Below are positions 1 to 64,000 of a stretch of DNA of 64,000 bases, one piece after another. The translations under genes were made by a program, and so were the position numbers. The notes beneath the pieces are model-generated. The model searched no databases. It saw nothing but the letters and a program-made list of their open reading frames with translations, and was not told where the DNA came from. Position 1 is the stretch's first letter. The number at the start of each line of letters is the position of its first letter. The stretch is taken from positions 16,944,001-17,008,000 of the forward strand of contig NC_089994.1 of the NCBI RefSeq assembly GCF_036417845.1, given 5' to 3'. Source of the stretch: Apteryx mantelli. Taxonomy: Eukaryota; Chordata; Aves; Apterygiformes; Apterygidae.

Positions 1-106
1 CCCTCGGGGCCTGCAAGTCAGCGCTACCGCGGTGGACACATCCCTCCTGCTGGCTTCAGGGTGATTTCTTCTGCAAGCGCAGTGACCGGTTTACTTCTTT
101 CCACAG

Positions 107-276
107 GAAAAGGGAAAACCAAAGAGCCCGCGGGGCCGGACGAGGGCCGAGGGGTGCCGCCGGCGCCGCTGACCGTTCAGTTCCAGATGCAGCTGCTTCG
201 CTGGCCCGCGGCGGCCGAAGCCCAGCAGCCGGCGAGCGCTGCGGCGGCGGTGGCGGCAGCGGGGAAGGTTCATTAG
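107..276 (+). CDS. LRRC43: 3'-terminal coding exon of a plus-strand gene, probably LRRC43 (partial)
   Basis: A splice acceptor (pyrimidine-rich tract ending CCACAG at 101-106) opens a frame entered at codon position 2. It reads GKGKTKEPAGPDEGRGVPP, then PLTVQFQMQLLRWP, then an alanine-rich tail ending AAAGKVH and a TAG at 274-276. A canonical AATAAA follows at 308-313, so this looks like a true terminal exon. The assignment to LRRC43 (leucine-rich repeat containing 43) rests mainly on position: LRRC43 lies directly upstream of B3GNT4 on the same strand in human 12q24.31. No leucine-rich repeat is visible because only the C-terminal tail is inside the window. The basic, alanine-rich composition is partly a GC effect. 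The exon is well supported; the gene name is an inference. Confidence 0.55.
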
Positions 277-307
277 CGCGGGTGTAGCGAGTCGTAGAGG
301 TTAGTGA

Positions 308-313
308 AATAAA
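308..313 (+). promoter_or_regulatory. Polyadenylation signal AATAAA of the LRRC43-like gene
   Basis: A canonical AATAAA lies 32 nt after the stop codon of the upstream terminal exon. The 3' UTR would be very short, with cleavage expected near 325-335, just before the minisatellite region begins. Confidence 0.6.
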
Positions 314-448
314 ACCCACGGAACACTGTGGCTGCCAGTTCAGCACGTACGCGGCCACAGGCTGAATCACCAACGCCAGGAGATGACAGAGTGAGCGTCA
401 TCTGCCCGGGGCCGCTGCGGAGCGGCTGCTGGACTGCTGCGGCGCCGG

Positions 449-1110
449 GTGCAGGGCCGGGGGCGCAGGGCACGAGGTGCAGAGGTTGGTGTGCAGGGTG
501 CAGGGCCCCGTGCGCAGGGTGCAGTGCGCGGGGTGCCGAGCTCGGTGTGCGGTATGTGGTGCGCAGTGTGCTCGGCCCCGTGTGCAGGGTGCAGTGCGCA
601 GAGTGCAGTGCGCGGGGTGCTGAGCTCGGTGTGCGGTATGTGGTGCGCAGTGTGCTCGGCCCCGTGTGCAGGGTGCAGTGCGCAGAGTGCAGTGCGCGGG
701 GTGCCGAGCTCAGTGTGCGGTATGTGGTGCGCAGTGTGCCTGGCCCCGTGTGCAGGGTGCAGTGCGCAGAGTGCAGTGCGCGGGGTGCTGAGCTCAGTGT
801 GCGGTATGTGGTGCGCAGTGTGCCTGGCCCCGTGTGCAGGGTGCAGTGCGCAGGGTGCCGAGCTCGGTGTGGGGTGTGCAGTGCGCAGCATGCTCGACCC
901 CGTGTGCAGTGTGCAGGGCCCAGTGTGCTTGGTCCTGCGTGCAGTGCGCAGGGCTCGGTGTGCAGTGCGCAGGGCTCGGTGTGCAGTGTGTAGGGCTCGG
1001 TGTGCAGTGCGCAGGGCTCGGTGTGCAGTGCGCAGCGTGCGCGGCCCCGCGCGCAAGGTGCCCAGCTCGGTGCGCGGCGTGCAGGGTCCGGCGCGCTCGG
1101 CCCCGCGGGC
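449..1110. repeat. GC-rich minisatellite: 21-bp monomers arranged in 84-bp higher-order units
   Basis: The motif GAGCTC followed by GGTGTGCGG or AGTGTGCGG recurs at 538, 622, 706 and 790, exactly 84 bp apart, then at 860 (a 70-bp, 14-bp-shorter unit). Each 84-bp unit is built from four related 21-bp pieces of GTGCAGTGCGCAG type. From about 950 the array collapses to simple 21-bp monomers, seen from GGCTCG at 952, 973, 994 and 1015. Because 21 and 84 are multiples of three, long stop-free stretches rich in Cys/Val/Ala (plus) and His/Thr/Ala (minus) run through the array in several frames. These are artefacts of the period and are not annotated as genes. Confidence 0.9.
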
Positions 1111-1763
1111 AGCGTGCGGCGCCCGGTGCGCAGGAAGCGCCGCGCACTGTGCAGAGCCGGGCGCGCAGCGCCGGTGCCCGGTGCGCACCGCCCCCCCCGG
1201 GCTGCGCGGCGCCGGCTGCGCGCGGGCGGGGCCGGGGCGGGTCCCGGTGCCGGTGCCGGTGCCGCGCGCTCGTGCGGCGGCTGCAGCGGCTGCCGGTAGG
1301 TGTCGGCGGCGGCTCCGCTGCCCGGGCTCGGCCGGCGGCGGCGGCAGCACCAGCGGGGCCCCGGCCCGGCTCCTGCCCCGGCCGCGCCGTCGGCAGCGCT
1401 TCTTCCCTCCCTTTCCCTTCCCTTCCCGTGGGAAACCTCACCCCCCCCCCCCGGGCCTCGGCGGCGTCCGCGGCTGAGCCTGCGCGCCGGGCCCTTTCTT
1501 TGGGAAGCGGCACCCCTGTCCCGATGGGAACCCGAAAAAAAGGAGCTGGCGCAGGAAGCGCCGAGGCCGCGGCGTTCCCGTGGCGCTGACTCAGGCCGTC
1601 TCGCCCCCGCGCTCCCGTCGCTGCCGGGCCGTCGGCGAGGCCGGACTGCGCTCGCCGCTCGCCTGCAGCTGCGCTTGCGGGCCCGGGGGCTGCGGGGATG
1701 GAAAGGGGAAGAGCAAGTCTGCAGGTGTAATTAATAAACGACTTGTGTTTCTTTAACTCGCAG
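1110..1763 (+). promoter_or_regulatory. CpG island and probable 5' region of B3GNT4
   Basis: Very GC- and CpG-rich sequence with a CCGGTG hexamer run near 1241-1262, GGGCGGGG-type Sp1 boxes near 1224-1235 and a C-homopolymer near 1440-1452. It ends in an AT-rich, pyrimidine-rich acceptor (TTTCTTTAACTCGCAG, ending at 1763). A 5' non-coding exon is expected here. One candidate donor is CCG|GTAGGT near 1293, but I cannot fix the transcription start or the first exon. Confidence 0.5.
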
Positions 1764-1790
1764 GGCCTGGGTTCTGCCCCAGAGACGGAG

Positions 1791-2882
1791 ATGTATCCCA
1801 GGATGAAGAAGCTCGTGCTCTACACCCTGTCACTCGCGCTGCTGGCGTGTTTCTTTTACATGAAGAATGACATTAACTTGGCAGCATTGTCAGGAGACCA
1901 GAAAGTGGAAGTAGCAACTCTCAAGCCTAAGTCTTTGGTCCTGGACCGTGTTGAAGCCAGCAGGTGCTTGCCAAACCTGACCCTTGCCAATTCCTCTCTC
2001 GCCCTCCCAGAGCTTCACCACGTCTTTTTAACATACAAGCACTGCCGGAGCTTCTCCACGCTGCTGAAGCCCTCCAGGTGCAGCGAAGAGACCTTTCTGT
2101 TGCTGGCAATCAAGTCTTCCCCCATCAACATAGACCAGCGGGTGGCGATCAGGAACACATGGGGGAAGGAGGTCTCTATTGGCAGCAAACGCATCCGGCT
2201 GGTATTCCTTCTAGGGCGCTCGGAGGCCAGGATCCAGGCACACCCCCTGCACCAGCTGCTGGCTTACGAGAGCCAAGAGTTTGACGACATTGTGCAGTGG
2301 GATTTCATTGACAACTTCTTCAACCTGACCCTCAAGGAGCTGCACTTCCTCCGCTGGTTCGTGGAGGACTGCCTGCATGCCCGCTTCGTGCTCAAGGGCG
2401 ATGACGATGTCTTTGTCAACACCTACAACATTGTCGAGTTCCTCCGAGAACTGGACCCTGAACAGGATCTCTTTGTTGGTGATGTGATCGCCAAGGCCCG
2501 GCCCATCAGAAACACCAAGGTCAAATACTTCATTCCAGAGTCCATGTACAGAGACCCCTACTATCCTCTGTATGCTGGTGGGGGCGGCTACGTCATGTCT
2601 AGAGAGACCGTGCGCCGCCTCCAGAGCACAGCAGAGGACACGGAGCTCTTCCCGATAGATGATGTCTTTGTGGGAATGTGTCTGGCAAAGATGGCAGTGA
2701 CCCCGAAGAACCACGCTGGCTTTAAGACTTTTGGGATCCAGAGGCCTTTTAATCCTTTTGATCCGTGCTTGTACAAAGAACTGATGGTTGTGCACAGATT
2801 GAACCCCACTGAGATGTGGATCATGTGGACGCTGGTCAAGGATGACAGCATTAGGTGTGCGGTATCGGTAATACACCCCTAG
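1791..2882 (+). CDS. B3GNT4: UDP-GlcNAc:beta-galactose beta-1,3-N-acetylglucosaminyltransferase (B3GNT4-like)
   Basis: A complete 363-aa type II Golgi glycosyltransferase of family GT31 in one coding exon, typical of B3GNT genes. The start is the ATG at 1791 (MYPRMKKL), 27 nt after a good splice acceptor at 1763; the sequence upstream of the acceptor is intron. Residues about 7-23 form the signal anchor. Visible family motifs are AIRNTWG (about 119-125), the DxD-type metal and sugar-nucleotide site KGDDDVFVN (202-210), the glycine-rich AGGGGYVMS (262-270) and [12 protein letters not shown] (287-298). NxT/S glycosylation sites lie near residues 62, 67 and 178. B3GNT enzymes transfer GlcNAc to terminal galactose, building poly-N-acetyllactosamine chains. 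The choice of B3GNT4 over B3GNT2 or B3GNT3 rests on synteny with DIABLO. Confidence 0.9.
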
Positions 2883-3765
2883 AGAAGGGGTTGAAAACGA
2901 GGCCCCTGGTGAGCACCGGGGAGTGTTGACTGGTGACGAATACGTGATACTTAGACTAAAAATCAGGTTGCGGTAGAAACATGTCCTCTGCTAACAGACT
3001 GTACTTGAGCCATAGGGTTTTGTTTTGCAATAAGCCCTTTTCTGTCGGTGGGTTCCTGAAGCTGTTGAATTGTCACGGGGAGGGGACGGGACCAGTAGCT
3101 CGTAGCTGTGGTTAGACGCGGTACTGGGACCTCTTTGCTCAGTTCCTCCCAGGCAGCCGGAGCCAGGGAAAGTCACAACTGCCTCATAGCTAGTCACAGG
3201 CGAAGGGAGTGAGGTGCCACCTCCGAGGGAGGTCCTGCAGCACTGGGGCTGCTGCCGGCCTGCCAGGCTCCTGGAGGAAAGCGAGCGATGATTGATGAGT
3301 GACGGAGCACTTGAAATTACCTCTAACCTTTTGAAGTCAAGGCAATGGTGGAAGAAAGACCGGCGCCTGCTGCTGGGTCCACTGCAGCGCAATTCCACTG
3401 TCCCTGGCTAGAAATCCTGCAGGTCCTACTGGGCAGCAGGAGAAAGGGAATGGGGTGGGGAAAAAATGCCTCTGAAATTTAGTGCCTTAATGCAGCAGGG
3501 TAATCCAAGGACTTGGATTCCAACGTGAGCCCTTTGGGTTTTACAGAAGTCTGTTACACGTGTGCTTGCACTGGAAACTTCTGCACAAACACACTTTCTG
3601 GTTGGGTTTGGGAGAAGTATGTCTCAAATAATCACAGTGTTAATTATAACCACAGCGGCTGCAGCTTTTTATGTTGTGTGGGCAGTGTTGGGTGTTTTTT
3701 CTTTTTCTCTTTTTTTTTTTTTTTGTTTGTAGTGTTGGGTTTAAATAAAACAGAGTTTTGAAAGT
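2883..3765 (+). other. B3GNT4: 3' UTR of B3GNT4 with polyadenylation signal
   Basis: Non-coding sequence after the TAG at 2880-2882. AATAAA lies at 3744-3749, preceded by a T-rich tract (about 3709-3724). Cleavage is expected close to 3765. Confidence 0.65.
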
Positions 3766-5690
3766 ATTTGCACAGGAGTATTCTCGGTCCCCTGAAAGCT
3801 AAGAGACCTCAAAGCCAGAGAAACTAAAATCTGGTGCTGGGTATACGCATTAAGGCGCTCTTGATATTGCAGAGAATAAGGTTATGTGGAAATGGAAACT
3901 TGCCGCTTCTTTTGCTGTGCGCGGCTGCCCTTCTCTGCCCCCATCCAGGCAGCAGGTACTAACACGGCGGCAGCAGTTAAGCTCGCTTGTGGAGCTGTAA
4001 ATTTGAGGAAAGATCAAAGGTGAAGCCAAGGCTCGCTTCTGCTTTTATGAAGCTTCTCGGCTTCAGGGTGTCTCAGCGCTAGATCGGAAGGCGGCTGCTG
4101 TGCTGTGTGTGAGCGGTAAGCGGCCAGGAAGCTTCAGTGAAATTTGGGTTGAGAGGAAGTGTCTGATTACAGAACTCGGAGCCTATTTGTGTTGTGCTGC
4201 TGTCATTGCTCTTACACCAGCTGCGAGCTGGAGCTTTCAGATATGCCTGTGATGTGCTTCCAGGAGCTGCCTATTTGCACTGCTTAGAGTGAGGATATCC
4301 TTCTCTTACACCGGAGATTTGGCAAGCTCTCAGGAGGCTGGCGGGCTGCCTTGCCTCCCAGCGCCGTGGTGCAGTACTGTGCTACCTCCAGCTGAGAGAT
4401 TCCTGGCAGTAGTTGGTCCTTGTTCGATCGAGTGTCTTTCCTTCAGCATCGCTGCTCTGTCTGGTTTTTTGACACTGGTGGTGCTGAACAGCGTGGTGCA
4501 ACTTCACTTGTGGCCTTGGCTTGGTAAGGCACTGGGCGTTGTTCTAATTTAGCCCTGCTGCATGACACACAACTTTGTGGTTGGGAGTTGCAACCCTCAT
4601 GTGAGCTGTTTCTGTGCCAGACATGAGTAGGTCTGAAAAAGTCGCTCCTCCAAGGGTGAGCCTCGGTGTGCCCATCTGCAGCGTGGTCTTTGTACAAGCT
4701 GCTACTGCAACTCCTCACTGATTATCACTGCGGCTCTAACAGCGATTAATGTAGGAATCAGCTGTATCTGAGAAATTGTCTGTGTCATTTCAAATGTATT
4801 CAGTGTTGGGTTTGTAAACAAGGCATGATGTCAGGCAGCAAAACCTAGTGACTTCTCTTCTCTGGGCACTGCTGCTTGTTCTAGAGAAGAGACTGGACAG
4901 AGCACGTCTGGTACCACGTGAACTGCCATGGTAGCATTTTTCTGTTCCGCTAGATGTTTCCAAATGCAAACTCAGTAACATAACGTAGAGAGCGAGACTC
5001 ATGGCTGTTCTGGGCTTAGGTGTATTGGCTAATCACTGATGGGCAACTCTCATTTCTTAATGAAGGTGAGGGGCTCTTTTCCACTGTTTTGGAGGTGAGA
5101 TAGAGCCGTTCATGCTCCTCACTCCCTTTTTGACTTGACTGAACTGACTTGTTTTCTCTGTCACATCTGAGGGTCAGTTTTGTGCAGGTACAGCCTGCAT
5201 CCTAGGTAGTGAGAGAAGGGCATACGGTGAAATAGAGAAGCGGGGAAATGAGGGGGAGCTCTGAAAGGGGAAGAATGGACTGCTTCCCGAAGGCCCCGTA
5301 TCAGTGCTCATGTCTTAAGCGGTACCGCTGCCAGGCAAGCATCTGTGTAGTTACTGTGTTACAGGAACACAAGCTGTGGGTGAGCACATACATTTGGGTA
5401 AGCGGCTTGGCAGAAGTTCTTACACTGCAGCATGTAACACAGAACAGATGCGGTTAGAGGCTGACCTGAAGTTACATTTGGCTCTGAGGGAGTTTGTGCC
5501 ACTGCTGCAAATACTCCTCTCGTGGTAGCAGGTTTTCCCACCACTCCAGCCCAAAGACATGTTTGGGGCCCTCTGACCACTAGCGCAGGAGACACTGGTA
5601 TCTTCCTATGTGCTTCGATTCCAGACTGCCATCCTCATCGAATACAGCAGCATCCAGTGAGAAGCAGAAGCAAGGGAGGTTTGTTCTTTT
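3766..5690. other. Intergenic spacer between the convergent B3GNT4 and DIABLO genes
   Basis: Unique, moderately GC-rich sequence. I see no conserved reading frame, RNA gene, tandem repeat or recognisable transposon. The short open frames have neither splice signals nor recognisable protein similarity. Confidence 0.5.
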
Positions 5691-6992
5691 TTACTTAAGC
5701 ATGATAGCTACAAACTTCACATAGTACTGAATAACTGAACTCACTTTTAAAGCCTATTTTTAACCTGCAAGTGTACAACGCTGTAGAGCTGGGACTGCAT
5801 TTGTTCAAAAGGCAGGCAAAATGAGATATAGAAAGGCTCATGTTAGAGCTGAAAAAATTCCTAGTTTAGCACAACTCACAGTCTAGTAACAGTAACCTCA
5901 ACACAGATGTAATGCATCACAATGCTAAGTTGTCTTGAAAAAACTTATTAATGTATGTGTTTTCCTACAAAAACTGATGAATAGGGGTTAACTGACTTAA
6001 AAACTTAACAGTGCTAAAGTTCCAATGGATGCTCTTCTACAAAACAATTTCAGCTTAAGTTTACATTGTCTAGACAATTAATATTGCAAACTTCACACTA
6101 AGCTGTCAAATTAGAAAATGAAAATAGTGAAAGACACTTGTGGTTTTGAAGCCTGCAGTGAAACATTAAGCTTACAAAAAGAGAGAATTAAGTTTATTTT
6201 CTTGAAACTTGGGCTGGAAAGAATTCAAATATGTAAAACTCATTTTTGCTTACTGCTTAGTATAGAAGTCTGCAGCAGTTGCCATAACTACTTTGTTTAT
6301 AACCACAGTATCTTTAAAACCAAATCTCCTTTCCTTCCTGGGGAAAGCAGCTATACTTGAAGCAGTGACTTTTGGGTGCAGGAGATTACTGTATTAAACT
6401 GCAAAACCTCAATAAGAACAACTCGGGTAATTCCATAGAATGTTTTCAGATCTACAGCAAATGTTTCCTCTGATTGCAATTAAGTTTAATTAGATGTAGC
6501 TGTCAGAGTCAGCACCATTACAAACTTTTCAGAGTACAAATAGAAAACAGCACTTAATCCCTTATCCAAAGGGGCACACTCACAATGAGATGCATTTGCA
6601 CAGTTTATTAAAGGTATCTACTAACAGACATCATTTACTTCACAAGTTAAAAATAATGACTTTTAAATACACTTCTTTGGCTGATATCTCATTAGTCTCC
6701 AAGTTAGAGAGATCCCACAAACATATCAAACCATTTGTAGGATCCTCCCAGCAGAGAGACACTTATTAACAAGCTATCCTTGATAGCCATTTTCACATTT
6801 GCATAGTTAAACACTTAACTGAATTGATAAGTATAAACATGATAGGTTACAAACAAGAACAGGGCCTTTCAGATACTTGGAATTGAGTTGATTTAAAAAA
6901 TGGAATCACAGGCTTATTTGAGCACTTTCCCCACTATCCAACACCGACGTTTGAGACCATTCAATTACTCTAAGGTGACCCTTAAGTTCTTC
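5691..6992 (-). other. DIABLO: Probable 3' UTR of DIABLO
   Basis: AT-rich non-coding sequence following the DIABLO stop on the minus strand. Two minus-strand AATAAA signals (TTTATT on the plus strand) are present at 6604-6609 and 6193-6198. Base composition changes near 5,690, which may mark the outer limit. Which signal is used cannot be told from the sequence alone. Confidence 0.45.
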
Positions 6993-9900
6993 TCAGTCTT
7001 CCCGAAGATAAGGGTCCTCACCCGCCTCTGTACTTCCTAAAATACCCTGTGGCAATGAAGATTCCTCTCCTTGAGCTTTTATGAGCTCTTCTGTTTGAGC
7101 TTCAGCTAACTTGGTTTCTGCTTTCTGGGACAGCTGCCGCACTTCTTGCACCTGTGATTTCACTAGCTGAATGTGGCTGCGGGCTGTCACTGAGGCTTGA
7201 TCTGCACCTGAAAAGTAATCATTTAAATACTTTGGGTTAGAGGAGCACTCAGCAAACCTTCAATTAAGAAAGTAATTGTCTATAATTAGCACCTGCTTTG
7301 CTTAGTGTTTCAATAACTCTTGGGCTATCTGAATGCTAAATGTGTTTACTGTTCATTTACCTTATACAACAATATGCCTACTCTGAGATTTTTTGGGCCC
7401 CTAAAATTCTTCTCACCAAAGTGGATTTCAGCCAGTGCCTGATCAGAACGATCAGCAAGCACTAGTGGGTTTGAGAGCTAAGCCCAGCCCAGCCATCGTA
7501 TCATATCAACTTTCTGTCCTTGACCTGTCCTGGACTGGAACCTCCTGACAACTAGAATGTCTGTAGCATTGCTGAACTCGGAAACCCTTGTCCTCCTGTA
7601 CTCCTACAGACTGTCTTTTTCAGCAGTTTCCTCAGGAAGCCGCACTTGCACAGTTACACTGCCCTTGCGTATTCATCTGTTTCCTCCCTTTCTTCTCCCC
7701 CTGCTACAATAACTTTCCTATTTGCCACAAGTCAGCCCATAACTCAGTCTCAGAGCTATCAGTTTTGTGAAAGTTTGTATAGGGGGAGGAAAGACCAAAA
7801 TTAGTATTTCCCTGAAAGGCAAATCTTCTCACTTTTTAGTAAGAAAGAATCCAGCTGGTGAGACCTGCTGGATCCAGGCATCATTAGTTCTACTCCCAGA
7901 ACTGTGATTGAACAGTGCATTTAAAAATGACTAACTTCCTTCAATCATTTTTTGGCATAGGTAGTCTTAATCAAAACAGCATTTGCTGTTTCCAGGTCCA
8001 TCTCTCGGAACACTAGTACTAGACCTGAAGCCAATAAAAGAATACAAGTTCCTGGCACTTCTGAAAACCAGGCACTAGTTCTACATTGGTATGTTAACTG
8101 AGCTTACATTCTGTGCCTCTCTCAACTCCATTCTCTCATACAATAATTACTGCCTAAATGCCGGTGAAAGACTTTGTCAGTATTTTTGCTTGCGACTTAG
8201 TAAGTGAATTACATTAATGCTTTTAACTGTGACTTACCTGATTGATATGCAGCTTCTGCAGCCATCTCTGAAAGACGTAATGCAGTCATCCAGCTGGATT
8301 CCAGCCTTAGATATTCTTGCTGTTTTGTTGTCATCTATGAGTAAAAACAAAGTATTATTTAACTTGATACAGCAGTATCTGAATGTTCTTCTACACAATA
8401 CCTTTGTGGAAAGGTAAGCAAATGATAAGAGAGATTTCTGAGCAGAGTAAACCAGGCAAATTGATGACTGGAGGGATTTGTTTCTTTACCTCAACTCTGG
8501 CTCCTATTACCACCTGCCAAACTGCATCCACCTCTTCTGAATTCATTTTCCCAAGAAGATTTGCGTATTGCTTGTAGAGAGACACCAGTGTATAAACTGC
8601 CTGCAAAGAAATCATTTGACACAATTACGTGGCAATCTATAAATCACTGATGACGTCTCAGTGTTATCCAGCGTTAACTAGGCATAGAAAATAAGAACGA
8701 ACCTGTCTGTATTTAATCCCTATTATTTGAAGTAGGTAACAAGATCTTTAAATAGTTCCAAAGGTGCTTTGCTCTTAAGTTTACTGTTAATTTGAAATGT
8801 GTTGAAAGGAGGAAGATGTGCACTGTGACTCAAACTGCAGAAATTTGATGCTCCAAGGGTGTGCATCATTCTTGGCTTTTTAGAATCCAGAGCACTGCCG
8901 CTCTGAAAGCCAAGTCTGCTACCACTTGTGCTACTCCTTGCAGTACAACGTGCAATCAAACATACTTGTACTGGGCAGCAGAAAGCAGAAATATGTAAAC
9001 GTGCAATAGATCACAGCAACTTTGGGAGTACTGACAGAATTTGCCGTCTTCCTATAGCAGTGCTGTAGGTAACATCTCTTTATATACTTGCCGTACTAAT
9101 AAGTAAACTGGAATGCATATACGCCACTCACATTGAAACAGCAAAATATGGTTTTAATTTTGTAAACGTCAAACTTAAATATGGCTCACTCCATTTTTCT
9201 GATGAAACTCAAGTATTTCATGGCCTAGAAATGGGTCCAGAAGGCAAAGAATATACCTAAGACTACAGGGTGGGGTATCCTAGTTACTCAGTATTAGGTA
9301 TCTGACAACTGCTCAGGGTTTCTTTAGCACCAGTTCTGAGATATAGATCTTCCAGGCTGAAGTCCAAGCTCAAAGCAACAGTCTAAGAAATCTAAAAATA
9401 ACTTCTGTATTTGATGCAGTAAGAGAATGGTAAGCCCGACCCCACTGTTCCCTAGGGACCTGACATCTTCAAACCTTGATGCCTCTGTTACTAAAGTTCA
9501 AAAAAACCAAAGTGCATTTTAACTGTGATTTAATAGGTGCAGTTAGTGCGTAATAATTTAGTATTTTGAGTATTAACTTGCTAGCAGAATGTGTAAATTC
9601 TCAGCTTACCTTTGTATACTCTGTCAAAGCTTCAATCAGTGCATATGTTGTTTGAGAGAGGAGAGTAGATGTACTATCAGTTACTAAGGAAACTGCTCTT
9701 TTAATCAAGGCATCATTACTGAGAGAAATTGAGTTCTGCTTCTGAAAGACAACAAATTTGCATGATCTTTACACTGGTTTTCATATATATGGTAATAGAA
9801 ACAAGCAACAATAGAAAAATCATCATTGTTAATTATAAAGTTGGATAACCTGATGATGAGTAGAGTCAGGAAACAGAACAAAATCTTCCCTTTCTCTGAA

Positions 9901-11175
9901 AGAAAAGGCATCTTTTTCTGCAAGATGTTATTGAAGGTGAGCATTAACCTTCTCATTTTTCTTCCTGAACAACTATGTGGCTTAAACATCTGTGTTCCTG
10001 AGAAAGAATATAACTGTCCTGCTCTATGCATAAGGCTAAGTATTAGCTTGTAAAATGCTGAGCAAGTGGTTTTGAATATTAAACTGTTTCTAATGAGCAG
10101 GTGCTGTATGTTGCTCACTCCTCACACATTACCTCTATGACTGGGACTGCGCACAAGGTAACTCCCAGCCCCACTCCCACAATTTGGTGCCATCGTCCAT
10201 TCAAGCCTGAGAGGCAGCGTCTCCTAACGTTAGCCAACACAGGGAAGCTTTGTCTGGAAATGCAAGAAAAAGTTAAGTGCAAAACATAACCAGTGTGTGG
10301 TGGAAAATAGGTATTGAAGAGAAACAGAACACCCAGAGACTGTCCTAGGTGTCCTAGTCTCTACCAGGTTTCTGTAATACAGCTGCATTATAGTGAATAA
10401 GCAAGTTTGTTTTGAAACCTGTTATATTACCTAAATATAATTGCAAGAAAAAAGACAAGCGCAGTAACTTGCGCATTATTAATCCTCTGAAAGAAAAAAT
10501 TTATCTTGACTTGTCTGGTACCAGCATATTGTTAATATTCATTAATATTGGAAAACAGGGTAAAAAAGCATGCTTAGAAATGGTATACGCAAGTAAGCAA
10601 TATGAGTGATGATTGTTGGCTGTGATCCAGCAACACTTAGGGCCTTCTGCTTTCAGTGAGTTTTATTTACATCCAATGTTGTGCAAGCGTCTGCGGGGTC
10701 AGGGCCTATCACTGAAGCACTAAAGCAAACAAACAGAATTTAGTCATGACAACATTCTTGCTATGGGTTAATATTCTGAAAATAACGGGTCGGTTTTCCT
10801 TCTTTTGTGCTGTGTGTTGAGCTACAGAACATCAATGGATAGCGGCGTGTGGGTATCACGGCTCCCGATTCCAGCTACAGTATTGCATCTGGAAGCAGCT
10901 ACGTTGCGTTACGGTCATTTCTGACGCTGCTGCGGGGCCCCCGCGGTTCCAGGCGCGATTATATTGAGCAAACGAAGCGGAGCAGCCCTGCCAGCCGCGC
11001 CTGGCCGCTGCCGCCGGCTCCGGCAAGGTAAAGCGCCGCACAGCGCGCTCGCGGCCGGCGGGCCCCGCGGAAGCGCGCCCGGCCCGCCGCGGCCCGGGCA
11101 CCCGGAGCGGCGGGGCCGCCGGCGGTACCTGAGGAGGGAGCAGCAGCCGCGGAGCCACCGGCCGCCCGCCGCCAT
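6993..11175 (-). CDS. DIABLO: Diablo IAP-binding mitochondrial protein (Smac/DIABLO), six coding exons
   Basis: Complete 240-aa protein from exons 11175-11129, 10253-10133, 9741-9610, 8600-8490, 8334-8238 and 7207-6993; all introns are GT-AG and phases match. The N-terminus [10 protein letters not shown] with arginine-rich flanks is a mitochondrial targeting peptide. Cleavage after Cys50 would expose the IAP-binding motif AVPV (residues 51-54); the human protein has AVPI. The mature part matches human Smac closely, for example [39 protein letters not shown] and [11 protein letters not shown], and ends in YLRED. Released from mitochondria, the dimer relieves IAP inhibition of caspases. The stretch just before YLRED is divergent and slightly longer than in human. 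The start ATG lies inside a YY1-type GCCGCCATCTTG element, and no upstream in-frame start is needed. Confidence 0.96.
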
Positions 11176-11345
11176 CTTGGGACTGGGCGGCGCGCCGGAA
11201 GTGACGCGCTGGCCTCCCGGCGGGTGGGGCGGTGGGGGCGTTCCCGCCGTGGCGCATGCGCACGCGCTGGGCACGTGGAGCGGGCGGGAAGTGGCGCGCG
11301 CCCGGCCGTTGGGCTAACGGTCGCTGCGCTAACGGTCGCTGCCTC
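11110..11345 (-). promoter_or_regulatory. DIABLO: DIABLO CpG-island promoter with YY1, ETS, NRF1, E-box and MYB motifs
   Basis: Around and upstream of the DIABLO start are a YY1-type element GCCGCCATCTTG (about 11168-11179) covering the ATG, an ETS/GABP box CCGGAAGTG (11195-11203), an NRF1-type palindrome GCGCATGCGCA (11252-11262) and an E-box CACGTG (11272-11277). Three MYB-type YAACGG cores follow: CCGTTG at 11306-11311 and TAACGG at 11315-11320 and 11330-11335. The last two lie in a 15-bp tandem duplication. No TATA box is seen. NRF1, GABP and YY1 are usual regulators of nuclear genes for mitochondrial proteins, which fits DIABLO. Confidence 0.7.
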
Positions 11346-11497
11346 CCGCCGCCGGCGCTGTGGGGAGCCCGGCGCGAAGGGGAAAAGCGGCTGCCCTCCC
11401 ACCACCCACCCCTCCCGGTACCGGCCCTCGCGCAAGGGTTGGGTCGGGTTTCTCCCGCGGCGTCCCCACTCCCACCGGTGGCTGCTCTGCTGTTCAG
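11280..11497 (+). ncRNA. Possible first exon of a divergent non-coding transcript
   Basis: On the strand opposite DIABLO, a strong splice donor CTGTTCAG|GTAACC lies at 11497/11498, about 300 nt from the DIABLO start and inside the same CpG island. This is the arrangement expected for a promoter-divergent transcript. No convincing protein is encoded. The start is a guess, and only the donor is seen directly. Confidence 0.25.
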
Positions 11498-12480
11498 GTA
11501 ACCGCACTTTTCTTGGGCCTGAAGTTGCCAGGCCTAAGAGAGAAACAGAAACGCTCGTTATGAGTTCTCAGTTCAGGGCCTTGCTCTTTGCTCTCCGGTT
11601 TGGCCAGTTCCTCCTGTGTAGCCCTACTCATAGACATCTGACTGAGACCAGCCATGTTCGCAGATGGGCCAGGCCATCGATGGGAGTGTTGACTGAGATC
11701 ACACAGATGGACTTTGACAGGTTCTGCTTGTACCCTCCATCTGGTTTACTTCATCCTTATTTTTCAAGGTGACGCTGCTTTGGTTTTGGCTAGTTCCTTA
11801 TTAGCAATAATCCTTAGCTTCTACAACTAACATTTCGTGTATGGTTCCATGTGAAGGGCCCTGCTGGAATCCAGATCAATTAAGTCTATTCTGTTTCCAG
11901 ATACTAGGAGGTCAGACCTGTTCTCAGTGAGACCCATTTTACCCAGCACAGTTTGGTTTTAGCAAGACAATGCTGCATCTCAGTCACATCTTTCAGCTGT
12001 CTCCATGTTTTAAGCATTTGTTGAAAGCATTGCATACTCAAGAGAACCAAATAATAGGCCAATAGATAATGTGTTGTTGGAGACATTTACCCCCTCCCTG
12101 TGAAAGTGTACCTCATGAAGCTGTAAGGAGAGGGAACATCTGTGCTGATTTGAAAAGTCTGTTTCTGGGACAAAGTGGGAAAAAAAAGTAAATTCTGTAT
12201 TTCTGCCTTCACACCCTTAATGAGTGAGAGTTAGGCAAGGCAGGACTTGTTTACTTCAGATGTTGGTCACGCTCAAATAGTGTCGCATGCCTCCCATTCT
12301 TCCCCTGTGCTTGGCAGGCTGCCATTCTCTGGGGGCATCTGTGTGGGGGTGGGAATCCCTGGATGAAACTGCTGGGAAGCTTTTAAAATTTTCAGAGAAC
12401 AGGAGCAAATGTCAAGGAAACAGAAAAAGAATCTGCAAGAGCCACAAAGATCGGTAAGGTACATGCATATAGATATATAT
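11498..12480. other. Spacer between the DIABLO promoter and the microprotein gene
   Basis: Apart from the edge of the CpG island, no gene, repeat or clear regulatory element is visible. A minus-strand AGTAAA variant polyadenylation signal (TTTACT near 12249) might serve the microprotein gene, whose 3' end is not resolved. Confidence 0.35.
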
Positions 12481-12675
12481 ATTTTTAAGCTTTCTTCTTT
12501 TTTACATAAGAAAATAAGATTGTGATTAGGCAGTAATAAAAGAAAACACTTGCAGAGTTGGTGCAGGAGAAAGGGACTGCCATTCTGTTTGCTGAGCAGA
12601 TGCCCAGGGCAAGCTGCGCAGTGGGATCTGTTGCGTCTGGGCCAGTCTGTGGTTGCAGGAGCAGAAAAGGAGCTG

Positions 12676-12810
12676 TCATTTAAGCACCAAGAAGTAAGTC
12701 GTCCAGCCAGCGAGGAGCAGCGCCCCGACCAGCACCGTGTAGCTGAACAGCACGAAGGCCAGGAGCTCCTTCAGCACCTTGAGGAAGTGGACGGCAAAGG
12801 AGTCCGGCAT
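12676..12810 (-). CDS. 44-residue single-span membrane microprotein, function unknown
   Basis: The frame starts at ATG 12810 (MPDSFAVHFLKVLKELL) and ends at TGA 12676-12678. A short amphipathic N-terminal piece (FLKVLKELL) leads into one hydrophobic segment of about 25 residues (AFVLFSYTVLVGALLLAGW), followed by TTYFLVLK with a terminal lysine. Aromatic and small residues at the membrane edges are typical of a real transmembrane helix. The exon begins at a strong acceptor (TTTCTTGCAG before 12875), with 65 nt of leader before the ATG. The exon is in frame with an upstream leader, but no earlier in-frame ATG exists, so 12810 is the only sensible start. I do not recognise a family name. By size it resembles SMIM or regulin-type microproteins, but no diagnostic motif is present. 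It lies between DIABLO and VPS33A on the same strand. Confidence 0.6.
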   Translation of the reverse strand: MPDSFAVHFLKVLKELLAFVLFSYTVLVGALLLAGWTTYFLVLK

Positions 12811-14067
12811 GGTTCTTGCAGCAGTGCGAGGCAGGTAGGGTGTCTGGGGCTGCTGGCACCCTGCTCTGTCCGGGTCTGCAAGAAAGAAGAGCAAAGGGGC
12901 AGCATGAGTCTTTCTGGGCAGGAGACTGCAGAGCTGTGAGTGTGAATCTACTGTAAGAAGTGGCTGTGTTCAGGAGGGCTAATGGTCACCCTGCTTTCTC
13001 AGAGCTTCAGCGTCAGGTTGGGATCGTGTGTGCTTGTTCACAGAGTCCTCTCCAGGGTTACCAGGCTGTGCAGTGTTGAGAAGGAGTTCAGGATCTGGTC
13101 ACAGACTCCAAGGCAGGACTGATAACTAAGCAAATTAAAATATAGACACACATGCAGTGGACACTGATGTATAGGTAAGGACCAGTGGCCCAGAGTCCAG
13201 CTGGCTAATGGTGTCTTTTCCCCTGTGTCAGTTGCTGCGCATCCAGGAAGCTTCACATTTAGAGCATTTGCTGATGGTACATTACCAACAGAATGTTCTA
13301 ATCAAAGTGGTCAATTCCTCCAAGGAAGCCACCATTAATATTTAATGATATAATAGCATCTAATGGAGATACTGGCACAAACTGAGTCCTTTGTTTAAGA
13401 CTGAAGAAAATGGAACTTAAATACAAGTTTGCACAGCCAAAGATTTCTAACTCGCATTAAAAATAACCTTTAGATGGGGGACAAAAGGTAAGATATTTTA
13501 GAATTCATTTCTAGTTGTATTTTAAAGTCATACTTATGCATCACTTTAAAAGTTGCTCATTAGTTAGTTAAATGCAAAATCTGAACACTTTTTCAAAAGT
13601 TATTGGCTTCTTGGACTTAAAGCTGTGAAGACATATCTAAAAAATTCTACTGTGTCCCCAATTTACATGTTATTTTTAATTTTGTTCAGAAATATGCCTG
13701 CACTCTTAGTCAAGCTCATAAAGGGATTTAAAACCAGATTCAGGATAAGGCTAACCTAAAAGGATTATTTCTCATTTAAACAGTCTAAAGCCGGTCAAAG
13801 TAATCTGAATTCACATTCTGCCACTTAGAATATTTTTAAAGAGCTGTTATCATAAAGAGTTCACCTTTTGATTAAAAATAATTTGGTCTTTTTAAATAGT
13901 TTCAGTCATTTCCCCCAAGCTCAGGCACATGTATATGTTATAGAAGCTATTACGTTGTAAAAACAGCTATAGCTTCCCGGTTGTTCAAAGTATTGAAGTT
14001 TTCTATTTATAGTCTTTACATATTTTTTCATTACCTAAAGACGTTGACAAAGAAATAAACTGCTTAC

Positions 14068-14250
14068 CCAGGTAGATGATGGAATCTACTTGTAAAGTTC
14101 CTATTTCTAGCCGGTTTTGTTCTTCAGCTGTCCCTTGAATTTCTGGCTTCCAAAAGGTTTGTGCTGTAGTTTGATCCCCTTCTGATCTGCTAATCCGGGA
14201 GCCAGGAGTAATGAGGTCGTATTTACAGCCCACATGAGGACTAATGCACT
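14068..14250 (-). other. Probable 5' leader exon and TATA-like promoter of the microprotein gene
   Basis: A strong minus-strand donor CTACCTGG|GTAAGC ends an exon at 14068. Joined to the acceptor at 12875, it gives a 1.2-kb intron. Upstream, a TATA-like CATATAAC (14272-14279) would place the start near 14245-14250. The exon holds a 42-codon upstream open frame starting at ATG 14235 (MWAVNTTSLLLAPG). The phase of the main frame stays open through this exon but contains no ATG. All of this is read from splice and promoter signals only. Confidence 0.4.
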
Positions 14251-16223
14251 AGGTGTGGTCAGGACCAGTTGTTATATGACATAGCGCCTTTGCTCTCTGT
14301 GCGGCGCAGCAGTACAGAATGCTCCAAACAGCTCCCCTTCCCCAGAGCGCTTTTGTCAACAGTATTTTGTGATTGGAAGCAGTATGGCTTTCCTCGTGTT
14401 ATCGGGTCAAAACCGGCATTTGTTTAAGTGTCTTTATTTTGCTCTAACAAAGCTCTGTGTCATCTTTCTTATGCCTTTTATTCCACAGTTCTGTTAACTG
14501 AGAGGCTGTTGAGTGTATTCCTCCATTCTCTGAGAAATTGTGCCTTAGTGGGCCACTTGAGGAGGAGGATACTTGCATACAGCTGTGGATCTCCCAAGAT
14601 CAGCAGCAGGTTACAGAATGGAGCTATGTGGATTGAGTCAGGCTCTGTTATCAGAGGAGAGTGAGCACTGAGAACAGTCTTTCCGCTACACTCTCACTAG
14701 TTCCCTGCTGCATCTTTGCCCTTGCACGCTCAAAAACTAATCTCTGCCTTTTAGAGAGACAGCAAAAGATACAACTTCTTTGCAGCAAGAAGGTGGGGGC
14801 AGGGGAGACAAGATACCTGTTTATTTTTAGTAAACTGCTTTCTGATAATGTTATATGAAAAGTGAAAGTGTTTTGAGGTGGAGGTTGGTTAGTTTTTTTG
14901 TTTTGGGGTTTTTTTTTGCTTGTAAACCAGGCAAATGCAGACAGCAGAGAGAGGCAAGATTATATGTACTGCAAATCAAATCTCTTACCTACAAAGATAA
15001 TATGATCTAGAAAATGGCCCCTTAATTTAATTAGGCTCTCTTGTTATCAAATTATTACCCGCATGGTCAGCAAGGCCTTAGACAGATGCAGAGCATAATC
15101 AAGCTGCTCAGGAAGCCTGTTAAGTAGTAATTGCTCCTCCAGAGAATCGATCATAGTCAAGATGGCCTTTATTTTATTGTTTTTGTTGTATAGTTCCAGG
15201 AAGAGACTTTGTCTAGTTTGTGTATCTGTTTGATTCTTGATTGTTTGTGGTGCAGGCTACAGCCTGTGCAAAACCAATGCAGCAGTGTTGCTGGAAAGTT
15301 AAAGTTTACCAAGTGTTCAGCATAAACTATTTGTAAAACAAGTTTAGACCCTAGTATTACTAACACATTTGCTGGGCCAAGTGAAAAAGGTAGGCAAGCT
15401 GTTGAATTGGTGTTTTGCTTTGTTTCTTTTATTCATCTGTTTTGTAGCTTTTATACATCATAAGCTTGGGTCACAAACTAGCCTAATCAGTGCTATTTGT
15501 TTCTTTGTGATTAGTTTAATTTTCAAGGTTCCGGGGAAAAAAAAAAAATCTGGAAATTATGATAGGGCAAAGACAAGACCCTCAAGGACAAACCAAGGAC
15601 ATTCTGTGTAATGATATACTGAAAGAACTGCACTGAATACCTTTTTTTTTATTATTAATATTTTGCACAGTATCATCTAATTTTTGATCCAAAACTGCTT
15701 CAACTTTCTCTTTAAACACTGCTAACTTATGTACTTTCACAGTGGAACTGTATGAATAAAGCTTAGCGGGGCAAGCGTTGGCTTCTTGCATAATTCATAG
15801 GGTTTGCTGGTTGAAGTTGCAGTGTGTTAATTTTAATTCAGGTTAAGTTAACGGATAAAAATGACATCATGGCTTGTTATTTTTATAAGGGAAGTCTGCA
15901 AGTTGCTTGCCTGCCTTAAGTAAAAATCCTCAAATGTTTAAAAATATATTTCTTTTAAACAGTCAAGAAATCCTGTAAAGATTTTTCTAATACAGTACAT
16001 AAAATGGCAGAATGGACTGTAGTTAGTGTTATGGTCTGTGTGTGTGGAGAGGGAGAGAGGGAGAGAGAGATCTTTTAAAAGTGATCACATAAGTAAGTTT
16101 TTGTTTTATTACAATAAGCAAACTGGAGTTCGATGGACAGAAAGGGTTTCTGAGAAGAGGCAGATCCAGCAGAACTCAATCTTCCCTTTTTTTTTTTTTT
16201 GAAAAAAATAAAAAGGCCAGATC

Positions 16224-16249
16224 TCACAGTTAGTTATAACTAACTGTGA
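16224..16249. repeat. Perfect 26-bp palindrome
   Basis: The half-site TCACAGTTAGTTA is followed directly by its exact reverse complement, with no spacer. Each arm carries MYB-type CAGTTA/TAACTG cores. It sits in intergenic DNA about 2.3 kb beyond the VPS33A 3' end. Confidence 0.85.
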
Positions 16250-16690
16250 CAACTTGGAAAAAAATGATGATTTGGGACATATGCCGCATGCAGGGTAACT
16301 AAGAGCAGAAATGTGTGCAAAGACAATGTTTTAATGTGTTGGGGGGTTTTTTTTAGGTTTTTTTTTTTTTTAGTTTTTAGTTTCAACTATTTACAAATGA
16401 AAGGCAATGCGAAGCAGAATCCCAAGTGGTTGCTTTCAAAGAGTGTGAGTACATATAGTGAGAGGGGACAGAGCAGAGGGCCTGAAGCCAGCAGCCTAGG
16501 CTCTGCCAGTGGTCAGCTGCACAGGCTTATGCAACAGTCCCTGGTTTTGTCGTCCCAGCTTCTAGCAATTAGCAAGACTGAGCCTTCTGGAGCTAGAAAC
16601 TGCCTCATGCTCACTGGCTTAACATCAAGGGCTGCTGCCATCATGCCCATGGAAAATTCCATTTTACAATTTTGGGCTCTGCAACAGCTT

Positions 16691-16694
<4 letters not shown>

Positions 16695-16722
<28 letters not shown>
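16695..16722. repeat. Poly-A tract of 28 nt
   Basis: An uninterrupted run of 28 adenines. No retrocopied gene, SINE body or target-site duplication is recognisable next to it, so it is annotated only as a homopolymer. Confidence 0.9.
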
Positions 16723-16724
<2 letters not shown>

Positions 16725-18544
16725 TGTCTTTAAAGCCCGATGCTTGCTGTTTCAATGAGATTGCTGGTTTTGGCCTGAGTCCCACCTGGGGAAGGCCCAT
16801 GTGACTTTAAACGGGCTATCAACACACTGATGTAATTCATACTCTGGAGCTGCTTTACAGTCATGTGGGTGTACCAAGGACCCTGGAGAAGCAGGCCAGT
16901 TCATACAGACCCCCTTCAGCAGGCCGTTGAAGTAAAGAGCCAGTAAAAGGCTCCAACGTTTCCCTTGTTATTTGAGTGCAGTTAGTTTTATCTGCAGTTA
17001 GTGAGTGCTGCTGCCCTGCATGTGGACAGTTTAAACTGATACCGCATGTGGTAAAGGAAACCAAACGAACTTCTTGCCAAATAGCATGCAGGACTGTGGA
17101 CTTGAATGTGCCCTGGAGGCAACTAACCATAACACACAGCTTGCTACAGCTACAGCGCAGGCTAAGCGAGGAGCATTACTCTGGATGCCTGATTGATAGC
17201 CACGGAGTTTCTGAAGGGGAACTGAGGACATGCAGCAGTAGCAGGAGCAGAAAGGTAGGGAGCCTCCTAGAACAACTGGCTCCAAAAGGAGCCTGTCAGC
17301 TCATCCTGTTTCATTTTTAAGTTATGCATGATGGAACTGTGAATTAATTGTCATGTAATTGGCCTTTTGTCCTCAGAGTGTATCTGAATCTATGCAGTAA
17401 AAATGTTACTGTTTCCCCTTTTCAGCAGCTATCTTTCCATTGCACAATCCGTTGCCAAGAACATGAGAAAACTTAGTTGCTGTGGTCTGGCCTCTTTGGC
17501 TGCTTATTTGCATGAACATGCTGGAACTTGGAGAAGCAGAAGTTCCTCATCTTTCATGAGAAAGCCGAGAGCAGAGGACACCACCCCCTATACAGAACCC
17601 TTGGTGATTAAGTGCTGAATCCATAGTACAGTCTTCATCTAGGGCTTTTCCTCCCTTCACCCAGCTAAGACGGCAACTTCAGTTTCTCCATTTCTGATTA
17701 TATAAAGTCACTCTTCTTAAGTCCACAATCAGTGAGTTGGCAAACTGAAAGGGTTACTCCACACGACCTGCTCATGTTGCAAATGCTGTAGCCAAGCTTC
17801 AGAAATACCAGGCCATGACCTTTCTAGCAACAAAATAACGGTACAAACCTTGGAAGTGCTAGAAAAAAACTAATAGGAAAAAAGTTACGGTTTTAAGTTT
17901 TCTTTAAAGTGATGTGCTGATGTTGGAGGAAAGAAAGCACCTTCTGCCATGTCTTTGTTCTTTGCCATTACTTTTATCACTAATTCCAGTTCAAGTCATG
18001 TGCATTGCTACAAGCTCTCAAGAAAAGCATCACTAAGTCATAAAAAGAACATCACAAAAATTACTGGGTCAGGTAAGGTAACTGGGAATGCACATACAGT
18101 AGCAGGAATAAGCCTAGAACCAAGAGTGCTCGTAGGTCTAAACAGTGCAATAGTTCTGGACAGAGCCTAAGCATGGCCCAGAAAGGAGACCTTTGTAGCT
18201 ACCAGTAAATACAGAATGCGGAGGGAGCCCAGAGGAAAGGAAATGAGCACGTTTTAGGGCCCCCCCCATGACAGCTGTTCAAAGCACAGCTGAGTATGGA
18301 TCTCTGACAGCAACAGATCTCAGTGCATTTACAAAATTACCAGATGAGAGAGACTATGAATATTGGTATGCAATCAGGAGAAGACATCCTGTCTCCTGAG
18401 CTTCTTAGGAAGGTGACCAAAAAAGTAATCACATCACCAGATTAAAACTAAACTGAAAGGAAGAAAAAAAAGATGCAAACTGGCAAGTGGAAGGACCAGG
18501 CCCCCTCCCCTAGCACTTGGTTGCTGATTCAGACCACAGGCAGT

Positions 18545-18798
18545 GACATCTCTTTCTCCTATTGTTTATTTCATTGAAAGTGCCTTTCAGCACTGCTCGT
18601 CCGTAAGGAAGTTCCACAACAAGCAGCAACACCAGAGTGTGGAGAGGAATGAGGGTAACTGCATCATGACCTGGTCTCAGGAGAGTCTCTTCCACCATCA
18701 TGTTTCTCTGATGTCTAAGCAGCCGTGCCAGAAGACCAGAGACCCATGTGCCTGTATCACACATGGCCTCTCAGTTTTACAGTCTCTTGCCACAGACC
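18545..18798 (-). other. VPS33A: 3' UTR of VPS33A with polyadenylation signal
   Basis: A minus-strand AATAAA (TTTATT at 18565-18570) lies about 230 nt after the stop codon. The expected cleavage site is near 18545. Confidence 0.6.
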
Positions 18799-19727
18799 CT
18801 AGAAAGGGGCAGGCTCCAGTTTTTCCATCAGGGATTTGATCCAGCTTGTTCCATTGATCAGTTTTGTAGTGGCAATGACATATTCTGTGCCTCCATCTTC
18901 CATCTGAGACAGAAATCTCAGTGCGGCTATTTCTGCATATGTCACACCTCCCAGGAAGAACACCAGAGTGACTCGGTTCTCACCATGTTGACCTGTGTAT
19001 TCAAAGAGATTTACAGACTTAGTTTTATTTTAATGTTTCCTATCCTTTGCCTGTCAGTCAAACTCAAAATGTCCTAAAATAAAGATAGCAGCTGAATTAG
19101 AGGAGAAACCTACTGGGCAGAGTACCAGACTAGGGCCCAGATATGCAAGCTATATTCCCAGCTCTGTAGTTTCTTTTCAGGATGTGCATCTGTCTCCTCA
19201 GGCTTAGTACTATGAGAGTGATGTTGACCTTTGTAATGTTACTTATTAAAATCTCAGTGTAAGGTTAGTGATTATTTTAGTACTCTGATGAGAAGTTAAA
19301 TATATCTACAGCTCTATATTATAAAGATGCATTTTAAATACACATGGTGCTGTTCATTAATAGGCTGAATAGGTCACTGGCAGTTTTAAAGAAGTCAGGA
19401 AACTATCTGTCAAGAACAGGCTAGGCAGATCTAATATTGTGGGACAAGCAGATGAGGTAGATGCCCAGGCTCTGCCAGCCCTGATGCTTGTTTGCCTCAT
19501 CCCAGCCTAAAAAAGATGCATGTTTCTTTTAAAAATGGGGAAACAACAAAACTTACGCTTTTTCTGAAGGCCAGTAGGTAACTGCTGCCTCTCCTCAAAA
19601 TGGGGACCTGGCAGCATCTTTAAAACCTCTTCTATGCTCCGCCACCCTGGCCGAGCCAGTAGCTGTGCCAGGCGCACGCTCAGCGGAGCATAGCCACTGT
19701 ACACGTAGGAGATATCGTTAGGATTCT

Positions 19728-19759
<32 letters not shown>

Positions 19760-22700
19760 GCAAGAAGCAGGTGAGTGCTACTTCATGCCGGAAAGCAAAG
19801 CACCATAAAAATTAAACAACAGTACGGCGGTTTTCCTGCTGCACATAATCCTGTATTGTTAGATGTAGTGTTCACTGCATAAGCTGACCGGAAGCTAAAG
19901 TGTATGTTTACCTGTTCATTAACATCATCCATCCATAAGCGTAGGGTTTTCCTGATCGTAGGATAGTTATTCCTACCACTTGTCTGAGATTTCAAGAGTC
20001 CAGCCTTTTCCAAGTTGTTTAAGGTCAATATATGTTCATAGCCATAAGTCTGCAACATGAAAAATTTGCCTTTAATACCATGCCCACCTGTTCAACAACA
20101 AGCATTAGACTAAGTGTTGTACAAAATGCCTACTTCCCCCCTCACAATACAAACTAGCAAAATTCAGTAATGCAGTTGTTCTGAAATCTAGATATTCACC
20201 ATGATGGTTCCCCAAAATGATGATTCCAATGGCATTGTCCCTGAAATCACTGAGCAGATTCATCTTAACTCATGAAGGTAACTCACTGTGAATTTACAAA
20301 TGTGCAGAGTAGAAATAAACACTTAAAAACATTTTCATGCATTATGCTGAGACAACAAACATCATAAAGTGTAGCTTTCAGATAAAAAGGGCAAAGGTGT
20401 TAGTTTAAAGAGAAATTTTTGGTTAAGACTTTTCTAGACTGTATCCCATTTAGAGCATTTAAATGATGACAGCAAAGCATGCAATGATACAAACCTCTTT
20501 CTGTACCTAGATGTTGTAAGACAAATATAGGCACCTACTATGTCACAGTTGTCAGCCCAAACAAGTCCCAGTTCTGCATCCGTACACATCTGTAGTCACA
20601 CTGAACACACTAGGGCTACACATGTAGCTGTCTAGAATGCATGCGCTGTAGCATTATGGTTTTAATGTAGATTTTATCTGAAATTTAACAATCCAAAAGT
20701 TATAGCCCAACCTGGATAATCTCTTTTTTATAGTGGTCCAGAACCTTCTGCTTCAGTCCACTGTTACATACAGATTGCAAGCAAACGAGACGCAAGATCT
20801 TGATTAATGGATGTTTTTGAGCAATGCAGTCTTCAATATAATTGTTAACCTATGGGAAAAAAAAAATACATAAGCTGTTAGCCAAAGTTTTGCTAAAGTG
20901 CCTAGCAGACCTGGAAAGAAAGATCTAGTTTTACCTAGTTTTACCATGCAAAAAAAAAAATAGCAAGAAAGGGGGTGCAGCTGCTTTCCAGGCAGCTTAA
21001 GACCATCTTTCGAATGGTGATATAGCACTGGTTCCACCTAGCATCTTTCTAAGGTCTGTTGATTCCACAATCAATAGCTAGACTGTGTTTGATGCACTGA
21101 AAAAGTTCTGATAATGGTCTTGAATTTTTCAGTGAGCCCTCACAGCACGTAGTGCCACTGTACAGGTCACAGCCCTCAAGCTGTGTACTCCTGCGCTACA
21201 GGCAGTGATACGTAACTGGAGCCTGGCAGAGCACACAGTATGGCAACGCCTCCAAGTAGGTTCAGCGACGCATGTCTCTTGGAAAAGACTTCTGTAAATG
21301 CACGAGGAGACCCACACAAGAACTCACAACTTTGACACTGGAAGGACACTATCCAGATCAGGTGTTTCCACTCTTGCTCTTGAAAAAAAAAAAAGGGGAG
21401 GAGGGAAGACCCTCCCCTCCCCTCAAGAAACATTTAAAAAAAGAGGAAAAAAAAGCAAGAATCACAAGATCTACTTACCTTGTCTGTGTCTATTCCAGAC
21501 ATGAACTCTTGTTCCACTGTTAAATTATCAAAGAAATCTTCTGATGCTTAAGGGTAAAGAATAAAAATCAATATATTAGCAACTGACAGCTTATTTTCTA
21601 CATTTATCATTTTCAGCAGAGATGTACCAGTGGGAACAAAGCCAGTCTTTGGAAAGTTGAACGATATTGAGCAAGCAGTCTTGCATGTAGACACACTCAA
21701 ATCAGACTATTCAATGAGTACTCACTGGTGATGTCTTTGATGAGTTCTGCAATTGAGGTGTGGTTTGCTAGGGAACTCCTTGCTGCCTGCATGTGTGGCA
21801 ACTGTGAGACAAACTGCTTAATCTCTCCAACGGTTTTAGCGTGGTGTCTTTCCTAAAGAAATTCATCACCTAGATTAGATCTTGTTCAGTATAATTAGCC
21901 ACACATCAGCTAGATCATTTCATTGCACAAAAGTTCTTTACTCACTGCTTAAATTACAGAAAGGGAAAATATGTGAACAGCAGTATACAAAACTATTTTT
22001 TTGCAACAACAGATATTGTTAGAGATGTTTGACCTTTCAGAAAAAATAATTTAAGTGCCCACTAAAATCACAGCATTACCTATAACTGCACTTTGAAAAT
22101 TAGAGGAGCTAGCACATAGTACAACAGGAGGGAGGATCTCAGCATTACATTGTTTTTTTCCATTATACCAGAATTGCCAAACACTTTTCTCCACCTTTAT
22201 CTGACTTCCTCCATCACTATCTGTTCCTCAGTTTCCCAACCAGCAAAACTCTACCTTTTGCATGCAAAGATGAATTATTTCGCCAGCTGCCAGTAAATGT
22301 GGAGCTTTAGGCAAATGCAGTCAGAGAAGAGGGCACATTTCCCCTCAAAGCAGTATTCAAAGGTGCGGAGGAATAGCAGGATTTGCATCTCTCTCAAGAG
22401 GAGGAGCCCGCCATTCACTGTACTTGGCTGTAACACTATCCCAGGTTTTGAGCAATTGTCCGATGAAGCACAATGCAGACTTCAGCTGTCAGAGCAGCCC
22501 AGAGGTCTGTATTTCATTTGGGCTACTTGGCTCTTGCTGCAACTTGGAATAAAAATAATAATTTGACTTATGTGTGAAGGACTGAAATGGGCAAGTACAG
22601 GCAGGAGAGTGATAATAATGAAGCCTGCAGTTTAAGAAGTCCTCTGTTGCCAATATGCTGCTGTTTCATTATCACCTATTACCTCTGACAATTTCTTAAA

Positions 22701-25700
22701 TTTCTTTTCTTAACAACCATTATGAGTAATCCAGCCTTAAAGCCTTCAACACTAATATTGCAATAATACACATTTGCTAGGAGATGAGCCTAAGCACACT
22801 CCATTTGAGTTAAGGTACCACTACCTTGTCTTAAATGTGGCAGAAGTGAAGATGCAAAGAAAAAAAAAAAAATCAATACAACAATATGTCTTGAGAATCA
22901 CCATGTAGTCTGAAACCACAGATGTGTAATCTCTGTCTCTTCATGAATTATCAATATGATGTTTCCAAACAAACCCACAAACACGCCCCACAGCATTCTC
23001 CAGTTTGTCTAAGGTAACATTTGAGCATCGGTTTAGAGGTTAAGCCTCCTGTAAGACAGTTGGGTCTTCCACGTTCCTAGTGTTTTTAATGCCAGCCATA
23101 ATACTCTATGAATATGCATTCTGGAGTTTAATTTCTTAAAGCCTTCTCTCTCCATCCTCAGGGAATAACAAAGGGACAAGCAACTTTCAGTTAACAGGTA
23201 ACAACAGCAATAAAGAGAAATGGATCAGTATGCTAAAATTAACTTTTGGCCTCTTGCAGACGTAAGCAGCATCTAACTATTCTGCAGACCGAAAAAAGCA
23301 ATTCCTATTCAGGGAACTGTGGGCTCACACAGCAGAAATGCAGTTTAGGCTACCTTTGAGGACAGCAAAAGCCCCAGAACAGAGGTCTGGGGACAGCAGA
23401 GGATCTGCATTACATTTCTTAAGAGGAGATTTGACCAGCACCTACTCAGAACAGTTGAAGTGGAGCTGATGTCGTGCCAGGACAGGGGAACAGACTGGAG
23501 GGACTTCTGAGGACTATCTTTGTTTTCTCTGGCTGGGGGATTATTCCATGGCAGCAGCTCGAGCTGCCAATTGCAGCCCCACTGAACACAGACCATGTCT
23601 GCACCTGACGACAAGAATGCCCAAGGGATGCATGGTCAGATACAGGTCTCACCTCAAAGGCTGCTGAGATGATCTTGGCTTTCTTGCTCAGCACTGACCC
23701 CACAGCATTGAAGTTCTTGTCGCGGATTTCCGCATACAGCTCTTCAGCAGAATTCAGCTGGAGCTTCTTGGGTTCTGTGGGGAGATCTTTGCCACCCTCA
23801 CCCTGCTTCTTTGGGGCAAACTTCTCAGGAGGGAGTTTCACATAAGCTATCAAATGCAGAGAAATAACTTCCATAAGAACTGGAATTTCACCACAAGAAG
23901 TTAAGGAAAGCAGAGCATGAAACTTGTCCTCTGATCTGGAGACAGTTCTGAGCAGCAAAGCCAACATAAAAGCCTTAATAACAACTTGGTGTGTGGGAAT
24001 TAAGGACAGTCTCCTGTACTCACAGGGGAACCCACAGACCTACACACACAGGTATCAGAAATATGTACACAAGTATCAGAATCCAAGCACTCACTATCCT
24101 GCTTCCAAAGAGGTTCAGATGCAGCCTTCCAGCTAGTCATCAGTACAGCAGGGGGAATTAAAAGCTGTAAATGCCCCTTGGAGTTCTTTTCCTACTCTCC
24201 CAAAGAAAGGGGGAGAATCCTGAATGGCATTTCACAAACTCTTCCCTTTCCCTCAGTGTGGCACAACATGAACAATCCAGGCTGGAGGGTGAAGGCGTAC
24301 ACTAAAATTTCTACTCCCACACTGTGTGTTCTCTGTCACCATGTTTGCACCCAGCTGACATCCAAAATATTCACATTCAATAACATGCGCTGCACCCAAC
24401 TCCTCTTCCTACGTAAAAAGAGGAGCAAAGCTCATCTTGATGGACTCTAGCTTGGGATTGCTAAATCAAGTGTCTGACCCATCCCCCTACTAATTTCAAG
24501 TGAGCTATTCCAACATCACTGTCACATAGTGGAAGCAGAAATCCACTTGACACACTGCAGCCTGCTTCAGCACACCAGAGGCTTCTCCCCCTTGGATGTG
24601 CAGTACTCACTGTTCTGAATTCCATAGATTTCATCAATCAGCCCTTCATACGTCAGCTGCGTAGCTAAAGGTGTCAACAGATCAACGTTACGGTCCAGCA
24701 ACAAGAGGGTATCGAAGACAGGAAATATTGAGTTCTGGCTTCCAGGGAACTCACGCTTCATCCTGATCATCATATTAGCCACGTGCTGAAAATAAACCAC
24801 ATTGGTCTGGTTATGGTGCAGGCCCCAACAGAGATTTCTAGGCTCTACGAGCAGGTACTCATGCAAATATCTTGTTGTAAAGAGTCTTGTGTAAAGGAAG
24901 GGCAAGAGGTACAAACTGACTGACAGGAGGGGAGCAGGACAAGCAGACACAAACCAAGGCCTTCTCTACTAGCTTAGCACAACAGCGACAACTGTGGCTA
25001 AGGCACTGGTTTCCTCTCAAGCCACTCCCTAATTACAAAAGGTAGTAATTAAACTGTAGGTTGATCAGAGAGGAGAAAAAGAGGATGAGTGACTTATATG
25101 GAGAGATGAAAAAGATAAGGCATGAGCAGTAGGTTGCACATCTCCCTCTTTGTTCAGCCTTTCTGATGCAAACAGAGCAGCTAAGTGTTAAACTCCACAG
25201 AAAGACAAGTTGCTGAAAGCATAGTGGTATAACTAAGAGTAAGATATAGGAAATCGGATAAATCCTCCTGACAGCGAGGTTTATGGAACAGCAAAGATTG
25301 TTTTGGCCAGAGATGACAAAGACCTGCTGGACATGCTCCTGAAATTCCAGTATGACAAGAAGGGTCCATGGCTGGATTCAAAAAACCTCACAGATGTCAG
25401 TTAACCACACATGCCCCAAGCAGTTCCGAAGAACTAGATCAAGCAGCAGCATTTGCCTTACCCGGGCACACTCCCCCTTTCCAAAGATCTGAGGGATGGT
25501 TCCGTAGAGAGCCTGCAGTGTCATCAGCCCCTTCGCTGCATGGTACAGACTTGTCTGGTCACTCTCCAAGTAACATTCCTAAACAATGAGAAGGATTCCC
25601 AATGGAATCGATCTGACAGAGATGCTTTCACAGTCGAATGTGGTCCATGTGAATAGTTCAGAAGAGACATAGGCTAGGAGAAAAAAAACTATGGCCATTG

Positions 25701-28059
25701 ACAAATATGGACCTTAACTGCAGGTGCTGTTAGTGTATTAATCATTTAATCAAACCATTGTAATATTTTCTGACCACACACACTGCTCCCAGCTTGACGG
25801 AGTGGAGTAATAAAGCCAGAAAGCGACTGCAGAGAGCCTCTCCCTCTAATTAGGCCAATCTGAGAGCACGGCACCTCACGACAGTGGCTGACAAGCAGCA
25901 ACAAGCCATGACACGTCCTCTTGGCTTGACTTGATAAGGTTGAGATGGCCAAAGAAAGTCTCTCAAACATTTCTGTCCCCAAGTGAAACATTCTGAGTAA
26001 ACGGGGTTCACAGTTGGTATGTGACAGTTGTTAATTCTCAGTACAGCTTAGTGCAAAACAGTAACCATTGCACATGGCTCTTCTGCAGCATGCTGACGGA
26101 AACTACACCAGTTCTTTGTAACAACTTAAATATTTTAAGCCTTATGAATGTTCAATTTGTGAAAACAACAGCAGAAATTTATAGCTAAGATACAGCTTGG
26201 TGAAATGATTCTTCCCTCTAGGTTTAGTTGGGAAATGAACTGAGAAGTTCTGACTCACTAGCACTCAGAATCAAACCACACCTCTGCAAGGCCTTTAATT
26301 GCTGTGTGAATAACTGAAAAACATGTTGAGAGCCTCTCTGTCGGACACCGACAGCCGGATACAAAGTGTTTTTCCTTGAAGATGAGACAAGCACTTACCT
26401 TGAATGCGCTCTCGGACTCCATGGACAGCAGGTCTCCATCAAAGGGTATCAAGTCGAGGCTGTACTGCTCTCGGTGGATGAAGGATCCCAGCACGCCTTG
26501 CTCCTTCAGCCACTGCTCACAAAGCAGGCTGCGCCGCGGCACAAACAGGATGTGGAAGTCCCTCTGGGGAGAACGGCCTCTGTCTTCCCTGGAAGAGTCA
26601 CAGGCAGGGCACAGCAAACGGTAACTCAGCTACGCTGCTTAGCAGCACGACACAGACCGTAGGCTAGGGGCACTGAACACAAAGGAAGAATGCCACGCCT
26701 GGTTATTATTATCAACTTTCATTCCTAACTTTTTATTTCAAAGTGTTTTGTACCTAGCCACACGTGCCCAGAGCCACAGGCATGAAACCAGGTCAAGGCA
26801 GCCTCACTTTCCTGCAGTTCTCAAAAGGAGGGTCATTCAAAGCACGACTCATTACAGCTAATTAAAAGGAATGTACAGATTTCCCTCTGCAGCTCTCACC
26901 CCAGTGAAAATCCCCTCTCCCTTCCCAGGGTGTCTGGAGCCCCGGAAGCGGCTGCAGCGCAGTGCCAGCATGTGCACACAGTTCCCCATTCCAAGCTCCA
27001 GCAGGGCAAATCACGTGGCAGGTTCACAGCCAAACTCGTCGCTTCCCTCAGTGGGAACGCGAGACAGGGTTCTTGGGAAGGGAACCGCGAGCCAGCCCCT
27101 CCACAGCTGCAGGCTTTCTGTTAAGCATTATCTGTACCTGAGCACATTGTCTGTAATTATATCCATTAACTCTAGCTTGGGCCTAACGAAGAAAATGATA
27201 TTCTTGACATCAGCCTGGGGCAGACGGCCTGGCTTGAGGGTGAACATCTTTTCCACCTCATGTTCCTACAAAGAGACCAGGGCGTTATTCAACTGCAGGC
27301 ACCTCCTTGGTTTTGAACACCGTTTTCAAAAGAGAATAAATCAGCAGAAGCTCCCCAGCCATCCCATCGCCGCTCGGCTTTAGCAGGAAGCAGCACAGCG
27401 CTCCCCCTCCGCTTCCCGGCGCGGGCTACGCAGGTCTAATTCACTGCACCGCTGTATTAACGCGGGATGCTCCGCGCAACCCGCTGGGAGCTGGGAAGTC
27501 AAATCGCGCAGGGGACGTTCCCGGAGGCACCATGTCTCCTTAAAGACCGTTTTCATTCCTCTGCTTTTAAGCACCCACCAGCTCTGGTCGCGCGGGTTAC
27601 AAGGCGGCTCCCCAATACCCGCTGCCCGCAGATTTCCGCACCCCCCCGTAGACACGGGGCCCCTCGGGCCCGGGAGCCCCTCAGGCGGCCTCCCCGCGGC
27701 GCCGGGCGATTACCTTCAGGAGGGAGTACTGCGCGATCAAGCCGAAGGGCCCCGTCAGGTACTCGTCCCACACTATGGCCTGCAGGGAGCACACAGGGCG
27801 GTCGCTGCGCCGCGGGGCCGAGGAAACGGCGCCTCCGCCGCAGCAAGGGCCGCGCCGCGCCGCTCCCGGCAGCTTCGCGGGCGGCGGAGGCCGCGGCAGG
27901 CCCCGGACGGGGACGGGGCGGGGAAGGGAGGAGAGGGGAGGCCCGGCCGCCGCTCACCTTGGAGCCCGCGCACTTGTCGAGGAACTCGCGGAGCTCCCGG
28001 CGCCCGGCCTCGCGCAGCGCCGTCAGGTTCACGCGCCCCGAGCTCAGGTGCGCCGCCAT
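18799..28059 (-). CDS. VPS33A: Vacuolar protein sorting-associated protein 33A (Sec1/Munc18 family), 13 coding exons
   Basis: Complete 601-aa protein from exons 28059-27958, 27779-27714, 27265-27138, 26588-26399, 25578-25462, 24785-24611, 23846-23653, 21852-21726, 21546-21479, 20849-20712, 20049-19912, 19725-19557 and 18992-18799. Total length is 1806 nt and all phases agree. It follows human VPS33A (596 aa) throughout: [17 protein letters not shown] at the start, [82 protein letters not shown] and [20 protein letters not shown]33A is the SNARE-binding SM subunit of the HOPS and CORVET tethers, acting in late endosome, lysosome and autophagosome fusion. The C-terminus here reads MEKLEPAPF, a little longer than the human MEKPF as I recall it. 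Exon 10 uses an atypical donor (CAG|GTTGGG). The start lies in a CpG island. Confidence 0.97.
19729..19754. repeat. (GA)n microsatellite forming the polypyrimidine tract of a VPS33A acceptor
   Basis: About 13 GA dinucleotides on the plus strand. Read on the minus strand this is a (TC)n tract running directly into the CAG acceptor of VPS33A exon 12 (exon starts at 19725). Confidence 0.9.
21377..21430 (-). repeat. G-rich imperfect hairpin in VPS33A intron 9
   Basis: About 50-100 nt downstream of the exon 9 donor (21478/21473). The minus strand carries GAGGGGAGGGGAGGG, a short loop TCTT and a near-complementary CCCTCCTCCCC, flanked by TTTCTTGA and TCAAGA. It could fold as a stem-loop or, through its G runs, as a quadruplex. 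Confidence 0.6.
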
Positions 28060-28200
28060 CGCCGCCCCCGCCCCGCCCCGCCCCGCCCACGTGACACAGC
28101 GGCGCCGGCCGCAGCGCGCAGAGCGCAGCGCCCCCCCGCGGCCCGGCGGCCCCGCTGCAGCGCGGGAGCGCGCTTCTCCCCCCGGCACCTCCCAGAAAGA
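28060..28200 (-). promoter_or_regulatory. VPS33A: VPS33A CpG-island promoter with CLEAR-like E-box and Sp1 boxes
   Basis: Directly upstream of the VPS33A ATG are repeated CCCCGCCC Sp1-type boxes (28066-28087). They are followed by CCCACGTGAC (28086-28095), which on the gene strand reads GTCACGTGGG. This matches 8 of the 10 positions of the CLEAR consensus GTCACGTGAC bound by TFEB and TFE3 at lysosomal genes. No TATA box is seen. Confidence 0.65.
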
Positions 28201-28214
28201 CACGCAGCACAACG

Positions 28215-29018
28215 CATTTTTTTTCCAAAATATAATTTTAATATATATACGTATATACACACACACACACGCACAACTCGCACGCGCACACTATAGAGAA
28301 GCTGGAAAAAAAAAAAAGCAAAAAGGGGTTTGTCACACACCGCTTGGGCTGTGCACGGCATACACGGTTTCCACAGAAGTCCCCACAGTAGCTTACGTCT
28401 TCTTACCTGCTTCATGATTTTTTGCATTTCACACTGTAGTCAAACTGAAAACAAGGCACTACGGCCATCGGGGTAGTGCACTGAGCTCACGTTCATTGAC
28501 CAAAGCGCAATAAAATAGTTAATGAGTAAATGAAAATAAAGATGAATTATTTCTCAACCCATTCCAGTGTCAAAAAAGCATAAAAATCTACATGTACAAA
28601 TGCAGCCTTAATGGTTTAGTGCAAATATGAAAATTAACAGCATAACTTTAAGGTATTTAAATAAGCTTTAACATAACTGCAGCACTCTTCTATACATGTT
28701 TTCCCATCAATAGATGCAAGGGTAGGGGGGCGGATCTTGTTAGAGATCATACAAACCCAAAAGCTGGGAAGAAACAGCATAAAATCATTTGTTAAACCAT
28801 TTATTTATATTTCACTTAAGTTTATTAAAGGGGAATAAGGTATTTATTAGTGGAAGAGCAAAATATTTATCGATTCTGGAGTGGAAGGGTGAGGAGAACG
28901 GGAGCGAAGGGTCAAGAAACACTGTCCCTTTTCCTGACATCTGCACACACAAATGCTGGTGGTATAAATCGTCCAGTTAGTGCGTACAAACAGTTCGTTC
29001 TCCTGGCCTTGAATTGCA
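28215..29018 (-). other. CLIP1: 3' UTR of CLIP1 with alternative polyadenylation signals
   Basis: Sequence after the CLIP1 stop on the minus strand. AATAAA signals (TTTATT on plus) occur at 28843-28848, 28821-28826 and 28800-28805. A distal ATTAAA lies near 28233-28238, followed by a GT-rich stretch typical of a downstream element. The distal end would lie only about 150 nt from the VPS33A start codon. Confidence 0.5.
28241..28290. repeat. TA/CA dinucleotide-rich microsatellite
   Basis: Alternating TA then CA dinucleotides, ending in GCACAACTCGCACGCGCACA, at the distal part of the presumed CLIP1 3' UTR. Confidence 0.8.
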
Positions 29019-32000
29019 TCAGAAGGTCTCGTCATCATTGCAATTGGTTGTCCAGTGCCCGAACACCTCACAAATATCGCAATAGGGGCGCTCTTCTTTC
29101 CTGCTGCCATGGTGGGTTGAATGGGGAGGGTCATCAGACATCTGTGCCTGGGTCGGACAGTCTTCAGTGTCATGAAGATCGAAGCAATCGCAGATATCGC
29201 AGAAGAGGCGAGGCTTCTTCTTGGATTGGCTTTCTTCCTCACTGCAAGATCAGTAGCAGCACAAGTCATGCAGGATACTGGCCTACTCCCCTGCCTCGCA
29301 CAATCAGCTATCTCATAATTATTAAAACCAAGAAAACACCACAGTGGTCAACAATAACGATGAGAAATTACAAATACGCTTCTGAAAATCTTCTGACACC
29401 TCCTGCAGTACCCCAGATTCCCCCATGCTGTGGCATTTACTAAACAAACTGCCTCTTTTTGTGTAAACGTATCCACAGATATAAATATTATTAAAAGCAA
29501 AAGTAAACTGGTAAAAATGTTTTTTATAGAAGAGATCTAAAGTTAGAATATTTCAAGTAGGCTTGAGTTGTTTTTCACTGAACTGGATCCCCACATCCCA
29601 AAGCAGCTACTAGCCTCTTAAAAGCAAAGACTTTTACTGAGTCTGGAAAGGGGAACCAAGACTGACAGCAAACATGAGAAGATACACCAGTGTTTATCAC
29701 AGAAATGCAGAGTTTTTTCACCACCAGATTCACAGTAGTAATGGACCTAACGGAAGGCTGGATTCAATCACCCTAAATTCACAAGAAAGTTAACGTTTGT
29801 CCTTCACAACTGCAGGTGACAGAACTGACTGCTAGCAACAGCTTCTGAAACACAAACCAAGTGAGTTTTCCTTTAAGATTTATACCTGTCATAATTAATT
29901 AGCTCCTCTTCATTGCCATTGAGGGCTGCTTCACACATTGTCTGCACCTTCAGCTTCAGTTCTTCATTCTTCCTTTGCAGATCGACTATCACTGAATTGA
30001 GGAAGTCAATCTACGACGTTCAAGAACAAGGACAGTCAGCAGGTTTAGGACTGCACTTCCAGAGAAAACAAGCAAAGAAATGCCCCTCAAAATGACATGT
30101 ACATATCCACATTAATTCTGACCATTAGAACGTGGTATTACAGAGAGGATGTGGGGAGACCGAGAGAATGGGGGGCAGGAATGATGAAGAATTTCCCAAA
30201 GAACCTTTGAGACCCTCCGTACAATTTCTGTCCAGGGAGCTAACTAGTTCCACCCAACGGCCAACATGCCTGCCAGGCGTCGCTGGGTCTCCACCCACCA
30301 CCGATAGATCAATTTCTTTTTTTTAATGCTGCATTATAAACATAAAAGCAAGCTGTATAATCCCAATCGGAACAGCGTCTGTGTTTCTTTGAACCTGCCG
30401 TTCTAGCGGCTACACCAGGGATATTACTTGGGGCTATCCTGGAGGGGGCAGTGGGACAGTGCAGCGCGCACATTCTCTCCAAACACGTCTCCCAAAGCAA
30501 GTTTGAGCCACAGACAGAGGCACAGAGATCAGCAGGGCAGCACTGCACAAGCATTGCACAAGCTGTCCCAAGGCTGAAAGGCAAGTGGTCAAGTAGCGCA
30601 CAGGAAATTAACATAGCAAATAAAAATAAAAGAAGCTGAGAAGCAGAACAAACCATGTGCTGATTGGAAGAAAGCGTTGCCAGCAGCAGATGAATGCAAG
30701 GGATGCAAGGAGGAGGAAAAAAACAAAACAAAAAAAGAAAACAAAAAGGTGGTTAGTATGTTAGTTATACTACTTCTGATCTCTGCATAGACTATGTTAC
30801 TAGGAAGAACACTTTTATCCAAGTAACTGACATCAGTGATCTAACAAGAACTTTTAATAAGCAGCAAGTGCTGTTATTATAACCTTGTTTCCTAGGCATT
30901 CGTTGTCACAGGCAGCCTGTTGCTCAGCAGCACTTTACATGTTCTTCATGATAATCATACTCTTTCATAGATGTTTCTCCTAAATATGTTACCAAGTATA
31001 TTCTAACTAAGCAAATTCCTTACCCCATTGCTGCCAACTCAAATTCTGAGCAAGTTCTGCAGTTAAAAATAGCAAAGATAAATGTTTTCAACTGCAGAAG
31101 CTTGGAACTGGCACCAGCACTTGGATAGCCCCTTTCTCCAAGATGGCAAGCACCACATTTCCACAGGCCGCAGCTCGCTCCTCCTCCGTGTCCGTGAAGC
31201 CTTTGGAAAGGACAAACCTGCGGAGCCCTACGAGCGAGCTCTGCTGGGCTGCACCTCGCCAAGGGGCTGTGGATCAAAACTTGCCACTCTGGCTAAAGCA
31301 TCCTGCTTTCCTGCTTGCTTCCTCACACCCCTACAGCCTAAACTATTTCTCCAGTATGGCTCATCACTTAATCCTTAATGTTTCCTGACATTAATATTCC
31401 CCCTCAGGAACAGAAGGGGAAAGAAAATCAGCCCATTATAATCCTGATGTATAAAATTTGATAGGAACCGTCTTTGAAAAAATATTTCACTCTGCTTGCT
31501 AAAGACACATTGCTGTTCTAATATGCTGATATTTCAGACCAAATACCTGACTCTCCTTTGCACCTTCATCTTGAAGTAGATTAGTGGCAGTGTCACCTTA
31601 AAATAATAATATAAAAAAGGAAGATAATAAATAACCAGTAACCTAAATTATGAAGCATACAATGGCTTAGTCAGAGACAGAAATAGTGTGAGCTTTTCTG
31701 GACGTTTTTTTTTTGACCAGTGCATTACAGAAGCTTATTCAATACTGCACATTATTTATTTAAATACAGAAATTTATGTATTTCTGTAGTTCACAAATCT
31801 GCAGGGAAACTCTCCTTTCTGTTGCAAAGACGAGACTGTAGTAGTACAGAGCTTATGAAGCTCAGCGTAAGGAATGAATGAGCGTCTAAAATGTTGGATT
31901 CCCAGTCCTGTGGTCAGGTAGGTGATTTTGTTGTGATGTCTGCAAGTTACTTTGCAACTACAAGACGAAAATCCAAAATCGATCTAAGGAAGCCTCTTGA

Positions 32001-35000
32001 ACAGAAAATCTACACCATGGAAGGGATAACATTTTGGAAGGGTTTATGCATGTTTCATTTCAGGTCAAATTGCCCCCGCACCTAGTATAAATGAGGTGAA
32101 CTGGTAATGTCAGTAGCTTTCATGTTTTACAGTTAGTCAGATTCCCTTCATTCAAATCTTGCAGGGGATCTACAAGAGGAAAGCCATATTTATCAGAAGT
32201 TACATCAGTTAGGCTTCCTTTTAACTATTTGGTTTACAGTTGACACGAAAGACGTGAAAATATACAAGACGATTAAAGCTGAAAGCACAGAGAGAGGAAA
32301 CAGCGCTCTCTTACCTGAGGAGCTAGTTACAGTTAAAGGCTGTTTCTTGTTTTCCTTGAGTTTTTGCTCCAAGTTCTTCACCTTTTCCTCAAGCTTCAAC
32401 TTATCAGACTCCAGAGACTTAACTACTGACTGCAAGGTTTTTGCAGAAGCATTTTCTCCACGGAGCACTGTGATCTGCAAGAATTATGAGAGAACGTTTA
32501 GGCCGTCCAGAGCGAAGTCAAAACACCAGCGGAACATTCTTAGCAGTAAGGGCTAAACAGCCACCCAAAATAGGTCAGCAGTCACCTGAACTAGGCACAG
32601 ATATCTCAGGATTTAATTCTAAGGTTTAACTATGCTCAAGTAAAAAGAGAATTAGCCAACTCTTCAGCAGCAATCACACCAAGTCAGACACTTCCTAAAA
32701 CAACAGGCTTACAAAAGCAGAGCATCTAGCAGCCTGACCACCGCATCTTCAAAATTGTACCTCGTTTCTGAGCTTCTCCAGTTCTTCATCCTTCTGTGTG
32801 ATCAAGGCACTAGTAACACTGATGGATTTTTGTAAAGATGCTCTCTCTTCATCAATTTCTTTTTTTAATGTTGATTCTCTAAAAGAAAATCAAATACAAC
32901 CAGAAATCACCTAAGGAAAAGTTTATTGTTGTTGCCTAAAGAAGTTTAATTTAATTTCAAATATTAAACTACTGTAAAAAGTGGCTCTTAAAAACAAATT
33001 TCAATTCTGCACGTGACTGAGATTTTATATATGTATAAACACTTCAGATTTTACAACTGTGGAAACAAAGCAAAAAGTTTACCTACGTAGTACATGCCAG
33101 AATCTGCATATCATCGTATCCATTTGAATTTAAACAAACAAGTTAATAGACTGGGGAGATATAGGATAAACAAACATTTCTCACAGAATGTTCCACAAAA
33201 CCTAACTTCAGAGTTTTGTTACTTCTTGAAAATTATTAACAAGCAACAAAACGTACATGCAAAGCTCATTATACAAGTTGTCATGCAAAGCATTGATGAT
33301 GCTGGAAATATCAGCTGGTCCTCACTAATTTCAATAACATCGTGATTGCCAGAGATGCGTACTTTGAGAACTTCTGGGCCTTTAACAGCTACTGTTTCAG
33401 CAGAAAACTATTTGGAATTTGTTTTACTTCAAGAAAGGCAGCTTTAAAAAGAAATCCTCCAAACCATGCACAAACTCTCCCTGTGTACAAACAATTTTGT
33501 CCATTTTCCCAACTTTTTCAGTTGATCCAATAAGAGCTATGACTTCCACCTAGAATTACTGCTGGTGTCCTTAGAGCGTCATAGCTACAACATACCCAGC
33601 ACTAGAATATCCGAAAAACATTTGATGCTTTTTGTCTTCATGATCTAAAGATTTCAAAAGTAATCCAAAGAGTTAACAGGCGATGTGAAACCGCACCCGT
33701 GTGTCGGCACCACATTCACAGTTAAGCCCAGACTGGAACAGCCTCAGCACCACTGTTTAAGGCAGTGACAGGCACAAGGGCTCTCAGCAGTCTAGATGTC
33801 AGCCGACTGCACTAGCAGGGCTCAAGCATGGGCAGGATCTGGCCCCTTCGCTGGGCAGCAGCTGGCAGGGCATCGCTGAACTGAAGGCTACGGCATTCTC
33901 ACACTAACACTAGCAAGTCTTCCCGACAGGTCACAACACACACCCGGGAGTAACTGTGCCCTGATGCCTACGAGGGCTACTGGTACAGAAGTTCCTTACG
34001 AGCTGAAAGGTTTCTGTTTCTTTTTTGTTCGTTTATTTATCTAGAGAGCAACTAAGCTTCTGAAGATGAAGCCTGTTTTCTATGCAGTTTCATGCATCTC
34101 AGTTTAGAAAACCAGGCTCATTGCCCCAGAAGTTAGCTGCTCTTTCTTCTTACTAGTTTTGAGGAGGCTGATGATGAACTAACCTACCAGATGTACGTCC
34201 AGGACAAAATACGAAGCGTGAAGTAGCCAATACTTCCAAGAGACCAAATGGCATAATGATTTCATCCAAGTAACTAAACAAAACTACAATCTCTTAGGAC
34301 TGTTCAAGAGATTAAGAGTGGAACATGTCCCCGTGTGACAGTGTGCAGTGGGTAGGGGATAGCTGATAGGCCCAAACTGAAACGTTTTCATAACCATGGT
34401 ATCTACAGTTAGTGAGAGCCACGATACCCAGACCATGAAATACAGTAATCTCAGTGACTTAAGATAAATAGGAAACTCAACAATGAGAGCACAATTAATG
34501 TAATTCTTTCATTGTTAAGATTATACTCAGGAATGGAAGCAGCAAGTGGAGAATCTGGGGTTTAGAAACGCTGGTGTGGCCACCACACAAGAATCAAAAG
34601 GTTGGTTTTGGTTTTGGTATATTTTTACAATGAGAGAATTAATATAAACAGAAACACAACGAACTGCAGACTGCACAATCTTGCCTTCAAATACAAGCTT
34701 ATACTCCTGTTAACAAAAAGGGCAACAACATTTAATCGACCTCCTCATTATCCTTTGCCAATCCTGATTCCACAGAGCACTGAAAGCATGAGAGCAATCT
34801 CAGTTTTCTTCAGCAGGAATATTTACATGTTCTAGCCTAACCCATATTTTTAAATGCTTTGCTGAATTGGGTCAAGAGCTCGGAGCAGTGCAAGAGAAAA
34901 CAAGTGTGGGAAAGAAACGTCTCTCCAGTGTATCAGATGCCGGGGAAGGCGGCTGCTGAGGAGCACAGCTGCCCTTTGCAGTCCACAGAGCTGCAACTCC

Positions 35001-38000
35001 ACTGCGTGCTTTTAAGACTGGGGAAGCATTAAAGTACATCTGGAAGTTGCTGCTCACAAACTCTCCCATACCTGAGAGTTCGCCCAGGTTTCTCTGCTCT
35101 TCATGCAGCTGTAGAAGGGCAGGTGGGACCCCAGCGACTTGTCTCATGCTCAGGAGGTTGTTATTAAGCCAATGTTTCCACTTTTTGGTCAGATCCTCAT
35201 CTTAGAGGTCAAGACCAGACACATTTTTTGCACATAAATGGTTAGCTTGCCATTTATTGGCCTTGGTAAAAGGGAGGCACAAGCATTTAAGTGGTTGAAA
35301 AAGGCAAAACAATTTGAGAGCGTATACATATAAATTTACAAATGCAATATAGGAGTCTAGAATACTGTAACACAAGGAGAGAGAAACAAGATAAGAAAGA
35401 GGAGAGAAAACAAAAGGGGGGGGGAAGGTCCCTGTTTTGTAGCATTTTTTTCTTTTACAGGACGTTCTCTACAGGAACAAGACTTCAAACTTTATGCATT
35501 TCAGAGTGCCTCAAACTGGAGCTGTAAACTGGAAAGCCTACAAATATAGCAGGTATATGTCACTTTAACACCTTCCACTTGAGCCTGGATCACAGCTCAC
35601 TTCCAACATCAGCAGAGAATCTACCCCACTGATGCTCTCAGCTTCAATTTATAATATGATTCATAAGAGGGGAAGTAATTTTCAGGAGCATATGTTGAAT
35701 GTGAAATAACTAAATATTGATTACTTTCAAGAAACAAATCTTGTGGAAAACATTTATTTTATCAGAAGAAAATTGGTAGAGTGAACTTAAACCCTTCCCC
35801 TGCCAATTCATGCCCAAAACATGTGCTTATCTGAAGGAATAAAAAAAAATTACTAAAAAACTACTTTATCATTTCACATGCCATTTAAAAATTCTACTTT
35901 CATGAGGAGGTTAAACCAGATTTTGAGCAGTGTATGGAAGTCATGGGAAAGTGCGTTTTTTAGCCTTAAAGTTACCCAGATTCTTCCCTTACCACAAAAA
36001 TAAGAAATTCTAAGAATGAAGCAAATACCTTAAAGTGTTACTGGGCAAGCTTTAAAAATGCAAGATAACAAGAACCACATGTTAGAAACGTGGAATAGAA
36101 ATGCAAAATTCTGTAAGGAAGAACGAAATTTGCACCAAGGGGCTTTCTTGTCTTAGTAAAAAAATATAGATTATATTTTTTTATATATATATATATAATA
36201 TATATTGCTGAATATTTTACAAAACAAAAGCAAGACACCGAGGGACAAAAGCAGCCAAAATATGTACAACAACTTTACTTAAAAAAAAAATTATTTATTG
36301 TAACGTGGATAGACTTTCTTGAGTCTTACCATTAAAGACACACAGATATAGCAAAGGAAGCAAGGGCAGGAAAGGGAAGAGAGAGGAATGAAATGAGTAT
36401 CGATAAGTAGCGCAAGCTCAAAGACAGTAAGACAGTTAGCAACCCACAATGAATCTAATGAGCTGAAGTAACATAGAATCCCCTTAGATTCATAAATATT
36501 AAATGCTCATCATTCCTAGCTGGACTATTTCATAGAGAAAGTCTGCTAAAATAAAGGAAGACAATTTCTGTGGGTGGAAGGAGATGGGAAAACTGCTGCT
36601 AGAGATTTGACCTAACTGAAAAAAAGATGTTTCTTGTCTTAAAAGTCTGAGATACTGAAACAAACAAAGACGACACAACTCATCATCAGCTTCAGTGCAA
36701 TTCTGGAATATATACTTTATTTATTTATTTATTTATTTAGCTCTTTATTCAGCCTAACTTCTTTGTTAGCAGTAATGTGTCATGCATTATATGCATATTT
36801 TGACACCTGCAGTGTGTTTCAATGAAGCTGACTGTTCCTGCTACTCGTTTTACCCTTTCTATTGGAGTTTATCCAACACTGTTGAGAAACATGTCATTAA
36901 CCCAGTCAGAGCAAACTTGGGCATCTCAGTGTAACTGACTGGAGGTGAGCAAAGACAAATGGATCTGACAACCCAGAAAGTAACATTAAGATTCACTTTA
37001 ACAGTAACACAATTATCTAGGTTTATTTCAGGCAGCTCACACAGGGTAAAAACATACATAAAATTAACAACTCGATAAGTCCAGTGCAGATACAAAAAAA
37101 TCAAACTCAGGAGAAGAAAAATCAGAGCCACACACTTTGCTTTTTATAACTTACTGCAGAGTTTGAATTTAAAATATATATCAGAAAATGGAACTGCTAG
37201 AAACTATTAAGGCAGTCTTGGGGCCCCATTCCCTCCATCCTTCCCTCAAGGTAAAAGTAACTGCCAGGAGTTATACTATTTAAAATAACTCTCACAGCCA
37301 TTTAGAATATTTTTAAACATGTTAAATAATGGCTATAAACAGCTGCAAAGCTGTCAGCAGCACTAACATCATCCTCCTTTCCCCTCCCTTCCTCCACTTC
37401 AGCTGTTCTGGAGATAACCCTCAGCTGGTGTAAATTTATTAATTTCTGTACATGTCAAAAGGTCTATGATAATTTACATGAGCTTAAGACTCTTCATCTA
37501 TCTTTTTCATCTCTTCTTAAAAAACAAACAAACAAAAACACATACCACCTTGCAACTAAAGACTGAGTGATCCAGTTCAAAAGGTTGGTTAAAATTGGAC
37601 TTTCAACTATTTATTTTGCTTCTAATTATGGAAACTAATCAAACTGTTATGTTCTCCGAGGAAGCTTTAGCTTGTGTAATACCCCATGTGCACACTGATC
37701 TTTAAAAAAGTGTGATATTTAGCAATGGGACCCACCCCCAAATATCAAATTATTAGGGAATAAAGTGCTGAATAGCTAAAGATGTGCATGAATACCAAGG
37801 TGCCATTCACTGTTCTCTGCCCTATCATTACTGATACAGGAAATTATAAACAGGGTTTTGTTTCTTTGTTTCTCCTGGAACAAACGTGGTGTCATGGAGA
37901 GCTGCATCTTTTTCAAATAATTTATATAAATTCTTTCAGAAAATCTACATTTTTCTAAGCGTACTGTGGCACTTAGCCAATTAGCTCTCCCTATATACAA

Positions 38001-41000
38001 CAGAAAGACAGCACATTTTGTAATTGGGACCATTTATCGAATAGTGGAGTTTACAAAGGGATGCCCCAGTCACCCAGGACAAATCTCCTGGTATTTAAAA
38101 ACAGTGCTGAATGAACCACAATAACTACTGTTACAATGAATATCTCGAAACTATAAAAACAATAAATTCAAAGCTGAAATCAAAGCCGGGGGTGGGGGGG
38201 GTTCCATCCTTTTTTAATAACAATCCTTAGCACCACTAAAATGTTCCATTATTCTGTAAGAACTTAACTGGTGAGGGATGTGTGCATGTTTCTCACACTG
38301 ATGGGCAATCCAATACTCCAGAGCAGACTAAACCCAAACACTAAGCTGGTTACTGAAAACGAAGAGGAACTAGCATAATGCAAGAGGTGCATAACTAAAT
38401 AAGAGGAAAGGGTAAATACCACTTCTTAGCATGTTCCTATATTAATACGGATACATTTTCATCTCACTTTTAGTAAAGAAAGTGTAGAGAATGCCATCTA
38501 TAAGCCAATCTGCGCAACAACCTCAGGACTTTTAAATATCAAAGAACTTTTCTTAGTACTGTTTTCATATTATGTTTTCTCACGTTTTCTGTAGGAATCT
38601 GTAGTTAAATGCACATCAGAAGAACTTACCTCTTTTTCATCTCTAATAACTGGTTATTGAGTACTGATCTCTCCTCTTCCAGCTAAAACACAAATACGAA
38701 AAGAGAGAAGAGGGTGAATACATTAAGAATTGTTTGCTTAGTTTAACACATCATAGCACCATTATCATCATAAAACAAACTTGGAAGAGGTTATGAAGCA
38801 TAAAATTCTTCTGTCAAAGTAATCAAATTTTCTCCTGGGACAACACACAGACAAACACAAATTGTTCAGCGACCAGGAATATTAGCTAGTAAAACCTTCA
38901 ACTGAAAATGTTGTTTCTGCAGGTTCTTGGGGTCTAAATTGACAAGAGCACATGGGTTAAAAAACAAAAACAGAAGAAAAACAAGAAAACCCACAAACAG
39001 ACAAAAGACCCCACCACAGCAGATATACTGGAATAACTGAGAGCCTAAATATCTTTCAAGCCAATGAATTTTTGTTCCCCATTTCATCCTTTTTCCTTTC
39101 TTAATAATTACTAAATGGCCGGTGTCAGTAATTACTGCCCCAAAAAATTGCTTATACTAACAGCCACATGTGCCTTGAACACAATCTCTGTTTAGATTTC
39201 ACAAGCTTTCAATGTCCATCCACAAATATGGGGATTTAAAAAGGAAGCCTCAGTGTCCTGGGAGCAACAGGAAAGTCTATTGCTGAATAAATACTTCTAA
39301 CACACTGCAGACATTCCAGTTCGGCACAGACAGGCATAGAGAGTATATAATCCTCTGTACAGAGCAGAGGAAAGCACGTTCCAACGAGAAGGAAGCTCTC
39401 TGCCAGCCTCCAATTCCAGGCTAATGCAGCTCACCTAGATAATCGTCTCCTCCATATTTTATGACAACTTACCTTCTCCTTTCATGTACTGACATGGAGT
39501 AAGCCTTCCAGGTTTAGGATTAACGGTATCGTTTTGCTAGGTCTTAGTCAGACAACTTTACTTGTATGATTAACAGATACCATAAGAGTGTAGAGAAGCT
39601 ATATTAAAAGGTCCCAAAGAAATCAAAATGTCTCTCAAACGGCAACTGACCACAAGGATGAGCTGTGTAAGGCTGCTGAGCAGCTTAGTAGCATGGGGGT
39701 ATGGCCAAAGTTTCCCTGCAGGCAAGTCAAAAATAGCAATTCCACTGGCAGCACAAAATACACCCCCTGGTTTTGAGGATTTTTGTCTGCTTCCTACACA
39801 CTGGCAGCCTATATGATCATTCTGAACTCCCTATATCTATACAGCCTGCTGACAAAGAAGAGAGGAAAAAAGCATGGGAAAATTCTGAGAAATGTTTCAT
39901 CTGTAAATCCCAGAAATGTTCTGTTTTATCGTGATTCACACAAGGAAGTTCTGTGGATGTACCCCATTCGGCCACCTCTCCAGAGTCCGAGCTCACTGAA
40001 GGCTACAGCTTAGCTGCCCCCTCTCCTCCCTCACACCCATATTCCAATCTCTCGCGCATCACGGTTTTCCAGCTGGGTTTTTTGGACTAGTTCTCCTCTA
40101 TCAGCATTTGCGTTCCCCTATGGCCATACAGCGCACCTTTAACCTGGCACCAACGAGCCACAGTCCACAAAACAAATTGCTTCATTTCCCCAAGATAGCT
40201 TAACTTTTGGGGGTTTATGCTCTGACTGCCACCTGCAGCTGGAAAACCTCATACTGACGCTCTTCACCCTTTGCTCCCCAGAGGCCATGGTCCACAATGC
40301 TCCAAGATGCTCCTTTCCCCAACCCAGAAACACTCTTCTTTCACGTCAGCTTCCTTCAGGAAAACACCGTGAGCAGAGAAACTGTTTCTGAACTTGTTTA
40401 CCTCAGAAATCCTTCAACATTTGTAGAATGCCCTAAGACTGCGAGCATTAGCCTTGCACCTCCCATCCCTGTTAGTAACCCGGCTGGCTGGGAGGAGCCA
40501 GCTGAGCAACGCTCCAACAGGCCAAGCTAGGAGCGGATTTGAGAGAGAAAAGCAAAAGGAGAACAAGATGCTAAGGGAGTCGTGCAGCTTCTAAACCGCT
40601 GCTGCAGCTGCGGCCAGCCGTGGATCAAGCCTTGAGCAGCTTTGCGGCAGAAGGGGAGAAAGGCTCCCTCTTCTCATCCACGTTTCTCCAGCAATCTGCT
40701 CACTCTCTTTTCTACAGTTTTTCCAATGAAATTAAAAGGTCTGGGGAGGTCTGGGGCTCCCCCAAATATCACAACAGATAATTTGAAGCCAGAGAGTTCC
40801 CCAAACTGAATATCTATCTGACTGGGAGTCTGTAACTAATTACAAACAGCTAATTATTTATGAATCAATATAGATAAAACCCCCTCAGCATCTTTACTAT
40901 AATACACTTTAACCTTTAGATGTCAGGATAAATCATTCATGAAACAGTATTCATTAATTTTGCAAAGTGTGTCACATGCAGCCACAGATTCACTAACCCA

Positions 41001-44000
41001 ATTGACTAACATACTTGCTAGAATTTATATAGTTACCATAGCAACTGCTCAAAATACTTAAAACATATGCTTGCTACCTTTCTTACTGCATTTTAATAGG
41101 CACATGCCACGAAACTTGCACAGACCGAAATATTGCTACATTCTTGTGCTTTCCTCCCTGCTGCCCGCTTTTTCAATATCCACTGCATAAAATGCAGCTC
41201 CACAAGCGATTCTGCTCCATGTTAAACCTCTTCATTGTTAGGATGGACACTTGATCTCTAAAACCAAATTGAGCAATTCTTCACAGTAACATTTCTTCCT
41301 CTCTCGCCCTAGACAGCTTCAACTGTGAAATCCAGAAGCATGCTGTAATTTAGTGCCCAAATACGCTGTACGTTCACCCAAATGACAGCAAAGTGAAGGT
41401 GGCAGGGGAATTAGTGAGATTGCATTAGCCTAAGATAGCCCTATCAAAGCTAGATTCCTCAAGGCAAGCTAGTTTCGCAACCATTTCATTAAGAGAACCT
41501 GGCAGAATCAAAGGTAGAACGATTGGACTGTAAGTTTAGGTTAGGTAAGATCTAAAGAGAGATGAAAAGAGCGCTATTCCTCAAGGTAATAGGAGCTTTC
41601 TATCAGACTGAAAAGAAGGGTTAGTATCTTACGCACTCCAGATGAGACAGGGAATGCTTTTTAGGAGAACATCTGCTTTCACTCCCAAGCAACCAGGAAA
41701 TACATGACAGTTCAGAACAAATATGCAGCACATTTCACCAATGTAAGCTGAACAACACTGAACTGAGAAGAGCTGCATTCATTAGTTATGGGACACCTGG
41801 AGGAATACCTGCGTTTTATATGACACCATTTCACCTTTGTTCCTTTTGCCATGATAGAATTCCCTGGAATACTGAAGGCCTCTCTCCAGTCTTTTAAAAG
41901 GCCATGCAGTTCATTAGACCTAAATGCACTGTGGCAAAAAAACTGTATTTAAGAAACATAACAGCCAGTATTCCCACGTTTGCAAGATTTAGACTAAGTC
42001 TTCCTCACAGAAAAGAATTAAAATGCAACACAAATGGCTAAAGAAGGCAATCAGACCATTTCTCCAAGCTCCAGCAGACCTCCCAAACACTAGATCTTGG
42101 AGCCTTCTACTCACAGGCAGAAAAGGCCATGGTGCAAGCAGACTGAGACTACTCCAGTTTCCAAGATGACTGACTATTCTTTGTGCTTCACGGATTACAG
42201 CTCTCTGTCCCAGGAATAGGAGAGGACCTCTGCTGACAGATCCACAGCTAGGCTGGACACAGTCATCAAGGCTGAAGTGACCACTGCCAGCCTATGCCTT
42301 GCGGGCTGAAGGGTGGTCTGACTGCCACCTCTGGCTACATAAGACAAGCAGAAAGATTCGCCCGATGTTGCTGAATCCTTCTCAAGTTACAACCTTTTCT
42401 GAATCTGACAGGTTACCCTCAAAGGTTCTGAAATAATTTAAGAAAATATGTGGGAGGGGGGAGCAGAGCTCCCACTGGCTGTTCAGGATGACAGCGTTCT
42501 CTTATCACATCACTACTCAGATGCGGCATGAGTCAGTGGCTGAGCCCACACGTCTGGGACTCTTGTTAATCATCTCCAAAGGTTCTTCAGGATGAAGAAG
42601 CTCATGTATTACTCCTGTCAGCAGCCAAAATGGTTTAGAAACAGGACAGATTCTGTAGTTACCCATCCTCAACATTTCAAAACAGGTCCCTTGGAGAAAA
42701 GTCAGCCTCTTGGCTCTAAAAACACCAGGCTCCGTGGCAGAATGAAAAGGATCTGTTCAGCTGTCACTGGAAACAGGCATACCCTCTACTGCACAAGTGC
42801 TATCTGAGAAAGACAGTACATAGGTCTTATACGCTCTTGCTTTTGAACTAGGTCTTCTAAAGATGCGTTCATGGCATGGCTGTCACCAAAACGTTCCAAA
42901 AGAGAAAGAAAAATAAACCCACCACATTACCACATTTAACAGCTGTAAGTCTATCATTTTTTGGCAAGTACCAGTGTTACAAGCTGTATACCTGTAAATG
43001 CGTAATTTAAGATTCCAATAACGTGCAAATGCAGTGATGAAAAAATAAAATAAAAATAATGAAAATCTTTCCTTGCTGTAAACTACTCCAAGAAAAAAAT
43101 CTAACATCAATTCCAGTCCTCCAGTACTCACCAAGTGGCTGCAACAGTGTTCATGTACAGTATGAAGTTTGAGCAAGCATGCATGCGCATAGCACTTCTT
43201 ACAGAGAGAGCCCAAGTAGTTTTAAATAGGGTTCTGAAAGACATCCTAAATACTCTTTTTTAGTGGGGAACGGGAGGTAGGAATAAGGAGAGTTAAATAG
43301 CTAGCTTCCCTTAGCACAGGGTAGATCAAGATTTCCATAGTTGTGTAACAAAATTGCTCCTGACAGAAATAGCAAGTGTCTTTTAATACATTTGGTTAAA
43401 GCACAATAAATTTATGCTTCCTTCCAAGCCTCCTAAGTATCCTTTACGGGTTACGTAACCTTCTGTTAGCCTGCAGTTCTAACCTCCCAATGCAGGTGGT
43501 TTCCAAATTTATTTTAAAACATTCTCAGAACAACTCGTCTTTAAATCACAAACACACAGTGCAACGTCACCCAGACCTCAGTGGAAACAGCACGTACACC
43601 GCTTTAAGCCAGTCAGACTGCAACAACCTCTAGCCATAGATCAGGAAATGTTCTAGCCACTCTACCTTCTGATGACTTGTGACTTCGTCCCTGCTCCTGC
43701 CCAGCTCCTCGGCAAGTTTCACGTTCTCCTCTTGCAAAGCTGCAAGCTGCTGGGACTTCTGAGCAGCTGCCAGCTTCAGCGCTTCGCTGCGAGGACAGAG
43801 AGTGCATGGTTACCATAGGAACGAGGGAGGCAAGAAAAAACTGGGGGAGAGAATCGGCTTCACAGCTTGGAAAAATACATCTAGGTCACGTGTCTAATGG
43901 GATCTATAATACAGGCGACAAGCTATACCTCCGATGCACGCTGAGGTGTCACCCTGACAAGCAGCAGCAGCAGCACAAAGCACGATTGCTTCCTGTTCCT

Positions 44001-47000
44001 TTAGAGGCGCTGGATGCTCGCAGAAACGCAGTGCGAGCTCACGCTGTTTGTTCTGCCTGTTTCTAATGATCAACAGATCCTTGGATTTACCAACACACTC
44101 AGACAGGGCACAGTTAGAGAAGACCGTCGGTGAACTTGAGAGCCCAGACTTTCTCGTAAACGAACGTATCTGAGTAGTTTGTAGCCAAAGCTAAAACATG
44201 AGAATTGTCTAAAAAGAACTTGTGATCCCACTTATTTAAACACTCCCTGTGAGGTCTGACACCCAAACATACAAGAATGGGCAAGATCACATGGGCAAAA
44301 CAGAAACTATCTAATCTATTCTCATTTTAACAGCTACAAAACCAAAAAACCAGACAAAACAAAAACTGAAAAATAAAGATGGATTTGCTGGTTTCATTAG
44401 CTTCAGTTGCTACTAATAAGTCTGGTTTCCTTAAAGTAAGTTTATTTTCAATGCATTTTTGAAAATAAAATTTTTCATGCTTGCGACACAAATCACTGAG
44501 ACAAGTTCCTGAAAGACAAGGTCAAATGTTATAAAAAAATTAAAAAGGCACACTGTTTCATTAAACAGTAATTTTTATGACTGTGTTTTGTTTTCATAAA
44601 AGGAAACTCAGTACTCCTATGTGCCAATATTACACAGAGTTAACTCCTGACTGGAATATTAAAAATATTTTCATGACCTTGGAAGGCAGAAGAATCCATA
44701 AGCCATAAACTTACTCGACACTTCAAAAAATAAAAACACTGGTCTATTGATCATTTGGCACATGTAAGCAAAGGGAAGCCTGATGTACTTTCAGTCTTTC
44801 GAATGTAACACGACTAACCCAGGTTTTCCAACTATCCCCTCCATCTCTGAGCTCCAGCTATATCAATTCATCAGTTTTCAGGTTCCACCCTGACGAATTT
44901 CCAGTGGAGTTTTTCATTTTAGATCAATAAGAACCAGTCTGACTGGATTAAACAGGCAGCTTCACATCAATGAATATGGAAATAAATTATCTCGGTATGA
45001 CTCTACTTGCTGATGCAGGAATATACTTACTTTCAACCACAATTATTTGCTGAACTGCAGTACTTATCAGCTCTCTCCTTTTTGCTTTTAGCATTAAAGT
45101 ATGGATTTAGGGCATTATAAAAAAAGAGAAGCAAAAAAAAAGAACACACACATAATACTATGGTCAATTTGCATGAAACACTTCTCTGCCATTTTTTAGT
45201 ACCAAGGAATTTTAAACTGACAGCTGCAAGAGCACTTTTCAGTATGCAAAGCTAAATGAATAGGCAACACCCAGCTAGTGTCACTACCTAAGCCTAGTTT
45301 TACACGGCGAGCTGGTAAGCTCTTTTACGAACACACCACTTCCACTGTAATATCTTCCCACCTCCCAGAGCCACTGCTGCAAAGCAGCAGCGTGTCCCTG
45401 CCTCGAGGCAAAGCTCCCTGCGGGCAAGGTCGCCCCTCTGCTCCCCTTCACAAAGGCCTCCATCAACCCACCTCTCAAAGGTGTTCTCACTGCCCAAATT
45501 TCTGCTGATCAAGAAATGTCTATTATCAATCTAATTCCTTACTAAAAAAAAAAAAAAAAAGACAACATAGAATAATTAAGACCGCAAAGATCAATTAAGA
45601 ATGAACTAGACAAGCTTCCACATATCCAGTGTCTCATACCGCTGACGATTAGAGACCACATTCAGCAATTGTCTATGACTAAGATTTGCCTTAAGGAAAA
45701 AAAAAAAATCACAAATTGATCAAGATCATGAGAAAACCTTTCAGTGCTGACGGTTACAAGGAAGTAATTTCTATAAATAATTTCTGCCTGACAAATTACA
45801 GTCTAATATATTTTGTCTTCCCATGAAACCAGATTCTGCTAGCCCCCTGCTGTCCTAGCATTAGAGCAAATAGTCTGGAAATAATTATTTTGCTTTGGCA
45901 TTTCCCACAAGCATTGAGGCAGGTAGTAATTGCTCATGGAATTAAATCCTGTTGTTTGTAAAGGAGGTTTCTCTCTATATAGACATTCAGCTTTTTTTAA
46001 AAGCAAGCAGAAAAACCTGTCAGTTATATAGAAACTTAGCATTAATTCTGCGTTTTCCTTTCCTCTGTGGCCTGCCTTCATCTCAGACCGGTGATAAAAA
46101 CTATCAACAAAATCACTTATGGAAGTAAAAAAAAAATAATAATAATAATAATAATATAGTCAAAGCTACTCTTAGTTTTCAGTTCAAATCCAGATTCCAG
46201 CTCTTGCTTCCATTAGTCACCAAATTCTTTTCAGAATGCGATGGGAACAAAGAGTTGTTATTTCATGTATCACATCTCTGAAAGCTGGGGGATATGTAGC
46301 TGCCACTGCAGGGCAGATATAACCAGGCTGCATTTTTATTCATGGTGATAAACCAAAAGCTTTGATACAATAAGATTCCATAGGGTAACAATTAATTCCC
46401 ATTAGATGCTTTGCAGTTAATTTGTTGTATACAGTGTTACACATTACTGGCTTGTAGTATACAAGAGGTAGTTTCTCAAATGAAAGAAGTTATCTAAAAT
46501 TAATTTATGTTTATCACATAGTGCTGCTGAGTAAGAATGTGCACATGGACAGTTATGACTAGGAAAAAGCCAATGCACAATAATTTGTTATTTTGTGGTA
46601 GTTTGTTCCTGCTGCAAATCTCAATTTCAGACTGTATGCTATCAGTTAAGAGCTCATTATTTATTTAAAGGATAAAATGCATAGGCTGAATTGCAGCAAG
46701 GGGACTTGACATTACCAAGAATGTCTACAATGAAAAGCAAAAGTTAGAATAAAATCATCTTTAATTCAGAGCAGCTAACTCCCAAGTTAGCAGTAAAACA
46801 GCAACAGAAACATGAATCTAAGGTTTTAAGTCAGGTCACGAAATTCAGCTGCTGCTTCCCCCCACCTTTTTAATATATTTTGAAAACTTATTGTATTCAT
46901 TTCCTGTGAGAACAAATGACTACATTAACACCGCTAACTCAGAACAACCGCAAGCCCAGACGACAGACCAACCTGCCTCACACCCTTTCGTAGCATCTTT

Positions 47001-50000
47001 CTAATTATAGACTCCCTCTCAAGGTCACACAACGAATTATGGTCACATGATGAAATGTGGTCAGTTAATGTTTGCAAAATATATTTCAGATTTTAGTAGA
47101 CCTTTAGTGATATTTTGCAATGTTAACACATTTGAAAAGGACATATTGTCTTGAGATGGACACAGCTTTACCGATACGCAATTAACTTTAGTTTTACATG
47201 CTATATACAGAGTTTGTATGGTACCAGTTAGAAGATACATGCACAGTATGGCAGCTGGAATAAACTGGATAAAGCAAACAATGAAAAATAAAAGTAGAAC
47301 CATATTTTATACAAACAAAACCACTTAACACTGCAAGTGCACTTGTAATTAAATCCAAACAGGAATCCTTTGTAACAAAGCTTTTAAAATAATCTGGTGC
47401 CCTCAGGTGGCAGAACTATATACTTCATCCAACAAACAATAAATTATTTCAAACAATGATCACAGAAGTGAAGCATTTACTTCAATAACCTCCAGCAATT
47501 CAGGAGCAATGTTCTGATTTCAAATTTTATGTATGTCAAACTGGTATTTAATTTTGACCTAATACTTGTTTATAAGGATACTGAAGATGTACTGAAAAAC
47601 TTTTTAAATGCAAGGTAAATATAATTGCAAGGCAAGGGTTTAACAGGTTAAACATTGAAATACTTACAATTCTTTTCTAAATTCTTCCATTTTCTTGTTC
47701 TCTAGATTTAGAAGCTCTTTTGATTTATTAAGTTCCTCTTCATTTTTCAAGTTGTTTTGTTTGAGCATGTCCAACTTAAAGAGGGAAGAAAAGAACTCGT
47801 TACAGTAATGAAACTGTATAATTCTCAGGTGTAGCACTTGGAAAAGGTATTCAGAAAAATGGAGGCCTGAGTTGAGCTGTTGAACTTTTTCATCTTTACC
47901 ACTTAAAATAAATCTGCTATTTGTTAGATGAATGCTTCTCATTACAAGAAATGTGGTAAAAACGGTCACAAAAATCACTTATGGAACTAAAATAATCATA
48001 ATAATAAAGTCGAAACAGTTATAAAAGAATGTAATGAGCTTTTCTGTTTTAAAGTCCAGCAGCCTGAAGAATTAAAAGTCCATTTAAAACCTGCTTACAG
48101 TAATTTGATATATAGATATTGAAATAATAGGTAATCAAAGCAACTCCATTTTAAATGCTATGCAACTCAATGCTTTTCTTTTTTTAAAAAAATAGTTTAA
48201 CACTTCTGGCTAAGACCAGAGATCAGCTATTCCCCCGATCTTTATTCTTTTAAGGTAACTGATAAAAAGCTCTGCTTTACTATACCTTAACTTCTGAGAA
48301 ACAGTAGGCTGAATGTTGCACTTGCAACAACAGGAAATCCATTCCTTGGGGAAATCTTGTTGCATGGGACAAATTGTTGTGTATTTTCTATCTACTGTGC
48401 TTGCATCTAACATTTAAATACCATGAGCTCGTGAATCTCATTTGCTCACATTCAGTGACACATTATCTTACATAACAGATTATCTTCAGCTACTCTCATT
48501 TACAGGCCTTTTTTTTTTTTTTTAATCCAGAAAGTGAACTGCTACTATTACTAACATCATCGCTTTTAATTCTCGAGCCATCAGCTCTCCTTGGAAATCA
48601 CTAGTGTTTCAGCACAAGCTGTGGCATTTATGTTAGCCAAGCTGTTCACTACCCATTATTACGGGGGCTGCAAAAGATTAAAGAGCCATCAAAAAGAGGC
48701 CACAGAGTGCTTAGGATCTGCAGAAAAGCTACCAATTCAATGTTAGACTACATACTCTGGGGCCAAAGAGTGGGAAAGAGACCAGTGAGGACACTTTTCC
48801 CCCCCTAACCCTGAAGCATCACAAAGCGGTGGGAGGGGATGGACCGAAGAATGGGTCCCCGAGGCAGAATTGCTGTACTCGTTGGGACAGTCATGCCATG
48901 TATGCATTTGTGTAGCATCCAGCTCAGAGGAACTCTTACCTTGTCAAAGCACAATTCTGATGAATAGAAAAGAGGGGAAAAATAAGTTTCAAAGGAGAAA
49001 TGAAAACACTACAGCATGTGTCAAGGTTATGGTGTAGACAGCAAGGAGACCATTATAGGCTAGAACTGGAGTGATAACTTTTGTGGAGCAGGGGTATTAT
49101 TATTTAGAGCTCTGCAGCACTTTTTTTGAAGTGCAACTTGCACTCCAATACAACCAGGGAATTGGAGCACAGAGTGGTCACACATCAGCAGCTTACCCAA
49201 AGCCATACAAAAAACTTTGATGAAGACAGAAGTTGAACCTATGGCTCCTAAATCTGTGATCTGCATAAGCTACTGGAACATCCAGAACTCCTATTACATC
49301 TAAGATACTTTCTTAGGTTGCTGCATCAGGATTTAAGGGACATGACCTTCTATGCTGTAGAATATTTGAAACCACATACAAACTACAAAAGCACACTGTT
49401 CACATGGCTATATAAAGTACACAGATCTTCCATAAATATACACTTATCTAGTAGGATTTCACAAGTCAGATTGAATTTGGTGGTGGAAAAGTGACAGAGT
49501 CCACTCTCGCCTAATCCCCAACGGTTTCCTTTTCTCCATTCTCTTTAATACAATGCTTTCTCCTGTGCTGTTATCAGTCTTTCAAAGGGTTCTGGATTGC
49601 CTAGTGAAAAGCTAAGTTTGCGCTTTAGTTTTTCCTTAAGTCACGCACCCTCAGAAAAATGGGATTCAAATATCATCTCACATACAATTTCAATTTGATT
49701 TTGAAGTCAAAGTATGCATAACTCAATATATGACTAAATTCTACAGGAATAAACAAAGACACACAGAAGATCACATATTACCTGACAAATTGTCATGCCC
49801 TTACCTATTTCAGTGTACAACCCAGACTCCTCATCTTGCCAAATTTGCCAAGATTTGCTTAAACTAACGAGCTGTTACTGTGCTATTTCTTGCTATGTAA
49901 CATAAGAATTTTGTTGCATTGTTTCATACCAGAAAATAACCAAAGCCTATAACACAGATTTCACATAAATTGCAGAGACACTGCAAGAAAGATCAAAGTT

Positions 50001-53000
50001 GCTTATAAGGTAGGTAAAATTTATCATATAAAAGCATTTAAATGTGATTACTTCATTCTGCAGCTTCTCATTTGTCTGTCTAGAGTTCTCCAAAGAGGCC
50101 AAAGTTTCAATCTTTTCTTTGTGAAGGGCATCCTTCTCTTTGGTCACCTGCTCCACAATCTGAAAAGCATCTTCTGCCATTTTAGCAGCCTAAATATAAA
50201 GAAAAAAAGAAGTATTACCAACAGGTCCTCCAAAAGCAAAAGACTAATCACAATACTTTATGCAGAACTCCTTGTTTAAATGGAAAACAGATGGCAAACA
50301 GTGAACTTTATTTTCATAAAGGGAATTGAGAGTACTTGCATTCTGAAGCTGCATAAAGTATAAAATAAATGGACATGAGAAGGTCTAATTCCATGCAAAA
50401 ATCCAGTCATAACCCCATGCTCGTGTCACCACTGAGAAAGCCCACTTCCTTTTTAGTTTCTGGATTTCTAATTAGAACTGCTGTGATTACTCTTAGATTT
50501 CCAAACATTTTACAATAGTGGTAGTTCAACAGATATTCACTTCCAACAGACTGCTCTGTTTTTGCAGAAAATGTGGAATTATAAAAAGCTGTTAAAAATT
50601 ATTTGAAAATAAATTTAAGTAGGAGGTAAAGCCAAATATCACATTATTGCAGTGCTTTTCATTATGATTTACCCTCATGAAAGAAAATATTTTCTGTATA
50701 TTAAAATATCTGGGTAGGCATAACACATTTCTATATAGTATCTCAAATCCAATTTATATCGTAAGTGATTTCGTGAGTTTCAAGCTACACAAACCAAAAT
50801 TCAAAAATACTATTTCAGAATTTGTTGGTGGTGAATACAAAACACTTCTGTGAATAAAAAGAACACCAGAGATGCCATTGTCTTGAACAGTCTGAAAGTC
50901 TTATAAGTTTAAATGGTTCTCTTGCAACACTTTTTATCCAATTGCATTTACAGGAGCAATACATTGTCTCATATTTTTTGAGTAGCTCAAATTTAGCTCA
51001 GATTTATAGTGTTCATTCTTCCAATTTAACATAAAATTGCACAAAGATCTAATCTAAAACCATATCTATTCCTACACTAGCTATTAAGCCGCAAAGTACT
51101 TCAACAGAAGCTGCTGCTCAGTTTCTCCTATGAGAGTCAGGAAACTTCCTTTTATTCACAGTTTACTTTGTTTTCTTGCAACATTCAGCGACAACATAGG
51201 CTCATATATTTAGACACAATTTAAAAAAATATTATAGCTGTTAAAGGATCTTTCAGACTCTGTTACAATTTGAAATAAACAAGGTAATATACTGAGATGG
51301 AAGGTAATTGCAGCCTGTTCACCCTGAGATGAAGTGCTGATTGTGCAATGGAGTGCAGACAGGAAACCATTGAGTTAGTGCTCAGTGTTAGTACAACCAT
51401 ACTCGATTGTTTAACAACGTGTCTCAATACCTCAATTTTTTGTGTTACTGTTTGGGCCTGAAGAGTCTCAATTTCTTTTAGTTTCAAAGCCATATTGTTC
51501 ATCTCCTCCAGCAGCATCTGATTTTTGTCCTGAAAGACCAGTAGTTTGCCTGAGAGGTCACTATTAGTTTGTGCTAAAAGTGCTACTTCCTCATGCAGTT
51601 TATAATAGTCCTTGGAGAATTTCTCCTTCTCTTTTAGTATTTCTTCCTTAATGATGACCAGACACTTCTGTTCAGCAAGCAGGCTCTCATTTTCCTGGAG
51701 CAACTTTATCCTCTCCTTCTCTGTCACCTCGTGGCTTTCTCTAAGATCTTCTAGGATCTTGGAGAGACAGCTGTGCAAGTCCTGGAGCTCTGCTTTTGAT
51801 TTAGACAAAGAAGCAAAGTCACTCTTCAGCTGGTCAATATTGGAAGCAAGTTGCTCTGTCTCTGCACTGAGGATTTCCTTTTCTTTAATTATTTCCTCCA
51901 GTTTAGATTCGGATTTTTCTTTCTCCTGAACCAAAAGTTCTTTCTCAGTCAGCAATTCTTTATTTTTCTCTCTCAGCTCTTCTATTTCCTTCTCTAAGAA
52001 GCTGATGTTGTTTTGAAGTTCCATACGTTCCAACAAAAAGGATTCCTTGTCCAGCTTCCTAGCTTCCTTTTCAATGGCTAAGTTTTCTTTCATAATCTCA
52101 ACCTCTCCATTTAATTTCTGACACTTATCTTGCAGTTCAGTCCTCTCTCTAGTCAGCATTTCCCTATCAGAGGAACAGGTCTTGAATGAAGATGACAGGA
52201 CCTGCTTGGCATGTGATATGGCAGCCAGTTCATTTTCTAATGTTCTTTTGGCATCCTGAGTCTCTTTCAGGAGATCTGAAAGGTCACATTTACAGGCTAT
52301 TAGCTCTTGATTTTCTAGCGTCTTCTTGTCTAGTTCTTCCTTGAGGGCTTCAATGGAGTCTTGGAGTGTGGTATTCTCTTGGACCAGAACTCTCCTGGCT
52401 GAGACACCCAGCTCATGTTTTCTCTTCATATCAGAAATTGCATTTGCAGAAGACTCACTTTCATCAAGAAGTGCCAAGTATTTGCTCTCCAATTCATTCT
52501 TCTCTTGGAAAAGAGCTTCATTCTGTTTTTCAAACTGCAATGACTTACAAAAAACAGATTCCTTTTCTAAGCTCAGTTCATTGATTTTCTCGGTAAGGAT
52601 TCTCTCAGCAAGTTCAGCGTCTGCTGTGGCCTTAGCAAGTTTTTCAGTAATTGCCTTATTTTCATTTAAAAGTTCCTCCCTTTCGGCCAAAAGCCTTCGT
52701 TCTGATGAAGAAAGAGCCTCCTTGTCTTGAAGTAACTGAATACATTCAGAGTCAGATATCTCCCTTGAGGCCTTAATTTCCTCAAGAAGCTGAGAGAGGC
52801 TATCAAGGGAAGCCTTCAACTCCATATTGTCTTTTAGCACCTTTTTAAGTTCTTTATGTTCAGCCTCTAGTTCTGTTTGCAGCTCTTCTGTTCTCACATT
52901 TAAAGCCTGGTTTTCACTAACAGTAGTGGCTAAGCTCACCTGCAGCTCTTCTATGCCTTTAAGGAGCTCTTCCTTCTCAGACTGCAAACTCTGGCTTGTC

Positions 53001-56000
53001 TGCAACAGATGGTCTGTTTCATTTTTTAAGGCTATATGTGTACTTTCAAGATCCAAATATTTACCTAGGGCTGAATCTCTCTCTGTAGTCAGAACTGACA
53101 CTTCTTGCAGCAGCTCTCTTTGATCTCTGGCCAGGTCCTCACAAGAACTTTTCAGCTTCTGAATGACACTATCTTTGTCTTTAACAAGTGCATCGTTCTC
53201 TGCTAAAAGTTTCTTCTGATTATCCTCCAGTTCCTTCTGTTCCCTGATGTGCTTCTGACATGCCATATCTACGGCATCTTTGCTGGCCTGAAGTTCTTTC
53301 AACTGTTGGAGCAAGGTTGACTCTGCAGACCGGAGAGCATCATTTTCTCGAGTTATCTTTAGAAGATGTTTCTGTGCTACCTCTATTTCAGAGAGTAATT
53401 TGCCTTTCTCAGAAATTAGTGCCATCTTTTCCGTGCTTTTCTGCTGGCTTTTAGCCTCAGCTTCTTCCTTTTCCTTTAGGATTTTTTTATTTTCTGAATT
53501 AAGTTCATCATTTATTGTCCAAAGCTTTTCTTGGTCTTGTTGTAAAAACATAATCTTGGATTCCAACTCTAAAAGTTTTGATAACAATGAACCTTTCTCT
53601 ACTTTTAAAGTATTCCCCTCCTGTGCCAGAGTCTCTCTTTCTGATATCAAACCCCTCATCTTGTCTGACATTAGTTCAATCTCTTTTCTGGCTGTTGCTA
53701 ACACAGAGGTTAAGGACTAAAGAAAAAATTGGGGAGAAGGGAAAACAAAAATGAAGTCAAGCAGACAAATGAGAAATACAAATTAAGGGCAAACAGAGCT
53801 ATTAAATTTTAAGTTTTAAAAAAGCGTATATGCTGACACACAGTCCCTGTGCGATCTGACCTGCTGATTGCCAATGATATTTCATTGCAAAACACCAATC
53901 ATCCACAAGAAAACTCTTCAGAGTTTAAATGAAAAAAGATCACCCTTGAACGCTCCTCCATACAAGACTTCAACTTGTTTATAAAACTACCAATGAACAG
54001 CCACAAAATGATTTCATCAGAATCTAAGTGAATTAGTAGCAGGGAGTTAGTTAATAAGATACTGACTTCCAGTTCTCAGAGTCACCCTGTATAGCTAATT
54101 CTCCCCAAGAGTTTATCCAAGATACATTGTCATAAAATGTTCAATTCAAAATGCTGTATCAGAAATGTATTTAAAATTAACCTGTGTGTCAATTTATACA
54201 CTAAAGATTTTGCTAAAGCATAAAAAAATAAATTATAGCAAATGACTAATGAGGGATGAAAGCAAGAAGCAATGTCAAAGAAATGGGGAAAAAAATATTC
54301 AAGTCAAGCTACATATAAAATAGCTGCACATAACACGGGATCCTATTACAGAGCAAAATTTCAGGTGTGTAACACCTCTAAATGAAAATTTCATAACATA
54401 CTTTATTTATAATTCATGCATTTAAACACCGAGAATGAAATATAGCTCCAACTGATTGTGCTGAATCAGATATCTACGAACATAAAGTGTTAACTTCAAA
54501 GAACCATATTTCATGGATACTTTAGTGCCATATGGAGAAGACAGAGAACCAGTTAGTGGTGTATGTTTCACTTTCCCAACCACTGTTAATCTACCCTCGA
54601 AAAGTTCACAAAAGAAACACTGCAAAAAAACTTATAAAAGGATGAAGCCAGGCAAAAAGGAGCGATTCACTGAAACAGAAAGAATTAAACTTCAAATTAC
54701 TTGCAGAGTAACAAAGTATACATACTTTGGCCTGTTCTGCTTGTTTCTTCAGCTCCTCGGCCTGTGTTTCCAACTCATTGTTTTTCTTTTGTGCAATTTT
54801 CAGCGTCTCTTTTGCATCCAACAAGTTCTGTTCAAATCCTTTGATATCTGCCTCATGTTTAGATATCATCTCAGAAGTTTCTTTTTCATACTTTGCCTGA
54901 AGATCCTTATACTGATTTTGGCTAGTCTCGATTTGCTTTTTCTGACAGAACATAAAACAATTGGAATACAATTAGAGATGTGGTGTTACAATATTCTTCA
55001 TGTAGCTATTTTGAAGTTGTTCTTACCAGGTCTGTTAGCTGATCCTGCATTTTTTTCAGTTCTGCTTGATGAATCTTGAGAGTTTCTTGCTGACTCTGCT
55101 CAGCTCTCTGTGTTGTCTGCTCCACATTTTCCTGAAGCTCAACAGCCTTTTCATTTGCTTTTGTAAGCTCAAGTTGTATTTGTTCCAACTGCCTGAAAAG
55201 ACCAAGTAAAAGAACAACATTACTTTTTGCTGATAGCATGATGAATGCAGAGATGAAAGACTTTAAATTGTGCTAAAGTTCTATAATCTGTCAAAAGATT
55301 AAGAAAGAAGTTTAATTATTTAGCATACAGAGAATGTTCTGCTAAATTAAATATACACAAATGAGAGCAAGCATTTGCAGAGCAGCACTGCTGCCACAGT
55401 TACCTTGTCTCCACAGTCCAGGGTTTTGTAAAGCTAAAGAACAACTATTCTACAGATAGTTTTTGTTTGAAACAAAACACATTCTCATTGCAAGTCAAGG
55501 AAGAGAACCAAGACTTTTCCATATCCAAATTAAACCAGCTGAGCAGGTAATCAAATAATTAGGAAGCATAACCATGAAGCAGGCCAGGTTATTAAAATAT
55601 TAATTTACTCTGGACAGTAAAAAGTATGTGTTACATAAGAATTTTAGAATTCTAAAAGCGAGTCTCTCTTCACATCACTGAGGAGACTATTTTGATGAAC
55701 TTAGTTTGATAGAAGTTCCCTTGTCATATCAATGTGACATTCAGGAGCATCTTGTTCAGCTATTTACAAAAGGATAAAATGAGAAGAGGGGAGTATGGGA
55801 GTAAAGAATTAATGTGAAAGTGTTTTGACAATGGTGGGATACCTTTCTTTTAAGCGTAGCTCATCATTCATTTTTGTAAGCTGGGCAGAGCTGTCTCCTG
55901 AAGACTTCATGATCTCTGCAATATCATTTTCAAGTTTGACTTTAGCTTCAATCAGTTGCTGTTCTCTTTCTTCTCTCTCCTTCAATTTCTTCTCCATAAC

Positions 56001-59000
56001 TGAGCAAGACAAAGGTTAGTAGCATAGTAAATTTAAGAGAAATGGCATGCACAATATAGCTAGAAGACCATAAAGGATTCTAAAGAATGTAATCTTGATG
56101 CTAAAAGCCTTGCAAATTCAATCTCTAAAATTAAAAATCACAATCAGTTTTCGACTTTGCACTGTGAGCTGTAGGGAAGGTGAAGAACTTTTAGGAAACA
56201 CTAGAAAAGCAACTAGTCACAAATCCTTTCTTTCAGAAATGATTCACTTAGCTTTAGGTCGCAGGCCATAAGAAGCTGGTATGAGTTCTACTCATGACAG
56301 AACAATCAAGCAAGTAACATCAAGTAATCAAGCAATACAGTGAGAGGCATGTGCGTTTTGCAGGCAGAAACAACAGACCAATTATTTAGCAGATCAGTGG
56401 AAAACAAACAATGTAAGCAAAATGAAATTAGAGCGAAAACCATCTCCATATACATTCAAGGCAGGCCCTGCCACCAAGGGCAAGAACAGCTCTCAGGATG
56501 ACTCCTTGAGTCTTACTGATACCTTGAGAAGCTTGCTTACAGGGTGCACATTCTTAATTTCTTTCCAAATTGGTCTTAAATTGACCAGTGACTAGAATGA
56601 TATAGCAAGCCTCCCTCCTATGAGATAGTAAGAAGTTGACAATCAAACTAGTTTAGAATCTTTTAGCTGTCCTTCAAAATAAAACACTATTTATGTACAA
56701 CATTTCTGTGAGTTAGACCATCTTAAACTCGAAATGCTTCAATCCAGTCCCAAGCCTTTGTCTAGCACTGGGCCATTATCACAGCATGATTTTGTTGCAA
56801 TGTTAAAGCAAGAATTTAACTATTTATTCAGAACACACTTAGCCAGAAAATATCCTGCCTTACTGCACCGTTTCCTTAACATCATGGTCACCTTGCCATG
56901 TCACTGTACATGGTGCCACAAGACTTGCTTTCTTCCTAGAAACAAGAGTTTTAAGTAAAACATATGCATTTGTGAAAGCATTACATACTATGACATGGCG
57001 AGCTGAGTAGGAGGCCACATGAAAGCACAAAGCTGATGCGTATTTCAAAACATTCCATTTTATTACTTCCTTACCTGTCATATTAGACTTCAGCTGTTCC
57101 AGTTCTGAAGACATGAGTGCAAACTGCTCTTCTTTTTGGCTTAGTTTTTTTATTGTTTCTATGGAAGTAAAATTTTGAAGACGAAGTTAGTAATTACTTA
57201 AGATTCAAACCACTCCTTGGCCAGGCATACTACTCTCAAAAAGAGAGGCTGCAAGTAATCCTATCCTATTTCTAGTTGCTGAAACAAATACTGCTGTTTT
57301 GCCATGTGTAAATCTGAAAGCACGTGAAAAAATTCTTTATTTTACAGTATTTCTTTTCTGCACTTTTTTAGTTGTTTACTTTAGCAGGAGACATACCTTG
57401 CATAGTTTTTTGAACATTTTCTGCTTCATCAGCTGCATTAGTAAACTTTTCTTTCTGAAAATGGATAAAAACCTAAGGTAAGACTTGGTAATGACAGTAT
57501 AATTGAACCACTGAATTTATATTAAGTATTTTTCATGTACAAAATAGATCAATCTTCACTCCTATCATAAATGGATTTGAAGGTTTTGAATTACAGTTAG
57601 CATTGATATATTCAGCAACACAAAGCAAGCTTTTAAGATTTTCCCCTGTCTTGTTTGGAAGCAAGTCTCTGAACTTTCAAAATAACTTCTCCATCAGCTG
57701 GCGTAGCAACACAATTGCAGCCACACAGTCAAGAGTGGGAGACGTGGTTTCTGGGCCCCTCAATTTAAGAGGCTACCCATGCTGCTCAAAGGCTGTAGTA
57801 GGCATCTGCAGCCCTGTGATCAATCTCATACCAGGGTTTTCCATCTTTACCAGCAGGAAGAGGTGCTAGACTGTGAAGAAAAGGCAGGATATTGAGGAAG
57901 ATAAGTGAGACTCTTCAATCAACTTAAAATAGTTACTATGGCCACGGAAAAGATGTTATGACAAGGACACTAAAACCTAAGTGGTATGTCTTTGTTTCTA
58001 ACTCTGGTGTAGTTTCGCAGGAGAATCCTACCCAGCTACAATTGCAAACAATTAAATTTGCAAAAGGAGAAATCAGGCAAAAAAGTCTGTCTTCAAAACC
58101 CATTCGCAACTCATGCCTACAGCAAGCCTTAATTCATACAACAGATATAATCCTAAAGGGCCACGTGTTCCTTAACGAGTAGTGTAATTTTATGCTGCAT
58201 GCTGCTTTTGATCTTGTTTATTGTTTTATCTGAAATCTGTAACAGATGAGTTCTATGTGGGCAAAACACCTGAAAACCAAGAAGGTAAGCGCAATGCTCT
58301 TCTCATTCTGAAATTGGATCCTATTGGTAATGAGACCTTGCATTTCTTTCTTGAATAAAAGTACCTTTGAAAGGCTTTGTTCAGTTAGGAAGACTCAGAA
58401 TTGGTCCTCAGATTTCAATTACACTCTTACCATGAAAAGCAAAATCCAAAGGATAAAGTCAAAAATTTTTGAGTGTTACTCACCAAAACGTGAAGCTCCT
58501 TTTCCAAAGAATCTTTAACTTGATTTACTGCACTCAAGTTTTTCTCAAGGTCTAGAAGCTTTTGATCTTTGCCCTGCAGTTCTTTGGCCAGATTACTAGC
58601 CTAACAAAGATGATTAAATGGAGTAAAATAAAATTATAAACATGAATGAAAAAATAGGGAAATTAAAAGTTGAATCTGAAGGAAATAACTACAATGTTAA
58701 AACTACAGTAAGATGAAAAATAAAAAAAAAACAAAAACTGAAGAAAAAAACATGATCTGTTAATTGAATGAAGCTGATCTCCATCGATGACTACATCACA
58801 GTAGTAATTTCTTCTGGGATATGTTTGAAATAATTAAAATTTAGTTATCTTAGAATTATGGTGAAAATATTATTTAGTGGCAGACATTTTGAAGTATATT
58901 CAAACATTTCCAAGTGTACTTATGACATCAGTTGAATTAGTATTATTGGTTATTGTTTTGATTTTTTTTTTTTTTAAGCTGATACATTTAGCATTTATGC

Positions 59001-60943
59001 TTCAACTGGCTATTCTGACCATACACACACAGGGGATGTAATTTTTCTCTGTACCACACCCAGAGGTGGTGCAGAAACCCATCGGGAACTCTAAAAATTG
59101 GGCCAAAGGTCCATGGAAATATAGTATTTTTGCACCATCTGCGAACGGTTTAGGAAAGCTACTTCCAGTTACCTTCCCACTACTTTTACAATTAGAGCTC
59201 TAGCTTGTCAGGCCATGCACAGAGGTTGGGGGCAGGGAGGAGGGGGCAAAAATGAAATCTTAGCACTTTTATTCCTAGCTGCAGTGGTAGGATAACTTTG
59301 GGGTGCTGAATGCCATACTATTCAATTCAAAGACACATATCATCTGAAAACAAGAAAAAGCATGGTAAGCTGCATTACATTGCAGTTAGCACTTCAAAAC
59401 GCTGTGAAAAGCTTCCATGACTACACCACTGCGCACCCTCATCTTAAAGAAAAGTTCCATCAGGATCTCCATTTCTTTAAAGTATTCTCTTGCCTCTCTC
59501 ACCATCCTGTTTGCTAAGAGGACAGGTAGGGAAGGTACTGATTCTATCAGTATTTTACTTCTCTAGGTAAGACTATCATCAGAGGAAGAGTCTCCCCATT
59601 GATCCCTATGTCACTTTATCTGCATATCTCTACCACCAAAAGTTAAAACCTTGTATATTAAAGTGTGTGGATTTTTCTCCCCAATACACCAATAAATGAA
59701 TGTTCATAACACAAAGCTTTCAGCGCAGGCACACATAAGTCTGCAGCAAAAAAGTACAGAAACAAAAAAAATTTTTTTTTTGGGGCCAAGTGGTGTGGAC
59801 TGAGGACTGTGCAAGAACACTAGCTTTTTAGAGGTCTGACCCACTTAACACTTTCTCTAAACCTTCTCAGATGGTACTAAGATACACATCTAATAAAACT
59901 AAATTTTTCCTCTGTGATGAGTTTGCTATAGCAGATTAAAATAGTACAAATGTAAAATAAAAACAAAGTAAAACCAAAAGATGGATGTTGATACAAACCT
60001 TGCTACTTCCATCAACCTTTTCAGCCTCTAAATCCTGTATCTGTTTCTCAGCTGCCTCAAGCTGCTTGCTAAGTTTCTGGATTTCCAATTTACCTTCAGA
60101 ATTGGCTTTTTCAAGTGCAGCAAGGTCCAAAAGCTTTTCTTCAGCAGCTTTGATCTGTGGTGTAAGACTATCAATAACCTTGGTTTGTTCATTGCACTTG
60201 GCTTGCAGTACCTCTAGCTCCTTTACCTTTATTTCAGCTTCCTGTAATTTGTTTAAAGTGTCTTCCATTTCTACTAGATGTTGATCTTCCACACTTTCCA
60301 GTTTGGTCTTCAGGCTTTCCAGGTTTTGCTCTTTCTCCTCTGTGACTGCCAACAGCTTTGCTTTCAGTGCTTCAATCTCTTTTAAATGATGAGATTTTTC
60401 ATTTTCCTGCTTCAGTTTTAAATTGGACATTTCATTTTCATAGTCTAATTTAATTTTCTCAATCTGAGTCTTTAACTCTGCAAATTCTGCTGTCTGAGCC
60501 CCTACACCTTTGCTGAAAGAAACTTTTAGTTCTTCCATTGCTTGTTGATGGGAGGCAATCGCAGACTCCAGCTTTGATTTCCACAGCTCTATTACATCTG
60601 AATTTTCCTTGTTGGCATGATCAAGCTTGGTTTTCAAGGACTCATTTTCTTTTGTCATTCTCTCATTTGAAGCTGAGAGTGATTTGATCTCTTTCTGTAG
60701 AACTTCTTCACTAATTCCAAACTTCTCTTTCATTGAGTTCATCTCATTCTGATGTTCCTTACTAACTTCTGCCATTTTTTCTTGCAGGGAACTTATTTCT
60801 CGTAACAATGAAAGAGAAGTGTCCACATCATCAATGGGTTTACTAGACTCTAATCTCCCTCGAAGCTCCGCTACTTCCTTCACACGCAATGCTAGATCTC
60901 TTTCTAGTTCCATGATGCGAGATTTTTCTGATACTGTGGCCAC
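29019..60943 (-). CDS. CLIP1: CAP-Gly domain-containing linker protein 1 (CLIP-170), 3' part, 17 coding exons
   Basis: Exons: 60943-59999, 58600-58484, 57454-57397, 57158-57075, 55999-55843, 55192-55027, 54941-54726, 53716-51431, 50189-50052, 47774-47668, 43786-43666, 38682-38630, 32878-32761, 32474-32315, 31596-31547, 30010-29886 and 29241-29019. They total 5124 nt (1707 aa plus stop) with consistent phases. The first reads [20 protein letters not shown], matching the human coiled-coil rod from about its middle; later exons match at [48 protein letters not shown] and [11 protein letters not shown]. The CAP-Gly domains lie upstream of the window. The C-terminus has two zinc knuckles, [15 protein letters not shown] and [14 protein letters not shown], then the tail DDETF, which in the family binds CAP-Gly domains and p150Glued. 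CLIP-170 tracks growing microtubule plus ends. The 762-aa exon 53716-51431 is absent from the human protein as I know it; without it this part is 945 aa. Confidence 0.95.
36716..36739. repeat. (TTTA)n microsatellite
   Basis: About six tandem TTTA units in a CLIP1 intron. Confidence 0.9.
46091..46170. repeat. Copy 1 of a short intronic duplicated segment, with an (AAT)n expansion
   Basis: GTGATAAAAAC, a two-base difference, then TC, followed by a shared ACAAAATCACTTATGGAA core. The (AAT)n run at 46135-46156 follows, then ATAGTC. The same order of blocks recurs at 47953, about 1.9 kb away, with roughly 90% identity over the first 40 bases. Confidence 0.6.
47953..48018. repeat. Copy 2 of the short intronic duplicated segment
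   Basis: GTGGTAAAAAC, then the shared AAAATCACTTATGGAA core, a shorter AAT/ATAAT stretch and AAGTC. It lies on the other side of CLIP1 exon 47774-47668 from copy 1, in the same orientation. Confidence 0.6.
51431..53716 (-). CDS. CLIP1: Giant symmetric cassette exon of CLIP1 encoding 762 residues of coiled coil
   Basis: A 2,286-nt exon with acceptor TTTTTTCTTTAG before TCCTTAACC (53716) and donor ATTGAG|GTATTG (51431/51430), phase 0 at both ends. It begins [20 protein letters not shown] and ends [11 protein letters not shown]. The 762 codons contain no stop and no proline, and are dominated by Leu, Glu, Lys, Ser and Gln with heptad-like spacing throughout. It is inserted between exons ending LKKQAEQAK and beginning [10 protein letters not shown], a junction that in human reads continuously (RKQADKAKAAQTAEDAMQ). 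Inclusion keeps the frame, and skipping restores the usual CLIP-170 length. It is unlikely to be a separate gene: it has no start codon context and fits the CLIP1 splice frame exactly. Function is not known to me; a longer rod or a new binding platform are possibilities. Confidence 0.85.
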
Positions 60944-63900
60944 CTGTGATTAACAGCATTTTGAGAAAAAAAGAATTATAATATATATATTTAATATATC
61001 GAGACACTAAGAGCTCAGTGAAAAGAAATCACCAGTTATTGCAAACAAAGCTCATTAGCATATTCTTACCAACTATTTGGATTATAATACCTTTGAGTTT
61101 CACTGTCAGCTCTTATTTCTATGGAAATGCTAAAGAAACCTTAAGTAAAAGCAAATACTGCCTTTACTTGGAAGGCAGTGAAACAAGACCAACTTGTTTA
61201 ATTTATTTATAAATTATTGCTTTAAAAAAATAAGAGTCAATATCTTTGTATTACATGCATATTATATTCTCTTTAAAGATGGAATTTATTTAAATTGCTT
61301 TTCTGAAGTTATTTAGAAATAATGACTTGTTAAGCGAAAACTTACACTTATGTATACTGTTAATGTTTAACAAAATGCTTCTCAGAAGCATTTTAATGCA
61401 GACTAAAAAAAAGGAAAACTTTCAGGTTTGCATTTGTTGAAATAATTGCTTCCAAATTCATCTCATGCTAGCTATGAGACTGCCTGAGAAAATGCAAGCA
61501 CATTTTTAGCCCACAAATTCTATGAAAGTCTTTCCATATCTACTCCATCGTTGTCTCTGAAAAAGCGTCCTCATTATCAAAGCTTTTCACCAACTGTTAA
61601 AGAAATCTATGGTATGCAAAAAGCACACGAAGCCACCACAATTATTTCTAATTAGAAAGTCACTGTTTCAGCCTCCTTATTTTACCAACATCCTGAAAAA
61701 GATATTACTTACCTGCAATTGCTCTTCAAAATGTATTTCTTATAGAGTACTTTCTTGGTTTTACAGTATTCATCCCCACCCTACCCTCAAAAACTTCTGC
61801 TTGCATGTTTGTGTGAATATGTATTTGTTTTCAAGAAGGCCATCAACTGTGTATACTATGATACATGTTCAAAGTTTTTCCCTGACCTAGCCAAAAAGAG
61901 CTAACATTCTTCAACTCCCTAATTAAGTGGCTGGAACAGACAAGGAAACGCAGGAAGTATTATCTAGAGTGAGCAGTGGACAATTTCATTGCTGTTGTGC
62001 AATGACTAAAACAAGCAACATTTTGTACAAATATGTAAGTACCAGTTTTGGATATGATACTATCAGCTGTATAACTACCAAGTGTTAGCTGACTCTGCCA
62101 CAATAGGAATGAGGTAAGTGTATAAAACTCTTACCCTCTCTCAAAGGAATGTTTACTTTGGAAAAAAGGGAAACGGTAAAACATTTTATGATCCTTCAGA
62201 AAAAAAGCTGATTCACAAGCAGAGAATTATAGCATTTCTTTAGCTGAATCCCGTGTTTTATAAGTCTTAAAAATTTGTGACAACTTTCTGCTTTGTTTGG
62301 AAAAGATAATATTAACTCTTTTCTTCTAAAATGAAGAAACAATGCAGTAACTAGGGGAAGCTTGCACCTTGTAATGCAAAGAAGTTGTCAGTTTGAGAAA
62401 AAGGCGGAATAAAATTCAGGCTTCACTATGCCAAGTGATCTTAAGGGATTTATATTATAAAATGTACCACAAAAAAATGAGTGGTTTATTTCCATTGCAT
62501 TGCTTTACATTGAAAATGTCTGATTCATTGTCTCTAGAAGCAGATTTACAGGTTTTCAGTAAATATCCTGACACCCAAGCCTGAAGGTTGCAGAATTAGT
62601 TATCTATTACACTCTCTATTATTGGATGCTTCCTGTCTCTGGCTATCAGATTCCACATGTCAGGAACAATCAACAGGGGCATCTTAAAGTAATATGGATG
62701 CGTGCTTACGCGCGAGGAATTTAGGACAAAGAGCACTTATAAACAATGGCGTTCCATTAGCTATGACCTAAATTCCCTTTACATAACTGGACCTGACAGA
62801 AGGAAATGCAGCTATCAGTTTCTGGTACAATATAACCCCCAAAATTATTAGGATCATTTAGTTGATCCTGTTGAGATGTCCAGTAATATCAAGAAAATAG
62901 TACATTCAGCTCTAGGAAGAAATTTTCAGCTTTAGGAAGAATTTGCTAATAATCATATATGTTGAAAGTTCCTTCCTCCCATCTTCTCTTTAATAACACT
63001 AAGTAGTTTGGCTGGATGTCAACAGCATGACCCACATTTGTCTGTGAGTAATTTGCTTATGCAAAACAAAGTTCTCTTATTTGCACAATGAAACAATCAT
63101 CCTCTTCTCCCAAAATCAGAGATTCCATACCAGCATTAGGATACCCAAAAACAGGCCCAGCTGTGGGACTGTGAGTAAATAAAATTTCCTTACCACATGA
63201 TACAAGCATTTCAATATTGTATTTCAAATGTAACAGAGCTGTAAAAGATGTTAAAAGAAAGCATCTTTTACCATTCTTTTACTATTTTGCTTCATCATCT
63301 TCAATATACTGGACAAGCATGAACCCGGACACCCTTTTTCATCCCTTTTTTGTCTAGTTTCACAGAGCTAAGAAAGTACTGCAGTACTTTGATTTTATGG
63401 GCAACAGCAAGGACCTGTCTAATAAGCCACCCCAAGCCAAAATTAACTCTCTAGAGAATTCTCACAAGAGAAAAACAACTGATGTTACATCAGCTAGTCA
63501 GCAGTCAGCTAACTAACGGGATCAAGGTTATAAAGAGAAGCCTGTTATGAATGAACTTCACAGAAGCCACAAAGAGCAAGTTAAGAGGATTAAGCAACAG
63601 TACTCCAGATGTTACCCATAACCTTAAATGTTTTTGCTTTTTTCATCCTTCTTGGATCTTCACTTTCAAAGAAACATAGATACATAATGCACCATTACAA
63701 CACAATGGTCTTTGCCAAAAGACTTGTAAGTGTTAAACACTGAAGTCAACCAAATCAGTCCCATGGGCCTTGTTTCAAATGAAGCTGAATAGGGCTAGCA
63801 CCTTTCTAGCAAGAACAATCTTTATCAGTCTCTAGAAAGGTGCTAAAACTCTTAGAAATGAGCATCTGCTGAACCTCTGTCTTCGGACAACATTTCTCTA

Positions 63901-64000
63901 GTAATTTTTTGCCAAGGCTACTGTATTACTAATGCTACTGGAATCCCCACGAAAAGATCATGTGATGGGTGGCAAAAAAAGAAGTAGAAAGCCACTGGAA
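60944..64000 (-). other. CLIP1: CLIP1 intron extending beyond the window
   Basis: No exon matching the expected preceding CLIP-170 segment (the LEQSLLFEKTKADKLQ region in human) is found, so the intron probably continues past 64000. It is AT-rich, with a 14-bp-arm inverted repeat at 63796-63845. Two weak microexon-like signals are listed among the rejected items. Confidence 0.6.
63796..63845. repeat. Inverted repeat with 14-bp perfect arms
   Basis: TAGCACCTTTCTAG at 63796-63809 is the exact reverse complement of CTAGAAAGGTGCTA at 63832-63845, with a 22-nt loop. It lies within the CLIP1 intron. Confidence 0.8.

Follow-up and report, generated by a model that had tools for sequence, protein, structure and literature searches.

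A giant exon at the CLIP1 locus

The window, which is the whole 64,000-nucleotide stretch of Apteryx mantelli DNA analyzed here, carries CLIP1 exons on the minus strand. A giant exon (51431–53716, minus strand) lies between two CLIP1 coil exons of the same strand, an upstream neighbor (54726–54941) ending in ...QAEQAK and a downstream neighbor (50052–50189) starting with AAKMAED. The neighbors were located with an approximate CLIP-170 probe sequence. The first-pass annotation of this DNA had described the giant exon as a proline-free, phase-0 exon of 762 codons with proper splice sites, and this description was confirmed. Its 2,286 nt comprise 762 sense codons with no stops and no prolines, and the phase is 0 at either end. 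The remaining two sense frames of the block contain 61 and 76 stops, and 100 Markov-1 simulations of 64 kb reached at most 206 codons in an open run, as opposed to 762 here.

The acceptor (...CCCCAATTTTTTCTTTAG|TCC) is preceded by a pyrimidine tract (acceptor and tract, 53717–53777, minus strand), and the downstream donor, GAG|GTATTG, sets the exon end at 51431. A second in-phase donor, ACA|GTAACA, lies 18 nt upstream (exon end 51449). The join from this upstream donor reads LQAQT|AAKMA, which is identical to that of the golden eagle model P0043. The upstream flanking exon (54941–54726) closes on a complete codon, and direct joining of 54726 to 50189 reads AEQAK|AAKMA in frame. The flanking CLIP1 exons therefore keep the frame with or without the giant exon, as had been claimed. 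The first-pass annotation mentioned neither the second donor at 51449 nor the 172-residue tandem repeat described below.

The exon contains 37.4% A and 60.5% purine. This agrees with the make-up expected of SAFB-type exons (>33% A, purine-rich enhancer motifs), although the agreement is a weak test, since the other CLIP1 exons at the locus contain 40.3% A and A-richness is not peculiar to the giant exon. Two QKI-like ACTAAC motifs (51374–51392, minus strand) are found at +39 and +52 from the downstream donor and are noted as a lead only. ACTAAY occurs 22 times in 31.9 kb, and 0.41% of the 60-nt stretches of the locus contain two.

Membership in CLIP1 and orthologous models

A protein query consisting of the exon and its CLIP1 flanks gave 275 matches, of which the best 120 were examined. 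Seventy-three of these span 62–100% of the query region, one spans 31%, and 46 span 8%. The last group matches the flanks only and consists of short forms of 1,221–1,456 residues. The 73 long matches among the best 120 include eagles, chicken, songbirds, boa, carnivores, rodents, rabbits, bats, and frogs; giant models named as CLIP1 among the best 120 come from Aquila, Haliaeetus, Gallus, Candoia, Canis, Mus musculus, Oryctolagus, Cavia, and two frog genera. Identities over the queried region are 83% for eagles, 74–76% for chicken and pheasant, 49% for mouse, and 28–31% for frogs. A frog-exon query gave 12 matches and added more frogs, the salamander Ambystoma, the bichir Polypterus (2,370 residues), and the opah Lampris (2,229 residues). 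The search for homologs suggested in the first-pass annotation thus found giant CLIP1 models not only in birds and mammals but also in a snake, frogs, a salamander, a bichir, and an opah. In all species these models are database predictions, not RNA reads. In a comparison of 10 proteins, the CLIP1 of the window is closest to those of ostrich and tinamou (~95% upstream and 97–98% downstream of the exon); no giant form of either bird was present among the best 120 of the 275 matches. The exon alone as the query found 41 proteins, the named ones of which are annotated as separate odd genes. No Pfam domain matched the exon at an E-value of 0.001, and no solved structure matched it at 0.01.

The exon junctions were checked in 32 aligned proteins, 29 with exon sequence and three short forms. 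The exon start reads A[KR]|SL in 28 of the 29 exon-bearing rows, and the sole exception is P0116, a model of 1,042 residues that lacks this junction. Golden eagle (Aquila) has both a giant model (P0043) and a skipped model (P0156), which are database predictions. The downstream donor is used in the models of white-tailed eagle (P0045), chicken, pheasant, house finch, and snake, and the upstream donor (−18 nt) in golden eagle P0043 and the mammalian giants with a full join. Judged by sequence and junction, the exon is part of CLIP1 and is the ortholog of the published mammalian CLIP1/Clip1 giant cassette exon (PMC10901741). The alternatively spliced giant isoform proposed at the first pass is supported by the conserved exon start, the paired eagle models, and the accessible text of that publication. 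The accompanying statement that CLIP-170 runs straight across this junction holds for the short form but not for the giant form.

Four tandem repeats of 172 residues

The exon is composed of four tandem repeats, gapless and each exactly 172 residues long, flanked by ends of 28 and 46 residues. In self-comparison, the autocorrelation was 0.775, 0.567, and 0.537 at lags of 172, 344, and 516, respectively, and the maximum in 200 heptad-preserving shuffles over lags of 20–500 was 0.155. Protein identity at a shift of 172 is 23.6%, whereas neighboring shifts average 9.6% and do not exceed 17.3%. The repeat signal spans from approximately exon residue 24–35, where the lag-172 score rises, to approximately residue 715. 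All positions given here are on the minus strand. The N-terminal end outside the repeats (53633–53716, 28 residues) is followed by R1 (53117–53632) and then by R2 (52601–53116), R3 (52085–52600), and R4 (51569–52084), which are 29%, 21%, and 27% identical to R1, respectively. The C-terminal end (51431–51568, 46 residues) contains the alternative donor (51449). The four units align over 172 columns with no gaps, and per-repeat models built from the four mammalian repeats each best match the corresponding repeat of the window. The same shift of 172 was found in proteins of boa and mouse, in two further mammalian proteins, and, more faintly, in frogs. The signal was absent from quail P0002 and the Lonchura finch P0005, both of which have indels; from chicken and house finch, four copies could still be recovered with a repeat profile. 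The exon product is thus a tandem repeat protein, with four homologous units in a fixed register of period 172.

It is also a coiled coil, with a heptad core periodicity and no proline. The coiled-coil character suggested at the outset is borne out by a hydrophobic 3.5-residue periodicity lying 15.9 s.d. above 300 shuffles. Because 172 equals 24 × 7 + 4, each copy must shift its heptads once. A heptad register search placed shifts near residues 185, 377, and 547–566, and one in the averaged repeat, which amounts to roughly a single stutter in the heptads of every repeat. In the nucleotide sequence, third codon positions match at 31% at lags of 172 and 344, 29% at 516, and ~27% elsewhere. This low similarity between repeats indicates that the copies are old.

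The remainder of the CLIP1 rod was considered as the source of the repeat and was rejected. No comparable long lag exists there, the best values in three proteins being −0.09 to −0.12, and the match of the repeat profile to the remaining rod is marginal. Against solved structures, the profile gave 38 weak matches at E-values up to 1, the best (0.0004) being a short M protein coil.

Age and copy number across vertebrates

A profile built from nine amniotes detected four copies in the salamander, where the fourth is split in two; each of five frog proteins has five, and bichir and opah have five each, some partial. A tree was calculated from 49 copies of 11 species, with the copy ends set by hand from the profile matches. 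Fish copy 3 groups firmly with tetrapod R3 (support 100/97). Fish copy 1 groups less firmly with R1 (92/90, with a long-branch warning), and the R4 group, which includes fish copies 4 and 5, has weak support (83/80). The 49-copy tree gave no resolved placement of R2 for the fishes. From the pairing of fish copies with tetrapod groups, at least two copies were distinct before the split of bony fishes and tetrapods, and all four were likely distinct by then, as far as the tree can be relied on. Frogs seem to have gained one copy near R2.

Conservation, length, and predicted structure

The exons of white-tailed eagle and mouse align without gaps at 45% identity, and the remaining four protein parts all exceed this value (62–95%). 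The exon (77%) is nearly level with the neighboring coil B (78%) between dog and mouse, while between eagle and mouse the two differ (45% and 62%, respectively), showing that the exon evolves faster over the bird–mammal distance. Its length is 756 residues in mouse, dog, and guinea pig alike, differs by 2–20 residues in chicken, pheasant, house finch, rabbit, pika, Sturnira (leaf-nosed bat), and Suncus (shrew), and is ~150 residues longer in frogs. In the models compared, many amniotes therefore share one exon length while others deviate from it, which counts against a strict ruler. Conservation by heptad position in six amniotes was 0.84 at d, 0.76 at g, 0.75 at a, 0.69 at e, and 0.64 at b/c/f, with the register fitted on those same six sequences. 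Some strongly conserved islands in the six amniotes include surface positions, e.g., at exon residues 30–48, 179–193, 338–353, and 599–625.

AlphaFold2, run on a single chain with 27 aligned sequences, predicted helices at residues 5–205, 281–472, and 486–751, with low-confidence breaks at 206–280 and 473–485 (mean pLDDT 73.8, pTM 0.31). The coil may run unbroken along the exon, although these predicted breaks speak against it. The ~110 nm of extra length estimated at the first pass then agrees with our calculation, which gives 762 × 0.1485 = 113 nm, or ~25.5 nm per repeat, on the condition that the coil is continuous. The ordinary CLIP-170 molecule is ~135 nm long, and inclusion of the exon would come close to doubling it.

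Discussion

The exon and its cassette nature are already known for mammals. According to the accessible portion of PMC10901741, the CLIP1/Clip1 giant cassette exon was reported in 2024 (Nature), was termed spermatid-specific in mouse, and is suppressed by SAFB proteins in human and mouse cells. The exon described there resembles ours in lying in the same gene and in being a giant, coding, purine-rich cassette exon with >33% A. That portion treats SAFB suppression and spermatids, with no mention of 172-residue repeats, birds, fishes, or tandem donors. The 172-residue make-up, the great age, and the paired donors appear to be unpublished, as far as the open-licence literature is concerned, in which we found no paper on CLIP1 repeats. 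Splice forms of chicken CLIP-170 have reportedly been studied.

Several other cytoskeletal proteins are enlarged in a comparable manner. Ninein exon 18, the closest analogue, is a 2121-nt in-frame cassette of a microtubule protein and is switched by cell type (PMC6429586, PMC11422218, available sections). It has a Qki5 site, ACUAAC, downstream, as at the CLIP1 exon, and tables of the same work list Clip1 among the genes with Qki-dependent splicing, the exon being unnamed in the available sections (PMC6429586). By analogy, the ACTAAC pair of the window might be linked to QKI, which is a lead, not a result. Unlike the CLIP1 exon, ninein exon 18 is described as encoding a centrosomal binding region and as being used in neural progenitors; the likeness is one of description. 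The long exon of giant ankyrin (PMC5135030) and exon 4a of Big tau (PMC9755724) are likewise old giant coding exons that enlarge cytoskeletal proteins in chosen cells, but their abstracts make no mention of tandem coiled-coil repeats such as those of the CLIP1 exon. In Big tau exon 4a, the abstract states, the size is kept and the sequence little kept (PMC9755724).

For the repeat itself, a further comparison can be made. The myosin tail is a long-period coiled-coil rod with a 28-residue repeat and skip residues, and, like the CLIP1 exon, it has a period longer than the heptad and breaks register at regular intervals. The CLIP1 unit differs in having 172 residues and in being present four times within a single optional exon.

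We consider it probable that the window contains a giant CLIP1 cassette exon, orthologous to the mammalian one, that acts as a splice-in coiled-coil spacer of up to ~113 nm. Skipping would give the ordinary CLIP-170 of ~1,430 residues, and inclusion, which we infer for this bird, would add 756 or 762 residues in the middle of the rod, depending on the choice between the two donors 18 nt apart. The insert would consist of four gapless 172-residue coiled-coil repeats of ~25.5 nm each with approximately one stutter per repeat. The head with its two CAP-Gly domains and the zinc-knuckle tail would be unchanged, in a molecule up to ~113 nm longer. Most likely, the long spacer would let head and tail work at a greater distance from each other in those cells in which the exon is included. 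We favor such a spacer role because it fits a coiled coil whose conservation is biased to the core and whose length is nearly constant.

The repeats could instead form a docking array, in which each 172-residue unit binds a partner, with three to four sites ~25.5 nm apart and the length as a by-product. The four homologous units in register, the surface positions within some conserved islands, and the five units in frogs and about five in fishes would suit such an array, but the best conserved islands lie at differing repeat phases and the b/c/f surface positions are the least conserved. We know of no binding partner of the CLIP1 repeat, and we regard the docking array as rather unlikely. It is very unlikely that the exon is kept by chance and included at a low level without function. 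The exon does evolve fast compared with its neighbors, passerines and quail have indels, and some birds lack the giant form among the best 120 of the 275 matches; a frame of ~750 open codons at 45–50% bird–mammal identity, the near-equality with coil B between dog and mouse, the core-biased conservation, and the regulation reported in the accessible text of PMC10901741 nevertheless argue against noise.

Annotation would point to a gene or retrogene of its own, lying within a CLIP1 intron. Quail P0002 is annotated as an 'uncharacterized protein', Lonchura P0005 as 'trichohyalin-like', and Otolemur P0014 as 'GRIP and coiled-coil domain-containing protein 2-like', and one large exon among short ones would fit an old retrocopy. 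The lone-ORF models, however, begin at an internal Met and run through the donor, and the acceptor, donor, and phase are present. The separate gene is rejected on the exact in-frame CLIP1 joins in 28 of the 29 exon-bearing rows, and we give it hardly any credence; the exon itself could still descend from an ancient retrocopy.

Returning to the spacer, the cells that include it would be spermatids, if the mouse can be extrapolated. In spermatids, the available part of PMC13373224 locates CLIP-170 at the manchette, on its perinuclear ring. Given the published link to spermatids, this ring is where one would look first. Fishes are not known to have a manchette, and if they lack one, a manchette role would not be the original one; the occurrence of the exon in fishes points to an earlier function in addition. 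Tentatively, and with considerable doubt, one may go further and suppose that since before the split of ray-finned and lobe-finned fishes the exon has been a splice-in molecular ruler, whose repeat length, stutter, and copy number were kept as units of ~25.5 nm that set the gap between the plus end and the tail cargo in spermatids and perhaps other cells.

CLIP-170 is the textbook plus-end tracking protein and is nearly always studied as the form of ~1,430 residues. Given an ancient repeated spacer, work on its reach, its autoinhibition, and the shaping of sperm may rest on the wrong isoform. The number of repeats (zero, two, or four) would offer a handle on whether length itself matters.

Database models of the giant exon

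Database searches returned three protein models, P0002 from quail, P0005 from Lonchura, and P0014 from Otolemur, that present the giant exon of CLIP1 by itself as a gene in its own right, each under a different name. These stand-alone entries are likely misannotations. Shortly beyond the downstream donor of the exon, the motif scan located two copies of the QKI-like motif ACTAAC, 13 nt apart (window 51374–51392, minus strand). For comparison, nine further exon ends of CLIP1, a few of them placed approximately, were scanned, and none had the motif within 100 nt.

Five frog proteins (P0112, P0115, P0163, P0165, and P0166) carry a fifth, fast-changing repeat, which sits after R1, the first of the four tandem coiled-coil repeats encoded by the exon.

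Neighboring frames

Long open frames at 276–1819 (minus strand) and 395–1474 (plus strand) overlap on opposite strands, and the Pfam search of both yielded no match; they may reflect GC-rich sequence or an exon shadow. The 383-residue open frame at 1731–2882 (plus strand), near the CLIP1 locus, contains a galactosyltransferase domain (PF01762, E-value 1.1e-43) and is probably a B3GNT-type gene. Downstream of CLIP1, a weak Sec1-family match at 23446–24039 (minus strand; E-value 0.0012, below the Pfam cut-off) may represent VPS33A. A Sec1 domain is fused to CLIP1 in three of the frog models, P0163, P0165, and P0166, and these fusions look like read-through of adjoining genes.
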